From Asanoa ferruginea (GTDB lineage Bacteria > Actinomycetota > Actinomycetes > Mycobacteriales > Micromonosporaceae): a DNA stretch of 64,000 nucleotides. The stretch covers positions 1,240,001 to 1,304,000 of the forward strand of contig NZ_QUMQ01000001.1 of assembly GCF_003387075.1 (NCBI RefSeq), read 5' to 3'. A model generated the notes under the pieces. It worked only from the letters and a program-made list of their open reading frames with translations, was not told the DNA's origin and made no database searches. Numbering within the stretch: the first letter of the stretch is position 1; each line of letters begins with the position of its first letter. Positions 1 through 64,000 of the stretch are shown here, in pieces. The translations under genes and the position numbers were made by a program.

Positions 1-106
1 TCGCCGGGGACGAAGGCACAGCGAAGAACAGCCCGAAGACGATGATGCTGATCGCGATGAGCGTGACGACGCCGACGAGCACGCGACGGGTGATGAACCG
101 GGCCAT
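1..106 (-). CDS. Oligopeptide ABC transporter permease, DppB type (N-terminal fragment)
   Basis: Only the first 35 codons lie in the window; the gene runs off the left edge. The ATG is at 106-104. The peptide has a short basic N-terminus (MARFITRRV) and then a hydrophobic stretch from about residue 9, the usual opening of DppB/OppB permeases. It lies downstream of a family-5 solute-binding protein and a DppC-type permease on the same strand, so it should be the second membrane subunit of that importer. No ATPase gene of this system is inside the window. Confidence 0.75.
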   Translation of the reverse strand, partial: MARFITRRVLVGVVTLIAISIIVFGLFFAVPSSPA

Positions 107-139
107 GGGATGCACCTATCCGATGGAGACTGCCGCGCC

Positions 140-179
140 GGGTGCGGGTGGCCTCCTTGTAGGAGAACCACCCGCACCC
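140..179 (-). other. Intercistronic hairpin between binding-protein and permease genes
   Basis: The 12-base arm GGGTGCGGGTGG at 140-151 pairs perfectly with 168-179. The 16-base loop contains a smaller CTCCT/AGGAG pairing. There is no U-tract, so it looks like an attenuator or 3' stabiliser that would leave more transcript for the binding protein than for the downstream permease, rather than a full terminator. Confidence 0.6.
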
Positions 180-206
180 ACCTAACGGCGTTGCGAGGTT
201 ACTGAG

Positions 207-1946
207 CTACTGCTTGACGAAAATCTTGTTGAGCTGCAGGAGGCCGAACGCGTCACTGAGGTACGCGTTGCCGACCTTCGAGCCGTGGAGCACGTACGTG
301 GCGTCGTAGTAGGCCGGGATCTCGGGCACGAAGTCCGTCATGAGCTTCTTGTCGAGAGCCATCCATGCCGCGTCCTGCTCGGCCGCGGGCAGCTTCTTGA
401 CCCGGTCGATCTCGGCGCTGATGGTCGGGTCGTTGAAGTACGACAGGTTGTTGTTGCCCTCAGGCCTGAGCTCACGACCGTCGTAGAGCGGCGGGATGAT
501 CGTCGAGCCGGTCGGCCAGTCCGAACCCCAACCGTGCAGGTAGAGGTCGTACGGGTTGTTCTTGCGACCGATCTCGTCGTAGTAGCTGGTCGACTCGATC
601 GGCTTCAAGGTGACCTTGAACCCGGACTTCTCCAGGCCTTCCTTGATCGCGGCGGCCTGCGCGGTGCGGAGCGGGGTGTTGCTGTGCGCGAGAACCAGCG
701 CCGGCGGCGTGGTGCTGCCGAGGATCTCCTTGACCTTCGCCGGGTCACCGGTGGCCGGGGCGTTGTAGGCGTCGTAGGCCTCGAAGCCCGCGGTGGTCGG
801 CGACATCAGCGTGCTGGCCGGCGAGCCGGCGGAGGTGCCACCGATCGCCTTGAGCGCGCCGTCACGGTCCAGGCCGTAGTAGAGCGCCTCGCGGACCTTC
901 TTGTCGGTGATCCGCTGGTTGTTGATGCCCACGTACCAGACGTATTGCGTGGGGCCCTTGACGACGCGCGGCGCGACGGCCGGGTCGGTCGTGCGGGGAA
1001 GCACGGCCGGGGGAACGTCGGTCCAGGTCAGACCGGTCTGGTCGGCCGGCGCGTCAGCGACCAGCCGCTCAGCGATCTGCTCGGCCTCAAGGGTGAACGT
1101 GAACTTCACGTTGTCCGGGTAGGCGTTGCGGATCGGGTCGGTGTTGGGGTCCCAGTTGGTGTTGCGCTCGAGCTCGAGCGTGTTGTCCCGGGTGTAGGAC
1201 TTCACCTTGTAGGGGCCGGACGAGAACGGACGCAGGTCGTACTGCGCGCGGGTGTCCTTGGCCTGCGGAACCGGCGCGGACGTCGGCAGCGCGGCCGCGT
1301 ACGGCATGTCGCAGTGGGGGTCCGCGAACGTGAACCTGATCGTCTTGTCATCCGGGGTCTCGACGCCCTGCGGAGTCGGCGCACCACCGTTGTAGGGGCC
1401 CTTGTAGGTGGCGCCGCCCGGGTAGAGCCACTGCTGGATGTATTGCGGACCCTCGTTGAGCTCGTCGGCGAAGCTACGGGCGATGCCGTAGGCGACGTCC
1501 TTCGAGGTGATCGCCGAGCCGTCCTCGTACTTCAGGCCGTCGCGGAGCTTGAACTCCCAGACCTTGCAGTCCTTGTTGACGTCGGTGCCCGGGTTGGTCG
1601 CCAGGTCGCCGACCAGTTTCATCTGGCCGGAGCCGTTCTCCTGGTAGCCGTTGAGCGACCGGTAGATCAGGTTGGCGGTAACCTGCTGCGTGTTGACGTA
1701 GTTACGGGCCGGGTCCAGGTGCTCGAAGTCGCCCACCTGGAACACGTTGATGGTGCCGCCCTTGGTGGCACCGTCGACCGCCTTGGCCGGGCCGGTGTTG
1801 TCGGCGGCGTCGTATGAGATCGCACCGCTCTGGGTCTTGGCGGGCTCGTTGGAGCTGCCGTCATTCTGGGTGGTTTCACTGCAAGCCGAGGCGCTGAGCG
1901 CCACGGCAAGAGCGCCGACGATCAGCGCTCCTCCTTTAAATCGCAC
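207..1946 (-). CDS. Peptide ABC transporter substrate-binding lipoprotein (SBP family 5)
   Basis: A 579-residue extracytoplasmic peptide-binding protein of the DppA/OppA family. The GTG start at 1946 is chosen because GGGAGAAG lies just upstream and the reading then begins with a lipoprotein signal: basic residues, a hydrophobic core and Cys at position 22 in a relaxed lipobox (ALSASAC). An in-frame start farther upstream would add 45 residues before the signal and is unlikely. The mature part has the family's long two-lobe architecture, with a Gly-Ser-rich spacer after the Cys. It sits between a DppC-type gene and a DppB-type gene on the same strand, an unusual C-A-B order. Substrate is unknown; peptides are inferred from family. 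Confidence 0.88.
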   Translation of the reverse strand: MRFKGGALIVGALAVALSASACSETTQNDGSSNEPAKTQSGAISYDAADNTGPAKAVDGATKGGTINVFQVGDFEHLDPARNYVNTQQVTANLIYRSLNGYQENGSGQMKLVGDLATNPGTDVNKDCKVWEFKLRDGLKYEDGSAITSKDVAYGIARSFADELNEGPQYIQQWLYPGGATYKGPYNGGAPTPQGVETPDDKTIRFTFADPHCDMPYAAALPTSAPVPQAKDTRAQYDLRPFSSGPYKVKSYTRDNTLELERNTNWDPNTDPIRNAYPDNVKFTFTLEAEQIAERLVADAPADQTGLTWTDVPPAVLPRTTDPAVAPRVVKGPTQYVWYVGINNQRITDKKVREALYYGLDRDGALKAIGGTSAGSPASTLMSPTTAGFEAYDAYNAPATGDPAKVKEILGSTTPPALVLAHSNTPLRTAQAAAIKEGLEKSGFKVTLKPIESTSYYDEIGRKNNPYDLYLHGWGSDWPTGSTIIPPLYDGRELRPEGNNNLSYFNDPTISAEIDRVKKLPAAEQDAAWMALDKKLMTDFVPEIPAYYDATYVLHGSKVGNAYLSDAFGLLQLNKIFVKQ

Positions 1947-2037
1947 GATCTTCTCCCTTCCCGCCCGGCTGGGGCCACCTAAGCTCCCGAGACGACCGAA
2001 CGAAACGTGCGTGTTGCGAAAGTCTTGGCTTCCCCGG

Positions 2038-3090
2038 CTATCGCGTGGACTTGGGGTCCAGGGCGTCGCGCAGCGAGTCACCCAGCAGGTTGAACGCGAG
2101 CACGAGGATGAAGATCGTCAAGCCCGGCCAGAGGGTGTAGAACGGATCGGTCGCGACGTATTTGATCGAGTTGAAGATCATGCGGCCGAGGTCTGGCGTC
2201 GGCTCGATCACGCCGATGTTGAGGAACGCGAGCGCCGCTTCGGTGGTGATGAAGGCGGGCACGTTGAGCGACAGCGTGACCAGGATGGGCGCCCAGATGT
2301 TGGGCAGCAGCTGCCGGAAGAGGATGTGCCAGGTGCTGGCGCCGGCCGCGCGGGCCGCCTCGACGAACTCGCGTTCGCGGAGCGTGATCACCTGACCGCG
2401 GACCAGCCGGGCCGTGTAGGTCCAACTGAAGAGCGCGAATGTCGAGATGATCAGGATGACCCGGAAACTGGCCGGGATCGCGTCGCGGTCGCCGTAGAAG
2501 CGGTCTTCGAGAATCGGGATGATCGCGAGCGCGAAGATCAGGAACGGGAACGCCAGCGTCAGGTCGATGAACCAGTTGATCCCGGTGTCGAGCCAGCCGC
2601 GGGCGTAACCGGCGACGATTCCGATCACGACACCGATAGCGGAGGCCACGATCGCGGAGGCGAATGCGATCAGCAACGACGTGCGCATGCCGTAGACCAA
2701 CTGCGCGAGGATGTCGCGGCCGAGTTGCGGCTCGAGACCGAGCCAGTGCGTGCCGTTCATGCCGCCCGCGTAGCCCAGCGGGATGGCGCTGAAGTCGTTG
2801 AGCTTGTCGTTGAACTGCTCGGTCGGCGTGATTCCCCGAACCGCGGTGATCACCGGCGAGAGCAACGCGATGATGCCGAGCACCACAAGCGTGACGGCAC
2901 TGACCGAGGCGGTGCGATCGCGCTTCAGCCGCAACCAGGCGAGCTGGCCGGGCGACCGCCCGACGAACTCCTTTTTGGGCTGTTGATCTGCGGGCACATC
3001 GGCCGGGGAGTTGACCTCCAACGCAACGTTGCCACTCATGCCGTCGGGAACGGCTACAGGGGCGTCAGGCGCCGAGTCGGTCGTACTCAT
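2038..3090 (-). CDS. Oligopeptide ABC transporter permease, DppC type
   Basis: A 350-residue inner-membrane permease. A cytoplasmic N-terminus of about 55 residues precedes the first membrane segment, as in DppC proteins, followed by a periplasmic domain and the five-helix BPD_transp_1 core. The coupling motif EAARAAG...G near residues 228-240 would contact the ATPase. The ATG at 3090 has a strong AGGAGG site 9-10 bases upstream. It is the first gene of the transporter operon; the binding-protein start follows about 90 bases after its stop. Confidence 0.88.
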   Translation of the reverse strand: MSTTDSAPDAPVAVPDGMSGNVALEVNSPADVPADQQPKKEFVGRSPGQLAWLRLKRDRTASVSAVTLVVLGIIALLSPVITAVRGITPTEQFNDKLNDFSAIPLGYAGGMNGTHWLGLEPQLGRDILAQLVYGMRTSLLIAFASAIVASAIGVVIGIVAGYARGWLDTGINWFIDLTLAFPFLIFALAIIPILEDRFYGDRDAIPASFRVILIISTFALFSWTYTARLVRGQVITLREREFVEAARAAGASTWHILFRQLLPNIWAPILVTLSLNVPAFITTEAALAFLNIGVIEPTPDLGRMIFNSIKYVATDPFYTLWPGLTIFILVLAFNLLGDSLRDALDPKSTR

Positions 3091-3831
3091 GGACGGGGGC
3101 CTCCTAGATCGGACGAAGGGTCGCTCCGCCTGTTCGGCAAAAACTAGCTGTCGTGAAGCGACTTCGGAATAGTCGAATGCATCGTTCAGATAACAGTGAT
3201 GTCTCCGAACGAGCAGTCAGGTGTAACAGTCAGCCGACTGTGCACATCAGACGGAAGGCAGCGCAAATCGGGCCAAATCGAATCGCCGTTAAGCGATCGA
3301 TTGGGACCGTTTTGCGCCGTTCTATCGATGAGCGCAGCAGCCAACCGCCATCGTTCCGACACGCTCCGTGCAGATGACGAGACGCGTCGGCGGAGATTTT
3401 AGGTTGCACTGGCGGGGGAAGATTGTCGTGGAGACTTGCGGGCACACGGCGGGTTGTGCGTGCTCGCGCCACGGTCAGTTGCGGGCCGCGGCGGGATCAC
3501 CGCCCGCGGCGGTCCTCCTGCGGACCGCCGACATGGTATGCACGCCATCCCGCACCTACCGAACTCCCACGCGCCTTACCCGCGGCGGGGCAGCCGCCGC
3601 GGCCCAGGGTCGCGATGTTGATCCAAATCGGGTGCCCGTCGGGTGTTTGCGGAGCGAACCGGGTCTACACGGCAGCGGGCACGCTGCCTAGATCAACACA
3701 ATTCGGTGCCTCGCACAAGAGTTTGGCCAAACCAACCGCGGACCTGGCAGCGAAGCAAAGCGAGCGCTCTCTGGCGGGAGCGAAGGTCCGGACCACCGCG
3801 GATCCGAGTAAATATGTTTATATCCGAACAT
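3091..3831. other. 741-base gene-free spacer with several dyads
   Basis: No open frame here has actinobacterial codon usage or a ribosome site. It holds the promoter region of the peptide transporter and the 3' flank of the response regulator. Visible structures are a 9-bp hairpin CGGCGGTCC/GGACCGCCG at 3507-3530, a 7-bp hairpin GGCAGCG/CGCTGCC with a 4-base loop at 3671-3688, and a wider inverted repeat TGTTGATC (3616-3623)/GATCAACA (3691-3698) enclosing the second hairpin. An AT-rich patch at 3809-3825 lies just past the response-regulator stop. The stretch appears less GC-rich than its flanks. Confidence 0.6.
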
Positions 3832-4503
3832 TCACACTAGACGGCGGTCTGCCGCCCAACGCGAGAGCTCGTAGCGGTTCGACATCTGGAGCTTGCGCAA
3901 CACGTTGGACACATGCGTCTCCACCGTCTTGATGGAGATGAACAGCTCCTTCGCGATCTCCTTGTAGGCGTAGCCGCGGGCCAGCAGCCGGAGCACCTCG
4001 CGCTCGCGGTTGGTGAGCTGGTCGAGCTCCGGGTCGGCGACCGCCGTGTCGGAGCGGCTCGCGAACGCGTCGAGGACGAAGCCGGCCAGGCGGGGGCTGA
4101 AGACCGCGTCGCCTTCGGCCACCCGCCGGATCGCGGCGGCGAGCTCGTCGGAGGAGATGGTCTTGGTGACGTAGCCGCGGGCGCCGGCGCGGATCAGGCC
4201 GATCACGTCTTCGGCGGCGTCGGAGACGCTCAGCGCCAGGAAGCGGACCTGCGGGTGGGTCCGGCGGACCACCTCGAGCACCGCGCGGCCGCCACCGTCG
4301 GGCATGTGCACGTCGAGCAGGACGACGTCGGGCTCCAGGGCGCCGATCCGGCTGACCGCCTCGGCCACCGAGCTGGCCTCGCCGATCACGTCGACCCGCC
4401 CGGCGAGCTCGGCGCGGACGCCGGCCCGGAACATGGCGTGGTCGTCGACGACGAACACCCGCAGCGCCTGGGGTGCCTCGGTCGGCGTCGGGTTGTCGGT
4501 CAT
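3832..4503 (-). CDS. NarL/FixJ-family response regulator
   Basis: A 223-residue regulator with an N-terminal receiver and a C-terminal LuxR-type helix-turn-helix. The acidic pair D20/D21, phospho-acceptor D64 (LLDVHMPD) and the conserved Lys near 113 are all present. The HTH (LTNREREVLRLLARG onward) spans about residues 160-205. It starts 26 bases after the stop of the PspC-domain sensor kinase and is its obvious cognate regulator. The pairing resembles the actinobacterial MacS/MacR type. Likely targets are its own locus and the divergent PspC/LiaF-like gene, where direct repeats lie in the promoter. Confidence 0.9.
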   Translation of the reverse strand: MTDNPTPTEAPQALRVFVVDDHAMFRAGVRAELAGRVDVIGEASSVAEAVSRIGALEPDVVLLDVHMPDGGGRAVLEVVRRTHPQVRFLALSVSDAAEDVIGLIRAGARGYVTKTISSDELAAAIRRVAEGDAVFSPRLAGFVLDAFASRSDTAVADPELDQLTNREREVLRLLARGYAYKEIAKELFISIKTVETHVSNVLRKLQMSNRYELSRWAADRRLV

Positions 4504-4529
4504 CGCAGCTCACCTGTCCTTGCTGGCAT

Positions 4530-5822
4530 TTAGCTCGGGCGGGCCGGGGCGGCCGCGGCCGTGGCCCGGGAGATCGGGAGGAACAATCGAACCTCGGTGC
4601 CGGTGCCCGGCTCGCTGCGGATCTCCGCCCGGCCACCGTGTCGGGTCATGCGGCCGATGATCGAGCCGCGCACCCCGTGCCGGGTCTCTTCCACTGTAGA
4701 TGGGTCGAAGCCCGCACCGCGATCGCGGACGAAGACGCTCAACTGGTCGGGCTCGGCCTCGGCGTAGAGGGAGACGGTCTGCACCTTGGCGTGCCGGGCG
4801 GCGTTGACCATGGCCTCCCGGGCGGCCGCGACCAGCGCGCCGACCCGCTCGTCGGTGTCGCGGTCGCCGACCACGACGGTCTCGACGGTGATCGCGAAGG
4901 TGTCTTCGACCTCGGCCGCCGCCTGCTCCAGGGCCGCGGCGAACCGCTCGGTCGGCGAGGCGGTGGGCTTGTAGAGCCAGTTGCGCAACGAGCGCTCCTG
5001 GCCACGGGCGAGCCGCTGCACGACCTTGACGTCGCCGGCGTTGCGCTGGATCAGGGCGAGCGTGTGCAGCACCTGGTCGTGCACCATGGCGGCGACCTCG
5101 GCGCGCTCGGTCTCCCGGATCCGGCCCTCGCGCTCGGCGCGGAGCTGGTTGAACGTGCGCCACAGGGCCGGGCCGGCGACCACCGCGACGCCGAACAGGC
5201 CGACCAGCGCGAAGATCACGCCGTTGACGACGGCGCCGATGTCACCGGACGGTGCGTAGACCGCGACCACGCCGATGATGCCGGTCGCGACCAGCACGCC
5301 GCCGCCGATGAAGCGGAGCAGGAAGGCCCGGCGGTCACTCTCGTCGACCACCGCCGCGAGCCAGGGCATCTGGGGCAGCGTCTCGCTCCACTGCCGGCGC
5401 CGCTCCGGGTCGGACTGGTGCCAGATCACGCCGGCGCCGACCGCCACGAGCGCGATCAGCCAGCCACCGGTGGCCGCGGCGCCCACCGAGTCGAACAGGA
5501 TGCCCTGGGTGATCAGCACCGCGACACCGATCACCAGGAACGGCAGGATCTGGGCGAAGCTGCGGCGGGTGGCGTCTTCGGAGGTGCGCGCCCGTTGCGG
5601 CAACACCGCCCAGAAGGCGGCGTAGAGGAGCAGGCCCAGCCCGCTGAACCCCAGCAGCAACACGAACGCCACGCGTACCCGGGTGGCCGGGATGCCGAGA
5701 TGGTCGGCCAGACCGGCGGCCACGCCGGCGACCATGCGGCGGTCGCGGGCGCGGTAGAGGCGCGGGGCAGTCGGTGCGGTGATGACGGGCTCCTTCCGGG
5801 TGGTTTCGATCGTCACACGCAT
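4530..5822 (-). CDS. PspC-domain sensor histidine kinase
   Basis: About 430 residues. An N-terminal PspC domain (near residues 20-80: RMVAGVAAGLADHLG, then a hydrophobic segment) is followed by several more membrane helices, a HisKA_3 dimerisation helix with the phospho-acceptor in MVHDQVLHTL near residue 248, and a HATPase_c domain (DRGAGFD, GVRGSIIGRM). This is an envelope-stress type sensor of the NarX/LiaS superfamily. I take the ATG at 5822; a GTG at 5828 would add two residues, and neither has a clear Shine-Dalgarno. It is in one operon with the NarL-type regulator downstream and divergent from another PspC gene. Confidence 0.9.
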   Translation of the reverse strand: MRVTIETTRKEPVITAPTAPRLYRARDRRMVAGVAAGLADHLGIPATRVRVAFVLLLGFSGLGLLLYAAFWAVLPQRARTSEDATRRSFAQILPFLVIGVAVLITQGILFDSVGAAATGGWLIALVAVGAGVIWHQSDPERRRQWSETLPQMPWLAAVVDESDRRAFLLRFIGGGVLVATGIIGVVAVYAPSGDIGAVVNGVIFALVGLFGVAVVAGPALWRTFNQLRAEREGRIRETERAEVAAMVHDQVLHTLALIQRNAGDVKVVQRLARGQERSLRNWLYKPTASPTERFAAALEQAAAEVEDTFAITVETVVVGDRDTDERVGALVAAAREAMVNAARHAKVQTVSLYAEAEPDQLSVFVRDRGAGFDPSTVEETRHGVRGSIIGRMTRHGGRAEIRSEPGTGTEVRLFLPISRATAAAAPARPS

Positions 5823-5870
5823 CGCCACCCGGTGACCACGGGGAGGCCCCTTAACCTGGGCGCTCGATAT

Positions 5871-5900
5871 CTCAGGGTGGCGTCAGGGTCCGTTCCTGAG
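5871..5900. promoter_or_regulatory. Candidate operator between divergent PspC genes
   Basis: The 113-base gap between the kinase and the PspC/LiaF-like gene carries two direct copies of TCAGGGT at 5872-5878 and 5883-5889, 11 bases apart (one helical turn). The same stretch is bracketed by CTCAGG (5871-5876) and CCTGAG (5895-5900). Phased short repeats are typical of NarL-family sites, so autoregulation by the adjacent regulator is inferred. Confidence 0.45.
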
Positions 5901-5935
5901 GCCGCTCGGGCACCCGCACCGCCAGTATCGACGTT

Positions 5936-7396
5936 ATGACCGACACCCCCGAGCCAACGGCCGGCGAGCGCCCGGCGGACGAGGCCGCCGCGCCGCCGCC
6001 CGGACCACCGCCGCCCCCGCCGCCGGGTGCCGGCGCCACGACCGCAACCGGCGGATTCACCACGCGGTACGGGCTGGTGCGCCCGTACAACGGCCGATAC
6101 CTCGCCGGGGTCTGCGCCAGCATCGGGCGGGCCACCAACACCGACCCGATCCTGTGGCGCGTGCTCTTCGCCGTGCTCACCGTGTTCTTCGCGGTCGGCG
6201 TGCTGATCTACGTGACCGCGTGGCTGCTGATCCCGGCCGAGGGCGACAGCGCGTCGCCGATCGAGTCGGTGCTCGGCAAGGGCCGGTCCAGCATGTCGCC
6301 GGTCACCGCGATCATCCTCGGCGTCGGGTGCGCGGTGCTGTTCGGCTTCCTCGTCACCGACGCGTTCCGGGCCGTCCTGCTCGGCGCGGCCATTCTGATT
6401 GGAGGCGCGTTGCTGCTCAACCGCAACCAGCGCGGCCCGCAGCCGGTGCCGTCCGGCGCCGCGGCGGGCGGCGGTTTCAGCTGGTCGACCGTGTCACCGT
6501 GGGCCGGCACCGCGCCCTGGCGGTCGGCGCCGGAGCAGCCGACCGGCCCGGTCGCGGCACCTGCCGCTCCGCCGATGCCGCCACCGGTCGCGGTCGACGA
6601 GCCCACCCGGGCCTACGAGGCACCGACGCCGACCGCGCAGTTCCCGCCGGCCACCGGCCCCTACCCGCCCCGCCAGCAACAGGGCTACCAGCCGCCGTTC
6701 GCGCCCTATGGGCCCTACGGTGGGCCGCCGCCACCGCCACCCCCCGCGCCGGCCCGGCCGGCCAAGCCACCGAAGCCGCCGAAGGAGCGCTCCGCGCTCG
6801 GCGCCGCCACCTTCTCGATGATCTTCGTGGCGATGGGCGTCGTGGCGATGCTCGACCTGCTCAACGTGATCCGGGTGCGGCCGACCACCTATTTCGCCGC
6901 CGCGCTGCTCACCATCGCGCTCGGCCTGCTGGTCGGCACCTGGTTGGGCCGGGCCCGCTGGCTGATCGCGCTCGGTGTCGCCGCCGCGGCCGCGCTGGGC
7001 ATCTCCTCGATCGCCGAATACCAATACGACCACGACCAGCACGGCATCACCAAGGACGCCGTGTGGGAGCCGCTCTCGATGGCGGAGCTGCGGCCCACCT
7101 ACCGGCTGCCGTTCGGCGACGCCCGGCTCGACCTGACCAACCTCGACTTCGCCGGCCAGAGCAAGGAGGTCGACATCTCGCTCAACGCGGGCCAGCTCGA
7201 CGTGCGGGTGCCCGACAACGTCGACGTGATCGCCGACGTCAACGTCGACGCGGGCGACGCACAGATCTTCGACCGGTCCACCAGCGGGCTGGGCCAGTCG
7301 ATGACGGTCGCCGACAACGGCGAAGACGGCGTCGGCGGCGGCACGCTGCGGCTGACGATCCACGTCAACACCGGTCAAGTGGAGGTGTCCCGATGA
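5936..7396 (+). CDS. PspC-domain membrane protein with C-terminal LiaF-like domain
   Basis: 486 residues: a Pro/Ala-rich cytoplasmic N-terminus (about 1-40), a PspC domain with a membrane helix (about 48-105), further helices, a long Pro-rich linker (about 175-285), more membrane segments (about 288-365), and a C-terminal beta-rich domain (about 385-486: RLPFGDARLDLT) resembling the LiaF/DUF4097 toast-rack fold. The ATG at 5936 has no Shine-Dalgarno. It is divergent from a PspC-domain kinase and translationally coupled to the small membrane gene that follows. The expected role is envelope-stress sensing or modulation of that kinase. Confidence 0.85.
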   Translation: MTDTPEPTAGERPADEAAAPPPGPPPPPPPGAGATTATGGFTTRYGLVRPYNGRYLAGVCASIGRATNTDPILWRVLFAVLTVFFAVGVLIYVTAWLLIPAEGDSASPIESVLGKGRSSMSPVTAIILGVGCAVLFGFLVTDAFRAVLLGAAILIGGALLLNRNQRGPQPVPSGAAAGGGFSWSTVSPWAGTAPWRSAPEQPTGPVAAPAAPPMPPPVAVDEPTRAYEAPTPTAQFPPATGPYPPRQQQGYQPPFAPYGPYGGPPPPPPPAPARPAKPPKPPKERSALGAATFSMIFVAMGVVAMLDLLNVIRVRPTTYFAAALLTIALGLLVGTWLGRARWLIALGVAAAAALGISSIAEYQYDHDQHGITKDAVWEPLSMAELRPTYRLPFGDARLDLTNLDFAGQSKEVDISLNAGQLDVRVPDNVDVIADVNVDAGDAQIFDRSTSGLGQSMTVADNGEDGVGGGTLRLTIHVNTGQVEVSR

Positions 7397-7755
7397 AGCC
7401 GCACCGCACAGACCTGCTCTCGCTGGCCTTCGCGATCATCTTCCTGGCGATCTTCGGCTGGTGGGTGTTCGCCCAGGTGGTCAACGTCGACGTGCCGGCG
7501 CCCGGCTGGTGGGTCGCGTTCGGCCTGATCCTGCTGGGGCTGCTGGGGCTGATCGGCGCGATCCGGTCGACCCGCAACGCCGGCACGGCGCAGCGCTCGG
7601 CGGTGCCGGCCGTCGATCCGGTGTCGCCGGTCCAACCCCTGTCGCCGGCCCAACCCCTGTCGCCGGTCAACCTGGAGCCGGCGACCGCCGGCGAGCCCAC
7701 CGCCGACCTCGGCGACCCGGTCTCCGCTCCGCCGCGTGGTCAAAGCCGCGACTAG
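7393..7755 (+). CDS. Small two-helix membrane protein with Pro-rich tail
   Basis: 120 residues. The ATG overlaps the upstream stop as ATGA and has GGAGGTG six bases before it, so it is coupled to the PspC/LiaF-like gene. Two hydrophobic segments lie near residues 8-29 and 38-57. The cytoplasmic tail carries a short repeated motif (PLSPAQPLSPV). No known family is recognised. Its position suggests an accessory to the PspC stress module. Confidence 0.75.
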   Translation: MKPHRTDLLSLAFAIIFLAIFGWWVFAQVVNVDVPAPGWWVAFGLILLGLLGLIGAIRSTRNAGTAQRSAVPAVDPVSPVQPLSPAQPLSPVNLEPATAGEPTADLGDPVSAPPRGQSRD

Positions 7756-7866
7756 CGTCCCGCGCCACCTATGCTGGCCGGTGGAGGTTTTCGCCTCCGC
7801 CGGCCAGCCGCCTGTTCGCTCGTGCCGCCGGCCTTACGATCCCGACCGCTGAGGAGCCAGCCCGAT

Positions 7867-9114
7867 ATGACCGCCTCCCCCGCGCACCCCGCCGACAAGG
7901 GCCGCGACAACGTCGGCGAGCGCGCCGCGCGCACGCTCACCGCCGAGCTGGCCCGCCACGCCGGCCCGAAGTCCGCCCTGGTGGTCGGTGCCGTGCCCGG
8001 GTCGGCGGTGCTCCAGTCCGCGATCGACACGCTGTTGCCCGGCGACAGCCTGGTGGTGACGCCCGGCGTGGGCACCACCACCGCCGCCCTGCGCGCCCAC
8101 GTCCACCAGCAGGGCCAGTGGGTCGCTGACCGGGTCCGGGTGGCCGAGTCGGTCGGCGAGTCCGACGCGGCGCAGATCGTGATCGTCGCCGAGCCGCTCC
8201 GCGGTTCGGCCGAAGACGCCCGGGCTACCATCGACGGGCTGGCGAAATACCTGGCCGACGGCGGTGTGCTGAGCATCGCGGCGCCGGCCCTGCCCGGGCT
8301 GACCGGTGGCGCGGCCGCCGAACTCGACCGGCAGGCGGCGCTCTTCGGCGTCGGCTCCGACCTGGTGCTGGCCAACCGGCCGCCGGTCCGGGTGCACCGG
8401 CTGCGCTTCTCCCCCGCCGACGCCGCCGCGGCCGAGCGACTCGCGCCGGCCTACCGGCCGTCGAGCGTCCCGGTGACCCGCGGCATGCACATCGACTCCA
8501 ATGGCGTGGCCGCCGCCGGCATCGCGTTCGGCCTGGCCGCGCTGGCTCGCCGGGCCCGCCCGGCGTCGAAGCTCTGGCTGGTGCCGGCGATCGCCGCGCT
8601 CCCGGTGGCCGCGTTCTTCCGCGACCCCGAGCGCGACGTGCCGGAAGACCCGTCGGCCGTGGTGGCCGCCTCCGACGGCAAGGTCCTGTCGGTCGAGCGG
8701 CTGACCGACGACCGCTTCGGCGACGGCGAGTTCCTCCGCATCGCGGTGTTCCTCTCCGTGCTCGACGTGCACGTCAACCGCGCACCGGTGGCCGGCAAAG
8801 TGGTCGACTACTTCGTCACCGACGGCGGCTACGCGGCGGCGATGAAGCCGGCGGCCGAGCACAACGTGGCGGCCTACACGGTGCTCGACACCCCGCGCGG
8901 CACGGTCGTGGTCGCGCAGCGCACCGGCCTGATCGCCCGCCGGATCGTGCAGCGGGCACCGGTCGGCGCCCTGCTGGCCCGGGGCGAGCGCTTCGGCCTC
9001 ATCCGCTTCGGCTCCCGCACCGACATCTACCTGCCGGCCGGCACCGCCGACGCCCTGGTGGCCCCGGGCGACCGGGTGCTGGGCGGCGCCTCGGTCGTGG
9101 CGCGCTGGCGTTAG
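7867..9114 (+). CDS. psd: Phosphatidylserine decarboxylase proenzyme with extra N-terminal Rossmann-like domain
   Basis: Converts phosphatidylserine to phosphatidylethanolamine at the membrane. The 415-residue protein ends with the proenzyme core: FFRDPER, SDGKV, the His-containing LDVHVNRAP motif, and the self-cleavage pair Gly382-Ser383 (RFGSRTD), which gives a 33-residue pyruvoyl alpha chain. The ATG at 7867 has GAGGAG upstream. The first 170 or so residues are not part of the usual enzyme. They read like a Rossmann methyltransferase-type fold (ALVVGAVPGS, GDSLVVTPG, LADGGVLSIAAPA) with a degenerate cofactor loop. The partner pssA is 5.5 kb away on the opposite strand. The stop overlaps that of convergent bioN (TTAG at 9111-9114). 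Confidence 0.9.
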   Translation: MTASPAHPADKGRDNVGERAARTLTAELARHAGPKSALVVGAVPGSAVLQSAIDTLLPGDSLVVTPGVGTTTAALRAHVHQQGQWVADRVRVAESVGESDAAQIVIVAEPLRGSAEDARATIDGLAKYLADGGVLSIAAPALPGLTGGAAAELDRQAALFGVGSDLVLANRPPVRVHRLRFSPADAAAAERLAPAYRPSSVPVTRGMHIDSNGVAAAGIAFGLAALARRARPASKLWLVPAIAALPVAAFFRDPERDVPEDPSAVVAASDGKVLSVERLTDDRFGDGEFLRIAVFLSVLDVHVNRAPVAGKVVDYFVTDGGYAAAMKPAAEHNVAAYTVLDTPRGTVVVAQRTGLIARRIVQRAPVGALLARGERFGLIRFGSRTDIYLPAGTADALVAPGDRVLGGASVVARWR

Positions 9115-9707
9115 TCGACGCCACGCGCCGTGAGCGCGTCGGCCAGGTCGTCGGCGTGCTTGAGGGCCATCACCAGCAAAGGCACGACAAAGGCGAGCGG
9201 TGCCAGGGGTACGCCACGGGCGCGCTGTGCCTCGCGGATCTGTGCGGCGTACCCGGCGATGACCGGGATCGTGGTGATGGTCATCGAGAGCATCAGCGCG
9301 ACCCGGCCGGGGTTGACCCGCAGGTGCCGCAACGGTGCCAAGGCCCGCTCGATGGCGTCGACCAGATCCTCGGTGCGGGTGGTGAGGGTGACCAGGTTGG
9401 CCAGCAGGATCACCGCGACCACCCGCACGATGTTGGCCGCGACCGTGCGCCCGGGCAGGAAGAACACCTGGCTGACCAGCATCACCAGCACCAGCCAGCG
9501 CAGGATCCAGACCTGCCGGCCGGGCTCAGCCATGCCGAGCCCGGCGAGCAGGTAGCCGCCGGCCACCACGACCACCGACCCGGCCAGCAGCCACGGGTTG
9601 GCCGGCGCGAGCGAGACCGCCAACGCCAGCGCCATCACGCCGAGCAGCTTCGGGCCGGCCGGCAACCGGTGCAGGGCGCTGTCGCCGGGGCGGAAGAGCG
9701 AGATCAC
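9111..9707 (-). CDS. bioN: ECF transporter transmembrane protein EcfT (BioN-like)
   Basis: 198 residues with about five membrane segments and the two Ala-Arg-Gly coupling motifs of EcfT proteins (REAQRARG near 150 and ALTARG at the C-terminus), which dock on the ATPase dimer. The GTG at 9707 overlaps the bioM stop (GTGA); its length matches BioN. It is the last gene of the bioY operon. It should form the energy-coupling module with the adjacent ATPase and carry BioY as substrate subunit. Confidence 0.88.
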   Translation of the reverse strand: MISLFRPGDSALHRLPAGPKLLGVMALALAVSLAPANPWLLAGSVVVVAGGYLLAGLGMAEPGRQVWILRWLVLVMLVSQVFFLPGRTVAANIVRVVAVILLANLVTLTTRTEDLVDAIERALAPLRHLRVNPGRVALMLSMTITTIPVIAGYAAQIREAQRARGVPLAPLAFVVPLLVMALKHADDLADALTARGVD

Positions 9708-10396
9708 GCCAGGTCCTGGTCGCGTTCGTAGCGGGCGATCACCGGGCCCGGCTCGCCCTGGTCGACCAGGCGGCCACCGTCGAACCGCACCGCGACGTCG
9801 CACCGGGCGGCGAGCCGAAGGTCGTGGGTGACCAGCACCAGTTGCTGCGGCATCTGGTCGAGCAGGAAGCCCGCGATCCGCCGGCTGTTGACCCCGTCGA
9901 GGTAGGCGGTCGGCTCGTCGGCGACCACCAGGCTCGGCTCGCCGATCAGCACCGCGCACAGTGCCAGGAGTTGCTTCTCCCCGCCGGAGAGCGAGTGGGC
10001 CGGCGAGTCGGCGTAGCCGGTCAGGCCGACCCGGTCGAGCGCGGCGGCGACCCGGTCGGCGATCTCGGCCCGGGACAGACCGCGGCGGCGCAGCGAGAAC
10101 GCGGCGTCCTCGGCGACGGTCGGCATGATGATCTGGGTGTCCGGGTTGCTGAACACGAACCCGACCCGGCGGCGCAGTTCCTTGGCCTGGCGGACCGGGT
10201 CCAGCCCGTGTACGCGTACCGCACCGATGGTGGGCGTGATCAGGCCGTTGAGCGTGCGCGCGAACGTCGACTTGCCCGAGCCGTTGGAGCCGATGACCGC
10301 GATCCGCCGCTCGGTCAGCCGCACCGACAACTCGCTTACCGCCGTGCGTCCGCCGGGGTATTCGACGGTGACGTTGTCGAGCACGATGTCGCTCAT
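9704..10396 (-). CDS. bioM: ECF transporter ATPase EcfA (BioM-like)
   Basis: 230-residue ABC ATPase with Walker A GSNGSGKST near residue 35, signature LSGGEKQ near 135, Walker B LVVADEPT and the switch His (LVLVTHD). The ATG at 10396 overlaps the thiolase stop as ATGA with GAGGT upstream. Only one EcfA gene is present, as in BioMNY systems where a single ATPase homodimerises. It powers biotin uptake with BioN and BioY. Confidence 0.88.
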   Translation of the reverse strand: MSDIVLDNVTVEYPGGRTAVSELSVRLTERRIAVIGSNGSGKSTFARTLNGLITPTIGAVRVHGLDPVRQAKELRRRVGFVFSNPDTQIIMPTVAEDAAFSLRRRGLSRAEIADRVAAALDRVGLTGYADSPAHSLSGGEKQLLALCAVLIGEPSLVVADEPTAYLDGVNSRRIAGFLLDQMPQQLVLVTHDLRLAARCDVAVRFDGGRLVDQGEPGPVIARYERDQDLA

Positions 10397-11514
10397 CGCA
10401 CGACCTCGAACAGGGCAGCGACGCCGAGGCCGCCGCCGACCGCCGCCGTTGCCAGGCCGAGCGTGCCGGCCGGGGCGCCGGCGCGGACCAACCGGCTGAA
10501 CAGCCGGACCACGCTCACCGCCGCGCTCGCTCCCCAGGGGTGACCGAGCGCCAGCGCACCGCCGTCGGCGCACACCCTTGGGTCGACATCGTCGTCGGCG
10601 GCCAGGCCCAGGCGGGTCAACGACGCCAGCGCTTGTGCGGCGAACGCCTCGACGAGTTCGATGGCGGCGACCTCGGCCAGGTCGCGGCCGGCATTCTTCA
10701 GCAGGGTCTCGACGGCGGCGACCGGGCCGAGACCGGGTAGCGCCGGGTCGCAGCCCACCGTGGCCGTCGCGATGATCGCGAGGCCGGGCACGCCGGCGGG
10801 GACGATCGCGACCGCTGCGGCGCCGTCGCTGTCGCGGCAGGAGTTGCCGGCGGTCAGCGTGCCGCCGGCGTCCGGGAACAGCGGCGGAAACCGGTCGAGC
10901 AGCGCCGGAACGCGCGCCCTCGGTCCACTATCGACGGTGACACCGGCCACCGGCACGATCTCGCCGGCGAATCCGCCGCGCTCGCGGGTGGCGACGGCGA
11001 GCCGGTGACTGCGCGCGGCGTACGCGTCCTGCCGCTCCCGCCCGATCCCGTCGAGCACGGCCAGATCCTGCGCGGCGCGAACCATGTCGGGGTCGGCATG
11101 CCCGGGCGGCGCGAACGGTGCCCGGCGGTAGGCGACGCCGTCGGCGATCCGGGTCGGCGCGGTCGAGCAGCTCTCCACTCCGCCGGCGATCCGCAGCCGG
11201 CCGTCGCCCGCCCGGACCGCCTCGGCGGCGGTGATGATCGCCGCCAGGCCGCTGCCGCACTGCCGGTCGATGGTCATCCCCGGCACCTCGACGCCGAGCC
11301 CCGCGGCCAGGGCCGCCACCCGCGCGATGTTGCCGCCCGGTCCCATGGTGTTGCCCAGCACGACATCGCCGACCGGCCCGGCCGACCCGGCGTCGTCGAG
11401 ACAGGCCCGGATGACCGGCGCGGCGAGCTCGGCGGCGGTGCGGTGGGCGAGCCCACCGCCTTTGACCGTGATGGGGGTACGCCGGGCCGCCACCACGACG
11501 GGAAACTCAGACAA
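10393..11514 (-). CDS. Thiolase-family protein with altered second catalytic site
   Basis: 373 residues of thiolase fold. The acyl-accepting Cys86 (DRQCGSG) and His325 (GHPWG) are intact. The Asn of the NEAF motif is Val (VEAF), and the second catalytic Cys of the C-terminal CxGGG loop is Ala at about 358 (TAAVGGGLG). A normal degradative or biosynthetic thiolase needs that Cys for proton transfer, so the chemistry may be altered, as in SCP-x-like or decarboxylating relatives. The start is a TTG at 11514 overlapping the upstream ligase by 8 bases; a GTG a few codons in is possible. It sits inside the bioYMN operon, which suggests biotin or pimelate side-chain chemistry. Confidence 0.8.
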   Translation of the reverse strand: MSEFPVVVAARRTPITVKGGGLAHRTAAELAAPVIRACLDDAGSAGPVGDVVLGNTMGPGGNIARVAALAAGLGVEVPGMTIDRQCGSGLAAIITAAEAVRAGDGRLRIAGGVESCSTAPTRIADGVAYRRAPFAPPGHADPDMVRAAQDLAVLDGIGRERQDAYAARSHRLAVATRERGGFAGEIVPVAGVTVDSGPRARVPALLDRFPPLFPDAGGTLTAGNSCRDSDGAAAVAIVPAGVPGLAIIATATVGCDPALPGLGPVAAVETLLKNAGRDLAEVAAIELVEAFAAQALASLTRLGLAADDDVDPRVCADGGALALGHPWGASAAVSVVRLFSRLVRAGAPAGTLGLATAAVGGGLGVAALFEVVR

Positions 11515-12730
11515 CCCGGGCCACCCGACCCTCGATCGCGTCCAGCCGGATCTGCTCCCGGGCCGGCTTGCCCGCGGCCGTCCGCGGCAGCCGGTCGACC
11601 CAATACCAGCGGCGCGGCCGGTGGGTGCCGGTCAGCAGCGTGCCCGCCCGGGCCCGCAACTCACCGGCCGTCGGCGGCCGCCGCCCGGGTGCGGGCTCGA
11701 TCACCGCGGCGACGAGGTCGCCGGCCCGCTCGTGCGGCAACGCGAACACCACGGCGTCGGCGATCCCCTCGATCCCGAGCAGCGCCGCCTCGACGTCTTC
11801 GGGCACGACGGTCGCGGCCGCGGTCAGGATCGCGCCGTCGCTGCGCCCCAACAACCGCAGCGGGTCGACCTCGGCCAGGTCGCCGACCGTGCCCCATCCG
11901 TCGGCGGTGCGGCGGAACGGCCCGTCGACCGCGCCGAGGTAGCCACCCGCGAAGTAGCCCGAGCGCACCCACAGCGCGCCGTCGTCGACCCGCACCTCGA
12001 CGCCGTCGAACGGCCGCAGGCCCTGCCCGTCGGGGTCGGCCGCCACAAAGGACAGTTCGGCGGCGCCGTAGTAGCTGACCACCGCGATCCCGGCGGCCTC
12101 GGCCCGCTCGCGCAGCCGCGGGTCGAGCCGCGCACCGCCGATGAGAGCCACCCGCAGCCGGTGTGCGGCGCCGGACTCGAGGATGTCGCGCAGCGCGTAG
12201 GGCGTGCCGTGCAGCACCGTCGCGTCGGCGAGGTCTTGAGCCGAGACGGTGTGCGTGCGCGGTAGCACGACGGTGGCGCCGAGCGCGCGAGCATGTGCGA
12301 CGGAGAACATCGTCACCGAGGACACCAGCGGCGACGGGAGGTAGACCACGTCGTCGGCGGTCAGCCCGGTCAGCCGCTCGACGCCCGGAAACGACGCCGC
12401 CCAGGACTCTTCGGTGCGCACCACCACCCGCGGCGTACCGGTGCTGCCGCTCGTGAAGGTCCCCCACGCCATGCCGGGTGCCGGCGCCGCCGCGTTCACC
12501 CGGTCGCGCAGGCCGGCCCAATAGCCGGGGTCCCAGCGGTCGTCGCCGATCAGCGGCAGGCCGCCTGCGGCGCGCACGGCGAGCGCGGTGACCAACGCGT
12601 CGACCCGGTTCTTGTCGCGGATCGGCACGGCGCGGCCTGGCAGGTCGACACCCGCCTTGCCGGCGGCGGCGATCCGGTCGCGCAGCTCCGCTTCGGTGAG
12701 GACGGCGTCACCGCAGACGAGCCCGGTCAC
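11507..12730 (-). CDS. Short class I adenylate-forming ligase (acyl-CoA ligase-like)
   Basis: 407 residues, about 100 shorter at the N-terminus than usual acyl-CoA synthetases and similar in size to MenE-type enzymes. The core motifs are visible: P-loop TFTSGSTGTPR near 110, YYGAAE near 225, GDLAE near 285, GRSDGAIL hinge near 300 and the catalytic Lys in PRTAAGKPA near 385. It should activate a carboxylate as acyl-AMP, probably to a CoA thioester. The GTG at 12730 overlaps the bioY stop (GTGA). Its place directly after bioY and before a thiolase points to pimelate, a biotin precursor or biotin itself; this is inference. Confidence 0.8.
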   Translation of the reverse strand: MTGLVCGDAVLTEAELRDRIAAAGKAGVDLPGRAVPIRDKNRVDALVTALAVRAAGGLPLIGDDRWDPGYWAGLRDRVNAAAPAPGMAWGTFTSGSTGTPRVVVRTEESWAASFPGVERLTGLTADDVVYLPSPLVSSVTMFSVAHARALGATVVLPRTHTVSAQDLADATVLHGTPYALRDILESGAAHRLRVALIGGARLDPRLRERAEAAGIAVVSYYGAAELSFVAADPDGQGLRPFDGVEVRVDDGALWVRSGYFAGGYLGAVDGPFRRTADGWGTVGDLAEVDPLRLLGRSDGAILTAAATVVPEDVEAALLGIEGIADAVVFALPHERAGDLVAAVIEPAPGRRPPTAGELRARAGTLLTGTHRPRRWYWVDRLPRTAAGKPAREQIRLDAIEGRVARVV

Positions 12731-13305
12731 GCGGCGACCCGGCGGGTCGGGTTGCCGAACGCGCGCGGGTAGGCCCGCCACAACGCCATCGTGATGATCG
12801 TCGCGACCACGGCCTTGAGCAGGTCACCGGGCAGGAAGGCGGCGGTGGTCACGATGGTCTTGCTGAGCGGCAGCCGGGTGACCAGCGACTGCACCGGCAC
12901 GCCGATGACGTACACGATCAATGCCCCGCCGATGAAGCACCCGAGCGCGGTGCGCCACCAGACCGGGGGCCGTGCCCCGAACCGCACGATCGCGCCGACG
13001 ACGAGCGCCCCGAAGATCCAGCCGATCAGGAAGCCGGCCGACGGTCCGACGAACACGCCGGCCCCGCCGCGACCGCCGGACAGCAGCGGCAGCCCCGCGA
13101 GAACGAGCAGAAGGAAGATCAGGACCGCGCTCGCGCCGCGCCACGGGCCGAGCACCGCGCCGGCGAGCATGACGCCCAGGGTCTGCGCCGTGATCGGCAC
13201 CGCTCCGCCGGGCACGGTGATCGCACCCGGAATCCCCAGCACGGCGATGATGGCGGCAAAGACCACGATCCGCGTGAGGTCTCGCATCTCGAACTGCTGC
13301 TGCAC
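12727..13305 (-). CDS. bioY: Biotin ECF transporter substrate-binding subunit BioY
   Basis: 192 residues, six predicted membrane helices, with the BioY signature GPSAGFLIGW near residue 88 and the usual VPITAQTLGV motif near 38. It binds biotin in the membrane and associates with BioMN. The GTG at 13305 is preceded by a purine-rich GGAGAGGAAG. It is the first gene of a five-gene overlapping operon. Three TetR-type operators and a TATAGT box lie immediately upstream, so repression by the divergent regulator is expected when biotin is sufficient. Confidence 0.93.
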   Translation of the reverse strand: MQQQFEMRDLTRIVVFAAIIAVLGIPGAITVPGGAVPITAQTLGVMLAGAVLGPWRGASAVLIFLLLVLAGLPLLSGGRGGAGVFVGPSAGFLIGWIFGALVVGAIVRFGARPPVWWRTALGCFIGGALIVYVIGVPVQSLVTRLPLSKTIVTTAAFLPGDLLKAVVATIITMALWRAYPRAFGNPTRRVAA

Positions 13306-13319
13306 AGCTCTTCCTCTCC

Positions 13320-13362
13320 CGAACGCCGTTCACCTGAACATCGTTCTCCTGAACGGCGTTCA
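13320..13362. promoter_or_regulatory. Three phased BioQ-type operators
   Basis: Three 13-bp palindromes of the form TGAAC-N3-GTTCA lie at 13320-13332 (first base C), 13335-13347 (last base T) and 13350-13362 (perfect). They start exactly 15 bases apart. The published corynebacterial BioQ box is nearly the same (TGAAC-N3-GTTAC, from memory). They cover the space from the probable bioY transcription start to near its ribosome site. Confidence 0.85.
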
Positions 13363-13370
13363 CTATAGTG
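13361..13370. promoter_or_regulatory. Palindromic shared -10 element of the divergent bioY and TetR promoters
   Basis: The 10-bp palindrome CACTATAGTG gives TATAGT on both strands: 13364-13369 on plus and 13367-13362 on minus. On the plus strand it is 6 bases before the TetR ATG, so that mRNA should be leaderless. On the minus strand it leaves a leader of about 50 bases for bioY that contains the operators. Confidence 0.7.
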
Positions 13371-13375
13371 GTGGG

Positions 13376-14005
13376 ATGCCGAGATCGGACAGCGCCGGGT
13401 ACGCCCGCAACAGCCGCGACGACGTCATCGACGCGGCGCTGCGCATTCTGGACCAGCAGGGCCTACCCGACCTGACGATGCGCCATCTGGCCGCCACGCT
13501 GGGCGTCGCGCCGAGCGCGCTCTACTGGCACTTCCCCAACAAGCAGTCGCTGCTGGCGGCGGTCTCCGACCGCATCATCGCCGGAGCGCGCCCACTGGCC
13601 GCGGATTCGGGCGATTGGCAGATTGGCGTACGCACGGAGGCGGCGGCCCTGCACGACGCGCTGCTGGCCTACAAGGACGGCGCCGAGGTCGTGTCGAGCA
13701 CGCTCGCACTCGGCCTGGGCGCCGGCGACCTGCAACGGCGGCTGTCGGCCGCGATCGGGGTGGGCGGCTTCGACAAGCAGACGACGTCACTGGCGGCCGA
13801 GACCATGGTCCACTTCATCGTCGGCCACGCGTTCCACCGCCAGCAGCGCATACAGGCCGACAGCCTCGGTGCGGTGGCCCAGGAACACTCCCTCGACCGC
13901 GAAGACCCGGCCGTCGACCACCGCGAGCCGCGGGCCTTCGAACTGGGCATCACCCTGCTCGTCGCCGGCCTCGACGCGCAGTCCCGCGCGGCCGCCGACC
14001 GCTAG
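13376..14005 (+). CDS. bioQ: TetR-family repressor, probable BioQ
   Basis: 209 residues. The N-terminal HTH is clear (LTMRHLAATLGVAPSALYWHF, about residues 34-55), followed by a TetR-type ligand domain. It is divergent from bioY across a 70-base gap containing three palindromes that match the BioQ consensus, the main evidence for the name. The ATG at 13376 follows a TATAGT box by six bases with no Shine-Dalgarno, so a leaderless mRNA is likely. One operator overlaps its own promoter, so autorepression is expected. The stop overlaps the convergent DinB-like gene (CTAG). Confidence 0.82.
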   Translation: MPRSDSAGYARNSRDDVIDAALRILDQQGLPDLTMRHLAATLGVAPSALYWHFPNKQSLLAAVSDRIIAGARPLAADSGDWQIGVRTEAAALHDALLAYKDGAEVVSSTLALGLGAGDLQRRLSAAIGVGGFDKQTTSLAAETMVHFIVGHAFHRQQRIQADSLGAVAQEHSLDREDPAVDHREPRAFELGITLLVAGLDAQSRAAADR

Positions 14006-14595
14006 GGCTTGGCCGCCTTGGCAGCCCGCTCGATCTCCGTGCGCCGGGCGGCCCAGAACGCCGCGTCGGCCTGACTCGCGTATTCGGCCCTCGTGCCGGT
14101 CACGCCGTCGAGTTGCTCGCGCAGGATGTCGGCGTGCCCGGCATGCCGGCTGGTCTCGGCGAGGCTGTGCACCAGGATGTTGAACAGCTTCACGTCGGGC
14201 CGCGGCCACCAGGGCACGTGGCCCGGAGCGTCGATCGGCAACGCGGTGATCGTCACGTCCGCGTGGTCGCACACCCGCTGATAGCGAGCGACGATCTCGT
14301 CGCGCATCTCGTGCTCGGTCGCCCACATGTCGGGGCCGTCCGCCGCAGGGTCATCCCACCTCGGGAGGGGCTCGGGAAACGGCCGGTCGAAGACCTCACC
14401 GAAATACTTCGACTGCCAGAGCGACAGGTGCTTGACCAGGCCGAGCAGGTTGGTGCCGGTCAGCGTCAACGGGCGCCGGATGTCGTAGTCGGAGAGCCCG
14501 TCGAGTTTCCATAACAGCGCCTTGCGAAGCTCGCGCAGGTCGTGGTGCAGGTAGTCCTTCGCGAACTCATCGATCATGGGCCACGAGCCTGCCAT
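14002..14595 (-). CDS. DinB/DUF664-family protein
   Basis: 197 residues. A four-helix DinB-like fold is suggested by three spaced His residues: HLSLW near 57, a central region, and HSLAETSRHAGHADILRE near 145. This matches the DUF664 branch, possibly thiol-dependent metal enzymes. The first ATG is at 14595 with a GGCGGGGC stretch before it; a second ATG at 14577 is possible. It is convergent with the TetR gene with overlapping stops. Substrate is unknown. Confidence 0.75.
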   Translation of the reverse strand: MAGSWPMIDEFAKDYLHHDLRELRKALLWKLDGLSDYDIRRPLTLTGTNLLGLVKHLSLWQSKYFGEVFDRPFPEPLPRWDDPAADGPDMWATEHEMRDEIVARYQRVCDHADVTITALPIDAPGHVPWWPRPDVKLFNILVHSLAETSRHAGHADILREQLDGVTGTRAEYASQADAAFWAARRTEIERAAKAAKP

Positions 14596-14639
14596 GCCCC
14601 GCCGGTGCGCTCAACCGCTGCCGGCGGGGTTCGGTGTCG

Positions 14640-15452
14640 TCAGACCGTGTGGCGCTGGCGGAGCCAGAGCAGCGGGCCGCTGGCCAGGTAGGCCACGACG
14701 ATCGCGACGAAGGTGACGCGGACGTCGAGCAGGGCGCCGACCACTGGGAGCACCAGGAGCCACGGTGGGAGCTTCACCAGGCGGGCGAGCTTCGCGTAGG
14801 GGAAGCTCGACACCATCGCGAAGGCCAGGATCGCGACGCCGGCCACGACGAAGGCGCCCGAGACCGGGAGGCCGATCAGGACGGCCAGGGCGAGCACGGC
14901 CGCGGCCATCGTGGTCGGGACGCCGCAGAAGAAGCGGCCGTCCTTCGGCGAGACGTTGAAGCGGGCCAGCCGGATGGCCGCGCAACCGGCGACCAGGGCG
15001 CAGGCTATCGCCGCGGCCGCGGTCGACACGGTGCCGGCCAGCGAGGCGTAGACGACGACCGGCGCGGCCAGGCCGAACGAGCACATGTCGGCCAGCGAGT
15101 CCATCTGGGCGCCGAACGGGCTGGCCACGCCGAGGCGGCGGGCCAGGATGCCGTCGAGGCCATCGAAGATCACGCAGGCGACCAGCAAGATCGCGGCGAG
15201 GCGGACCTCCGACTGCATGGCCATGAAGATCGCCAGCAGGCCCAGGCTGAGGCTGGCCAGCGTGCAGGCGTTGACCACGGCAAACTTGGCGCGGCGGGCC
15301 AACGTGCGCTCGCCGGGGAGCAGCGGGATCGACATGCCGATCGTGGGCGCGGCCTCACTAGGGCCCATCGCCGGGCTGACCGGCGCGATCGACTGGATCT
15401 CGCGGATCACCAGGGGGTCGACGGCGTGGCTGTCGGGGTGCACCACGGTCAT
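14640..15452 (-). CDS. pssA: CDP-diacylglycerol-serine O-phosphatidyltransferase
   Basis: A membrane enzyme making phosphatidylserine from CDP-diacylglycerol and serine. It carries the CDP-alcohol phosphatidyltransferase motif D-G-x2-A-R-x8-G-x3-D-x3-D (DGILARRLG...GAQMDSLAD). About eight membrane helices follow a 60-residue polar N-terminus. I choose the ATG at 15452 (270 residues); an open frame extends to 15611 but with poor content, and no strong ribosome site marks either. The product feeds Psd, encoded at 7867-9114, but the two genes are separated and on opposite strands here. Confidence 0.88.
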   Translation of the reverse strand: MTVVHPDSHAVDPLVIREIQSIAPVSPAMGPSEAAPTIGMSIPLLPGERTLARRAKFAVVNACTLASLSLGLLAIFMAMQSEVRLAAILLVACVIFDGLDGILARRLGVASPFGAQMDSLADMCSFGLAAPVVVYASLAGTVSTAAAAIACALVAGCAAIRLARFNVSPKDGRFFCGVPTTMAAAVLALAVLIGLPVSGAFVVAGVAILAFAMVSSFPYAKLARLVKLPPWLLVLPVVGALLDVRVTFVAIVVAYLASGPLLWLRQRHTV

Positions 15453-15852
15453 CCGGGAGCGCCGACCGACCCGCACCCGCAGGACCTGCCGGGCGAGAGT
15501 GGTGCCGCCGCGACGCAGGCCGTACCACCGGCGACCGCCAGGGCGCGGGCTGTCGAAAGCTATGCGCGGACTATCGGTGGCAATACGCCGACGCCAAGGG
15601 GCTCTCGGCACGTGGTTCCTCCAGGTCCGGATCGGAGCTCCGCCGCCAGTCGAGCGACCGCCCGATCTTGCGGTCTACACCATCGCACAGATGGTGCCGG
15701 TTGGCGAGACTCGTACACCGCTTTATCGGGTGAACGAGCACAAACGCGACAGAATTCACTTACGTGTCATAGCCGGCGATACAAGCTCTTGGCCCAACCA
15801 ACGATTATACCGTCTAGGCGACAACATTGGTGATTTGTGACGTCTGGGCAGC
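15453..15852 (-). promoter_or_regulatory. 400-base spacer upstream of pssA with a TATAAT box
   Basis: No convincing gene. A perfect TATAAT on the minus strand lies at 15809-15804, about 350 bases before the chosen pssA start, with no good -35 at standard spacing. If used, it gives a long leader. The distal half is AT-richer than the surroundings. A 62-codon minus-strand frame at 15571-15759 lacks a ribosome site. Confidence 0.45.
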
Positions 15853-16761
15853 TCAGGGGGCCCACGCCGGGATCGCCGCGGCCGCCACATCGGTGAGCGT
15901 CAGCCCCCGCACCTCGTCGCGAGTGAACCAGCGCGCATCGGCTGTCGATCCGCTCACCTCGGTCACCCGTGGCTCCGTCGGCGCCGTCACGGTGACCCGA
16001 TAGATCACCCGCACGGCGTGCCAGTCCATCGGATAGCCCTCCGGGCCGAGCGCCCGCGGGTTGCGATGATCCGACACCGCGAGCAGTTCGACGACCTCGC
16101 CGACCTGCGCGGATTCCTCCGCGAGCTCGCGCAGCAGCCCGGCGGCCGGCTGCTCGCCGAAGTCGGTCCCGCCGCCCGGCAGGTGCCACTTGCCCGCACC
16201 GGGAAAACCTTGCGAGATCAGCGTCAGGAGTACGCCGCGCGGCGAGGTCACCAGGCCGTAGGAGGCGAACCGCTGACCCTGGTCTTTCTTCCGGGGCGGT
16301 GGCGGCTGGCGGCGGCCGAGCGGGTGGGGCGCGGCGAAGTCGAGCGGGACCACCGGCTGGCCGAGCAACTCGGCGGTGAACGGCATCAGCCGCAGGTCGG
16401 GCAGGTCGCGCTCCGGCACCCAGGCGACGTCGTCACTGGTGCCGGCCACTTCTCGGCGGAGGGTGCCACTGCGCACCTCGACCTCGTACACGATCAGGTC
16501 GAAATGCCAGGCCAGGTCGATGTCCCAGAGCTCGCGCACGGAGGCCAGCGCGGTCAATGGCCGGCGGATCGCGATCTCCAGGCCGGTCTCCTCGCGGTAT
16601 TCGCGAACGAGCGCGTGCTCGGGCGACTCGCCGTGCTCGAGCCCGCCGCCGGGGATCTGCCAGACGCCCGGGAAGTCGGACTTATCGGACGAGCGGGCGA
16701 GCAACACCCGATCGCCGTCACGGCACAGCCCGTACGCGCCGATCCGTCGCCGTTGCTCCAT
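15853..16761 (-). CDS. Tandem double-Nudix hydrolase
   Basis: 302 residues with two Nudix domains. The first box (GGLEHGESPEHALVREYREE...G) near residue 40 fits G-x5-E-x7-R-E-x2-E-E-x-G perfectly. The second (GGTDFGEQPAAGLLRELAEES) near 200 keeps the metal-binding Glu residues but has Ala in place of the final Gly. A Pro/Lys linker (PPPPRKK) joins the domains. The ATG at 16761 is preferred; a TTG lies two codons upstream. It is 23 bases after the stop of a paralogous double-Nudix gene. Substrate is unknown. Confidence 0.85.
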   Translation of the reverse strand: MEQRRRIGAYGLCRDGDRVLLARSSDKSDFPGVWQIPGGGLEHGESPEHALVREYREETGLEIAIRRPLTALASVRELWDIDLAWHFDLIVYEVEVRSGTLRREVAGTSDDVAWVPERDLPDLRLMPFTAELLGQPVVPLDFAAPHPLGRRQPPPPRKKDQGQRFASYGLVTSPRGVLLTLISQGFPGAGKWHLPGGGTDFGEQPAAGLLRELAEESAQVGEVVELLAVSDHRNPRALGPEGYPMDWHAVRVIYRVTVTAPTEPRVTEVSGSTADARWFTRDEVRGLTLTDVAAAAIPAWAP

Positions 16762-16784
16762 GAACAAATGATCTTAGATCTTCG

Positions 16785-17765
16785 TCAGTCGCCCTGCTCA
16801 GGGAAGGCGGCGCGGACAGCGTCGGCGGTGACCTCGGTGATGCTCGCGGGAGGCAGCGCGCGGAGCTCGTCGGCCGGGAACCAGCGGGCTTCGTCGGTCG
16901 ATCCGCCGACGTCGCCGACCCGAGGGTCAGCGGGGTCGTCGACGGCGACGCGGTAGAAGGCGCGGACGCCGTGCCAGTCGATCGGGTAGCCCTCGGGCCC
17001 GAGCGAGGCCGCGTCACGGTGACTGGCGACGCCCAGCAGTGCGACCAATCGCCCGGTCTGACCGGTTTCCTCGACCAACTCGCGCAGCAGGGCCTCGCCC
17101 GGCTGCTCGCCGAAGTCGGTGCCGCCGCCGGGGAGATGCCAGCAGCCGGCGCCCGGGTAGCCGGGTGCGACCCGGGTCATCAGCATGCGGCCGGCCGGGT
17201 CGGTGGCCACCGCATAGGCGGCGAAGCGCTGGGCCCGGTGCAGCCCGTCGGGCCCCGGCGCGGCGTAGAACGACGGAAAGTCAGGAGTCTCGTCGGGCCG
17301 CAGGTCGATCGAGCCGGGCGGAAGGCCGAGCGCGGTGGCGGTGAACGGCCGCAGCGGCAGGCCCTTGGCCTCGTCGAGGGTGTGCCAGCGGGCCAGGTCA
17401 GTCGGTTGCCCGACGCGGTCGAGCAGGGTGCCGCCCCGCACCGACGCGGCGTAGATGAGGCGGTCGGTGTGGATGGTGACACCGCGGTGCGGGAGGGCGC
17501 GCATGTCGGCGAGGACGTCGTGGAGGCCGGTCACGGTGATCGACAGCCCGGTCTCGGCCGCGCTCTCCCGGACAACGGTGTGGTTGGGGTCTTCGCCATG
17601 GTCGACAGCGCCACCGGGTAGCGACCAGGCACCGGGGGTGCCGGAGCGCGTCGAGGCCCGGACGAGCAGCACGCGACCACTGCCGTCGGTGCAGACGGCA
17701 TAGGCCGCGATGCGGCGGAGGGGTTCGAGCGCAGGGGTCACAGAGGGAGATTCTTCCCGAATCAC
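16785..17765 (-). CDS. Tandem double-Nudix hydrolase (paralogue)
   Basis: 326 residues with two Nudix domains in the same arrangement as the next gene. The C-terminal box (GGTDFGEQPGEALLRELVEETG) is complete. The N-terminal box reads VRESAAETG, losing one metal-binding Glu of the REUxEE core, so that domain is probably weak or non-catalytic. The GTG at 17765 has GGAGG six bases before it. The shared GGTDFGEQP and LGPEGYP..DWH segments show that the two genes arose by duplication of an already fused gene. Confidence 0.85.
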   Translation of the reverse strand: MIREESPSVTPALEPLRRIAAYAVCTDGSGRVLLVRASTRSGTPGAWSLPGGAVDHGEDPNHTVVRESAAETGLSITVTGLHDVLADMRALPHRGVTIHTDRLIYAASVRGGTLLDRVGQPTDLARWHTLDEAKGLPLRPFTATALGLPPGSIDLRPDETPDFPSFYAAPGPDGLHRAQRFAAYAVATDPAGRMLMTRVAPGYPGAGCWHLPGGGTDFGEQPGEALLRELVEETGQTGRLVALLGVASHRDAASLGPEGYPIDWHGVRAFYRVAVDDPADPRVGDVGGSTDEARWFPADELRALPPASITEVTADAVRAAFPEQGD

Positions 17766-17887
17766 ACGACACCTCCGGGGGCGGAGTCGGATTGCTGACA
17801 GCTGATCACCCGCAGGGGTCAGGATTCAGGGTACGGGTCCGGGCGGTACCCGAGGTAGGACCGTCCTGTCGGGTGGACTGTAGAAGC

Positions 17888-18319
17888 ATGACGACGAGCG
17901 CGAACCCACCGTACAAACAACTCCGCCGCACCACCGACGACAAGATCATCGCAGGCGTCTGCGGTGGCCTAGGCCGCTACTTCGGCGTCGACCCAGTACT
18001 GATGCGCGTGATCTTCGCGGTCACCGTGGTCCTGACGGGCGGCCTGGCCCTGTTCGCCTACCCGGTGCTGTGGTTCCTGATGCCGGAGGACCGCCCGATG
18101 GCCCCGATGGCCGTACCGCCGTGGCAGGGTGGCGGCGCATCGGCAAGCTGGCAGGCCGCAACGCACGGCAACAGCCACTACCAGCCGCCGACCTACCAGC
18201 CACCGTCCAACCCGGACCCCGCGCCCTACCAGGCGCCGGCGGACCACTCGCCCTACGACACCCCGTCGGACCAGCCGCCGGCCGGTGGCGAGGGCGACTC
18301 CACGCCGCCTCGAGCGTGA
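17888..18319 (+). CDS. Small PspC-domain protein
   Basis: 143 residues. The PspC domain covers about 10-70 (IIAGVCGGLGRYFGVDP then one membrane helix and WFLMPEDRP). The rest is a Pro/Tyr/Gln-rich cytoplasmic tail with YQPP repeats. The ATG at 17888 lacks a Shine-Dalgarno. It stands alone, with a tandem-repeat spacer downstream. It is the third PspC-domain protein in the window. Confidence 0.85.
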   Translation: MTTSANPPYKQLRRTTDDKIIAGVCGGLGRYFGVDPVLMRVIFAVTVVLTGGLALFAYPVLWFLMPEDRPMAPMAVPPWQGGGASASWQAATHGNSHYQPPTYQPPSNPDPAPYQAPADHSPYDTPSDQPPAGGEGDSTPPRA

Positions 18320-18446
18320 CGGGCTCGGGCCGAGGTCACCGTCCGCGGCGCGACCGACCTGCGCCGCGGGCCGTGACGGCCTCGGCTTGAGACGGGCCGC
18401 CCGGGCGGGCGACCCAACCGCAACGCAAGTCCGACGTTGCGGGAGC

Positions 18447-18803
18447 GACGACCTAGACCAGAGGCCGGTCCCGGCGGCGGCCCAGGCCTGACCGCAACCC
18501 ACGACCCACGCCGCGGAAATGACGGCCCAGAGCAGAGGCCGCTCCCGGCGGCGGCCCGGGCCTGACCACAACCCACGCCACGGAAACGACGGCCCAGACC
18601 AGAGGCCGGTCCCGGCGGCGGCCCAGGCCTGACCGCAACCCACGACCCACGCCGCGGAAATGACGGCCCAGACCAGAGGCCGCTCCCGGCGGTGGCCCAG
18701 GCCTGACCACAACCCACGCCACGGGAACGACGGCCCAGACCAGAGGCCTCTCCCGGCGGCGGCCAGCCAAAGCCTGACCGCAGCCCACGACCCCCGCCGC
18801 AGC
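18447..18803. repeat. Higher-order tandem repeat, five units alternating about 74 and 67 bp
   Basis: Units are at 18447-18520 (74), 18521-18587 (67), 18588-18661 (74), 18662-18728 (67) and 18729-18803 (75). Each begins GACGGCCCAGAnCAGAGGCC or a close variant. The long units 1 and 3 differ at two positions, and the short units 2 and 4 are nearly identical, so a 141-bp dimer was duplicated. Because 141 is a multiple of three, long spurious frames cross it on the minus strand. It fills much of the 700-base gap 18320-19019, where I see no gene; the flanks at 18320-18446 and 18804-19019 hold nothing else recognisable. Confidence 0.9.
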
Positions 18804-19019
18804 GACGACTTGGCGTGAAAGGTCGAGTCGCGGGCGGCGACCTGCGCCGCAAGGACGTCGGCCACAGTGGTCACTCCCGGCGGCGAGCGAGCCCGACCGC
18901 AGGCCGCGGCTTGCGCCAAGCGGACGACGGGCTCCGACCAGAAATCATTCAGCGGCGTGGCCGCCGAACTCAGCCTCGGGCCGCAACCCACGACGGGGAG
19001 TGAGTGGGGTGACCGCCGG

Positions 19020-20573
19020 TTACTCCCACTCGATGGTGCCCGGGGGCTTGCTGGTGATGTCGAGGACGACGCGGTTGACTTCGGGGACCTCGTTGGTGAT
19101 GCGGGTGGAGATTCGGGCCAGCAGCTCGTAGGGCAGCCTTGACCAGTCGGCGGTCATCGCGTCTTCGCTGGACACCGGGCGCAGGACCACCGGGTGGCCG
19201 TAGGTGCGGCCGTCGCCCTGGACCCCGACGCTGCGGACGTCGGCCAGCAGGACCACCGGGAACTGCCAGACGTCGCGGTCGAGGCCCGCCGCGGTCAGTT
19301 CTTCGCGGGCGATCTGGTCCGCCGCGCGGAGCACCTCTAGCCGGTCGTGGCTGACCGCGCCGATGATGCGGATCGCCAGGCCCGGGCCCGGGAACGGGTG
19401 TCGCCAGACCATCGGGTCGGGCAGGCCCAGGGCCGTGCCCAGCGCGCGGACCTCGTCTTTGAAGAGCGTGCGGAGCGGCTCGACCAGCGAGAACTTGAGG
19501 TCTTCGGGCAGGCCGCCGACGTTGTGGTGTGACTTGATGTTGGCGGTGCCGGTGCCGCCGCCGGACTCGACCACGTCGGGGTAGAGCGTGCCCTGCACCA
19601 GGAACTCGACGTCGCCTTCTGCGGCGATCTCGCGGGCGGCCTGCTCGAACACGCGGATGAACTCGCGGCCGATGATTTTGCGCTTCTGCTCGGGGTCGGT
19701 GACGCCGTCGAGCGCGGTCAGGAAGCGGTCGGCCGCGTCGACGACCTTGAGCTTGACCCCGGTCGCCGCCACGTAGTCTTCCTCGACCTGCTCGGCCTCG
19801 CCGGCCCGGAGCAGGCCGTGGTCGACGAACACGCAGGTGAGCTGGTCGCCAACTGCCTTGTGGACGAGCGCCGCGGCCACTGCCGAGTCGACGCCGCCGG
19901 ACAGGCCGCAGATGACCTCCTTGTCGCCGACCTGCGCGCGGATCGCGGCGACCTGGTCGTCGATGATGTTGTCGGAGGTCCAGCTCGGCGCGATGCCGGC
20001 GATGTCGTAGAGGAACCTGGTGAGCATGTCCTGCCCGTGGGCGGTGTGCCCGACCTCCGGGTGGAACTGGGTGCCGGCCCGCCGCCCGGCCAGGTCTTCG
20101 AACGCGGCCACCTCGGCGCCGGGCGTGGCGGCGGTGACGGTGAAGCCGGCCGGCGCCTCGGTCACGCTGTCGCCGTGGCTCATCCACACCGGCAGCGACG
20201 CCGGGAGGTCACGCAGCAGCACACCCGCCTCGGGCGCCACGCGCAGCTCGGTGCCACCGAACTCACGCCGCCCGGTGTGGGCGACCGTGCCGCCGAGCGC
20301 CTTGGCCATCGCCTGGAAGCCGTAGCAGATGCCGAACACCGGGACACCGGTCTCGAACAGGTCGCTCTCGACCTGCGGGGCCCCCGCCTCGTAGACGCTG
20401 GACGGCCCGCCGGACAGGATGATCGCGACCGGATCCTTGGCCAGCATCTCCTTGACCGGCATCGTGTGCGGCACGATCTCGGAGTAGACCTTCGCCTCCC
20501 GCACCCGGCGCGCGATCAGCTGTGCGTATTGCGCGCCGTAGTCGACGACGAGTACCGGGCGAGGCATGGTCAT
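19020..20573 (-). CDS. guaA: GMP synthase (glutamine-hydrolysing)
   Basis: 517 residues. Amidates XMP to GMP using glutamine and ATP. The N-terminal class I amidotransferase has its nucleophile in GICYGFQ near residue 80 and the catalytic His/Glu in QFHPEVGHT. The ATP-pyrophosphatase P-loop is GLSGGVDS near 230. The C-terminal dimerisation domain ends PPGTIEWE as is typical. The ATG at 20573 is used; a second ATG two codons on is possible. guaB and guaB3 lie about 10 kb away on the same strand. Confidence 0.97.
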
Positions 20574-20584
20574 GCGTCCGGAGT

Positions 20585-21616
20585 TTACCGACCGTGTTGG
20601 CCGACCCCCACCGCGCTCACCCCCTCCCCGACCTCCGCCGGCGCCTCCGCGCGGCGGGCGACGACCCGGCGGGTGATCAGCAGCAGCACCACGGCGGTGA
20701 GCGCGAACACGGCGTTGCCCGCATAGCGGACCCCGTCGCTCGGCGCGAAGAGCAGCGTCAGCACGAAGCCCAGCCAGGCATAGGTGAGCAACGCGCCCGC
20801 CAGCAGCCCCACAAGGTGCCGGTCGGACCAGCCCGGCCGGCGGGCCAGCCAGGCGACCGCGGCCGCAGCGGCCGAGACGATCGCGACATCCAGCCAGAAC
20901 CCGAGCCAGCTCTCCGGCACCAGCGCGTGCGAGCCGGCCGTAACGAACGTCACCACACCGAGCAGCCAGGGCCGGGGCAGCCAGCCAGGCGTGCGCGGCG
21001 GTGACAGATGGGGGGAGCTCGCGGCGGCCGGATCCCGCCGTGGCAACAGGAAACCCACGATGATCAGCGCGATCGCGGTCACCGCGGCCACCACCAGTTG
21101 GTGCGGCGCCGCCAGGAAGCCTTCCTGGTCGCGGAGGTCCTTGAAGATCAGCCAGCAGCCGAGCAGATAGAACACGAACGTGACGCATAGCCCGGGCCGG
21201 CCCAGCCACGGGTCGGTGCGCCGGGCGGGGAACCACAGCTCGACGAGGGCGATCGGCACGCCGATGCTCCACACCGTGTGGCCGACCAGGAACGCGGCCG
21301 CGTTGTAGGCGCTCAACCCCAGCCACGGCACCGGTGTCACGCCGCGCTGGTCGAGCCCTTCGAACGTCGCGTTGAACAGCGACTGGTCGACCAGGCCCGC
21401 CTCGATCACCCCATAAGCGGTGGCCAGCAGGAAGATCGTCGGCCAGCCCCGGCCGGTGCGCCGCGCCAGCTCGCGGACCAGCAGCGCGCCGCAACCGTAG
21501 AGCGGGACCAGGACCGGAAGCAGCGGAAACCGTTGGACGGGGACGTTGCCCAGCAGGTATTCGCCCACCCACGGGGCGAGCACCAACAGCACGAGCACGG
21601 GCCAGAAGCGACGCAT
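20585..21616 (-). CDS. Polytopic membrane protein of unknown function
   Basis: 343 residues with about nine to ten hydrophobic segments and Trp/Leu-rich helices. No family is recognised with confidence. The ATG at 21616 follows an AT-containing stretch without a Shine-Dalgarno. The stop is 11 bases from the guaA start, so it may be cotranscribed with guaA. An upstream extension of the frame has poor content. Confidence 0.65.
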
Positions 21617-21660
21617 GTGAATAGCGTGGCGGGGGACGGTGAGGTGGGGGTGAGGGCGGA

Positions 21661-23328
21661 TTAAGAGTTCGATGAGAGGGGCAGCGTCACCGTGAACACC
21701 GCCCCGGCGACGGAGATTGTGCCGCCGTGCGTGGTCACTACCGATCGGGCGATCGCCAGGCCCAGGCCCACGCCGCCGCCCGGCCCGCGCGCCGGGTCGC
21801 CCCGGAAGAAGCGCTCGAAGACGGCGTCCGTCAGATCGGCCGGCACACCCGGACCCTCGTCGGCCACGGTCAGCCGCGCGCCGGAGTCCGATCGGGACAC
21901 CTCGACCGTCACCGCTCCCGCGCCGTGCCGCAGCGCATTGTCGACCAGAATCCACACCAGCCGCCGCAGCGCGTCCGGATCACCGGCCACCACCACCCGG
22001 GCGGCCGGATCACCGACCACCACCGCCGAGACGGCCGGCTCACTGCCCACCACCGCCGAGGCGGCCGGCTGACTGCCCACCACAACCCGGGGATCGCGAT
22101 CACCGGCCACCACCGCCGAAGCGCTCGGATCACTGCCCTCCGAAGCCCGGGCATCCCGATCACCGGCCACCACCGCCGAAGCGGCCGGATCACCGCCTTC
22201 CAAAGCCCGGGCATCCCGATCACCGGCCACCACCGCCGAAGCGGCAGGATCACCGCCCTCCAAAACCCGGGCATCCCGATCGCCGGCCACCACCACGGAG
22301 GCGCCGGAGGACGACGCCGACGCCTGACGGCATACCGACGTGGCCACCTCGAGGAGATCCACGGGAGAGGTCGACAGCGCCACGCCGCCGTCTGAGCGGG
22401 CCAGCAGCAGGAGGTCGTCGAGCAGGCGGGCCATGCGCGCGCTCTCGGCCACCAGGTCGTCGAGTGCCGCTTCGCGGTCGTCGGGGCGGGCCGCCGGGTG
22501 TGTCCGCAGGAAGCCCACGTTGCCGCGAATCGTGGTCAACGGCGTGCGCAACTCGTGCGACGCGTCCGCCGTGAAGCGGCGCTGCGCGGAAAGAGCCGAC
22601 TCCATCCGCCGGTACGCCGATTCGAGCCGGCCCATCATCGTGTTGAAGCTGGTCGTCAGCCGGCCCAGGTCGTCGCGTTGCCGTACCGCCGGCAGCCGCC
22701 GGGTCAGGTCCTCCGAGCCGCCCACCGAGTCGGCCAGCGAAGCCAGCACCCGCAGTGGCCGCAGGGCCCGGCCGACCGCGAACCAGGTCGCCGCGAACGC
22801 CGCCACCAGGCCGAGGAATCCCACGGCCGCCAGTACGACGATCATCCCGCGGCTCTGCACCTGGATCGCCCGGATCGGCTGGGCCGCGACGACGTAGCCG
22901 GCGCGCCCGAGATCCGGGCGCGACCAGGGCACGACCCGGACCCGGGTGTCGACCCCGGACACCGGCACGGTGGCCACGACGAACCCGGCCCGGGACGCCG
23001 CCGCCAACAACGTAGGCGGCACACCCGGCGGCCCCGCGCCGATGTGGCCGGTCGAAGAGAGCACCGCTCCCGCGCCGTCGAGCACCACCACGACCGCTTC
23101 GCCGGTCGCCACCGCGTCGACCGGAGTCAACGGCGGGCGGGCCACGAGCGCGTCGCCGGGTAGCTCGGCGAGCCCGGACACCGCCGCGCTGGCCCGCTCG
23201 GCCAACAGCTGATCCTGGTCCTCGGCGAAACCGTAGGAGAGCAGAAGATAGATCAGCACGGCGACCACCGTGTAGATCACGGCGACTACCGCGACGCCGA
23301 ACAGGGTGACCCGGGCCCGGATCGACAT
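21661..23328 (-). CDS. HAMP-type sensor histidine kinase with internal repeat expansion
   Basis: 555 residues. Two membrane helices (about 8-30 and 160-182) flank an extracytoplasmic sensor region. HAMP follows, then the H-box with phospho-acceptor His near 258 ([15 protein letters not shown]), and the ATPase N-box (VDNALRHG) near 463, G1 (DEGPGVP) and G2 ([10 protein letters not shown]). The H-to-N distance is about 205 residues where about 105-110 is usual. The excess is a run of near-identical 20- and 10-residue units ([20 protein letters not shown]) at about 336-446. The ATG overlaps the response-regulator stop by one base. The pair resembles MprB/MprA-type envelope systems. Confidence 0.9.
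21991..22320. repeat. In-frame minisatellite inside the kinase gene (60-bp and 30-bp units)
   Basis: Four 60-bp units at 22081-22320 (about 20 residues each) are followed in the coding direction by 30-bp units at 22051-22080, 22021-22050 and a diverged one at about 21991-22020. All keep frame. The units look like copies of the strand that precedes the N-box ([10 protein letters not shown]), so the tract seems to have grown by duplicating that element. Confidence 0.9.
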
Positions 23329-24008
23329 CAGGCGTCGCTTCGCAGCACGTAGCCCACGCCCCGCACGGTCTGCACCAGCCGCGGCTCGCCGCCGGCCTCC
23401 AGCTTGGCCCGCAGATATCCGATGTAGACGTCGACGACGTTGCTGGCCACCGGTTCGCCGCCCCACACCGCGGTCAACAGGTGGGGCCGGCTGAACACCT
23501 GCCGCGGATGCCGCGCGAGGTGCGCAAGCAGGTCGAACTCCAGGGCGGTCAGCGCGATCGACCGCGCGCCGCGGCGCACCTCGCGGGTCGCCGGGTCGAC
23601 CACCAGGTCGGCGAAGCGCAGCACGCCGGCCGGCCCGGACGCCGGCGCCCGGCGGAGCAGCGCCCGCACCCGGGCCAGCAACTCCTCGGGCGCGAACGGC
23701 TTGACCAGGTAGTCGTCGGCGCCGGCGTCGAGCCCGTCGACCCGGTCGGCGGTCGCGTCCCGGGCGGTCAGCATCAGCACCAACGCGGTGCCGCCGGACG
23801 CCCGCAGCGCCCGGCAGACGCCGAAGCCGTCGAGCCCGGGCAGGTTGACGTCGAGCACCACGAGGTCGGGCGCGTCGCGGATCGCCGCCGCCAGCCCGGA
23901 CGGTCCGTCGGCGGCCAGCACAACCGGATAACCCGCGTATTCCAGCGATCGCCGCAGCGCGGCGGCGACCCGCGCATCGTCTTCGACCACCAGCACCCGC
24001 GCCGCCAT
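23328..24008 (-). CDS. OmpR/PhoB-family response regulator
   Basis: 226 residues: a receiver domain with acidic pair DD near 11, phospho-acceptor in VVLDVNLPG near 51 and conserved Lys in LVKPFAPEE near 101, then a winged-helix DNA-binding domain ending TVRGVGYVLR. The ATG at 24008 is chosen as the start of a standard receiver; a longer frame adds a Cys/Gly-rich stretch that is not typical. The next gene, its kinase, starts within its stop codon. An AT-rich dyad lies 80-110 bases upstream and may be its operator. Confidence 0.92.
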   Translation of the reverse strand: MAARVLVVEDDARVAAALRRSLEYAGYPVVLAADGPSGLAAAIRDAPDLVVLDVNLPGLDGFGVCRALRASGGTALVLMLTARDATADRVDGLDAGADDYLVKPFAPEELLARVRALLRRAPASGPAGVLRFADLVVDPATREVRRGARSIALTALEFDLLAHLARHPRQVFSRPHLLTAVWGGEPVASNVVDVYIGYLRAKLEAGGEPRLVQTVRGVGYVLRSDA

Positions 24009-24085
24009 GGCCGGCACGCTAGCGCAGCACCGCCCACCACCGCAGGACTGCTCACCACCGCAGGACCGCAAGCAAGAAGGGCAAT

Positions 24086-24121
24086 ACATGTTCTTTCATG
24101 TACGCACGTAAAAGAACATGT
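24086..24121. promoter_or_regulatory. AT-rich 11-bp inverted repeat
   Basis: ACATGTTCTTT at 24086-24096 pairs perfectly with AAAGAACATGT at 24111-24121 around a 14-base spacer that itself contains TACG-CA-CGTA. It lies between the GMC oxidoreductase stop and the response-regulator start, both on the minus strand. There is no U-tract. It could be an operator for the two-component operon or a 3' hairpin of the oxidoreductase mRNA. Confidence 0.65.
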
Positions 24122-24135
24122 GCGCCCTGAGAGAC

Positions 24136-25842
24136 CTACCGCAAGGCGCCGGGTGCCGACGTCGGCACAGCCGGGCGGGCCGGCCAGACACGGGAGACGG
24201 GTGCGTAGGCGGACCCCAGCGGCGGCCGCGGATCGGCGGCGCCCTTGTTGGGCCAGAACGACAGCGCCCGCTCCGCCAGCGCGGTGATGGTCAGCGACGG
24301 ATTGACGCCAAGATTCGCCGGCACCGCCGCGCCGTCGACGACGTGCAGGCCGGGATGCCCGTACACCCGCTGATAGCCGTCGACCACCCCCGCGGCCGGC
24401 GCCGCGCCGATTGCCGCGCCGCCCAGGATGTGTGCGGTGAGTGGGATGTCGAACGCCTCGGTCAGCGAGCCGCCGGGCACCCCGCCGATCTCCTCGGCGA
24501 GCAGCCGGGCCGCCGTGTTGCCGGCCGGCACCCAGGTCGGGTTGGGCGCGCCGTGGCCGGGCATGCTGACCAGCCGCCCGCGCCGCCAGCCGAGCGTCAG
24601 CGAGTTGTCGACCGACTGCATCACCAGCGCGATCACCGTGCGCCGAGACCAGTCGCGCACCGACAACGCGCGCAGGTAGGTCAGTGGCGACGAGACCAGC
24701 GTCGCCAGCAGCCGCCGGACCCGGTGCGGGCCACCGTCGACCAGCGCCGACTGGAGCAGGCCCATCGAGTTGGAGCCGCGCCCGTAGCGGACCGGTTCGA
24801 TGTGCGTACGCGAATCGGGGTGAAAAGAACTGGTGATCGCCGCACCTTCGGAGTAGTCGACCGCCGACCGGCCGGGCACCGTCGCGCCGAGGATCGCCTC
24901 CGAGTTGGTCCGCACCAACGCCCCGACCCGGTCTGACAAGGACGGCAAGGAACCGGCAGAGCGCATCCGATGCAACAGCTCCACCGTCCCGAGCGCCCCG
25001 GCGGCGAACACCACCTGGCCGGCGTGCACGGTCGACCGGCCCCCGAACCAGCTACCGGTCCGCCTGGTGGAGACGACATAACCGCCGGCAGGAGCAGGCC
25101 GCACCCCCGTCACCGTGGTCAGCGGTCGAACCGTCGCACCCAACCCCTCGGCCAGGTGCAGATAGTTCTTGACCAGGCTGTTCTTCGCGCCGTGCCGGCA
25201 ACCGGTCATGCAGGCGCCGCAGTGCAGGCAACCGGTGCGGGACGGCCCGGCCCCGCCGAAGTAGGGATCGTCGACCGTCTCTCCCGGCCGGCCGAAGTGA
25301 ATGCCGACCGGCGTCGGGTGGAACGTGTCGGCGACGCCCATCCGGGTCGCCACCGCGTGCATCGCCCGGTCGGCGGCGGTGGTCTTCGGATAGGTCGCCA
25401 CCCCCAGCATCCGCTTGGCCTGGTCGAAGTGCGGCGCCAGCTCGGCCCGCCAGTCGGCGATGCCCTGCCACTGCGGGTCGGCGTAGAAGTCGGGCAGCGG
25501 CTCGTAGAGCGTGTTGGCGTAGACCAGCGACCCGCCGCCGACCCCGGCGCCGGAGAGCACCAGCACCTTGTCGCCGGGCGCGCTGCGGCCGGCCGGGCGC
25601 AGCATGCTGATCCGCTGGATGCCGAAACAGCCGAGTTTGGGCGCCCAGAGGAAGCGGCGCAGCCGCCAGGAGGTCGCCGGCAGTTCCGCGTCGGTGAACC
25701 GCCGGCCGGCTTCCAGCACGAGCACCGAATAGCCCTTCTCCACCAGGCGTAACGCGGCGACGCTGCCTCCGAAACCGGAGCCGATGACGACCACGTCGTA
25801 ACCCATGCCCTCATCATTACCGGCGGGTAGCTGTTGCGCCAT
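24136..25842 (-). CDS. GMC-family FAD oxidoreductase, cholesterol-oxidase-like
   Basis: 568 residues. The N-terminal FAD Rossmann motif is VVVIGSGFGGSVAALRL, and the C-terminal GMC segment carries ILGGAAIG..VVDGYQRVYG and NPSLTITALAERA. A Cys-rich stretch (CLHCGACMTGCRHGAKN) near residue 205 is usual in this ChoD-like branch. Expected reaction: flavin-dependent oxidation of a sterol or other alcohol. The ATG at 25842 is kept; an ATG at 25806 starts directly before the FAD motif and is a fair alternative. It is divergent from the LCP gene with a very short gap. Confidence 0.85.
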   Translation of the reverse strand: MAQQLPAGNDEGMGYDVVVIGSGFGGSVAALRLVEKGYSVLVLEAGRRFTDAELPATSWRLRRFLWAPKLGCFGIQRISMLRPAGRSAPGDKVLVLSGAGVGGGSLVYANTLYEPLPDFYADPQWQGIADWRAELAPHFDQAKRMLGVATYPKTTAADRAMHAVATRMGVADTFHPTPVGIHFGRPGETVDDPYFGGAGPSRTGCLHCGACMTGCRHGAKNSLVKNYLHLAEGLGATVRPLTTVTGVRPAPAGGYVVSTRRTGSWFGGRSTVHAGQVVFAAGALGTVELLHRMRSAGSLPSLSDRVGALVRTNSEAILGATVPGRSAVDYSEGAAITSSFHPDSRTHIEPVRYGRGSNSMGLLQSALVDGGPHRVRRLLATLVSSPLTYLRALSVRDWSRRTVIALVMQSVDNSLTLGWRRGRLVSMPGHGAPNPTWVPAGNTAARLLAEEIGGVPGGSLTEAFDIPLTAHILGGAAIGAAPAAGVVDGYQRVYGHPGLHVVDGAAVPANLGVNPSLTITALAERALSFWPNKGAADPRPPLGSAYAPVSRVWPARPAVPTSAPGALR

Positions 25843-25868
25843 CGCGAACTTCAGTCATCATTTCCGGC

Positions 25869-27002
25869 GTGACTGGCTGGGGAAGCGCACGCTGGCAGCG
25901 GCTCCGCGGGCGCAGGCCCGTCCTCTGGGTCGCGGCGGCGGTGATCGCGGTGCTGCTCATCGGTGGTGCGGTGTTCGCGGTGACCGCAAGCGGCGATGGA
26001 CCGAAGCCGTCCGTGGCGGCCAGCGCACCGCCGAGCCAGGCCGCGCCGACCGAGGCCGCACCCACGCCCAGCCCCACGGTCCAGCCCGGCGCCGACATCC
26101 GCGGCCCGCTCGACCTGCTGCTCGTCGGCGTCGACACCCGGGTCTCCATCCCGAGCTGGGAGCCGCACGCCGACGCGGTGCTGATCCTGCACGTCAACGC
26201 CGGCCTCGACAGCGGCTATCTGTTTTCGCTGCCGCGTGACCTGGTCGTCGACATCCCCCGGTTCCCGAAGTCGGGCTACGGCGGTGGGCGGACCAAGCTG
26301 ACCCACGCGATGAGCTACGGCAGCAAGCGCGGCAAGGGCAAGCCCTCGGCGGCGCAGGGTTTCCAGCTGCTCAGCCAGACGGTCAGCCGGTACACCGGGA
26401 TCAAGAAGTTCCAGGCCGGCGCGATCCTCAACTTCGGCGGCTTCCAGAAGCTCGTCGACGAGCTCGGCGGCGTCGACATGTATGTCGACCAGAAGGTGGT
26501 CTCGAAGCACCGCCAGCCCAACGGGCACGGGCGCACCCTCCGGGGCGGCGACTACGTCGGACCGCAGGCGACCTACAACCCTGGCAAGCGGCACTTCGTC
26601 GGCTGGCAGGCGATCGACTACGCGCGGCAGCGCTACACCGCGGGCGGCGACTATGCCCGCCAGCGCCACCAGCAGCAACTGATCAAGGCGATCCTCACCA
26701 AGGCGTTGTCCACCGGGTTGCCGACCGACGCGGCCGCACTCAACCGGCTGCTCAAGGCCCTGGGCGGCTCGGTCGACGTGATCACAGGCGAGCGCACCCC
26801 CATCGAGTACGCGTTCGCGCTGCACCAGTTGGCCCCACAGAACCTGAAGCTGGTCTCGCTGCCCGGCAGTGGCGTCGGCTCGGGCAGCGGCTATCGGGGC
26901 GAGCAGCTCACCTCGGTCGGCCGTGGCTTCATCACTCAACTCCGGGCGGGCAAGGCCGACGCCTACCTCAAGGCCCACCCGACGCTGCTGGTCAAACGCT
27001 AA
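25869..27002 (+). CDS. LytR-CpsA-Psr (LCP) family cell-wall glycopolymer transferase
   Basis: 377 residues. One N-terminal membrane anchor (about 18-40) is followed by a Pro/Ala-rich stalk to about 75 and the LCP catalytic domain: LLLVGVDTR, SLPRDLVVDIP, an invariant Arg/Asp set, and YARQRY...DYARQRHQQQ. LCP enzymes attach teichoic-acid-like or arabinogalactan polymers to peptidoglycan outside the cell. The GTG at 25869 is the first plausible start. Its stop overlaps the convergent M1 peptidase stop (CTAA). Confidence 0.9.
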   Translation: MTGWGSARWQRLRGRRPVLWVAAAVIAVLLIGGAVFAVTASGDGPKPSVAASAPPSQAAPTEAAPTPSPTVQPGADIRGPLDLLLVGVDTRVSIPSWEPHADAVLILHVNAGLDSGYLFSLPRDLVVDIPRFPKSGYGGGRTKLTHAMSYGSKRGKGKPSAAQGFQLLSQTVSRYTGIKKFQAGAILNFGGFQKLVDELGGVDMYVDQKVVSKHRQPNGHGRTLRGGDYVGPQATYNPGKRHFVGWQAIDYARQRYTAGGDYARQRHQQQLIKAILTKALSTGLPTDAAALNRLLKALGGSVDVITGERTPIEYAFALHQLAPQNLKLVSLPGSGVGSGSGYRGEQLTSVGRGFITQLRAGKADAYLKAHPTLLVKR

Positions 27003-28408
27003 GAGCCGGGTTTGGGCGGTGCGGTCTTCGAGGTCAGCCAGGCCAGCAGGAACTCGCGCAGCGGCTTGCCGGCGACCCGCTCGGCCAGCGCGATGAAGTC
27101 TTCGGTGGTCGCGGAGGCGTTGCGCTTCTGGGTCGTCCACTCCTTTAGGATCTTGAAGAACGCGTCGTCGCCGACCTCGAGCCGCAGGGCGTGCACGGTC
27201 AGGCCGCCGCGGGTGTAGACGCCGTTGCCGAACAGCCCCGCCCGGCCCGGGTCGTAGGCCGGTTCGGCCCAGTTCATCCCCTCGTACTGCCGGTCGAAGG
27301 AGGCATTCACCGACGGCCCGCCCTCGTGCTCGGTCCACAGCCACTCGGCGTAGGTCGCGAAGCCCTCGTTGAGCCAGATGTCCTTCCACTGTGCGATCGA
27401 CACGCTGTCGCCGAACCACTGGTGTGCCAACTCGTGCGCGACCACCCACTCACTGGTCGACGACGCGAAGAAGGCGTCGCCGTACACCGGGCGGGACTGG
27501 GTCTCCAGCGCGTAGCGGATCCGGTTGTCGTCGACCACGACTCCCCCGTACGCGTCGAAGGGGTATGGCCCGAACTGGGTTTCCAGGAAGTCGGCGATCT
27601 CGCCGGTGCGGGCCATCGCCTTGTCGGCGTTGCCGCCACGGCCCAGCGTGTTGTCGACCGCGGTGATCAGCGGCTTGCCGTTGTGTGAGCCCGTGCTGAC
27701 CCGGAAGTCGCCGATCACCACGGTGGACAGATAGCTGGCCATCGGCTCCGACTCGGTCCACCGCCAGGTGGTCCAGCCGGCCTGGTCGGTCTTCTCGCCG
27801 AGCACCCCGTTGCTCAGCACCGAGATGCCGGCCGGCACGGTCATCTCCAGCGCGAAGGTGGCCTTGTCGCTCGGATGGTCGTTGACCGGGTACCAACTGC
27901 TCGCCGACTCGGGCTGGCCGAGCGCGATCGCGCCCTTGGGCGTCGACAGCCAGCCACCGGTGCCGAGTTCCGGGCTGGTGATCGGCTGCGGCACACCGGC
28001 GTAGGTCACCACCGTGGTGAACGTGCTGTCCTTGTGCAGCCCTGATTTCGGCGTGACGACCAGCTCGTCGGCCTGGCGTTGCTGCTGCGCGGCCGCACCA
28101 TCCACGGTGACCGCCGAGACCTCGGGGCCGCGATAGTCCAGGTTGAACCGGGACAGGTTCTGGGTCGCCTTCGCGGTGATCTTGGCGGTGCCTTCGAGCT
28201 TGTCGGTGGCCGGGTCGTAGCGCAGTGTCAGCGCATATCCGGCGACGTCGTAGCCACCGTTGCCGTAGGTCGGGAAGTAGGCGTCGCCGACGCCGTCGGC
28301 GCCGGGGACGAATCCCTCGTCGGCGTTGCTGGACTTGGTGCAGGCGGCCGCGCCGCCGATGGTCAGGACCGCCAGGACAGCGAGCGCCGATCGCCTGATC
28401 ATCATCAC
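26999..28408 (-). CDS. M1-family metallopeptidase lipoprotein
   Basis: 469 residues, exported. The N-terminus reads basic residues, a hydrophobic core and the lipobox GGAAAC with Cys near 23. The zinc site is HELAHQWFGDS followed by NEGFATYAEW (HExxH-x18-E of M1 peptidases). The substrate-positioning ALETQ sequence replaces the canonical GxMEN, as in other short bacterial M1 proteins. It lacks the large C-terminal domain of PepN. The start is ambiguous: GTG at 28408 or ATG at 28405/28402. Confidence 0.88.
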   Translation of the reverse strand: MMMIRRSALAVLAVLTIGGAAACTKSSNADEGFVPGADGVGDAYFPTYGNGGYDVAGYALTLRYDPATDKLEGTAKITAKATQNLSRFNLDYRGPEVSAVTVDGAAAQQQRQADELVVTPKSGLHKDSTFTTVVTYAGVPQPITSPELGTGGWLSTPKGAIALGQPESASSWYPVNDHPSDKATFALEMTVPAGISVLSNGVLGEKTDQAGWTTWRWTESEPMASYLSTVVIGDFRVSTGSHNGKPLITAVDNTLGRGGNADKAMARTGEIADFLETQFGPYPFDAYGGVVVDDNRIRYALETQSRPVYGDAFFASSTSEWVVAHELAHQWFGDSVSIAQWKDIWLNEGFATYAEWLWTEHEGGPSVNASFDRQYEGMNWAEPAYDPGRAGLFGNGVYTRGGLTVHALRLEVGDDAFFKILKEWTTQKRNASATTEDFIALAERVAGKPLREFLLAWLTSKTAPPKPGS

Positions 28409-28427
28409 GAGAGCCTATCTTCCGGAG

Positions 28428-29090
28428 TCACGGGTGAGCCTGCGGACGCGTTTGGCGAAAGGGTTGGTCCTTCTGCGCGGTGAACCGCTGCACGACCCCG
28501 AGCAGGATCAGCGAGAAGAGGCCCGCGTTGCGGTTGAACAGCGACAGCAGGATGGCCAGCCCGAAGATCGCAGTGCTGCCCAGTGCGGGCAGGATCTGGT
28601 CGCGCAGCGACCGCGTGTCACTGGGGCGGCGCAGCCAGGGATGCCGGGCGATATACCAGGCTTCCAGCAGCATCAGCAGGCCGATGCCGAACAGCACGAG
28701 CAGGTAGAAGATCGCCGCGTCGGGGTGCGACGCGTCCTCGGCGAACAGCCGGGCGGTCGGGTATGGCAGGAACACCACGAGCAGCAGCCACAGCGCGTTG
28801 AGGAAGAGCAGCCGCTCGTCGTAGTCGTCGAGGCGTTCCCACAGCCGCCGGTGCGCACCCCAGAACTGCGAGATCACCAGGAACGAGACGGCGAAGCCGC
28901 CGAACTGCGGCGCGATCCGGTCGAGCTGGGTGCGGATCGGCTCGTCCGGGCTGTCGGTGGCGAGGTCGACCAGCGGCAGGACGAGCAGCGTGAGCGCGAT
29001 CGACATCACCGCGTCACTGAACGAGATGGCGCGGTCGAGACTTCGACCGCGCCGCTCGCGTATGTCAGCCAGCTCGTCCGGATCGGACAT
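28428..29090 (-). CDS. TMEM175/DUF1211-family potassium channel protein
   Basis: 220 residues with about five to six helices. Helix 1 carries the diagnostic motif R-AISFSDAVMSIALTLLVL near residue 20, which forms the pore in bacterial TMEM175 channels. The ATG at 29090 follows the guaB3 stop by 17 bases, so it may be cotranscribed downstream of the IMPDH genes. Function as a K+ leak channel is inferred from family. Confidence 0.85.
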   Translation of the reverse strand: MSDPDELADIRERRGRSLDRAISFSDAVMSIALTLLVLPLVDLATDSPDEPIRTQLDRIAPQFGGFAVSFLVISQFWGAHRRLWERLDDYDERLLFLNALWLLLVVFLPYPTARLFAEDASHPDAAIFYLLVLFGIGLLMLLEAWYIARHPWLRRPSDTRSLRDQILPALGSTAIFGLAILLSLFNRNAGLFSLILLGVVQRFTAQKDQPFRQTRPQAHP

Positions 29091-29107
29091 AGGCCTCAGT
29101 ATGGCGC

Positions 29108-30226
29108 CTACCGGTCGATGACCAGGCCGACCTTCTGGAACTCCTTGAGGTCGCGGTAGCCGCACTTGGCCATCGCCCGCTTGAGCCCGCCGAACAGGTT
29201 GAGCTGCCCGTCGGGGTCGTCGGCCGGGCCGTAGAGGAGCTGCTCCAGGCTGCCCAGCGGCGGGCCGGCCACGCCGAACGCGCCACGAGGCAGCTTCGGG
29301 TGGCTGGACACCGAGTGCCACCAGGCACCGCTGGCCGGAGCCTCGGCGGCCTGGGTCAGCGACTCGCCCAACATCACCGCGTCGGCACCACAGCCCAGCG
29401 CCTTGGCGATGTCGCCGGAGGTCTGCACGTCGCCGTCGGCGATCAGGTGCACGTAGCGGCCGCCGGTCTCGTCGAGGTAGTCGCGGCGGGCCGCGGCGGC
29501 GTCGGCGATCGCGGTGGCCATCGGCACCCGGATGCCCAGCACGGTGTCGGTGGTCGACCACTCGTCGGCACCCACCCCGACGATCACGCCGGCGGCGCCG
29601 GTGCGCATCAGGTGCAGGGCGGTCTTGTAGTCGGTGCAGCCACCGACGATCACCGGCAGGTCGAGGTCGGCGATGAACTCTTTGAGGTTGAGCGGCTCGT
29701 CGGTGGTCGAGACGTGCTCGGCCGAGACCAGCGTGCCCTGGATGACCAGGATGTCGACGCCCGCGTCGAGGATCACCGGTGCCAGCGCGAGGGTGTGCTG
29801 CGGCGAGACCCGGACCGCGACGGTGACGCCGCCCTCGCGGATCTCGCGGACCCGCTCGGCGATCAGCTCGGGGCGGATCGGCTCGGCGTAGACCTCTTGC
29901 AGCCGGCGGGTGGCCGGAGCGTCCTCGTCGAGGGAGGCGAGCTCGTCGAGGATCTTGCGCGGGTCCTCGTAGCGGGTCCACAGGCCCTCGACGTTGAGCA
30001 CGCCGAGCCCGCCGAGCTGGCCCAGGGCCACCGCCGAGGCCGGGCTCATCGTGGCGTCACTCGGGTGCCCGACGCAGGGGATCTTGAACGGGTAGGCGTC
30101 GAGCTGCCACTGAGTCGACACGTCGTCGACATCGCGGGTGCGGCGGCTCGGCACGATCGCGATGTCGTCAAGGTGATAGCCGCGCAACGCGGTCTTTCCC
30201 ATGCCGATCTCGACCACGTCACGCAC
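29108..30226 (-). CDS. guaB3: GuaB3-family IMP dehydrogenase-related protein
   Basis: 372 residues, a TIM barrel of the IMPDH/GMP-reductase superfamily without CBS domains. It keeps phosphate-binding loops (GVIVGVGADEW, DGDVQTSGDIAKALGCGADAVMLG) but not the GPGxICTT catalytic Cys loop of IMPDH, as in other actinobacterial GuaB3 proteins. The GTG at 30226 has AGGAG upstream. It lies 10 bases after guaB in the same operon. The precise reaction in this family is debated. Confidence 0.9.
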   Translation of the reverse strand: MRDVVEIGMGKTALRGYHLDDIAIVPSRRTRDVDDVSTQWQLDAYPFKIPCVGHPSDATMSPASAVALGQLGGLGVLNVEGLWTRYEDPRKILDELASLDEDAPATRRLQEVYAEPIRPELIAERVREIREGGVTVAVRVSPQHTLALAPVILDAGVDILVIQGTLVSAEHVSTTDEPLNLKEFIADLDLPVIVGGCTDYKTALHLMRTGAAGVIVGVGADEWSTTDTVLGIRVPMATAIADAAAARRDYLDETGGRYVHLIADGDVQTSGDIAKALGCGADAVMLGESLTQAAEAPASGAWWHSVSSHPKLPRGAFGVAGPPLGSLEQLLYGPADDPDGQLNLFGGLKRAMAKCGYRDLKEFQKVGLVIDR

Positions 30227-30236
30227 TTGGGCGCTC

Positions 30237-31802
<1,566 letters not shown>

Positions 31803-31878
31803 TCATGCTACCCGCGCGGGCGCGCGGACCGGCCGGCGCGGCCCCGCTCTGGGCAGGCGCGACAGGCCCGAAAACGAC

Positions 31879-31884
31879 TACGGT
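31879..31884 (+). promoter_or_regulatory. Likely -10 box of a leaderless DUF5319 mRNA
   Basis: TACGGT ends six bases before the GTG at 31891, the spacing expected when transcription starts at the start codon. The adjacent GGGAGG directly abuts the GTG and is too close to act as a Shine-Dalgarno. Confidence 0.5.
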
Positions 31885-31890
31885 GGGAGG

Positions 31891-32316
31891 GTGAACGACG
31901 AGCCCATCGATCCGTTCAAGGACGACCCCTCCGCGGGGCTCTCCGACGACGCGGGCGACGACGACCCGACCCTCGACCCGTTGACCGAGGTCGAGCGGCA
32001 GGACGTGCTCGAGGACCTCGCCGACCTCGAGGTTTACCAGGCCCTGCTGGGCCCGGTCGGGATTCGTGGGCTGGTCATCGAGTGTGAAGACTGCCACGAA
32101 CCCCACTATTTCGACTGGGACCTGCTCCGCGGCAACCTGCGTCACCTGCTGAGCTCCGGTCGGCCCCGGGTGCACGAGCCGGCCTATGACCCTGATCCCG
32201 ATCACTATGTGACCTGGGAATACGCCAAGGGTTACGCCGACGGCGTGCACGACACCCTGGCGGATGAAGCCGACGATCCCGAGCTGCCCGGCAAACCGGA
32301 CAGCCCGGGATCATGA
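31891..32316 (+). CDS. DUF5319-family acidic protein
   Basis: 141 residues, very rich in Asp/Glu at the N-terminus, with a C-x2-C motif (ECEDCHEPH) near 69 that could bind zinc. It matches the actinobacterial DUF5319 family, found next to guaB and bldM. The GTG at 31891 is probably leaderless. Function is unknown; the conserved neighbourhood is the only clue. Confidence 0.8.
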   Translation: MNDEPIDPFKDDPSAGLSDDAGDDDPTLDPLTEVERQDVLEDLADLEVYQALLGPVGIRGLVIECEDCHEPHYFDWDLLRGNLRHLLSSGRPRVHEPAYDPDPDHYVTWEYAKGYADGVHDTLADEADDPELPGKPDSPGS

Positions 32317-32326
32317 TCGTCACACC

Positions 32327-32358
32327 CTGACCGGCAAGGAGAGGGGTGGGCCGGTCAG
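32327..32358. terminator. Hairpin between convergent DUF5319 and bldM
   Basis: CTGACCGGC at 32327-32335 pairs with GCCGGTCAG at 32350-32358 across a 14-base loop. It lies between two convergent stops, so a bidirectional termination role is likely. No T-tract is present. Confidence 0.55.
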
Positions 32359-32366
32359 TGCGTGTT

Positions 32367-33191
32367 TCAGGCCACCAGGCCTGAGCGGAAGCCCGCGGCC
32401 ACCGCGTGCGCGCGGTCACGCGCGCCCAGTTTCCGGAACAGACGCCGGGCGTGGGTCTTCACGGTGTCTTCCGACACGAAGAGCTCGCGCCCGATCTCGG
32501 CGTTGCTCTTCCCGTCGGCCATGCCGCGAAGCACCTGCAGTTCCCGTTCGGTGAGCGCGGCGCGCCGGGCAACCGGCTCCTCACGCCCCCCGTAGCGGTT
32601 GACCGGATCGGCCTGGCCTCCGAAATAACGCCCTTCTTCGGCGTTGTCCCGGATGTCCATGCCAGGCCCGGCGTCGCCGCGCTGCACCGGGACGACGGCA
32701 GACGTCGACTCGGCCAGCCCGATCTGGGGGTGTCCGGCCCCCACACCGGCCTGCATCCGCATCGGCCCCGCGTTGCGGCTGGCAGCCGCGCCGGCGAGAC
32801 CGCCGACGGCGGCCGGCACCCGGCCGGCGACGCAGAGCAGCAGCACTGCCTTGGCCACGACGCTGACCAGATCCTGGTCGCCGCCCTGGATCAGGGCCCG
32901 GGCTCCGGCGTTGACCGCGGCGGCCGCGATCCGCGGGTCTTCCGACCCGAAGAGCACGATCGTCGCGCCCGGCGCCCGACCCAACACCCGCTGGGTGAAT
33001 CCCACAGTGTCCGGTCTGGTCACAGCTGTGTCCGCGAGCACCACGTCGGCGGGACGCTCGGCTAGACGGAGCAATACCTCGGGCTCGGATACCGCAGTTC
33101 GCACGGCGCCGGCTACTCCGAGCCGGGCCGCGGCCGCATTGACATTCTGAGCGGCCTGCGATGTCCGAACGCAAACGAGGACAGTTCGCAC
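32367..33191 (-). CDS. bldM: BldM-like atypical response regulator
   Basis: 274 residues. The C-terminal HTH (LTERELQVLRGMADGKSNAEIG through LGARDRAHAVAAGF) closely matches Streptomyces BldM as I remember it. The receiver-like N-terminus keeps an Asp at position 54 (VVLADT) but has lost the acidic pair (CVRTS instead of CDDS), so phosphorylation is unlikely. A linker of about 90 residues (roughly 118-208) separates the domains, making it about 70 residues longer than BldM. The GTG at 33191 has GGAGG about seven bases upstream. It is divergent from whiD. It should control developmental genes, alone or with a partner regulator. Confidence 0.85.
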   Translation of the reverse strand: MRTVLVCVRTSQAAQNVNAAAARLGVAGAVRTAVSEPEVLLRLAERPADVVLADTAVTRPDTVGFTQRVLGRAPGATIVLFGSEDPRIAAAAVNAGARALIQGGDQDLVSVVAKAVLLLCVAGRVPAAVGGLAGAAASRNAGPMRMQAGVGAGHPQIGLAESTSAVVPVQRGDAGPGMDIRDNAEEGRYFGGQADPVNRYGGREEPVARRAALTERELQVLRGMADGKSNAEIGRELFVSEDTVKTHARRLFRKLGARDRAHAVAAGFRSGLVA

Positions 33192-33406
33192 GGTGGTCCT
33201 CCTCTCCTCATAGAAGAGGACCACGGAGCACTGAGATCATTACGGCGTTTCAGCTGAAAGAACAGGAAAGTTCCGGACAGTTCGCCACGCCGAGGTGGTA
33301 GGTGCGTGCAACCAATCGATCAGGCACGTGTGAGTGGACAGCGCTTGGGGTAGTGACACCGCTAGTCCAGTACGGCGCGGAGGCGCGCGAGAAAGGAGGG
33401 GTGCCG
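33192..33406. promoter_or_regulatory. bldM-whiD divergent promoter region
   Basis: 215 bases containing both promoters and a perfect 12-bp palindrome TTTCAGCTGAAA at 33248-33259. The AGGAGGG site of whiD is at its right end. Which regulator binds the palindrome is not evident. Confidence 0.55.
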
Positions 33407-33817
33407 ATGTCCAACGTACGCAGGCTGCCCGGACCCATCGACGAGCGTTGGGATTGGCAACGGCTCGGCGCGTGCCGTGGCCGCGACAGTGCCCAGTTCT
33501 TCCATCCCGACGGGGAGCGCGGATCGTCGCGCAACCGGCGCGAGATGAAAGCCAAGTCAGTATGCGGCACCTGTCCGGTGCGCGCACAGTGCGCCGCGCA
33601 CGCCCTCTCGGTGCGCGAGCCCTACGGCGTCTGGGGCGGCTTCAGCGAATCCGAACGGCTCCGCCTGCTGGCCACCGGCTGGGAAGACCTGGCCGACCGC
33701 CGGCACACCACAGTCGACGTCGAGCGCCTCGAGTCGCGACTCGGCCGGCCACACAAGTCAACGGTCCCGGCCGCGATCCGGCCCCTCCCAGTGCCGGCAC
33801 AGCGCCGCGCGAGCTGA
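33407..33817 (+). CDS. whiD: WhiB-family iron-sulfur regulator, WhiD type
   Basis: 136 residues. The four cluster-ligating cysteines are C23, C53, C56 and C62 (C...CxxC...C), the same numbering recalled for Streptomyces WhiD. The turn motif GVWGG follows, then a basic C-terminal tail that would contact DNA. The start segment (RLPGPIDERWDWQ) also matches WhiD. The ATG at 33407 has AGGAGGG upstream. It should bind a [4Fe-4S] cluster and act with the principal sigma factor. It is divergent from bldM as in Streptomyces. Confidence 0.92.
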   Translation: MSNVRRLPGPIDERWDWQRLGACRGRDSAQFFHPDGERGSSRNRREMKAKSVCGTCPVRAQCAAHALSVREPYGVWGGFSESERLRLLATGWEDLADRRHTTVDVERLESRLGRPHKSTVPAAIRPLPVPAQRRAS

Positions 33818-33830
33818 CACCTCTATCTTC

Positions 33831-33860
33831 CGGTCCGGGGCCCGACGGGGCCCCGGACCG
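33831..33860. terminator. Bidirectional terminator hairpin after whiD
   Basis: The 13-bp perfect stem CGGTCCGGGGCCC (33831-33843) / GGGCCCCGGACCG (33848-33860) has a 4-base loop. It sits between the convergent whiD and molybdopterin-oxidoreductase genes. Confidence 0.8.
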
Positions 33861-33864
33861 CCGT

Positions 33865-35418
33865 TCATCCGACGCTGACCGACACGTTGTGATAGCCGCT
33901 CGCGCCGTCGGGCGCCGGGTCGGCCGGCTGCGAGGTCTGCGTCTGCCCGGTCTTGTCGGTGGCCCGCACCCGCAGCACGTGATCGCCGTTGGTCGCCTCC
34001 CAGGTCCACGACCACTGGATCCAGGTGTCGTCGGAGACCGCCCGGGCCAGCATCGCCTCCTGCCACGGGCCGTTGTCGACCTGCACCTCGACCTTGGAAA
34101 TGCCGCGGTGCTGTGCCCAAGCCACGCCGGCGACGGTGACCGGGCCGGCCTTCAGCGAGTTGCGCCCGCGCGGGGTGTCGATCCGCGACTCGGTTTTGAT
34201 CGGCCCCTGCTGCGACCAGCCGCGCGGCACCCAGTAGGCGTCGTAATCGGCGAAGCTGGTCACCTCGAGCTCGACCACCCACTTGGTCGCCGAGACATAG
34301 CCATACAGACCCGGCACGACCACGCGTACGGGAAAGCCATGTTCGATCGGCAGCGGAGCACCGTTCATGCCGACGGCGAGCATCGCGTCGCGGCCGTCGC
34401 GCATGATCGCCGTAGGCGTGCCGCAGGTCCAGCCGTCGGCCGAGCGGCCAACCACCTGGTCGGCGCCATCCAGCGGCTGGGCCTGGTCAAGAAGCGGTTT
34501 CAGGGGTACGCCGAGCCAGCGCGCGTTGCCGATCAGGTCGCCGCCGACCTCGTTGGACACGCAGGCCAGCGTGACGTAACGCTCGATCATCGGCCGGGCC
34601 AGCAGGTCGGCGTAGGTCAGCTCGATCTCGTTGCGCACCCGGCCGTGGATCCGCAGCTTCCACTCCGCCGGGTCGACCTGGGGCACCACCAACGCGGTGT
34701 CGATCCGGTAGAAATCGTCGTTCGGGGTCACATAGGACGACAGCTCGGGCAGCCGCAGGTCGGAGCCGGCCGGCACCTCGGGCGCTGGTGTCGCGGGCGG
34801 GGGCAGCCGCACCTCGGCGCGGGCCGTGGAGACGCTGCGCCGGGTCGACAGCCAGCGCCCGGCGAAGCCCACCGCGACCGCGCCCAGGACGATCAGCCCG
34901 CTGCTCTTCAGGAACCGGCGTCGCCCCTCGACCGCCTCTTCCTCCTCGTGCACCGACGGCGCGACCAGTTCGGTGACCTCGGCGGGCGCGAGCGGGCCGA
35001 CGACGAGCAGCCAGAGCGTCGCGCCGGCAGCGGCCGCGCCGAGCAGAGCCGGCAGGGCCGCCGAAGGGCCGGCGTTGGGTCGGGTCAGGGCGGCGGCGAC
35101 GCCGACCGCGGCGAACAGCCCGATGCCGGCGAAGCCGACGGCGAGCCAGCGCACCGACAACGCGCCGATCACGGCGGCGAAGAGGGCGAGCAGCACGGCG
35201 GTGCCGACCAGCAGGGCGGTCTTGTCGTGCACGCCGAACATGGTGATCGCGAACTGCTTGAGACTCTCCGGCACGTGGTCGACCACCACGCCGCCGACGG
35301 CGACCAGCGGCGCACTGCGCGACCCGGTCACGACGGCGATGAGCTCGGCGAGACCGAGGGCGACTGCGGCGGCCGCGACGCCCGCGAGCGCGCCGAACCG
35401 CCAAGACTTCCGTGTCAC
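33865..35418 (-). CDS. Membrane-anchored sulfite-oxidase-family molybdopterin oxidoreductase
   Basis: 517 residues. About five membrane helices occupy the first 175 residues, followed by a sixth hydrophobic segment after RRRFLKSSG (about 195-215) and a periplasmic catalytic domain. The molybdenum-ligating Cys is in VTLACVSNEVGGDLIG. The C-terminal immunoglobulin-like dimerisation domain (VTVAGVAWAQHRGISKVEVQVD) is typical of sulfite-oxidase relatives. The GTG at 35418 is chosen because the next residues lead straight into the first helix. Substrate is unknown; sulfite or a protein methionine sulfoxide are possibilities. Confidence 0.88.
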   Translation of the reverse strand: MTRKSWRFGALAGVAAAAVALGLAELIAVVTGSRSAPLVAVGGVVVDHVPESLKQFAITMFGVHDKTALLVGTAVLLALFAAVIGALSVRWLAVGFAGIGLFAAVGVAAALTRPNAGPSAALPALLGAAAAGATLWLLVVGPLAPAEVTELVAPSVHEEEEAVEGRRRFLKSSGLIVLGAVAVGFAGRWLSTRRSVSTARAEVRLPPPATPAPEVPAGSDLRLPELSSYVTPNDDFYRIDTALVVPQVDPAEWKLRIHGRVRNEIELTYADLLARPMIERYVTLACVSNEVGGDLIGNARWLGVPLKPLLDQAQPLDGADQVVGRSADGWTCGTPTAIMRDGRDAMLAVGMNGAPLPIEHGFPVRVVVPGLYGYVSATKWVVELEVTSFADYDAYWVPRGWSQQGPIKTESRIDTPRGRNSLKAGPVTVAGVAWAQHRGISKVEVQVDNGPWQEAMLARAVSDDTWIQWSWTWEATNGDHVLRVRATDKTGQTQTSQPADPAPDGASGYHNVSVSVG

Positions 35419-35481
35419 GGCAGCAAGTGTGATCCCTGCCGGGCGCGAACGGGTAACCGCGGGCTGTGAACGTAATGAAAC

Positions 35482-35523
35482 GACAAGATCCGCGCGACCC
35501 TGCGGGGTCGCGCGGATCTTGTC
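35482..35523 (-). terminator. Strong terminator downstream of groEL
   Basis: A 19-bp perfect stem: GACAAGATCCGCGCGACCC (35482-35500) pairs with 35505-35523 around the loop TGCG. It lies 17 bases past the groEL stop in the direction of transcription, followed by GTTTCATT. It separates the chaperonin operon from the molybdoenzyme. Confidence 0.88.
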
Positions 35524-35539
35524 TGTTGCTAAATCAGGC

Positions 35540-37174
<1,635 letters not shown>

Positions 37175-37251
37175 TTAAGTCCCTTCAAAGACACGACGCC
37201 CCGGCCCGGGATGAATCCGGTCCGGGGCATCGCGCACTTCAGCTTGATCAG

Positions 37252-37566
37252 TTACTTCTCGATGACCGCGAGGACGTCGCGGGCGGAGAGCACCAGGTAC
37301 TCCTCGCCGGCGTACTTGACCTCGGTGCCGCCGTACTTCGAGTAGATCACCGTGTCGCCGACCTTGACGTCAACCGGAACGCGGTTGCCGTTGTCGTCGA
37401 TCCGGCCGGGGCCGACGGCGATGACGGTGCCCTCTTGCGGCTTCTCCTTGGCGGTGTCGGGGATCACGATGCCCGACGCCGTGGTCGTCTCAGCCTCGTT
37501 GGCCTGGACGAGAATCCGGTCCTCGAGAGGCTTGATCGCAACCTTGGTCGCGGTAGTCACGGGCAT
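37252..37566 (-). CDS. groES: Co-chaperonin GroES
   Basis: 104 residues with the mobile loop ([22 protein letters not shown]) and the conserved roof and base strands ending [10 protein letters not shown]. It caps the GroEL ring. The ATG at 37566 has AGGAGGGT upstream. Two CIRCE inverted repeats lie 110-185 bases upstream, so HrcA-controlled heat-shock expression is expected. Confidence 0.97.
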
Positions 37567-37677
37567 ACCCTCCTGGGGTATCAGGTTCGTAGCCGGCCGA
37601 CTTTCCGGCCGGCGCCAATTTGCCTCATGCCACCAGGGCGGGACCGTCGTCGCGGGTGCCGGACCTGCCTGGCGTTG

Positions 37678-37704
37678 TTGGCACCCTCAGACCGAGAGTG
37701 CTAA
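37678..37704. promoter_or_regulatory. CIRCE element 1 (HrcA operator)
   Basis: TTGGCACCC-N9-GAGTGCTAA matches the CIRCE consensus TTAGCACTC-N9-GAGTGCTAA with a perfect right arm and two changes in the left. It is the copy proximal to groES. Confidence 0.8.
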
Positions 37705-37722
37705 TCGCAGGTTATGCCGCGA

Positions 37723-37749
37723 CTAGCACTCCGTCAAGGAGAGTGCCAG
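37723..37749. promoter_or_regulatory. CIRCE element 2 (HrcA operator)
   Basis: CTAGCACTC-N9-GAGTGCCAG matches CIRCE with one change in the left arm and two in the right. It starts exactly 45 bases after the first copy and ends 17 bases before the divergent methyltransferase start, so it could also repress that gene. Confidence 0.85.
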
Positions 37750-37766
37750 CGAGCCCCCACGGAAGA

Positions 37767-38951
37767 ATGGGTCCCGTGGACCTAGCCGCGCTGCGTACCC
37801 CCGCCGGTGTTGCCGCTCTCACCGCGGCGACCGACCTGGCCGGCGGCGACCCGCTCGCCGCGGCGGCCGCGCTGCGGTCCGCCGGCGTCCCGCCGGAGCT
37901 GGCCGCCGCCGCGCTCACCCAGGCGACCCTGCGCCGCCAGGCGGCCGGCAAGTTCGGCACCGACGCCGCCGGCATGTTCTTCACCCGGGCCGGCCTGGAG
38001 CAGGCGACCCGGGCGGTGGTGGCCGGGCGGCGGGCCCGCCGGCTGGTCGCGGCCGGCGTGCGCACCCTGGCCGACCTCGGCTGCGGCATCGGCGCCGACG
38101 CGATCGCGGCCGCCCGGGAGGGGATCGAGGTGGTCGGTGTCGAGATCGACGCGACCACCGCGGCGGTCGCCGCCGCCAACGCCGAAGCGGCCGGGGTCGC
38201 CGACCGCTTCCGGGTCGTACGCGGCGACGCGACCGAATTCGACACCAGCGGCTTCGACGCGGTGTTCTGCGATCCGGCCCGGCGGTCGACCGGTGGCCGC
38301 CGGGTCTTCGACCCGTCGGCCTATTCGCCGTCGTGGGACTTCGTGGCCGCACTGGCGGCCCGCGGCGAACGGCTGGCGGTGAAGGTCGCTCCCGGGTTCG
38401 ATCACGCGCTGGCGCCCGACGGCGCGGAAACCGAGGTGGTCAGCGTCGACCGGGACGTGGTCGAGGCCACCCTGTGGTGCGGCGCGCTGGCGGCGGTGCC
38501 GCGCCGGGCGACCGTGCTGCGAGCCGGCGTCGCGGCCGAGCTGACCGGGTCGGGGACGGTCCTGGCACCGGTCGGTCCGGTCGGCGGCTATCTCTACGAC
38601 CCCGACGGCGCGGTGGTCCGGGCCGGGCTGGTGGCCGAGTTCGCCACCACGGTCGACGGGCGGCTGGGCGATCAGACGATCGCCTACGTGTGGGCCGACG
38701 AGCCCCGGCCGAACACCTTCGGCCGCTGTTTCGCGGTCACCGACGTGCTGCCGTTCTCGCTCAAGCGGTTGCGGGCGGAGTTGCGTACCCGTGGAGTGGG
38801 CACGGTCGAGATCCTCAAGCGCGGCTCCGCGCTTGACCCGGCGCAGTTCCGGCGCGACCTGCGGCTGTCCGGCCGGGCCTCGACCTCGCTGTTGCTGACC
38901 CGGGTGGCCGGTGCGCAGGTAGCCGTCCTGGCCCAACCGGTGGCCCGATAG
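37767..38951 (+). CDS. THUMP-like class I SAM methyltransferase
   Basis: 394 residues. An N-terminal helical part (about 1-85) precedes a Rossmann methyltransferase core with motif I LADLGCGIGADA near 108 and motif IV-like FCDPARR near 172, then a C-terminal THUMP-like domain. DPARR is characteristic of this actinobacterial family. The ATG at 37767 has GGAAG close upstream; a GTG three codons later is possible. It is divergent from groES with a CIRCE element between them and followed 9 bases later by the YbaK gene. The target nucleic acid is unknown. Confidence 0.85.
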   Translation: MGPVDLAALRTPAGVAALTAATDLAGGDPLAAAAALRSAGVPPELAAAALTQATLRRQAAGKFGTDAAGMFFTRAGLEQATRAVVAGRRARRLVAAGVRTLADLGCGIGADAIAAAREGIEVVGVEIDATTAAVAAANAEAAGVADRFRVVRGDATEFDTSGFDAVFCDPARRSTGGRRVFDPSAYSPSWDFVAALAARGERLAVKVAPGFDHALAPDGAETEVVSVDRDVVEATLWCGALAAVPRRATVLRAGVAAELTGSGTVLAPVGPVGGYLYDPDGAVVRAGLVAEFATTVDGRLGDQTIAYVWADEPRPNTFGRCFAVTDVLPFSLKRLRAELRTRGVGTVEILKRGSALDPAQFRRDLRLSGRASTSLLLTRVAGAQVAVLAQPVAR

Positions 38952-38960
38952 CCTCTAGAG

Positions 38961-39443
38961 GTGGCCAAGCGAGCCCAGGGAACGCCCGCGACGGTGGTGC
39001 TGACCCGCGAGAAGGTCCCGTTCACGACACATCCCTACGACGTCGACCCGAAGACACCCGCCTACGGCGAGGCCGTGGCGGCGGCGCTCGGCATCGACCC
39101 GCCCCGGGTCTTCAAGACCCTGGTCGCGACCGTCGACGGCCAGCTCGGCGTCGGCATCGTCCCGGTCGCCCGCTCGCTCGACCTGAAGGCGCTCGCCGCG
39201 ACGCTGGGTGCGAAGCGGGCCGCGATGGCCGAGCCGACGGCGGCCGAACGCGCGACCGGCTATGTCACCGGCGGGATCTCCCCGCTCGGGCAGCGCACCC
39301 GGCTGCCGGTCGTGCTCGACGACTCGGCCCTGGGGTTCGAGACCATCTTCGTCTCGGCCGGCAAGCGCGGCCTGCAACTGGAGCTCTCCCCGGCCGACCT
39401 CGTGCACCTCACCGACGCCGCCGTCGCCCGCATCGCCACCTGA
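38961..39443 (+). CDS. ybaK: YbaK/EbsC-family Cys-tRNA(Pro) deacylase
   Basis: 160 residues of the YbaK fold: FKTLVATVDGQ near 51 with the catalytic Lys, GYVTGGISPLGQ near 100 and a C-terminal ELSPADLVHLT. It hydrolyses Cys mischarged on tRNA-Pro. The GTG at 38961 follows the methyltransferase stop by nine bases, so the two genes are probably cotranscribed. Confidence 0.92.
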   Translation: MAKRAQGTPATVVLTREKVPFTTHPYDVDPKTPAYGEAVAAALGIDPPRVFKTLVATVDGQLGVGIVPVARSLDLKALAATLGAKRAAMAEPTAAERATGYVTGGISPLGQRTRLPVVLDDSALGFETIFVSAGKRGLQLELSPADLVHLTDAAVARIAT

Positions 39444-39470
39444 CGAAGGAAGGGCCCCTTGTCAACAGGC

Positions 39471-39500
39471 AGGGCCCGGCAGCCGAAGCCGCCGGGCCCT
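39471..39500. terminator. Bidirectional terminator between convergent ybaK and sugar permease
   Basis: The 10-bp stem AGGGCCCGGC (39471-39480) / GCCGGGCCCT (39491-39500) has a 10-base loop. Just before it, at about 39447-39465, GAAGGAAGGGCCCCTTGTC looks like half of another GC-rich terminator. Confidence 0.75.
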
Positions 39501-39516
39501 TGACTTGCGCGTGTGA

Positions 39517-40788
39517 TCAGACGCGGCCCGTGGCGCGGGCCTTCCGGCGCGAGATCGCGTCGACGCTCGCCGCGACGAGCAGGACCAGGCCGGTCACCAT
39601 GTAGACGACACTCGAGGGCTGGTTGAGCAGGCCCATGCCGTTGATGATGATCGCGATCACGAAGCCACCGAGGATGGCGTCGACGATCCGGCCCTTACCG
39701 CCGAAGAGGCTGGTGCCACCGATGACGGCCGCACCCACCGCGTAGAGCAGGGTTGACGCGCCGCCCGTGGACGGCGAGATGGAGTTGTCGCGGCTGGCGA
39801 GCATGATGCCGCCGACCGCCGCCAACGTTGAGGCGATCATGAAGCAGGCCAGCTTGACCAGGCCCACGTTGATGCCGGCGCGGCGGGCCGCCTCCGGGTT
39901 GCCACCGGTCGCGTAGACGTGGCGGCCGAACGACGTGCGGGTGAGCAGGAAGGTCAGGCCGACCAGCAGGATCAGCAGGATCGCCACCACGATCGGCACG
40001 CCCTTGATCGACGTCACCAGGGGGTTGCGACTGCGCTCGACGCTCAGCCAGTAGGTCATCAGACCGAGCAGCACGGCCAACGCGACAATCTTGGCGAGGG
40101 TCACCTGGATCGCCTCGTAGGTCAGGCCGCCGGCCCGCCGCTTGGCACCGCGGCGCAGCACGATGAACGCGTAGCCGCCGACCACCAACGCGAACAGCAC
40201 CCAACCCAGCCAGATCGGCATGTCGTTGTTGTTGATCGCCAGCAGCGTGTCGTCGCGGATCGCGATCGTGCCGCCCTCGCCGATCAACTGGAGCAGCACG
40301 CCCTGTAGGGCGAGGAACGCCGCCAGCGTCACGACGAACGACGGGATGCCCAGCTTGGCCACGAGCAGGCCGATCACCAGGCCGACGACGGCGCCGGTGA
40401 CCAGACAGGCCAGCAGGCCGAGCGGCCAGGACCAACCCCAGCGGGTCACGACGACGCCCATCACGGCCGCTGCCGTGCCGGCCGTATAACCGGCGGACAG
40501 GTCGATCTCGCCGAGCAGCAGGACGAAGACCAGGCCCATCGCGATGACGATGACGGCCGCCGCCTGGTGGATCAGGTTGGCGAAGTTGAACGCGTTGGTG
40601 AACGTCGTGGGGCGCAGCGACGCGAACACGATCACCAGCGCGATGATGCCGAGCAGCGCCGGCAGGGAACCGGCGTCACCGCCGCGAACCCGGGCCCACC
40701 AGTTGCCGACCGCGGCGACCAACGGGTTGGCCGGCGTGGTCTCCTCGACGGGCTGTTCGGTCGTCTCGACCTTCGTCGGGGTGCTCAT
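39517..40788 (-). CDS. Sugar ABC transporter permease (XylH/RbsC type)
   Basis: 423 residues with about ten to twelve helices in two halves. It carries family motifs GEIDLSAGYTAG near 92 and GGNPEAARRAGI near 300, the latter being the coupling region. It resembles xylose/multiple-sugar permeases of the CUT2 class. The start overlaps the ATPase stop (ATGA at 40785-40788). It is the third gene of a binding protein-ATPase-permease operon. Confidence 0.9.
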   Translation of the reverse strand: MSTPTKVETTEQPVEETTPANPLVAAVGNWWARVRGGDAGSLPALLGIIALVIVFASLRPTTFTNAFNFANLIHQAAAVIVIAMGLVFVLLLGEIDLSAGYTAGTAAAVMGVVVTRWGWSWPLGLLACLVTGAVVGLVIGLLVAKLGIPSFVVTLAAFLALQGVLLQLIGEGGTIAIRDDTLLAINNNDMPIWLGWVLFALVVGGYAFIVLRRGAKRRAGGLTYEAIQVTLAKIVALAVLLGLMTYWLSVERSRNPLVTSIKGVPIVVAILLILLVGLTFLLTRTSFGRHVYATGGNPEAARRAGINVGLVKLACFMIASTLAAVGGIMLASRDNSISPSTGGASTLLYAVGAAVIGGTSLFGGKGRIVDAILGGFVIAIIINGMGLLNQPSSVVYMVTGLVLLVAASVDAISRRKARATGRV

Positions 40789-41606
40789 TTCAACTCCCCG
40801 TTGCCGTTGGTGATGCCACCGATGGCATCCGACCGACCGGTCGTGATGATCTCGACGACCTGGTTGCTCTTCACGTCTTTGGTCTTCATCTGTGCCGCCA
40901 GCCGGCCCAGGTAGAGGACCGAGATCCGGTCGGCCACCTGGAACACGTCGTTGAGGTTGTGGCTGATCAGCACGACCGCGAGCCCGTTGTCGGCCAACTG
41001 GCGCACCAGCCGCAGCACCTGCTCGGTCTGCGCGACGCCGAGTGCGGCGGTCGGCTCGTCGAGCACCACGAGCTTGGAGTTCCAGATCACCGCGCGGGCG
41101 ATCGCGACCGTCTGGCGCTGGCCACCGGAAAGGCTGGCGACGACCTGACGGATCGACTTGACCGTGCGGACCGACAGGCCGGCCAGCGTCTCCTGGGCCC
41201 GGCGCTCCATGGTCGCCTCGTCGAGGATGCCGTTCTTCGTGACCTCGCGGCCAAGGAACAGGTTGTCGACGATGTCCAGGTTGTCGCAGAGCGCCAGATC
41301 CTGGTAGACGACCTCGATGCCGAGTTCGTTGGCGTGCTTGGGGTTCGTCACCGAGACCGACCGGCCTTCGAAGAGGAACTCCCCGGAATCGAACGGCTGA
41401 CTGCCGGCGATCCCTTTGATCAGGGTGCTTTTGCCCGCGCCGTTGTCGCCGACGAGCGCGGTCACCTGTCCCGCATATGCATCGAAATCCACGTCCTGTA
41501 GGACGTGGACCGCACCGAAGCTCTTGTTGATCCCGCGCAGCGACAGCAGCGGCGCGGCGTCCTCCGTCGCCGTCACCGCCCCCGCAGCACCCTCCGGCAC
41601 CGTCAT
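40785..41606 (-). CDS. Sugar ABC transporter ATPase, single-domain
   Basis: 273 residues with one nucleotide-binding domain: Walker A GDNGAGKST near 54, signature LSGGQRQ near 158, Walker B LVVLDEPTAALG and switch His (VVLISHN). CUT2 transporters usually have a duplicated ~500-residue ATPase (XylG, RbsA); this one is a single copy and would homodimerise. The ATG at 41606 is set by GAGG five bases upstream. Confidence 0.9.
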   Translation of the reverse strand: MTVPEGAAGAVTATEDAAPLLSLRGINKSFGAVHVLQDVDFDAYAGQVTALVGDNGAGKSTLIKGIAGSQPFDSGEFLFEGRSVSVTNPKHANELGIEVVYQDLALCDNLDIVDNLFLGREVTKNGILDEATMERRAQETLAGLSVRTVKSIRQVVASLSGGQRQTVAIARAVIWNSKLVVLDEPTAALGVAQTEQVLRLVRQLADNGLAVVLISHNLNDVFQVADRISVLYLGRLAAQMKTKDVKSNQVVEIITTGRSDAIGGITNGNGELK

Positions 41607-41663
41607 GGTCACCTCACTAGTTGTTTCCCGGCCCGGCAGTAACCGTGGCCGTAAGCGCCCAGA

Positions 41664-41692
41664 AGGCCCGGCAGGTCTCGCCTGCCGGGCCT
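41664..41692 (-). other. Intercistronic hairpin between sugar-binding protein and ATPase genes
   Basis: AGGCCCGGCAGG (41664-41675) pairs perfectly with CCTGCCGGGCCT (41681-41692), with loop TCTCG. It lies 12 bases past the binding-protein stop. Partial termination or 3' protection would give excess binding protein. Confidence 0.78.
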
Positions 41693-41703
41693 CTTGGCGT
41701 CAC

Positions 41704-42813
41704 TTAGCTAACGCCTGCCTTGGTGCAGAGCTCGGCGTACTGGCCGGTGCAGATGTCGCTGGCCTTCCAGAAGCCGTCCGCGATGACGTCCTTGACGGAG
41801 TCCTTGTAGATGGCCTTCGGGGTCGCGAGCGCGGAGGGGACGTCCTTGTTGAGGACGGTGTCCTTGACCGCGCCGTTGACCAGGTCGCTGCCCGGGGTCT
41901 GGCCGTTGATCAGCGCGATGGCCAGCTTCGAGGCGGTGTCGGCCTCGACCTTGATCGCCTTGTAGACGGTCATGCACTGGTTGCCGGCGAGGATGGCCTG
42001 GAGGCCTTCCTTGCTCGCGTCCTGGCCGGTCACCGGGACCTTGCCCTGGAGGCCGTTGGCGGTGAGCCGGGCGATGATGCCCTGGGCCATGGTGTCGTTG
42101 GCGGAGATGATGCCGTCGACCTTGCCGCCGTTCTGGGTGTAGAGCTGCTCGAACGCGGTGCCCGCCACGGTGGCGTCCCACTTACCGGTCTGGTCACCGA
42201 CGATCTTGTAGTCGCCGCTGTCCACCTTCGGCTTCAGCGCCTCGACGTAGCCCTGCTTGAACAGCGAGGCGTTGTTGTCGGTCGGGTCACCGTTGATCTG
42301 AACGATGTTGGCCTTGGTCTTGCCAGCGTCGGTCAGGCACTTGGTGAGGCCCTCGCCCATCAGCTTGCCGACCTGCACGTTGTCGAAGGAGACGTAGTAG
42401 GACGCGCCTCCACCCGGGGTCAGGCGGTCGTAGTCGATGGTCTTGATGCCAGCGGCCTGGGCCTTCTTCAGGCAGGCGCTGCCGGAGTCGGGGTCCAGGT
42501 TGACGATCAGGAGGACGTTGACGCCCGACGTGATCATGCCATCACAGAGGGTGCCGAACTTCGCCTTGTCACCATCGGCGTTCTGAATGTCGGCCGTGAT
42601 GCCCGCGCCGTCAAACGCGGCCTTGAGCAGCGGTCGGTCGTTGGCCTCCCAGCGCGGCGAGGTGGCGGCGTCGGGGAGGATCACGCCGACCTTCTTGGCG
42701 GCAGCGGTGCCCCCGCCACTGTCTCCGCCCGAGTCGTCTGACCCACACCCCGCAAGTGCCAGCGCGCCGACCGCCATAGTGGCGACGGCGACCGACAGAA
42801 ATCGGTTACGCAT
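41704..42813 (-). CDS. Sugar ABC transporter substrate-binding lipoprotein (XylF-like)
   Basis: 369 residues. Signal peptide with lipobox LAGC near position 23, then a Gly/Ser/Asp-rich tether and a periplasmic-binding-protein I fold (KVGVILPDA, SRW/NADGD, DRL segments). It is close to the D-xylose-binding branch. The ATG at 42813 has AAGGAG nine bases upstream; farther in-frame starts give no signal. First gene of the importer operon. A LacI-type dyad lies 190-215 bases upstream. The exact sugar is unknown. Confidence 0.9.
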   Translation of the reverse strand: MRNRFLSVAVATMAVGALALAGCGSDDSGGDSGGGTAAAKKVGVILPDAATSPRWEANDRPLLKAAFDGAGITADIQNADGDKAKFGTLCDGMITSGVNVLLIVNLDPDSGSACLKKAQAAGIKTIDYDRLTPGGGASYYVSFDNVQVGKLMGEGLTKCLTDAGKTKANIVQINGDPTDNNASLFKQGYVEALKPKVDSGDYKIVGDQTGKWDATVAGTAFEQLYTQNGGKVDGIISANDTMAQGIIARLTANGLQGKVPVTGQDASKEGLQAILAGNQCMTVYKAIKVEADTASKLAIALINGQTPGSDLVNGAVKDTVLNKDVPSALATPKAIYKDSVKDVIADGFWKASDICTGQYAELCTKAGVS

Positions 42814-43001
42814 AACCTTTGACTCCTTCATGGCCGTTGAGCGGACCGCGTGGCCAGGGTGGCGCCATTGGCCTCCGCCAACCAGCGATCCGAAACACAA
42901 AATACTCGCGCATTTGGCGCCCAACCTCGCGCGGTCGACACGCTGCCGTAACGATCCGGTCACGGCACTGGAACCGGCTTCGATGCGTTCGGGCGAGCCG
43001 A

Positions 43002-43028
43002 GAAAGCGCTCTCAGAGCGTACGCTTTC
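43002..43028. promoter_or_regulatory. Candidate LacI-family operator cluster
   Basis: GAAAGCG (43002-43008) and CGCTTTC (43022-43028) form an inverted repeat that encloses AGCGCT (43005-43010) and the perfect palindrome AGCGTACGCT (43016-43025). GAAAGCGCT-type words are usual in LacI-family sites. It lies between the divergent sugar operon and the DUF1707 gene, a 235-base gap. Confidence 0.45.
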
Positions 43029-43048
43029 GCCCGCGGAGAGGGGATAGG

Positions 43049-43327
43049 TTGACTTTGGATACTCGTGCGTCAGACGCCGACCGACAGCGCGTAGTCGAGT
43101 TGTTACAAAGCCATACCGCGGTCGGTCGCTTGACTCTTGACGAGTTCACCGACCGTGTTGGCGTGGTCTACAACGCCGATACTTTGGCCGATCTAGCTCG
43201 GGTGACCAGCGATCTTCCGGCCCTGCCGGAGAAGCCGGGCGCGGTCCGCCGAGACCTCCTTGCAATGTTCGGGATCGCCGCCGTGACCTTGTTGTTACTC
43301 GCGCTCTACATGGCCGTTACCCGTTAA
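43049..43327 (+). CDS. DUF1707-domain small membrane protein
   Basis: 92 residues. The N-terminal DUF1707 motif (RASDADRQRVVELLQSHTAVGRLTLDEF...) covers about 5-60 and a single membrane helix about 70-90. The TTG at 43049 follows a GGAGAGGGG purine run; another TTG two codons later is possible, so the start is uncertain. The family is common in actinobacteria, function unknown. Confidence 0.75.
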   Translation: MTLDTRASDADRQRVVELLQSHTAVGRLTLDEFTDRVGVVYNADTLADLARVTSDLPALPEKPGAVRRDLLAMFGIAAVTLLLLALYMAVTR

Positions 43328-43337
43328 GGACGCCAAG

Positions 43338-45146
43338 TTACGCCACTGTCGAATAAGGACTTTCGCGCCGTTTGGGGTCGGAACCGGCTTCGGCAGCCGC
43401 GGGCTCGTCGTCGCCGTGCCAGGAACGCCACAGCGCCGCGTAGGAACCGCCGGCCGCGACCAGCTCGGCGTGCGAGCCGAGTTCGGTGATCCGCCCGTCT
43501 TCGACCACCGCGACCCGGTCGGCGTCGTGCGCCGAGAAGAGCCGGTGCGCGATGGCGATGACGGTGCGTCCCTGAAGCACTGCGGCCAGTGACCGCTCCA
43601 GGTGGCGGGCGGCCCGCGGGTCGATCAGCGAGGTCGCCTCGTCGAGCACCAGCGTGTGCGGGTCGGCCAGCACCAGCCGGGCCAGCGCGAGCTGCTGCGC
43701 CTGCGCCGGCGGGATGGGGTGGCCACCGGTGCCGACCACCGTGTCCAAGGTGGACGGCAGGGCGTCGACCCAGTCGAGCGCGTCGACGGCCGACAGGGCC
43801 GAGCGCACCTCGTCGTCGGTCGCGCCGGGCCGGGCCATCACCAGGTTGTCGCGCACCGTGCCGATGAACACGTGGTGCTCCTGGGTGACCAGGGCGACGT
43901 GCGAGCGCAACTGGTCGAACGGCAGCGCGGCCAAGGGGACGCCGCCGACGGTGACCGCGCCGGCGGTGGGCGCGTGGATGCCGGCCAGCAGCCTGCCCAG
44001 CGTCGACTTGCCGGCGCCCGACGGGCCGACCATCGCCAGCCGCTCCCCCGGCTCGATCGTCAGGTCGATGCCGTGCAGGACATCGCGACCCTCCACATAG
44101 GCGTAGCGGACCCCGCTGGCCACCAGCCGCTCGCCGCGCGGTGCCGCGGCGGCCGAGTCGGCCGGCGCGGGACGGCCGGCGACCCCGAGCAGGCGGGCCA
44201 GCGAGGCGCCACCGACCTGAAGCTCGTCGAGCCAGGACAGCAGGCGGTCGATCGGGTCGGTCAGCGCCTGCACGTAGAGCGTCGCGGCGGTCACCTGGCC
44301 CAGCGTCACCCAGCCCTCGAGGTAGAACCAGCCGCCGATGAGCAGGGTCGCCACGACCGGCACCACATAGCTGATCTCGACGACGGGGAACCAGACCGTG
44401 CGGAGCCACAGTGTGTAGCGCTCGGCCGAGTAGGAGCGGCGGATGTCGTCGTCGGTGCGCTCCCGGCGGCGGTCCTGAAGGCGCAGCGCCTCGGTGGTGC
44501 GGGAGCCCTCGACGGTCTCGCTGATGCCGTCGGTGATGTCGGAGTATGCGGCGTTCTCGCGCAGGTAGCCGGCGGGGGCGCGACGCAAATACCACCGGGT
44601 GCCGGCCCACAGCAGCGGCACCACGATCAGGCAGGGCAGCGCCAGCAGCGGGCCGGTGAGCACGATGGCGCCGACCACGAACCCGCAGGTGACGATCGCG
44701 ATCAGCGTCTCCGGCACCGCGAAGCGCACCGTGTGCGAGAGCGCGGAGACGTCGCGCGAGGTGCGGGTGAGCAGGTCGCCGGTGCCGGCGCGTTCCACCG
44801 TGGACAGTGGGATCGCCAGGATCCGGTCGACGAACTCCTCGCGCAGCTCGGCCAGCACCCGCTCGCCGAGGCGGGCCGAGCAGAAGGCGGCGAACCTGGT
44901 CAGCACCGCCTGGGTCACCACGAAGGCCGCGATGGCCAACGCGATCCGGTCGATCGCCCGGGTCGTGGTGCCGGTCGACAGCCCTTCGACCAGCTTGCCC
45001 AGCAGGCGGGGCGCGACCAGGCCGGCGACGGCGGCCAGGCCGTGCAGGCCGAGCGCGACCGCGAGGCTGCCGGGATGGCGGCGCATCAGCCGGCGGGCGT
45101 ATTTGCGCACCTCGGCCGCGTCGGCGACGGGGAGTTGTTGACTCAT
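43338..45146 (-). CDS. ABC exporter half-transporter with decayed signature motif
   Basis: 602 residues: six-helix exporter membrane domain (about 25-310) and a C-terminal nucleotide-binding domain. Walker A GPSGAGKST, Walker B TLVLDEAT and switch His (AIAHR) are intact. The signature LSGGQ is replaced by IPPAQ (HPIPPAQAQQLALARL). Its partner, encoded just upstream, keeps the signature but lacks Walker A. The ATG overlaps the partner stop (ATGA). Together they should form a heterodimer with one working ATP site. Export substrate is unknown. Confidence 0.9.
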   Translation of the reverse strand: MSQQLPVADAAEVRKYARRLMRRHPGSLAVALGLHGLAAVAGLVAPRLLGKLVEGLSTGTTTRAIDRIALAIAAFVVTQAVLTRFAAFCSARLGERVLAELREEFVDRILAIPLSTVERAGTGDLLTRTSRDVSALSHTVRFAVPETLIAIVTCGFVVGAIVLTGPLLALPCLIVVPLLWAGTRWYLRRAPAGYLRENAAYSDITDGISETVEGSRTTEALRLQDRRRERTDDDIRRSYSAERYTLWLRTVWFPVVEISYVVPVVATLLIGGWFYLEGWVTLGQVTAATLYVQALTDPIDRLLSWLDELQVGGASLARLLGVAGRPAPADSAAAAPRGERLVASGVRYAYVEGRDVLHGIDLTIEPGERLAMVGPSGAGKSTLGRLLAGIHAPTAGAVTVGGVPLAALPFDQLRSHVALVTQEHHVFIGTVRDNLVMARPGATDDEVRSALSAVDALDWVDALPSTLDTVVGTGGHPIPPAQAQQLALARLVLADPHTLVLDEATSLIDPRAARHLERSLAAVLQGRTVIAIAHRLFSAHDADRVAVVEDGRITELGSHAELVAAGGSYAALWRSWHGDDEPAAAEAGSDPKRRESPYSTVA

Positions 45147-46840
45147 TGGTCTTCCTCCCTGGTTACGGTCGCGCGGTAGTCGGGGTGGCGGCGCAGAAGG
45201 TCGCGGTGAGTGCCGGCCGCGACCACCAGGCCGTCGGCGACGAAGGCCACCTCGTCGGCCCGGTCGAGCACCAGCGGGCTGGTGGTGCAGACGACCGTGG
45301 TGCGGCCGGCCCGGGCGGCGCCGAGCCGGGCGGCGATGCGGGCCTCGGTGTGCGCGTCGACCGCGCTGGTCGGCTCGACCAACACCAGCGTCTCCGGGTC
45401 GGCGACCAGCGCCCGGGCCAGCCGCAGCCGTTGCTGCTGGCCGCCGGAGAACTCGCGGCCGCGCTCGGCGACCGCGGTGTCGAGCCCGGCGGGGAGCGCG
45501 TCGACGACATCGACGGCGCTGGCCGTGTCGAGGGCCGCCGCGATCGCGCCGTCGCCGCTGCCCCGCGGGTCGAGCTCGGCCCGCAGCGGCCCGGAGAACA
45601 GGCGGGCGTCGTTGTCGGCCACCAGGATCCGCTCGCGCACCGTAGTCAGGTCGAGCTCGGCCAGGGAGACGCCGGACAGGGTCACCGTGCCCTCGGCGAA
45701 CCGGCCGAGCCGGTCGGCGATCGCCGCCGCGTCGACCGGATCGCGGGCCGCGATGGCGGTGAACCGCCCGGGCCGGACGGTCAGCCCGGACTCGGCGTCG
45801 ACAAGCGGGCCGGCCGGGGTGGTCACCGGAGCGGCCGGGGAGGTGAACTCCGGCTCGAGCGTGAACATCCGCACCACCCGGCGGGCCGCCACGTGCCCGC
45901 GGGTCAGCCGATCGATCGCCTCGGTGAGCTGGCGCAGCGGGCTGACCAGGAACGCGGCGTAGCCGTAGAGGGCGACCAGCTCGCCGACGCTGATCTCGCC
46001 GCGCAGCGCGAACCGGGCGCCGAGCCAGGTGACCAGCACCAAGAACATGCCGGGCAGCAGGATCTCCGAAGCCGCGAGAAGGGACTCGATGCGGGCGACG
46101 CGGACGCCGGCGGACCGGAGTTCCTGCGACTCGGTGCGGTAGCGGCCGGCGAAGGTCGACTCGCCACCGACGCCGCGCAGCACCCGCAGGCCGGCGACGA
46201 TGTCGCCGGCCCGGGTGGTCAGCTTGCCCTCCTGGTCGCGGTAGACCTGCTGGCGACGTTGCAGCGGCTTGATCAGGCTGGCGGCGATCAGCATCATCAC
46301 CGGCACGCCGACCACGACGATCAGCCCGAGCGGCACCGAGGTGCGCAGCAGGATGACGCCGACGGCGACCACCGCCACCAGCGAGCCGGTGCCGCGGGCG
46401 GTGATGTCGAGCGCGCCGCCGATGTGGTTGATGTCGGACGTGCCGATGCTGACCACCTCGCCGGTCGCCAGCCGTTTGGGCAGCGTGGCGCCGACCCGGT
46501 TGGCCTGCCGCACGGTGAGCTGGATCGTGCGGTAGGCGGCGGAGAGCCAGTTGAACGCGGCCATCCGGTGGCGCAGGATGCCGGTCACCCCGGTGACCAG
46601 GCCGAGGCCGAACAGCACGGCGCCCCAGCGCAGCAGGCTGTCGGCATCACGGTCGGTGAGCCCGGCGTCGATGGCCCGGCCGACGGTCGCGGGGATCAGC
46701 GCCTGGCTGAGCATCCAGATGATGGCGAAGGAGATCGCGGCCAGCATCGACGGCCAGGTGCGGGCCGCCAGCCACACGAGGTAGCGGGTGGCCGACCTGA
46801 CGTCGGGGTCGCCGGGATCACCGACGGGTAAGGGCCGCAT
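45143..46840 (-). CDS. ABC exporter half-transporter lacking Walker A
   Basis: 565 residues: exporter membrane domain (about 20-320) and a nucleotide-binding domain in which the P-loop has vanished (FTAIAARDPVDAAAI where GxxGxGKS/T is expected), and Walker B reads LVLVEPTS, losing its Asp. The signature FSGGQQQR is intact. It therefore cannot bind ATP normally itself but completes the site on its partner. The ATG at 46840 is used. First gene of the two-gene exporter unit. Confidence 0.9.
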   Translation of the reverse strand: MRPLPVGDPGDPDVRSATRYLVWLAARTWPSMLAAISFAIIWMLSQALIPATVGRAIDAGLTDRDADSLLRWGAVLFGLGLVTGVTGILRHRMAAFNWLSAAYRTIQLTVRQANRVGATLPKRLATGEVVSIGTSDINHIGGALDITARGTGSLVAVVAVGVILLRTSVPLGLIVVVGVPVMMLIAASLIKPLQRRQQVYRDQEGKLTTRAGDIVAGLRVLRGVGGESTFAGRYRTESQELRSAGVRVARIESLLAASEILLPGMFLVLVTWLGARFALRGEISVGELVALYGYAAFLVSPLRQLTEAIDRLTRGHVAARRVVRMFTLEPEFTSPAAPVTTPAGPLVDAESGLTVRPGRFTAIAARDPVDAAAIADRLGRFAEGTVTLSGVSLAELDLTTVRERILVADNDARLFSGPLRAELDPRGSGDGAIAAALDTASAVDVVDALPAGLDTAVAERGREFSGGQQQRLRLARALVADPETLVLVEPTSAVDAHTEARIAARLGAARAGRTTVVCTTSPLVLDRADEVAFVADGLVVAAGTHRDLLRRHPDYRATVTREEDQ

Positions 46841-46883
46841 AACAGGACGAAGCTAAATGATCAACTCCGTGCGGCGCCACCGA

Positions 46884-47150
46884 TTAACGGTCGACGAGGG
46901 TGAAGTCCCATTCGTGCGGTGGCCTGGCCACCAGCAGCGGTGGCGCGGCCGGCAACGGCTCCGGATCACTGCGCCATCTGGAAATCACGACGCAGCGGTC
47001 GTCGGACGACGAGAACACCTCGCTCGCGATGTGCAGCGGGTTGACCTCGATCCGCGGCAGGGCCGTGTCGCAGACCCAGTGGACGAGGTCGGGCAGGCGG
47101 CCGGGCTCGGCACGGGCCTCCCACATGCGAGCGATCACGGGGCCGGACAT
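46884..47150 (-). CDS. Small hypothetical protein, possible dimeric alpha-beta barrel
   Basis: 88 residues. The ATG overlaps the tsaD stop (TAATG), so it is coupled to tsaD. The strand-helix-strand pattern (IARMWEARAE..., CVVISRW) is reminiscent of small ABM/YciI-like barrels, but no family is certain. The conserved placement after tsaD is the only functional hint. Confidence 0.65.
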   Translation of the reverse strand: MSGPVIARMWEARAEPGRLPDLVHWVCDTALPRIEVNPLHIASEVFSSSDDRCVVISRWRSDPEPLPAAPPLLVARPPHEWDFTLVDR

Positions 47151-48193
47151 TACACACTCACGAGCGTCAACGGCATCGCAGAGTCGGCCGGAAGATCCAG
47201 CCGGCTGGGGCGGACGCCGGCCGCGACCAGGTGCGAGCCCAGCGCGGCGACCATCGCGCCGTTGTCGGTGCAGAGCTTCGGGCGCGGCACCCGCACGGTG
47301 ATGCCGACCTTCGCCGCCCGCTCCTCGGCCATCGCCCGCAGCCGCGAGTTGGCGGCCACCCCGCCACCGATCACCAGCGTGTCGACGCCGTGCTGGCGGC
47401 ACGCGGCGATCGCCTTGGCGGTCAGCACGTCGCAGACCGCGTCCTGAAAGGACGCCGCCACGTCGTCGACCGGCACCGGCTCGCCGGCCCGCTCGCGGGC
47501 CTCGACCCAGCGGGCGACGGCGGTCTTAAGGCCGGAGAACGAGAAGTCGAACCGGTGTGCGGCCTGGTCCTTGGCCGCGGTCAGGCCGCGCGGGAACTGG
47601 ATCGTGACCTGCCCGGAGCGGGCCGCCCGGTCGATCGGCGGGCCGCCCGGGAACGGCATGCCGAGCAGCCGGGCCACCTTGTCGAACGCCTCGCCGGCCG
47701 CGTCGTCGATGGTCGAACCGAGCGGGGTCACCCCGCCGGCCAGGTCGTCGACCAGCAGCAGCGACGAGTGACCACCGGAGACCAGCAACGCGATCGCCGG
47801 CGCCGGCAGCGGGCCGTGTTCCAGGGTGTCGACGGCGACGTGTGCGGCCAGGTGGTTGACGCCGTAGACGGGCTTCTCGGCGGCCATCGCGTAGCCCTTC
47901 GCGGCGGCCACGCCGACCAGCAGCGCGCCGGCCAGGCCGGGGCCGGCGGTGACCGCGATCGCGTCGATGTCGGCCAGCGTCACGCCGGCCTCGTCGAGCG
48001 CCCGCTGCATCGTCGGCACCATCGCTTCCAGGTGTGCCCGGCTGGCCACCTCGGGCACCACACCACCGAACCGCGCATGCAGGTCCACACTGGACGCGAG
48101 CGCGTCGGCGAGCAGCGTGGTGCCGCGGACGATGCCAACGCCCGTCTCGTCGCAAGAGGTCTCGATGCCGAGGACCAGGGGTTCGTCAGTCAC
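47150..48193 (-). CDS. tsaD: tRNA t6A37 threonylcarbamoyltransferase subunit TsaD
   Basis: 347 residues of the ASKHA fold. Motif 1 is [10 protein letters not shown] near 9; metal-binding His pair in NHLAAH near 115; [10 protein letters not shown] near 137; C-terminal [13 protein letters not shown]. It transfers threonylcarbamoyl to A37 of ANN-decoding tRNAs with TsaB and TsaE. The GTG at 48193 overlaps the rimI stop by eight bases. Confidence 0.96.
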
Positions 48194-48626
48194 GTCTCAT
48201 CACCAGTGCGTCTGTGTTGCTTGGTTGGTAATAACCACGGCGTACGCCGATCGGCTCGAAACCGTAGGTGGCGTAGAGCTTCTGGGCCGGTGCGTTGTCG
48301 ATCGCCACCTCCAGCAGCACGGCGGGTGCCTTCTGCCGGGCGGCCTCGGCGAGCAACGCCTCCAGCATCATCCGACCGATGCCCTGGCGTTGCGCGTCGC
48401 GCCGGACCGCGATGTTCTGGATCCACGCCTCGTCGCCGTTGACCGCCAGGCCGCCGTACCCCTGGATGCGCTCCTGCTCGTCTTCGGCGACCAGGTAGTA
48501 GTGGCCGCTGGACAGCTCGTTCCAGAACATGCCGGCCGACCACTTCTCGGCGCCGAACAGGTCTTCCTCGATCGGCAGCAGGGCGGCGATGTGCCACCAG
48601 CGCAGCCGGGTGAGCGTGACGATCAC
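48186..48626 (-). CDS. rimI: Ribosomal protein S18-alanine N-acetyltransferase family protein
   Basis: 146 residues of the GNAT fold: the acetyl-CoA loop is [17 protein letters not shown] near 75, with [29 protein letters not shown] following. The GTG at 48626 overlaps the tsaB stop (GTGA). rimI next to tsaB and tsaD is standard in actinobacteria. Confidence 0.92.
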
Positions 48627-49291
48627 GGCAGCACCGGCTTGTGCCCTCCCGCCGCGACGGCGTCGGGCCGGCGGAGGTAGAGCGGGATGAGTTGCTCGCT
48701 CGGCGCACCGGCGCGGATCCGCTCGGCGGCGTGGGCGGCGAACCCTTCGACCGTGGGGTAGCGCGGCTCGTCGAGCACCTTGAGATCCAGCCGGTCGGCG
48801 TAGAGCAGGGCGCCGTCGCCGAGCGCCACGGTCGCGTCCGCGGCCAGTTCGGCGACGCGGGCCGGCTGGTCGACGTGTGGGCCTTCGCGCCGGGAGCCGT
48901 CCTGGTCGTAGATCGCCCAGTAGACCTCGCGCCGGCGCGCGTCGGTCGCGACCAGCGTCACCTGCCCGGGCGCGCCGCCGATCGCGTCGAGGGAGCACAC
49001 CCCGTAGGTCGGAATGCCCAGCGTCTGGCCCATGCTGGCCGCCGTGACCAGACCCACTCGGAGGCCGGTGAACGGGCCGGGGCCGGTGCCGGCCACGATC
49101 GCGCCCAGGTCGCGGACGGTGGCACCGGCCTGCGAGAGCGCGAGCTCGACCAGCGGAGCCATCCGCTCGCCGTGCTGCGGGCGCTGGTCGACCGTGCGGT
49201 GTTGGGAGCGCACGGCGAAACCGGTCGCGGTGACCTCGACCACGGCGGCCAGGACGGCCTGGGTGGAGGTGTCGACGACGAGAGCAAGCAC
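48623..49291 (-). CDS. tsaB: tRNA t6A37 biosynthesis protein TsaB
   Basis: 222 residues. ASKHA-like dimerisation partner of TsaD: LALVVDTST at the N-terminus and GTGPGPFTGLRVGL near 68 are diagnostic. The GTG at 49291 is chosen because AAGG lies eight bases before it; a GTG three codons upstream is the alternative. It overlaps rimI at its stop. Confidence 0.93.
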   Translation of the reverse strand: MLALVVDTSTQAVLAAVVEVTATGFAVRSQHRTVDQRPQHGERMAPLVELALSQAGATVRDLGAIVAGTGPGPFTGLRVGLVTAASMGQTLGIPTYGVCSLDAIGGAPGQVTLVATDARRREVYWAIYDQDGSRREGPHVDQPARVAELAADATVALGDGALLYADRLDLKVLDEPRYPTVEGFAAHAAERIRAGAPSEQLIPLYLRRPDAVAAGGHKPVLP

Positions 49292-49313
49292 GATATGCAC
49301 CTTATCCGGGTGG

Positions 49314-49997
49314 TCAGGCGGGCGCCGAACGGCTCCAGTCGATCGTGGGCTGGCCGGCGTCGGCGAGGGCCTTGTTGGCGGCGCTGAACGGGCGGCTGCC
49401 CAGGAACCCGCGCGGGTTGAGCGGGCTCGGGTGGCCGGCCTCGATGACCACGTGGGCGGGGTTGCTGACCAGGGCCGCCTTCTTGCGGGCGTAGCTGCCC
49501 CAGAGCAGGAAGACCACCCGGTCGGGCTCGTCTTCGAGCGCCCGGATGGTGGCGTCGGTGAACGCCTCCCAACCCTTGTTGGCGTGTGACCCCGCGGCTC
49601 CCTCGCGCACCGTGAGCACCGCGTTGAGCAGCAGCACCCCCTGGGTGGCCCAGCCACGGAGGTCACCACCGTCGGGAGCGGCGGAGCCGAGGTCGGCGGC
49701 CAACTCCTTGTAGACGTTGCGCAGCGATGGCGGGACCCGGACGCCGGCCTGGACGCTGAAGCTGAGCCCGTGTGCCTGCCCGGCCTTGTGGTAGGGGTCC
49801 TGGCCGAGGATCACCACCCGGGTGTCGGCCGGCTTGCACAGCCGGTAGGCGGTGAACAGGTCGGGTAACGGCGGGAAGACCGTGGTCGCGGCGTATTCGG
49901 CCGCCACGAAGGCGCTCAGGTCGGCGGTCGCGGCCGGGTCGAGGTGTGGCGCCAGCGCGGTCTGCCACTCGCTCGGCAGCAGGTCGGTGAGGTTCAT
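49314..49997 (-). CDS. ung: Uracil-DNA glycosylase, family 1
   Basis: 227 residues. The water-activating motif GQDPYH is near 65, the uracil-binding LLLNAVLTV near 122, and the DNA-intercalation loop HPSPLN near 188. It removes uracil from DNA. The gene is inserted between tsaE and tsaB: its start overlaps the tsaE stop (ATGA) and tsaB begins 22 bases after it ends. Confidence 0.96.
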   Translation of the reverse strand: MNLTDLLPSEWQTALAPHLDPAATADLSAFVAAEYAATTVFPPLPDLFTAYRLCKPADTRVVILGQDPYHKAGQAHGLSFSVQAGVRVPPSLRNVYKELAADLGSAAPDGGDLRGWATQGVLLLNAVLTVREGAAGSHANKGWEAFTDATIRALEDEPDRVVFLLWGSYARKKAALVSNPAHVVIEAGHPSPLNPRGFLGSRPFSAANKALADAGQPTIDWSRSAPA

Positions 49998-50479
49998 CGG
50001 GCGTCCTCGGTCAGCGCGGCCACCCGGCTGGCCCAGTCGCCGCCGGCCGGCTCCAGGGTGATCACCCGGGTGTCGTCGTCGCGCCGGTCGATGCGTACGC
50101 CCAGATGGTCGTCACGCAGTTGCTCCACGATGCCTTCGCCCCACTCGACCACGGTGACCGCGTCGTCCATCGAGGCGTCGAGGTCGAGCCCGTCGATCTC
50201 GGCGAGCGGGTCGGCGGCCGCACCGATCCGGTAGGCGTCGGCGTGCACGAGCGCGACCGTGCCGCCGCGGGCCGGATCGGGCCGGTGCACCCGGGCGATC
50301 ACGAAGGTCGGCGAGGTGACGTCGCCCTGCACCCGCAGCCCGGCGCCGATGCCCTGCACCAGCGCGGTCTTGCCAGCGCCCAGCGGGCCGGTGAGCACGA
50401 CCAGGTCGCCGGGGCGCAGCAGCGCGGCCAGCCGGGCACCGAACGCCCGGGTGTCGTCCACAGTGGTCAGCTCGATCAT
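49994..50479 (-). CDS. tsaE: tRNA t6A37 biosynthesis ATPase TsaE
   Basis: 161 residues with P-loop GPLGAGKT near 35, Switch I-like SPTFVIARVH and the downstream VVEWGEG motif of TsaE proteins. It drives catalytic turnover of TsaBD. The start overlaps the hydrolase stop (ATGA). Confidence 0.95.
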   Translation of the reverse strand: MIELTTVDDTRAFGARLAALLRPGDLVVLTGPLGAGKTALVQGIGAGLRVQGDVTSPTFVIARVHRPDPARGGTVALVHADAYRIGAAADPLAEIDGLDLDASMDDAVTVVEWGEGIVEQLRDDHLGVRIDRRDDDTRVITLEPAGGDWASRVAALTEDAR

Positions 50480-51540
50480 GCTGAGGTCTTCTCCAGAAAG
50501 GCGATGAGCGTCGCGTTGACTTCGTCGGCGTGTTCGAGCATGACGACGTGGCCGCTGTCGTTGACCTTCACGAACTCGGCGTCGGGCAGGTGCCGCAGGA
50601 TCTCTTCGGAGTGCGCGACCGGCGTGATCATGTCTTTGTCGCCGACGATTATCACCGTGGGCGTGCGTTCGAGCGCGGCCAGGGCCGGGTAGCGGGCGTG
50701 CGTGTAGAGGGTGCGCAGATAACGGGCGACCGTGTCGACCGAGGTGCGCGAGTTCATCTTCTCCACATAGGACACCAGCGACGGGCTGGGCCGGGACTCG
50801 CCGAAGCCGTAGCGGCGGGTGAGCAGCCAGGCCAGGTCGGAGGCCGCGGTGCGGGCCCGGTCGATGGTCGGGCCGGTGAGCCGGGTGGCGCTGTTGACGA
50901 GCGGGAGCAGCGGGCCGCCGACCCGGCCGATCACGGCGGGCAGCCCCAGCCGGGTCTCGTCGATCAGACCACCCGAGGTGGCCATCAGCACGCAGCCCTT
51001 GACCCGGTCGTCGAAGAACTCGGGGTAGAGCTCGGCGAACGCCATGATGGTCATGCCGCCCATCGAGTGGCCGATCAGGATCATCGGGCCCTCGGGGACG
51101 GTCTCCTGCAGCACCGCGTGCAGCGTCTCGCCGAGCGCGGGCAGCTCGTATTCGCCGGTCTCGAGCTTGCCGGAGCGGCCGTGGCCGGGCTGGTCGTAGA
51201 AGACCATCCGGTGCTCGCCGCGCGCGGTCAGGGCGCTGCGCTGGAAGTGGAAGGTGCCCATGTCGAGGCAGAAGCCGTGGACGAAGACCAGCGTCGGCTT
51301 GGCCGTGACGGCCGCCGTCGGCTCGACCACCTCGACGCGGATGTCGGTGCCGTCAGCGGTGGTGACGGTCACCAACTCGTCGTAGGGCAGGCGGTCGAAG
51401 GGCTCGTCCACGTAGGGGTCAGCCACGCCGCGCTTCGAGCGGCGGACGACCGCGCGCTCGACCGCGATCCCGGTGGCGATCCCGGCTGCGGCGAGACCGA
51501 CCACCGCGCCGAGAATTCCCGCGCGGCGTCGGGTGCTCAT
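50476..51540 (-). CDS. Alpha/beta-hydrolase with N-terminal membrane anchor
   Basis: 354 residues. A hydrophobic segment at about 8-27 may anchor it. The hydrolase fold follows: oxyanion VFVHGFCLDM near 86, nucleophile GHSMGG near 160, acid in VGDKDMITP near 305 and His in NDSGHVVMLEH near 333. The substrate is unknown. A hydrolase between alr and tsaE is common in actinobacteria. Start overlaps the alr stop (ATGA). Confidence 0.88.
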   Translation of the reverse strand: MSTRRRAGILGAVVGLAAAGIATGIAVERAVVRRSKRGVADPYVDEPFDRLPYDELVTVTTADGTDIRVEVVEPTAAVTAKPTLVFVHGFCLDMGTFHFQRSALTARGEHRMVFYDQPGHGRSGKLETGEYELPALGETLHAVLQETVPEGPMILIGHSMGGMTIMAFAELYPEFFDDRVKGCVLMATSGGLIDETRLGLPAVIGRVGGPLLPLVNSATRLTGPTIDRARTAASDLAWLLTRRYGFGESRPSPSLVSYVEKMNSRTSVDTVARYLRTLYTHARYPALAALERTPTVIIVGDKDMITPVAHSEEILRHLPDAEFVKVNDSGHVVMLEHADEVNATLIAFLEKTSA

Positions 51541-52655
51541 TCACCGGCCTCGCTCTCGCTGTGGTAGACGCGTGGAACGCGAGTGCTGCCGAATCGGGTG
51601 ACGATCTCGTAGTTGATCGTGTCGATCGCCGCGGCCCAGTCGTCGGCGCTAGGACCGCCGTTGCCGAACAGCGTTGCCACGTCGCCGGGCGCCACCGGCT
51701 GGTCACCGACGTCGAGCACGATTTGATCCATGCAGACCCGGCCGGCGATCGTGTGCCGGACGCCGTCGATCGAGACCGGCCCGATGTTGGAGGCGTGCCG
51801 CGGGACGCCGTCGGCGTAGCCGAGCGGCACGACGGCGAGCGTGGTCTCCCGCGTCGTCGTGTAGGTGTGGCCGTAGGAGACGCCGGTGCCGGCCGGCACC
51901 CGCTTGGTCAGCATCACCCGGGCCCGGGCGGTCATCGCCGGACGCAGCCCGAACTGCACGCCCGGGATCGGCGACAGGCCGTAGACCGCGATGCCGGGGC
52001 GGACCAGGTCGAAGTGGGCGTCGGGGCGGGTCAGCGTGGCGGCCGAGTTGGCGATGTGGCGGAGCTGTGGCCGGACGCCGAGCCGCTCGGCCACCGCCAG
52101 CGCGTTGCGGAACTGGTCGAGCTGGTGGTCGATCGTCTCGTGGCCGGGAGCGTCGGCATAGACGAAGTGGCTCCACACCCCGATGATCTCGATGGCGCCG
52201 TCGGCCTGGGCCTTGGCGGCGGCCTCGACCAGGGCTGGCCAGTCGTCAGCGGTGGCGCCGCCCCGGGACAGGCCCGTGTCGATCTTGAGGTGGACCCGGG
52301 TGGGACGCTGCGCCCGCTCGCCGGCAGCGACCATCTCGTCGAGTTGACCCAGGCTGGCCGCGCTGAGGTCGATGTCGTTGGCGACACCTTCGTGCAGCGG
52401 CAGCCCCGGCGACAGCAGCCAGGCCAGCACGGGCGCGGTGATGCCGGCCCGGCGCAGGCCGAGCGCCTCGTCGAGGGTGCAGACGCCGAGCCAGGTCGCA
52501 CCGCCGGCCAGGGCGGCCCGGGCGGCGGGAACCATGCCGTGGCCATAGCCGTCGCCCTTGACGACCGCCATCACCGCGGCGCTGGTGCCGGCACGCAGCC
52601 GGGCCACGTTGTCGCGGATGGCGTCAAGGTCGACGCTGACTTCGGCTTGCCACAT
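51537..52655 (-). CDS. alr: Alanine racemase
   Basis: 372 residues. The PLP-binding Lys is K33 in AVVKGDGYGHG, and the catalytic Tyr is in GVSYGHTYTTTRET near 265. It supplies D-Ala for peptidoglycan. The ATG at 52655 has no Shine-Dalgarno, but TAGTCT lies seven bases before it, so the mRNA is probably leaderless. Confidence 0.96.
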   Translation of the reverse strand: MWQAEVSVDLDAIRDNVARLRAGTSAAVMAVVKGDGYGHGMVPAARAALAGGATWLGVCTLDEALGLRRAGITAPVLAWLLSPGLPLHEGVANDIDLSAASLGQLDEMVAAGERAQRPTRVHLKIDTGLSRGGATADDWPALVEAAAKAQADGAIEIIGVWSHFVYADAPGHETIDHQLDQFRNALAVAERLGVRPQLRHIANSAATLTRPDAHFDLVRPGIAVYGLSPIPGVQFGLRPAMTARARVMLTKRVPAGTGVSYGHTYTTTRETTLAVVPLGYADGVPRHASNIGPVSIDGVRHTIAGRVCMDQIVLDVGDQPVAPGDVATLFGNGGPSADDWAAAIDTINYEIVTRFGSTRVPRVYHSESEAGE

Positions 52656-52662
52656 AGAGCCC

Positions 52663-52668
52663 AGACTA
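52663..52668 (-). promoter_or_regulatory. Likely -10 box of leaderless alr
   Basis: TAGTCT on the minus strand ends seven bases before the alr ATG. There is no ribosome site in between. Confidence 0.5.
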
Positions 52669-52693
52669 CTGGGCGGTAGTGACGTTTTCCGGC

Positions 52694-54142
52694 TCACCCG
52701 GTCAGGGCGGCTTGGACCGGTCGGAGGGCGGCCGCCACGTCCGGCGCGGTGACCGGGCCGTGCCGGGCCGCCTCCCGCCCCGCGAGTCCGTGCAGGTAGG
52801 CGGCTGTGATGGCGGCCACTTCCGGGCGCAGGCCGCCGGCCAGCAGGGAGCCGAGCAGGCCGGCGAGCACGTCGCCGGTGCCGCCGGTGGCGAGCGCGGC
52901 GGTGCCGGTCGGGTTCGCGTAGGTCAGTCCGTTGGGTGTCGCCACGATCGTGCGATCACCCTTGAGCAGGACGACCGCGTTGGTGTGCGCGGCCAGTCGC
53001 AACGCGGCACCGACCCGGTCAGCGCCCGGCTCCTCGCCGGCCAGCCGGGCGAACTCGCGGTCGTGCGGGGTGAGCACCATCGGCGCGCTGCGCCCCCGCA
53101 TCAGGTCGGCCATCGCGCCGTCGACCAGCAGGTTGAGCGCGTCGGCGTCGAGGACCACCGGGAGGCTGGTGGCGAGCACCATCCGGACGGCGGTCGCGGC
53201 CGCGTCGTCGGTGCCCAGGCCGCTGCCGACCACCCAGGCCTGCACGCGGCCGGCGTCGGCGAGCCGGTCGGTGGCGATCACGCTGGGGTGCGCCTGCACC
53301 ACCGCCTCCCGAGCGCTGCCGGCGTAACGGACCAGGCCCGCCGGCCCGGCCAGCGCGCCCCAGGTGGACAGGATCGCCGCGCCCGGGTAGGTCGCCGATC
53401 CGGTCGCGATGCCGACCACGCCGCGGGTGTATTTCTCGTCGCCCGGGCCGTGCTTCGGCAATGCCCGCGCGATGTCGGCGCGATCGGGCACCAGGATGGC
53501 CGGATCGGTCCGCAGCCAGGGGCGCAGGCCGATGTCGACCAACTCGAGCTCGCCGGCCAGCGGCGCCGCCGGGCCGACGACGTGTGCGGGCTTGAGGCAG
53601 CCGAAGGTGACGGTGACGTCGGCACGCACGGCCACACCCTCGACGTTGCCGGTGTCGACGTCGACGCCGCTGGGCACGTCGACCGCGACCACGACGGGGC
53701 GTTGCCCGCGCCGGCCCCTTCTTTCCAGCGTGCGGTGCAGCGCCGTGGCGGCGCCGCTGCGCAGGCCACCCTTGGCACCGATGCCGACGATCCCGTCGAC
53801 AATCAGGTCCACAGTGGCCGGTGGAGTCGCGGCGGCGCGGCCACCGGCTGCTCGCAGAGCCTTCAACCCAGCTTGGTGTACGCGTTCCGGGTCGAGCACC
53901 ACGGCCGTGACCGAGGCGCCGCGGCGGGCCAGCATCGCGCCGGCGTAGAGCGCGTCGCCGCCGTTGTTGCCGGGGCCGACGAGGAGGGTGACGCCGGCGC
54001 CGTACACCCGTTGATCGAGCATCAGGGCACAGCGGCGGGCCAGTCCCGCGGCGGCGCGTTGCATCAGGGTGCCCGCCGGGAGGTGGGCCATCAGCGCTTC
54101 TTCGGCCGACCGGACGTCGGCGACCCGCCAGGCTTGTCTCAC
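52694..54142 (-). CDS. nnr: Bifunctional NAD(P)HX epimerase/dehydratase
   Basis: 482 residues: an N-terminal YjeF_N epimerase ([16 protein letters not shown] near 58) and a C-terminal ADP-dependent NAD(P)HX dehydratase ([33 protein letters not shown]). It repairs hydrated nicotinamide cofactors. The GTG at 54142 overlaps the acpS stop (GTGA). Confidence 0.95.
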
Positions 54143-54507
54143 TGTTCTGCCACCACCATCGCGGACGCGATGCCGCCGTCGTGTGAAAGCGAAAGGTGCC
54201 AACGGTTGACCCCCCGCTCGGTCGCGGCGGCGGCGACCGTGCCGCTCACCGTCAGCCAGGGTCTGCCATCCGGGTCGGTGACGATCTCGCAGTCGTGCCA
54301 GTGCAGGCCGGCGGGGGCGCCGAGGGCCTTGGCCACCGCCTCCTTGGCCGCGAACCGGGCAGCGAGTGATTCCGGTGCCCGCGGGTTGCCGGAGCCGGTG
54401 AAACGCTCGGCCTCGGTGAAGAGGCGGTCGCCGAGCAGTGGGGTGCGGGCGAGCGCGCTTGTGAAGCGTTCGACGAGAACCACGTCGATGCCGACAGCGA
54501 CGATCAT
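54139..54507 (-). CDS. acpS: Holo-[acyl-carrier-protein] synthase
   Basis: 122 residues. Magnesium-binding Asp in [11 protein letters not shown] near 7 and the Glu in [14 protein letters not shown] near 57 mark an AcpS-type phosphopantetheinyl transferase. The ATG at 54507 follows TAGGCT (54519-54514) by six bases, which suggests a leaderless mRNA. It is the first gene of the acpS-nnr pair. Confidence 0.95.
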
Positions 54508-54652
54508 CAGCACAGCCTATTAGCACCCGGCGTACGCCGTGGGCAAGGCATGTGGACAGCGGCGCCGCCTGCCTTGTCTTCGTTGTCCACAGGCCCGTTT
54601 TCGCTGCTCGCCCCGCCCTAACGTCTGTGCTCTCTTCGCTGGGAGGTTTGAC

Positions 54653-54934
54653 ATGGACGGTGACCTGCGGGTTGATCCCGACCTGTTGCGCGACCGGGCG
54701 GCCGAGTTGTCGCTGGTGGCCCGCGCGCTGGCGACGGGTGGGTTCGGGCTGGGCGTCGACGCGCCGGACTGGTCGGCCGGGGTGGCCCTGGCCGCCCTGG
54801 CGTCGACGGTGTCGTCAACGCTGGGCTCTGCGGCGGCGCGGGTGGCCCACTCGGGTGACCTGCTGCGTTCGGCGGCCGCCGGCTACGAAGACGCCGACCG
54901 ACGGGCCGCGGTCCGCCTACACCGGGTCGGGTGA
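54653..54934 (+). CDS. EspC/WXG-like small secretion-associated protein
   Basis: 93 residues, predicted all-helical, no signal peptide. The N-terminus (LRVDPDLLRDRAAELS) and the Trp-containing turn (DWSAGV) fit the EspC-type ESX family; helices would pair as a hairpin. The ATG at 54653 has GGGAGG upstream. The next open frame starts 7 bases after its stop and the WXG/DUF1023 hydrolase beyond that, so it is probably the secretion partner of the cassette. No ESX core gene is in the window. Confidence 0.7.
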   Translation: MDGDLRVDPDLLRDRAAELSLVARALATGGFGLGVDAPDWSAGVALAALASTVSSTLGSAAARVAHSGDLLRSAAAGYEDADRRAAVRLHRVG

Positions 54935-54940
54935 CCCGCC

Positions 54941-55324
54941 ATGGTGACGCCCTCGCACCCGGACCGCTCGGCTGACCGCCGTTCGGTCACCGATCTCGGC
55001 TTGGCGGGGCCCTCGCACCCGAACCGGCCGGGTGACCGGCATGCGGTGACCGACCTTCGCTTGGCGGCGCCCTCACACCCGAACCGGCCGGGTGACCGGC
55101 ATGCGGTGACCGACCTCCGCTTCGCGGCGCCCTCACACCCGAACCGGCCGGGTGACCGGCATGCGGTGACCGACCTCCGCTTCGCGGCGCCCTCACACCC
55201 GAACCGGCCGGGTGACCGGCATGCGGTGACCGACCTTCGCTTGGCGGGGTCATCGGAGCCGCGCTGGTCGACTGACCTGCCTTCGGTGGCCGACCTCCGC
55301 TGGCCCGGTGAGCTCTCGTGGTGA
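54941..55324 (+). CDS. 20-residue-repeat protein between EspC-like gene and hydrolase
   Basis: 127 residues made almost wholly of six 20-residue units (RPGDRHAVTDLRFAAPSHPN and variants). Support for coding: ATG 7 bases after the previous stop, a 7-base overlap with the next start, GC-rich third positions, and most unit-to-unit differences at third positions or conservative. Against it: the 60-bp unit keeps every frame open, and no clear ribosome site is seen. The sequence is Pro/Arg/His-rich and probably disordered. Function is unknown. Confidence 0.5.
   Translation: MVTPSHPDRSADRRSVTDLGLAGPSHPNRPGDRHAVTDLRLAAPSHPNRPGDRHAVTDLRFAAPSHPNRPGDRHAVTDLRFAAPSHPNRPGDRHAVTDLRLAGSSEPRWSTDLPSVADLRWPGELSW
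54951..55310. repeat. 60-bp tandem repeat, six units
   Basis: Exact 60-base period from about 54951 to 55310. Units covering 55081-55140 and 55141-55200 are identical; the first and last units are diverged. Each contains GGTGACCGGC and GGTGACCGAC words. It is in frame with the short ORF described above. Confidence 0.95.
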
Positions 55325-56907
55325 CCTACTTGCAGCTCTGGCGGGCTGATCCAGCCGCCTGGCGGGCGGCCGGCGCGGCCTGGAACCAGTTGGCGGTCGG
55401 CGTCGGCCAGCGGGCCGCTGAGCTGGGCACGGTAGCGTCGCGGGTCGCCGACGGGTGGCGCGGTTCCGCCGGTTCGGCCGCCCGCGGTCATGTTCGGGCG
55501 CTGCGCGACCCGCTCGACGCGGCCCGGCTGGCGTTCATCGAGACCGACCAGGTGCTGTCCGACTTCGCATCCGCGCTGGCCCGGGCCCGGGCCATGCTCG
55601 CGGCAGCGGTGGCCGCGGCGGCGCCGGCACACGTGGAGATCGACCGCGCCGGGCGCACCGCGCCAGACGTCACGGTCACGGGGATCGACCGGGCCGCCGC
55701 CCTGCACGCGGCCGGCCGGGTCGGGGCCGCGATCGGCGCGGCGCTCGACGCGGCGGCGGCCGCCGACCGGGCCACGGCCGAGCACCTGGGCCGGCTCGGT
55801 GCGGCGGCCGCCGAGGGCTGGCCAACTTCGCCACCCCGCTCGGGCCTGCCGGTCGGCGCGCCGCCAGTCGTGGTCCGGCGCTGGTGGGCTGGCCTTTCGG
55901 AGGCCGAGCGGCGCTGGCTGATCGTCCACCAGCCGGCCTATGTCGGCCGCCTCGACGGCGTTCCGGTGGCGGCCCGCGACCAGGCCAACCGCTCGCTCCT
56001 CGCCGCGCAGCGGGCCGCACTGGTGCGGGAGCGGGCGGCCGCGGTGCGCACGGCGATGCCGCGCAACGCCGCGGTGTCCGCCAGCATCCGGCTGGTCGGC
56101 CTGATGTCGGGCATCGACGCGGTCGACGCCCGGCTGTCCACGCCGTCGGGCGAGCGGGCCTACCTGCTGAGCCTGGTCCCCGACGGCGACGGCCGGGTGG
56201 TGCTCGCCGTCGGCGACCCCGACCGGGCCGACAACGTGCTGACCTATGTGCCGGGGATGACGGCCGACCTGGGCGCGGTCCGCGATGACCTCGGCCGCAC
56301 CGAGGCGCTGGCCGCGCGGGCGGCGGCGCTCGACCCGACCCAGCGCACGTCGACGGTGCTCTGGCTCGACTACGACGCGCCGTCCTTTCTCAACGAGGCG
56401 ATGTTCGCGTCCCGGGCGCACGAGGCCGGCCCGGCCCTGCACCGCTTCGCCGAGGGCCTGCGCGCCACCCACGACGGCCCGCCCGCACAGCAGGTCGTGC
56501 TCGGCCACAGCTACGGCGCGCTGACGGTGGGCACGACCGCCCGCGAGCAGGGCCTGGCCGCCGACGACCTGATCTTCGTCGGCGCACCCGGCGTCGGCAC
56601 CGACCACGCCGCGACGCTGGGCCTGCCACCGGCGCACGTGTGGTCGAGCACCGCGGCCAACGACCCGATCGCCTACCTGGCGCCGAGTTGGAAGTCGTCA
56701 TTGGCCGACATGCGCGACCACCCGTTCCAGATCCACGCACACGAGCACCTCTGGTTCGGCCGCAATCCCACCCACCCAGATTTCGGCGGCCAGGTCTTCA
56801 CCGGCGCGGCCGGCGGCCACAGCGGCTACTGGCGTTCGGGCAACGATGCCCTCGACGACATGGCCCGGATCGCCCTCGGCCCGGAACACTTCGGGGAGGT
56901 CCGATGA
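55318..56907 (+). CDS. WXG-like/DUF1023 alpha-beta hydrolase, putative type VII substrate
   Basis: 529 residues. The N-terminal 110 or so residues are helical with a WRG turn (DGWRGSAGSA) typical of WXG100-like secretion domains. A second helical part leads to the DUF1023 alpha/beta hydrolase domain with nucleophile GHSYGA near 400 and a late His region (FQIHAHEHLWFG). There is no Sec signal. The GTG at 55318 overlaps the repeat ORF. Family knowledge links this architecture to ESX-type secretion; toxin or wall-active roles are possible. Confidence 0.82.
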   Translation: MVTYLQLWRADPAAWRAAGAAWNQLAVGVGQRAAELGTVASRVADGWRGSAGSAARGHVRALRDPLDAARLAFIETDQVLSDFASALARARAMLAAAVAAAAPAHVEIDRAGRTAPDVTVTGIDRAAALHAAGRVGAAIGAALDAAAAADRATAEHLGRLGAAAAEGWPTSPPRSGLPVGAPPVVVRRWWAGLSEAERRWLIVHQPAYVGRLDGVPVAARDQANRSLLAAQRAALVRERAAAVRTAMPRNAAVSASIRLVGLMSGIDAVDARLSTPSGERAYLLSLVPDGDGRVVLAVGDPDRADNVLTYVPGMTADLGAVRDDLGRTEALAARAAALDPTQRTSTVLWLDYDAPSFLNEAMFASRAHEAGPALHRFAEGLRATHDGPPAQQVVLGHSYGALTVGTTAREQGLAADDLIFVGAPGVGTDHAATLGLPPAHVWSSTAANDPIAYLAPSWKSSLADMRDHPFQIHAHEHLWFGRNPTHPDFGGQVFTGAAGGHSGYWRSGNDALDDMARIALGPEHFGEVR

Positions 56908-56944
56908 AGCATTGACGCGACAGAGTGCCGGCACCGCAACGGGG

Positions 56945-56950
56945 TAGCGT
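56945..56950 (+). promoter_or_regulatory. Likely -10 box of leaderless LLM oxidoreductase
   Basis: TAGCGT ends seven bases before the ATG at 56958, with no Shine-Dalgarno between. Confidence 0.45.
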
Positions 56951-56957
56951 CGTGACC

Positions 56958-57830
56958 ATGGAGACGCGTGCGGCGGTGGGTCGGATCGGGATCTGGAGCC
57001 GGGAGTTCCGCAACGAGGATCCGGCGGTCGCCGGTGTCCTGCGGGACGCGGCGGCCGAGCTGGAGTCGCTCGGTTACGGCGCGGTCTGGATCGGTGGCGG
57101 GCCAGGCGTGGCGATCGCGCGGCCGGTCCTCGACGCGACCACCCGGATGATCGTCGCGACCGGCATCCTGAGCGTCTGGGAGCACGACGCCGCCGAGGTG
57201 GCGGCCGGGGCCGCGCGGCTCAACGCCGAATACGCCGACCGCTTCCTGCTCGGGCTCGGCGTCAGCCACGGCCACATGGTCACTGGATACGAGAAGCCCT
57301 ACGCGAAGATGGTCGACTACCTGGACGCGCTGGATGCAGCGGAGCCGTCGGTCAAGCCCGAGCGGCGGGTGCTGGCCGCCCTCGGGCCGAAGATGCTGCG
57401 CCTCTCCGCGGAGCGCGCGGCCGGCGCCCACCCCTACATGGCGCCGCTGGCGCACACCGTCAGCGCGCGCGAGACGCTCGGCCCCGGGCCGCTGTTGGCG
57501 CCGGAGATCAACGTCGTCCTCGAGCGCGAGCCCGAGGTCGCCCGGGCCGCGGCCCGCGCACACGTGCGGCCCTACCTGGAGCTGATGCCCAACTACACCA
57601 ACAACATGCGGCGCTACGGCTTCACCGACGACGACATCCAGGGCGGAGGGAGTGATCGGTTGATCGACAGCCTCTACCTCTGGGGCGACGAAGACCGCAT
57701 CCGCGAACGGGTCGCGGAATTCCACGCCGCCGGCGCCGACCACCTCGCGATCCAGGTCGTGCGGGCGGCACCGGACACCAACCCGCCGATGTCCGAATAC
57801 CGCCGGCTCGCCGCCGCGTTGATCGGCTGA
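56958..57830 (+). CDS. LLM-class F420-dependent oxidoreductase
   Basis: 290 residues of the luciferase-like TIM barrel: GIGIWSREF at the N-terminus, RFLLGLGVSHG near 93 and LGPKMLRLSAERAAGAHPY near 143. It probably uses F420, as is usual for this actinobacterial group (TIGR03620-like). Substrate unknown. The stop lies two bases from the convergent glmS stop. Confidence 0.88.
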   Translation: METRAAVGRIGIWSREFRNEDPAVAGVLRDAAAELESLGYGAVWIGGGPGVAIARPVLDATTRMIVATGILSVWEHDAAEVAAGAARLNAEYADRFLLGLGVSHGHMVTGYEKPYAKMVDYLDALDAAEPSVKPERRVLAALGPKMLRLSAERAAGAHPYMAPLAHTVSARETLGPGPLLAPEINVVLEREPEVARAAARAHVRPYLELMPNYTNNMRRYGFTDDDIQGGGSDRLIDSLYLWGDEDRIRERVAEFHAAGADHLAIQVVRAAPDTNPPMSEYRRLAAALIG

Positions 57831-57831
57831 G

Positions 57832-59730
57832 CTATTCGACCGTGACCGACTTCGCCAGGTTGCGGGGCTGGTCGACGTCGTGGCCGCGGGCCGCCGCGAT
57901 CTCGCACGCCAGCACCTGGAGCGGCACCGTCGTCACCAGCGGGGCCAGCAGCGTCGGGGTGCGGGGCACCGAGATCAGGTGGTCGGCGTAGGGCAGCACC
58001 GCCTCGTCGCCGTCCTCGGCGATGACGATGGTGCGGGCGCCGCGGGCGCGTACCTCCTGGATGTTCGAAACGATCTTGTCGTGCAGCATCCCGCGGCCGG
58101 CCGGGGACGGGACCACGCAGACGACCGGGGTGCCCTGGTCGATCAGCGCGATCGGGCCGTGCTTGAGCTCACCCGCCGCGAAGCCCTCCGCGTGCATGTA
58201 GGCCAGTTCCTTGAGCTTGAGCGCGCCCTCCAGGGCGACCGGGTAACCCACGTGACGGCCGATGAACAGCACCGTGTTGGAGCTGGCCAGGTCGCGGGCC
58301 AGCTCGCGCACCGGGCCCATCCGGTCGAGCAGCGTGCGCAGCTTGTCGGGCATCTCCTGGAGCTGTGCCACGACGGCGCCCACCTCGTCGGCGTATTTGA
58401 TGCCGCGCACCTGGGCCAGGTGCAGGCCGATCAAATAGCAGGCGACGAGCTGGGTGAGGAACGCCTTCGTCGACGCGACCGCGATCTCGGGGCCGCCGTG
58501 GGTGTAGAGGACGGCGTCGGACTCGCGCGGGATCGTCGAGCCGTTGGTGTTGCAGATGGCCAGGACGCGAGCCTTCTGGTCTTTGGCGTGGCGCAGCGCC
58601 ATCAGGGTGTCCATGGTCTCGCCCGACTGGGAGATCGTGACGACCAGAGTGGACCGGTCGAGCACCGGGTCGCGGTAGCGGAACTCGCTGGCCAGCTCGA
58701 CCTCGCACGGGATGCGGGTCCAGTGCTCGATCGCGTATTTGGCGACCATGCCCGTGTGGAAGGACGTGCCGCACGCGACGATGAAGATCTTGTCGACATC
58801 GCGGAGGTCCTGGTCGGTCAGGCGGACCTCGTCGAGGCGGATCTCGCCCTGCTCGGTCAGCCGGCCGAGCAGCGTCTCCGCGATCGCCTGGGGCTGCTCG
58901 GCGATCTCCTTCAGCATGAAGTAGTCGTAGCCGCCCTTTTCGGCCGCCGAGACGTCCCAGTCGATGTGGAAGTCGCGGCCGGTGGCCGGCGCGCCGTTGA
59001 AGTCGAAGATCTCGATGGCCTCGGGCGTGATCAGCACGACCTGGTCCTGGCCGAGCTCGATCGCCTCGCGGGTGTGCTCGATGAACGCCGCGACATCGCT
59101 GGCCAGGAAGTTCTCGCCGGCGCCGCGACCGACCACGAGCGGTGAGTTGCGACGGGCGGCGGCCACCGCGCCGGGCGTGCCGGCGTCGGTCGCGAGCAGG
59201 GTGAAGGCGCCTTCCAACCGCCGGCACACGCGGCGCATCGCCTCCGCGAGCGCCTGCGGGCCATCGAGGTCGGGATTTTCCAGGTGTACGGCAGCCAGGG
59301 CGATTTCCATCAGATGCGCCGCGCACTCGGTGTCGGTGTCGCTGGCGAACTCGATGCCGGTCGCCTCCAACTCGGCCCGCAGCGTCGCGAAATTCTCGAT
59401 GATGCCGTTATGGATGACGGCGACCCGACCGTTGCGCGACAGGTGTGGGTGGGCGTTGCGGTCCGTCGGGCCGCCGTGGGTCGCCCAGCGGGTGTGGCCG
59501 ATGGCGGTGGTCCCGGTGCCGATGTGGGCCTCGGCGGTGTCGATCGGCCGCTCGGCGAGGGCCTTCTCGAGGTTGGCCAGCTTGCCGGCGCGCTTCTCGG
59601 TCAGCAGGCAGTCGGCGCCGACGACGGCCACGCCAGCCGAGTCGTAGCCCCGGTATTCCAGGCGCCGCAGCCCGTCGAGCACGATGCCGAGCGCCGGCCG
59701 GGCGCCCACGTAACCCACGATTCCACACAT
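57832..59730 (-). CDS. glmS: Glutamine-fructose-6-phosphate aminotransferase
   Basis: 632 residues. Makes glucosamine-6-phosphate for peptidoglycan. Cys2 is the N-terminal nucleophile (MCGIVGYVG). Two SIS domains follow (ACGTSFHTG, ISQSGETMDT). The C-terminus DVDQPRNLAKSVTVE is diagnostic. The ATG at 59730 is fixed by Cys2; TAGAGT lies seven bases upstream (59743-59738), so the mRNA is probably leaderless. Confidence 0.97.
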   Translation of the reverse strand: MCGIVGYVGARPALGIVLDGLRRLEYRGYDSAGVAVVGADCLLTEKRAGKLANLEKALAERPIDTAEAHIGTGTTAIGHTRWATHGGPTDRNAHPHLSRNGRVAVIHNGIIENFATLRAELEATGIEFASDTDTECAAHLMEIALAAVHLENPDLDGPQALAEAMRRVCRRLEGAFTLLATDAGTPGAVAAARRNSPLVVGRGAGENFLASDVAAFIEHTREAIELGQDQVVLITPEAIEIFDFNGAPATGRDFHIDWDVSAAEKGGYDYFMLKEIAEQPQAIAETLLGRLTEQGEIRLDEVRLTDQDLRDVDKIFIVACGTSFHTGMVAKYAIEHWTRIPCEVELASEFRYRDPVLDRSTLVVTISQSGETMDTLMALRHAKDQKARVLAICNTNGSTIPRESDAVLYTHGGPEIAVASTKAFLTQLVACYLIGLHLAQVRGIKYADEVGAVVAQLQEMPDKLRTLLDRMGPVRELARDLASSNTVLFIGRHVGYPVALEGALKLKELAYMHAEGFAAGELKHGPIALIDQGTPVVCVVPSPAGRGMLHDKIVSNIQEVRARGARTIVIAEDGDEAVLPYADHLISVPRTPTLLAPLVTTVPLQVLACEIAAARGHDVDQPRNLAKSVTVE

Positions 59731-59737
59731 GAGCCAG

Positions 59738-59743
59738 ACTCTA
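59738..59743 (-). promoter_or_regulatory. Likely -10 box of leaderless glmS
   Basis: TAGAGT on the minus strand, seven bases before the glmS ATG. No glmS ribozyme-like structure is visible. Confidence 0.5.
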
Positions 59744-59750
59744 GCCGAAA

Positions 59751-59805
59751 ATCGCTCATGGCGCGTGCTCGAAAGTGTGCCTATCAATCATCTGACATGA
59801 GCGAT
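59751..59805. promoter_or_regulatory. 10-bp inverted repeat upstream of glmS
   Basis: ATCGCTCATG (59751-59760) and CATGAGCGAT (59796-59805) are perfect inverted copies, 35 bases apart, within the 292-base divergent gap between glmS and the Pro-rich protein. The left arm overlaps the expected -35 region of glmS. Spacing suits a dimeric or looping regulator. Confidence 0.5.
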
Positions 59806-60022
59806 CTATCGAGTACGCTCCGTGCTCGCCAACGCCTCCCGCGACGCCGGGCGGCACCGCCCGGTGTGGACGCCAACCGGTACTGTCGGCCCGTATCGCC
59901 GCGACTGCCCAGATCGCCTGGTTGACGGGTTTCTGCTTGCTCGCGGCAACGGTTTCGGGGACGCTCGACGGCGTCCCGCGCCGTGGGTGGCCGCCCGCGG
60001 CCGCCCCTCGCTTGGAGCGCAG

Positions 60023-61891
60023 ATGAGCCGACCCACCCCTCCCGAGCCCGACGATTCGGGAGGCGGCGAGCGCACGCCCGATCCGACCCAGGCCTATCCG
60101 CCTCCGCCACCCTTCCCGGCGACGGAAGCGGCACCGCCGCGGCCGGCCACCGAGGCGAGCCCGACCGAGCCCTTGAGCCCGGCCGCGCCGCCGGCCAGCT
60201 ATGCGCCACCCGCTCCGTCGGCTCCACCGGTGACCTCGGCACCCCCGGCGCCCACGGCCCCGCCGGTCAACCTAGCGCCACCGATTCCCGCGGCCCCGGT
60301 GGTCAGCTCAGCCCCGCCGGCTAGCTACGTGCCCCCGGTCAGCTCCGCGCCGCCAGTCAGCTCGGCACCGCCGGCCAGTTCGACGCCGCCGCCCAGCTCG
60401 ACGCCCCCGGTCAGCTCCGCGCCACCGGCCAGCTACCCGCCCCCGGTCAGCTCGACGCCGCCGGCCAGCTCCGCACCCCCGGCCAGCTACGGGCCGCCAG
60501 TCAGCTCGACACCGCCGGCCAGCTACGCGCCGCCGGTCAGCTCCGCGCCACCGGCCAGCTACGCGCCGCCAGTTAGCTCGGCACCGCCGGCCAGCTCGAC
60601 GCCCCCGGTCAGCTCCGCGCCGCCCGCCAGCTACCCGCCCCCGGTGAGCTCGACGCCCGCGGCCAGCTACCCGCCGCCCGCCAGCGGGCCGACCGAGCCC
60701 TTCACCGTCGCCCCGCCGAGCGTCCCGGCGCCGGCACCCGGCGCCCCGCTGTGGCCGGCCGCGACCCCGCCGGTGACCGCACCGGCCGCCGACAGCGGCC
60801 CGGACCAGACCGCGGCCCTCCCATCGGTCACCCCGGGCCCGGCGCAGACCGCTCCGCTGCCGCCACCCACCTCGGCGCCAACCGCGCCCCCGGCGGCATC
60901 GGCACCGACCACCCCGCTGTCCCCGGCGACCCCGGGCCGCGGCGGCACGCCGACGTTCACCCCGGGCTCAGCCCCGGTCTACCCCAGCGCGCCGCCGCCG
61001 ACCGGCAGCCCGGTCGGCTACCCGGCGAGCGCCCCGCCCGGCTACTCCATCGACACCCCGCCGGGCGGCGACCGGGCCTACCCGAAGACCTCGGCGCTGC
61101 CACCGGGCGAGGGCGGCCCCGCGGACCCTTACAACCCCTACGCGCGCCCGCCGGGCACCGCGCCGGACGCACCGTTCGCTCCCCCGGACCCGGCCCAGCC
61201 GACCAGCCCCTACGCGTCCGGTGCGCCGAGCAACCCCTACGCGCCACCGCCGGCCAACCCCTACTCGGCACCGCCGATGCAGGCTGGGTCCTACCCCTAC
61301 CCACCCCAGAACGCCGGCGGTGCGCCGCCGCCCTACGGCCCCTACAACGCGGCCCCGGCCTATGACCAGCCGGCCAAGCGCCGCCGTGGCAACGGCTGGA
61401 TCATCGCGATCGTCGTCGTTCTCGCGGTGCTCTTCTGCGGTGGCGCCGCCACCGCCGGTGTGCTGCTGATCGCCAACCGCGACGACAACCCGGTCGTGAC
61501 CGAGCCCGACGTGCCGAGTTTCCCCGACCCGGTCGACCCGGCGCCGACGTTCGACGTGCCGGACTCGCCCGACGACCCCTCGACCGCCCTGCCGGGCCTG
61601 CCGGGGGTCGCTGGGAAGGCCGTCGTCTACGAGGTCACCGGCTCGGGGCGGGCTGACATCAACTACGTCGACGATCTCGCGGGCGAGCCACGCGAGCTCA
61701 AGAACCAGAAGCTGCCCTGGAAGCACGAGTTCACCAGCACCGAGGGCTCGCTGCTGCTGACCTTGAGCGCGACCAGCAGCAGCGGCGACAACGACGGGAT
61801 CGGGTGCCGGATCACGGTCGACGGCAAGGAGTCGGCCGCCAACGAAGGCAGCATCATCGGCGCCTTCTGCATCGGCACGATTTTCGACTAG
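60023..61891 (+). CDS. Pro-rich membrane protein with MmpS-like C-terminal domain
   Basis: 622 residues. A very long Pro/Ser/Ala-rich cytoplasmic part (1-450) with SSAPPASYxPPV-type repeats is followed by a single membrane helix (WIIAIVVVLAVLFCGGAATAG, about 455-478) and a small extracytoplasmic beta domain (VVYEVTGSGRADINYVDD, about 535-622) resembling MmpS transport accessory proteins. The ATG at 60023 has GGAG six bases upstream. It is convergent with a DrrAB-type pair. No MmpL gene is nearby. Confidence 0.8.
   Translation: MSRPTPPEPDDSGGGERTPDPTQAYPPPPPFPATEAAPPRPATEASPTEPLSPAAPPASYAPPAPSAPPVTSAPPAPTAPPVNLAPPIPAAPVVSSAPPASYVPPVSSAPPVSSAPPASSTPPPSSTPPVSSAPPASYPPPVSSTPPASSAPPASYGPPVSSTPPASYAPPVSSAPPASYAPPVSSAPPASSTPPVSSAPPASYPPPVSSTPAASYPPPASGPTEPFTVAPPSVPAPAPGAPLWPAATPPVTAPAADSGPDQTAALPSVTPGPAQTAPLPPPTSAPTAPPAASAPTTPLSPATPGRGGTPTFTPGSAPVYPSAPPPTGSPVGYPASAPPGYSIDTPPGGDRAYPKTSALPPGEGGPADPYNPYARPPGTAPDAPFAPPDPAQPTSPYASGAPSNPYAPPPANPYSAPPMQAGSYPYPPQNAGGAPPPYGPYNAAPAYDQPAKRRRGNGWIIAIVVVLAVLFCGGAATAGVLLIANRDDNPVVTEPDVPSFPDPVDPAPTFDVPDSPDDPSTALPGLPGVAGKAVVYEVTGSGRADINYVDDLAGEPRELKNQKLPWKHEFTSTEGSLLLTLSATSSSGDNDGIGCRITVDGKESAANEGSIIGAFCIGTIFD
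60305..60690. repeat. Proline-rich coding repeat
   Basis: About 20 copies of an 18-bp core coding (V/A)S(S/Y)xPP, arranged in longer SSAPPASYAPPV blocks. Copies use different synonymous codons, so the array is old or under protein-level selection. Confidence 0.8.
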
Positions 61892-61903
61892 AAGACAGAG
61901 ACG

Positions 61904-62668
61904 TCAGGCGGTGCGGCGCTGGAACAGCAGCGCCGCCCAGCCGAACGCCACCACGGTGATGCCGCCGAACCAGATCAGTGCGATCCACCAGCTCGAGCCG
62001 ATCGGGGTGCCCATCAACAGGCCGCGGGTGGTCTCCACGATCGGCGTGATCGGCTGGTGTTCGGCTACGCCGCGCAGCCAGGTGGGCAGCGTGTCCACCG
62101 GCACAAAAGCGCTGCTCACATAGGGCAGGAAGGTGATCGCGAAGGTCGCGCCGCCGGCCGCGTCGACGCTGCGCACCAGCAGGCCCAGGCAGGCCGCCAG
62201 CCACGAGATCGACAGCATGAACAGGGCCAGGAAGCCGATCGCCGCGAGCCAGTCGGCGAAACCGGCCGCCGGGCGCCAGCCGACCAGCAGGCCGACACCA
62301 ATGACCAACGCCATCGCGACCAGGTTGCGGGCCACGCTGGCGACCACGTGTCCGGTGAGGACGGCCGAGCTGACCACCGGCATCGAGCGGATCCGGTCGA
62401 TGATGCCGCCGACCATGTCGTGCGTGACGCTGACCGCGGTGGTCGACGCGCCGAACCCGGCACACAGGATGATGATTCCGGGTACGACGTAGTTGACGTA
62501 CTCCGTACCCGAGTTGATCGCTCCGCCGAAGACGAATACGAAGATCAGCATCAGCATGATCGGCAGCATGACCGCCATCAGCAACGCCTCGATGTTGCGT
62601 GCCGATATGCGCAGGCTCCGCCCGATCAGCGCGAACGAGTTGTCGACGGCCCAGTAGGCGCTGGTCAT
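61904..62668 (-). CDS. ABC-2 type permease (DrrB-like)
   Basis: 254 residues with six hydrophobic segments and the ABC-2 signature region (FLPYVSSAFVPVDTLPTWLRGVAEHQPITPIVE). With the ATPase upstream it forms a DrrAB-type exporter of drugs or lipids. The start overlaps the ATPase stop (ATGA). Confidence 0.9.
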   Translation of the reverse strand: MTSAYWAVDNSFALIGRSLRISARNIEALLMAVMLPIMLMLIFVFVFGGAINSGTEYVNYVVPGIIILCAGFGASTTAVSVTHDMVGGIIDRIRSMPVVSSAVLTGHVVASVARNLVAMALVIGVGLLVGWRPAAGFADWLAAIGFLALFMLSISWLAACLGLLVRSVDAAGGATFAITFLPYVSSAFVPVDTLPTWLRGVAEHQPITPIVETTRGLLMGTPIGSSWWIALIWFGGITVVAFGWAALLFQRRTA

Positions 62669-63588
62669 CGCGGGTTACCTCCGGTCAGGGCGAAGAACAC
62701 GTCGTCGAGCGTGGGACGGTGGATGGCGACCTTGTCGACGGTCGCGCCGAGCTTCTCCATCCGGTCGAGCAGCTCGCGGACCTCGGCCGCGCTGCCGGTC
62801 GTCGCGACCGTCACCGACAGATCGGTCGACGCCACGACCGCCGCGTCCAGGTCGGCCGCCGCCAGCACGCGGTCGGCCGCGGACCCGAACGCGAGCTCGA
62901 CCCGCTCGCCGCCGATCCGCACCTTGAGCTCGTCGGCGGTGCCCTCGGCGACCGCGATGCCGTGGTCGATCAGCATGATCTGATCGGCGAGCTGGTCGGC
63001 CTCCTCCAGATATTGCGTGGTCAGGAAGATGGTGCTGCCGGCGTCGCGCAGCTCCCGGACGAACGACCACATCTGCTGCCGGCTGCGCGGGTCGAGCCCG
63101 GTGGTCGGCTCGTCCAGGAAGATCACTGGCGGGTTGGTCACCAGGCTCATCGCCAGGTCGAGCCGGCGCCGCATGCCGCCGGAGTAGGTCTTGACCAGCT
63201 TGCGACCCGCGTCGGCGAGGTCGAAGCGGTCCAGCAACTCGGTGGCCCGCCGCTTGGCGCCCGCGCGGCCCAGCCGGCGGAGCCGCCCGACCATCGTCAG
63301 GTTCTCCAGCCCGGTCTGTAGCTCGTCGACCGCGGCGAACTGCCCGGTGAGACTGATCTTCTGACGGACCTCGAAGGGCTCTGCCAGCACGTCGTGCCCG
63401 GCGACCTCGGCGCGCCCGGCGTCGGGCCGGACCAGTGTCGCGAGGATCCGCACGAGCGTCGTCTTGCCCGCGCCATTGGGCCCCAGCAGCCCGAACACCG
63501 AGCCGGCCGGCACGGCCAGGTCGATACCGGTGAGCACCCGCTGGCCGCCGTAAGCCTTCTCGATTCCTGAAACGCGGATCGCGTCCAC
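62665..63588 (-). CDS. ABC transporter ATPase (DrrA-like)
   Basis: 307 residues. Walker A GPNGAGKT near 38, signature YSGGMRRRLD near 140, Walker B VIFLDEPTTGLDPRSR and a C-terminal DUF4162-like tail. The ATG at 63588 opens directly on the ABC domain. It is divergent from a TetR-family gene across 69 bases, a typical drug-exporter arrangement. Confidence 0.92.
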   Translation of the reverse strand: MDAIRVSGIEKAYGGQRVLTGIDLAVPAGSVFGLLGPNGAGKTTLVRILATLVRPDAGRAEVAGHDVLAEPFEVRQKISLTGQFAAVDELQTGLENLTMVGRLRRLGRAGAKRRATELLDRFDLADAGRKLVKTYSGGMRRRLDLAMSLVTNPPVIFLDEPTTGLDPRSRQQMWSFVRELRDAGSTIFLTTQYLEEADQLADQIMLIDHGIAVAEGTADELKVRIGGERVELAFGSAADRVLAAADLDAAVVASTDLSVTVATTGSAAEVRELLDRMEKLGATVDKVAIHRPTLDDVFFALTGGNPR

Positions 63589-63657
63589 GCCTCGCCCCCC
63601 AACTGTTTATGCCCTACACGATTTGGTTTAGGCTATACGCAGTTTTAGGATGAAGCA

Positions 63658-64000
63658 ATGCCCGACCTACCACCCGGCGTTGACGTGCTGTGGGGACAGC
63701 GCGAGCCCGCCAAGCGCGGCCCGCGTCCCAACCTCAGCATCGAGCAGATCGTCGACGCCGCCATCGAGATCGCCTCCGCCGAGGGGCTCGGCCCCCTCTC
63801 GATGACCCGCGTCGCGGAGAAGCTCGGTAAGTCGGCGATGTCGCTCTACCGCTACGTCCGCACCAAAGACGAGCTGCTCCAGCTCATGACAGACGTCAGC
63901 GCGGTCAAGGCGCCGCCACCCGAACCCGACGACACGGTGGGCTGGCGAGAAAATCTCGAGCGTTGGACGTACGCGCTGGTCAAGCTCTATCAGCAGTTCC
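63658..64000 (+). CDS. TetR-family regulator (N-terminal part)
   Basis: 114 codons before the window ends. The helix-turn-helix is clear (LSMTRVAEKLGKSAMSLYRYV, about residues 47-67). The ATG at 63658 has AGGATGAAG upstream. It is divergent from the DrrAB-like pair and probably represses it. The promoter gap 63589-63657 holds TTTAGGCTATAC, a possible half-site. Confidence 0.88.
   Translation, partial: MPDLPPGVDVLWGQREPAKRGPRPNLSIEQIVDAAIEIASAEGLGPLSMTRVAEKLGKSAMSLYRYVRTKDELLQLMTDVSAVKAPPPEPDDTVGWRENLERWTYALVKLYQQF

Follow-up and report, generated by a model that had tools for sequence, protein, structure and literature searches.

An in-frame minisatellite in a sensor histidine kinase gene of Asanoa ferruginea, probably tolerated in a hairpin turn of the ATP-binding domain

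Why does one sensor histidine kinase of Asanoa ferruginea contain a long array of repeated residues between its H-box and N-box, and does this array serve the kinase in any way? The array was found in a stretch of 64,000 nucleotides (positions 1,240,001 to 1,304,000 of contig NZ_QUMQ01000001.1), which is called the window here. Considering its sequence, its distribution, the selection acting on the gene and the predicted structure, we assume, with a probability of about 0.72, that it is a lineage-specific in-frame minisatellite, which a hairpin turn can accommodate and whose reading frame is maintained by selection on the kinase. Other explanations, including a device for tuning of signalling, a new functional module and an artefact, are weighed below where the evidence bears on them.

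The kinase gene and its partner regulator

The gene that contains the array, its domains and motifs, and the neighbouring regulator gene are as follows (coordinates in the window; aa, residues of the kinase).

21661..23328, minus strand: sensor histidine kinase of 555 aa, with N-terminal sensor part, HAMP, HisKA and HATPase_c
aa 185-236: HAMP domain (Pfam)
22384..22587, minus strand: HisKA domain, aa 248-315 (Pfam)
21673..21984, minus strand: HATPase_c domain, aa 449-552 (Pfam)
22537..22557, minus strand: HELRTPL motif, aa 258-264
21925..21945, minus strand: VDNALRH motif, aa 462-468
23328..24089, minus strand: response regulator, partner of the kinase

The scores of the HAMP, HisKA and HATPase_c domains (39.0, 63.6 and 87.8 bits, respectively) are all above the curated Pfam cut-offs (25, 26.9 and 26.4), and the gene was recognised as a HisKA/HATPase_c sensor histidine kinase by the domain test. 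Further kinase motifs are located at positions 489 (ADEGPG), 503 (VFERFF) and 519 (GVGLGLAI). Going by the box names and consensus familiar to us, we take HELRTPL to be the H-box and VDNALRH to be the N-box, and the other three motifs are presumably the G1, F and G2 boxes, in that order; all five are present in the kinase. The orthologue profile matches 62 distinct sequences of solved structures at E ≤ 1e-10 (the best is 4i5s, E 7.3e-41), and histidine kinase structures dominate the 50 Foldseek matches listed.

The best matches of the partner regulator are MtrA and PhoB-type NCBIfam models, with scores below every curated cut-off among the 25 rows listed. Its stop codon TGA overlaps the ATG of the kinase gene by one base, and because of this common base the two genes are, judging from the sequence, probably translationally coupled. 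The regulator adjoins the kinase in the host and also in two other genomes of the genus, G002 and G003; its match in G003 (L147, G003:C2:1182241-1182903) is reported with one internal TGA. No Rfam match at gathering thresholds was found anywhere in the window, and scans of 21600-22500 found neither promoter nor terminator.

Organization of the repeat array

The array is composed of an insert of ten units and the original copy from which they were derived.

21997..22296, minus strand: insert of 100 residues (aa 345-444), ten 30-bp units in frame, absent in the orthologues
22057..22296, minus strand: units 1-8, forming four 60-bp (20-residue) pairs
21997..22056, minus strand: units 9 and 10, unpaired, 30 bp each
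21967..21996, minus strand: unit 11, the original copy, ten residues before the N-box, aa 445-454

All ten units of the insert are diverged in-frame copies of the ten codons preceding the N-box. Units 3 and 5 have the same DNA, and no other pair among the eleven units is identical. The 60-bp pairs share 55 of 60 bases between the first and the second, 55 between the second and the third, and 49 between the third and the fourth. Tandem Repeats Finder (TRF) reported the array with a period of 30 (21955-22308, 11.7 copies, 67% match, 2% indels, score 238) and with a period of 60 (21974-22308, 5.6 copies, 82% match, 0% indels, score 397). Since the best score among 500 codon-shuffled versions of the segment was 89, the array is far beyond chance. 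With at least four head-to-tail units within one ORF and a period that is a multiple of three, it is an in-frame minisatellite, for which the limits of 10–200 nt per unit were taken as given in the accessible part of PMC6749651. The units still begin with VV and carry a central acidic residue, as is expected from recent copying, but also from retention of a structural repeat.

The original prediction, made from the letters alone, had taken the extra residues for copies of the strand before the N-box, whose number could change without a frameshift, and both points were confirmed: unit 11 is the original of ten diverged copies, and units of 30 bp in an in-frame array preserve the frame when whole units are gained or lost. 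An in-frame expansion between the H-box (aa 258) and the N-box (aa 462) was also rightly recognised, and the units of 20 and 10 residues correspond to the pairs and the single units listed above. Its size has to be corrected from about 95 to 100 residues, that is ten units of ten relative to the orthologues, and the boundaries proposed for it, 21991-22320, overshoot the actual ones slightly.

A dispersed element was considered as the source and rejected, as none was seen in searches of the own genome with the array DNA (40 of 403 first-look candidates scored) and the repeat peptide. Apart from itself, the array DNA matched two short stretches (31 and 25 bp, E 7.4e-4), and the peptide matched 13 places at E ≤ 1, two of them within the array and the other 11 at E ≥ 0.097. 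An assembly or sequencing artefact is another conceivable source, tandem repeats being described as a known cause of assembly error in the accessible part of PMC6868369. It is hardly credible here: the genome is one contig of 9,071,909 bases (9.07 Mb) with 100% completeness and 1.33% contamination, the frame is intact, and false duplication of a read would not give this pattern, because just two of the eleven units are identical.

Distribution of the insert in relatives

The kinase has an orthologue in two of the five other genomes of the genus, namely G002 and G003, whose kinases are the same proteins as those of Asanoa iriomotensis and Asanoa ishikariensis, respectively. Both orthologues (80% identity) lack exactly the 100 residues, while the flanks align to the residue; the distance from H-box to G1-box is 230 residues in the host kinase versus 130 and 131 in the orthologues. 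Kinase and regulator are missing from three of the six genus genomes at thresholds of E 1e-60 and 1e-70. When the search was extended to 300 genomes of the family, with four candidates scored per genome, a match of the kinase at E ≤ 1e-60 was found in 10 genomes including the own one, and the insert is absent in all seven matching homologues outside the genus. For a wider alignment 35 rows were offered, among which 19 passed the score filter and 17 are distinct, the proteins L009 and L036 being the same, as are L010 and L037. The insert is absent in all 19 filtered rows, which include the seven homologues and the Asanoa rows. HK853, CovS/VicK and CpxA have the same HAMP-HisKA-HATPase_c domain set as this kinase; the absence of a 100-residue insert at this place is a result for the 19 aligned relatives, not for each solved structure. 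Moreover, a query of array plus N-box against 354 family genomes at E 1e-7 found the array in the own genome alone; a much diverged array could escape this search, because of that threshold and the twelve candidates scored per genome.

The own genome has 101 ATPase-domain matches, some of which are not kinases, and 100 are covered by the DNA examined. An array with a TRF score of at least 100 lies between H-box and ATPase domain in one of these 100, which is this kinase, and such a lone case fits a chance event better than a device shared among kinases. Furthermore, the H-box expression recognised 25 kinases, 23 of which have a distance of 92-117 residues from H-box to ATPase domain; this distance is 191 residues in the present kinase. 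The kinase G000:C1:4441381, with a distance of 200 aa, has no array there at a TRF score of 100. At the same linker of the G002 kinase there is a weak two-copy 21-bp repeat (L142:15680-15731, scores 50 and 59), which was considered as a hot spot and not taken as one, since 55 of the 500 codon-shuffled versions mentioned above reach a score of 50.

Selection on the kinase and on the copies

On the host branch, the kinase outside the insert has accumulated 81 synonymous and 48 non-synonymous changes, giving a pN/pS of 0.25 (54 three-state sites were set aside in the branch estimates). The values for the sister branches are 0.25 (G002) and 0.42 (G003), and those for the ATPase part alone are 0.32 in the host versus 0.29 in G002 and 0.41 in G003. 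This comparison of sequences shows a kinase body under constraint on the host branch with no sign of release, because the host value equals that of G002 and is lower than that of G003.

Within the array, the four 60-bp pairs give a pS of 0.144 and a pN of 0.137, from 15 synonymous and 35 non-synonymous differences, which are small counts summed over non-independent pairs. For the first three pairs, pS is 0.115 and pN is 0.094; the first two pairs differ by three synonymous and two non-synonymous changes (pS 0.170, pN 0.047). Taken together, the pairs indicate no clear amino-acid constraint on the copies, with room for some constraint, as the counts are small and pN is below pS in the first two pairs. 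Strongly relaxed selection on new repeat copies, together with positive selection, is reported as general in the accessible part of PMC5120217.

Predicted structure of the insert

The AlphaFold2 model of the kinase, made with ten aligned homologues, is of moderate quality (mean pLDDT 68.8, pTM 0.42). Strands are modelled at aa 345-348 in unit 1 and at aa 446-449 in the original copy; residues 349-442 are below pLDDT 50 with one residue called strand, and the mean pLDDT per block is 25–34 across aa 351-440. In the model, unit 11 makes up an ATPase-domain strand and the beginning of the N-box helix. In the model of the orthologue L036 (nine aligned sequences), strands 333-336 and 340-343 have three residues between them. 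Because these two strands correspond to the host strands in unit 1 and in the original copy, the array looks like a low-confidence loop that fills the turn of an apparent hairpin, the first one in the ATPase domain. According to the model, unit 1 may have assumed the part of the first strand. As the insert has no homologues in the alignment, its low pLDDT does not prove disorder.

Such a loop might be a new functional module, for instance a beta-rich or disordered docking segment, which would regulate the kinase at a fixed length by folding or by binding of a partner. The repetition of a VVVAGD-like strand motif, the frame that is open throughout, the constraint on the kinase and the excess of synonymous over non-synonymous differences in the first two pairs are consistent with this idea. 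However, the very low pLDDT with one strand residue, the similar pN and pS across all four pairs and the presence of the array in one of 354 family genomes argue against it, and we give it little credence.

Repeat survey of the host genome

For comparison, tandem repeats were surveyed in 84 stretches around ATPase-domain genes plus the window, with a total of 1,739,000 bases (overlaps counted), which is about one fifth of the genome and a non-random sample. The 92 merged arrays with a TRF score of at least 100 were reduced to 55 by requiring a best period of at least 20 and at least 2.5 copies and by removing the duplicates in four overlapping stretch pairs. One third of the periods would be expected to be divisible by three, but this holds for 44 of the 55 sampled arrays (binomial p 1.6e-12), so that arrays that keep the frame seem to be usual in this genome. 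We infer that minisatellites arise often here and that, within genes, those keeping the frame survive. In this sample, the kinase array comes 21st when ordered by score and 38th of the 55 when ordered by percent match, which means that it is less pure than most.

Length tuning and known systems

The function that had been proposed for the array at the outset was that of a possible phase-tuning device for signalling. As a contingency locus, it would often change its number of units by recombination between the 60-bp pairs, and the length of the loop would determine how far the ATPase domain reaches or how strong it is, resulting in graded signalling across the population. Inside the array there are an exact repeat of 43 bp at a spacing of 60 bp and exact repeats of 27 bp at 60 and 120 bp, and the former makes steps of 60 bp plausible. 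There are also precedents in other proteins. MutL, for one, has the GHKL ATPase fold and superfamily in common with histidine kinases. In mutL of Salmonella and E. coli, according to the accessible part of PMC2955026, three 6-bp units lie in the lid of the ATP pocket, and their copy number decides allele function, altered numbers resulting in defective alleles. Like the kinase array, this is an in-frame repeat inside an ATP-binding domain, but the units of mutL are of 6 bp and located in the ATP lid, whereas the kinase has ten 30-bp units in the first hairpin and a constrained gene body. The repeats of E. coli tolA contract in frame at 6.9e-5 in a RecA-dependent manner, 8-16 units are found across 234 isolates, function depends on the number of units, and a changed repeat number changes the phenotype (PMC3477136, accessible part). 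The tolA repeats and the kinase array are both coding repeats that keep the frame and are confined to a single segment of a protein conserved elsewhere. The former lie in a long helical domain, the latter in what is modelled as a hairpin of the ATPase domain; for tolA both the number of copies and the phenotype were determined, whereas the kinase array is known from one genome sequence.

Tuning of this kind is unlikely to explain the array. Most of the sampled arrays are purer than this one, and the trait is not conserved, as both sister-species copies lack the array. In addition, the model places the loop in the ATPase domain's first hairpin, outside what we take to be the ATP lid. We also doubt strongly that recombination resizes this loop in steps of 10 or 20 residues fast enough to supply variants of graded signalling within a population; if it did, the array would be a heritable rheostat made from the kinase's own strand. 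The tuning function was not supported: the array is impure, its copies are without clear constraint, the loop is of low confidence, and many of the sampled arrays have a period divisible by three. For these reasons, no special function is needed to explain the array.

In prokaryotes, coding satellites are found in genes of many bacteria including actinobacteria, their longer units being mostly multiples of three, and S. coelicolor has 4.2 satellites per Mb by the definition used there (PMC6749651, accessible part). The kinase array resembles these coding satellites in having tandem units inside a gene, and no histidine kinase case is named among them in the part of that source available to us. 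Indels in the histidine kinase gene covS, many of them inactivating, are ascribed partly to slipped-strand mispairing in the accessible part of PMC4072638, which is a related idea, different from the kinase array. Among the literature matches listed, from a search with subscription journals mostly outside it, none reported a tandem array at the matching place in a histidine kinase. The array is of a known kind, the coding minisatellite, in an unusual place, the ATPase-domain hairpin of a sensor kinase.

A possible course of array formation

The lineage-specific minisatellite that we prefer could have come into being when ten codons of a strand of the ATP-binding domain were duplicated head to tail, after which the units would have diverged and the 60-bp pairs of units would have been re-amplified by slippage or unequal recombination. 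The similarity between pairs is highest at the end most distant from the parent copy, so that later growth probably occurred on the far side. The product would be a loop some 100 residues long, modelled at the turn that joins the first and second strands of the ATPase domain, with a sequence close to neutral and with an effect on signalling, if any, that is most likely small. Probable exposure of the turn and a presumably undisturbed catalytic core would explain why it is tolerated, and selection for an in-frame ATPase domain downstream would explain why the period is still a multiple of three. Such a locus offers a natural experiment, in which a conserved kinase is present with and without a 100-residue loop within one genus and the parent strand is still recognisable. 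It shows where the ATPase domain may tolerate length, and it lets tuning by repeat length be tested. If it is neutral only, it is a further case of minisatellite growth filtered by the reading frame.

Other minisatellites in the window and the genome

Several other repeats were observed during this work. A minisatellite with periods of 67, 74 and 141 adjoins guaA at 18439-18800. At the matching intergenic spot of G002 (L142:18935-19133) there is a different 45/90-bp array, with matches of at most 12 bp to the host array, and TRF found no array at this spot in G003. It is possible that the spot is a hot spot of independent minisatellite birth. At 54941-55324 on the plus strand, an ORF of 127 residues consists almost entirely of 20-residue repeats (PSHPNRPGDRHAVTDLRLAA-like); it begins just past the end of an ORF at 54934 and overlaps the start of the next one (55318), which encodes an alpha/beta hydrolase domain. 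This candidate ORF has no Pfam match and is present in one of the six genus genomes, its own. The array underlying it (54948-55301) was dropped from the survey because its best-scoring period is 180 with 2.0 copies. Moreover, a coding 18/72-bp array at 60304-60685 on the plus strand gives a Ser/Pro-rich stretch in an ORF of 695 residues with a Mycobact_memb domain near the C-terminus. Outside the window, a 1.9-kb array at L061:11302-13216 has 6.9 copies of 276-bp units within an ORF of 1504 residues with an ATPase domain, and presumably resembles a chain of HAMP domains.
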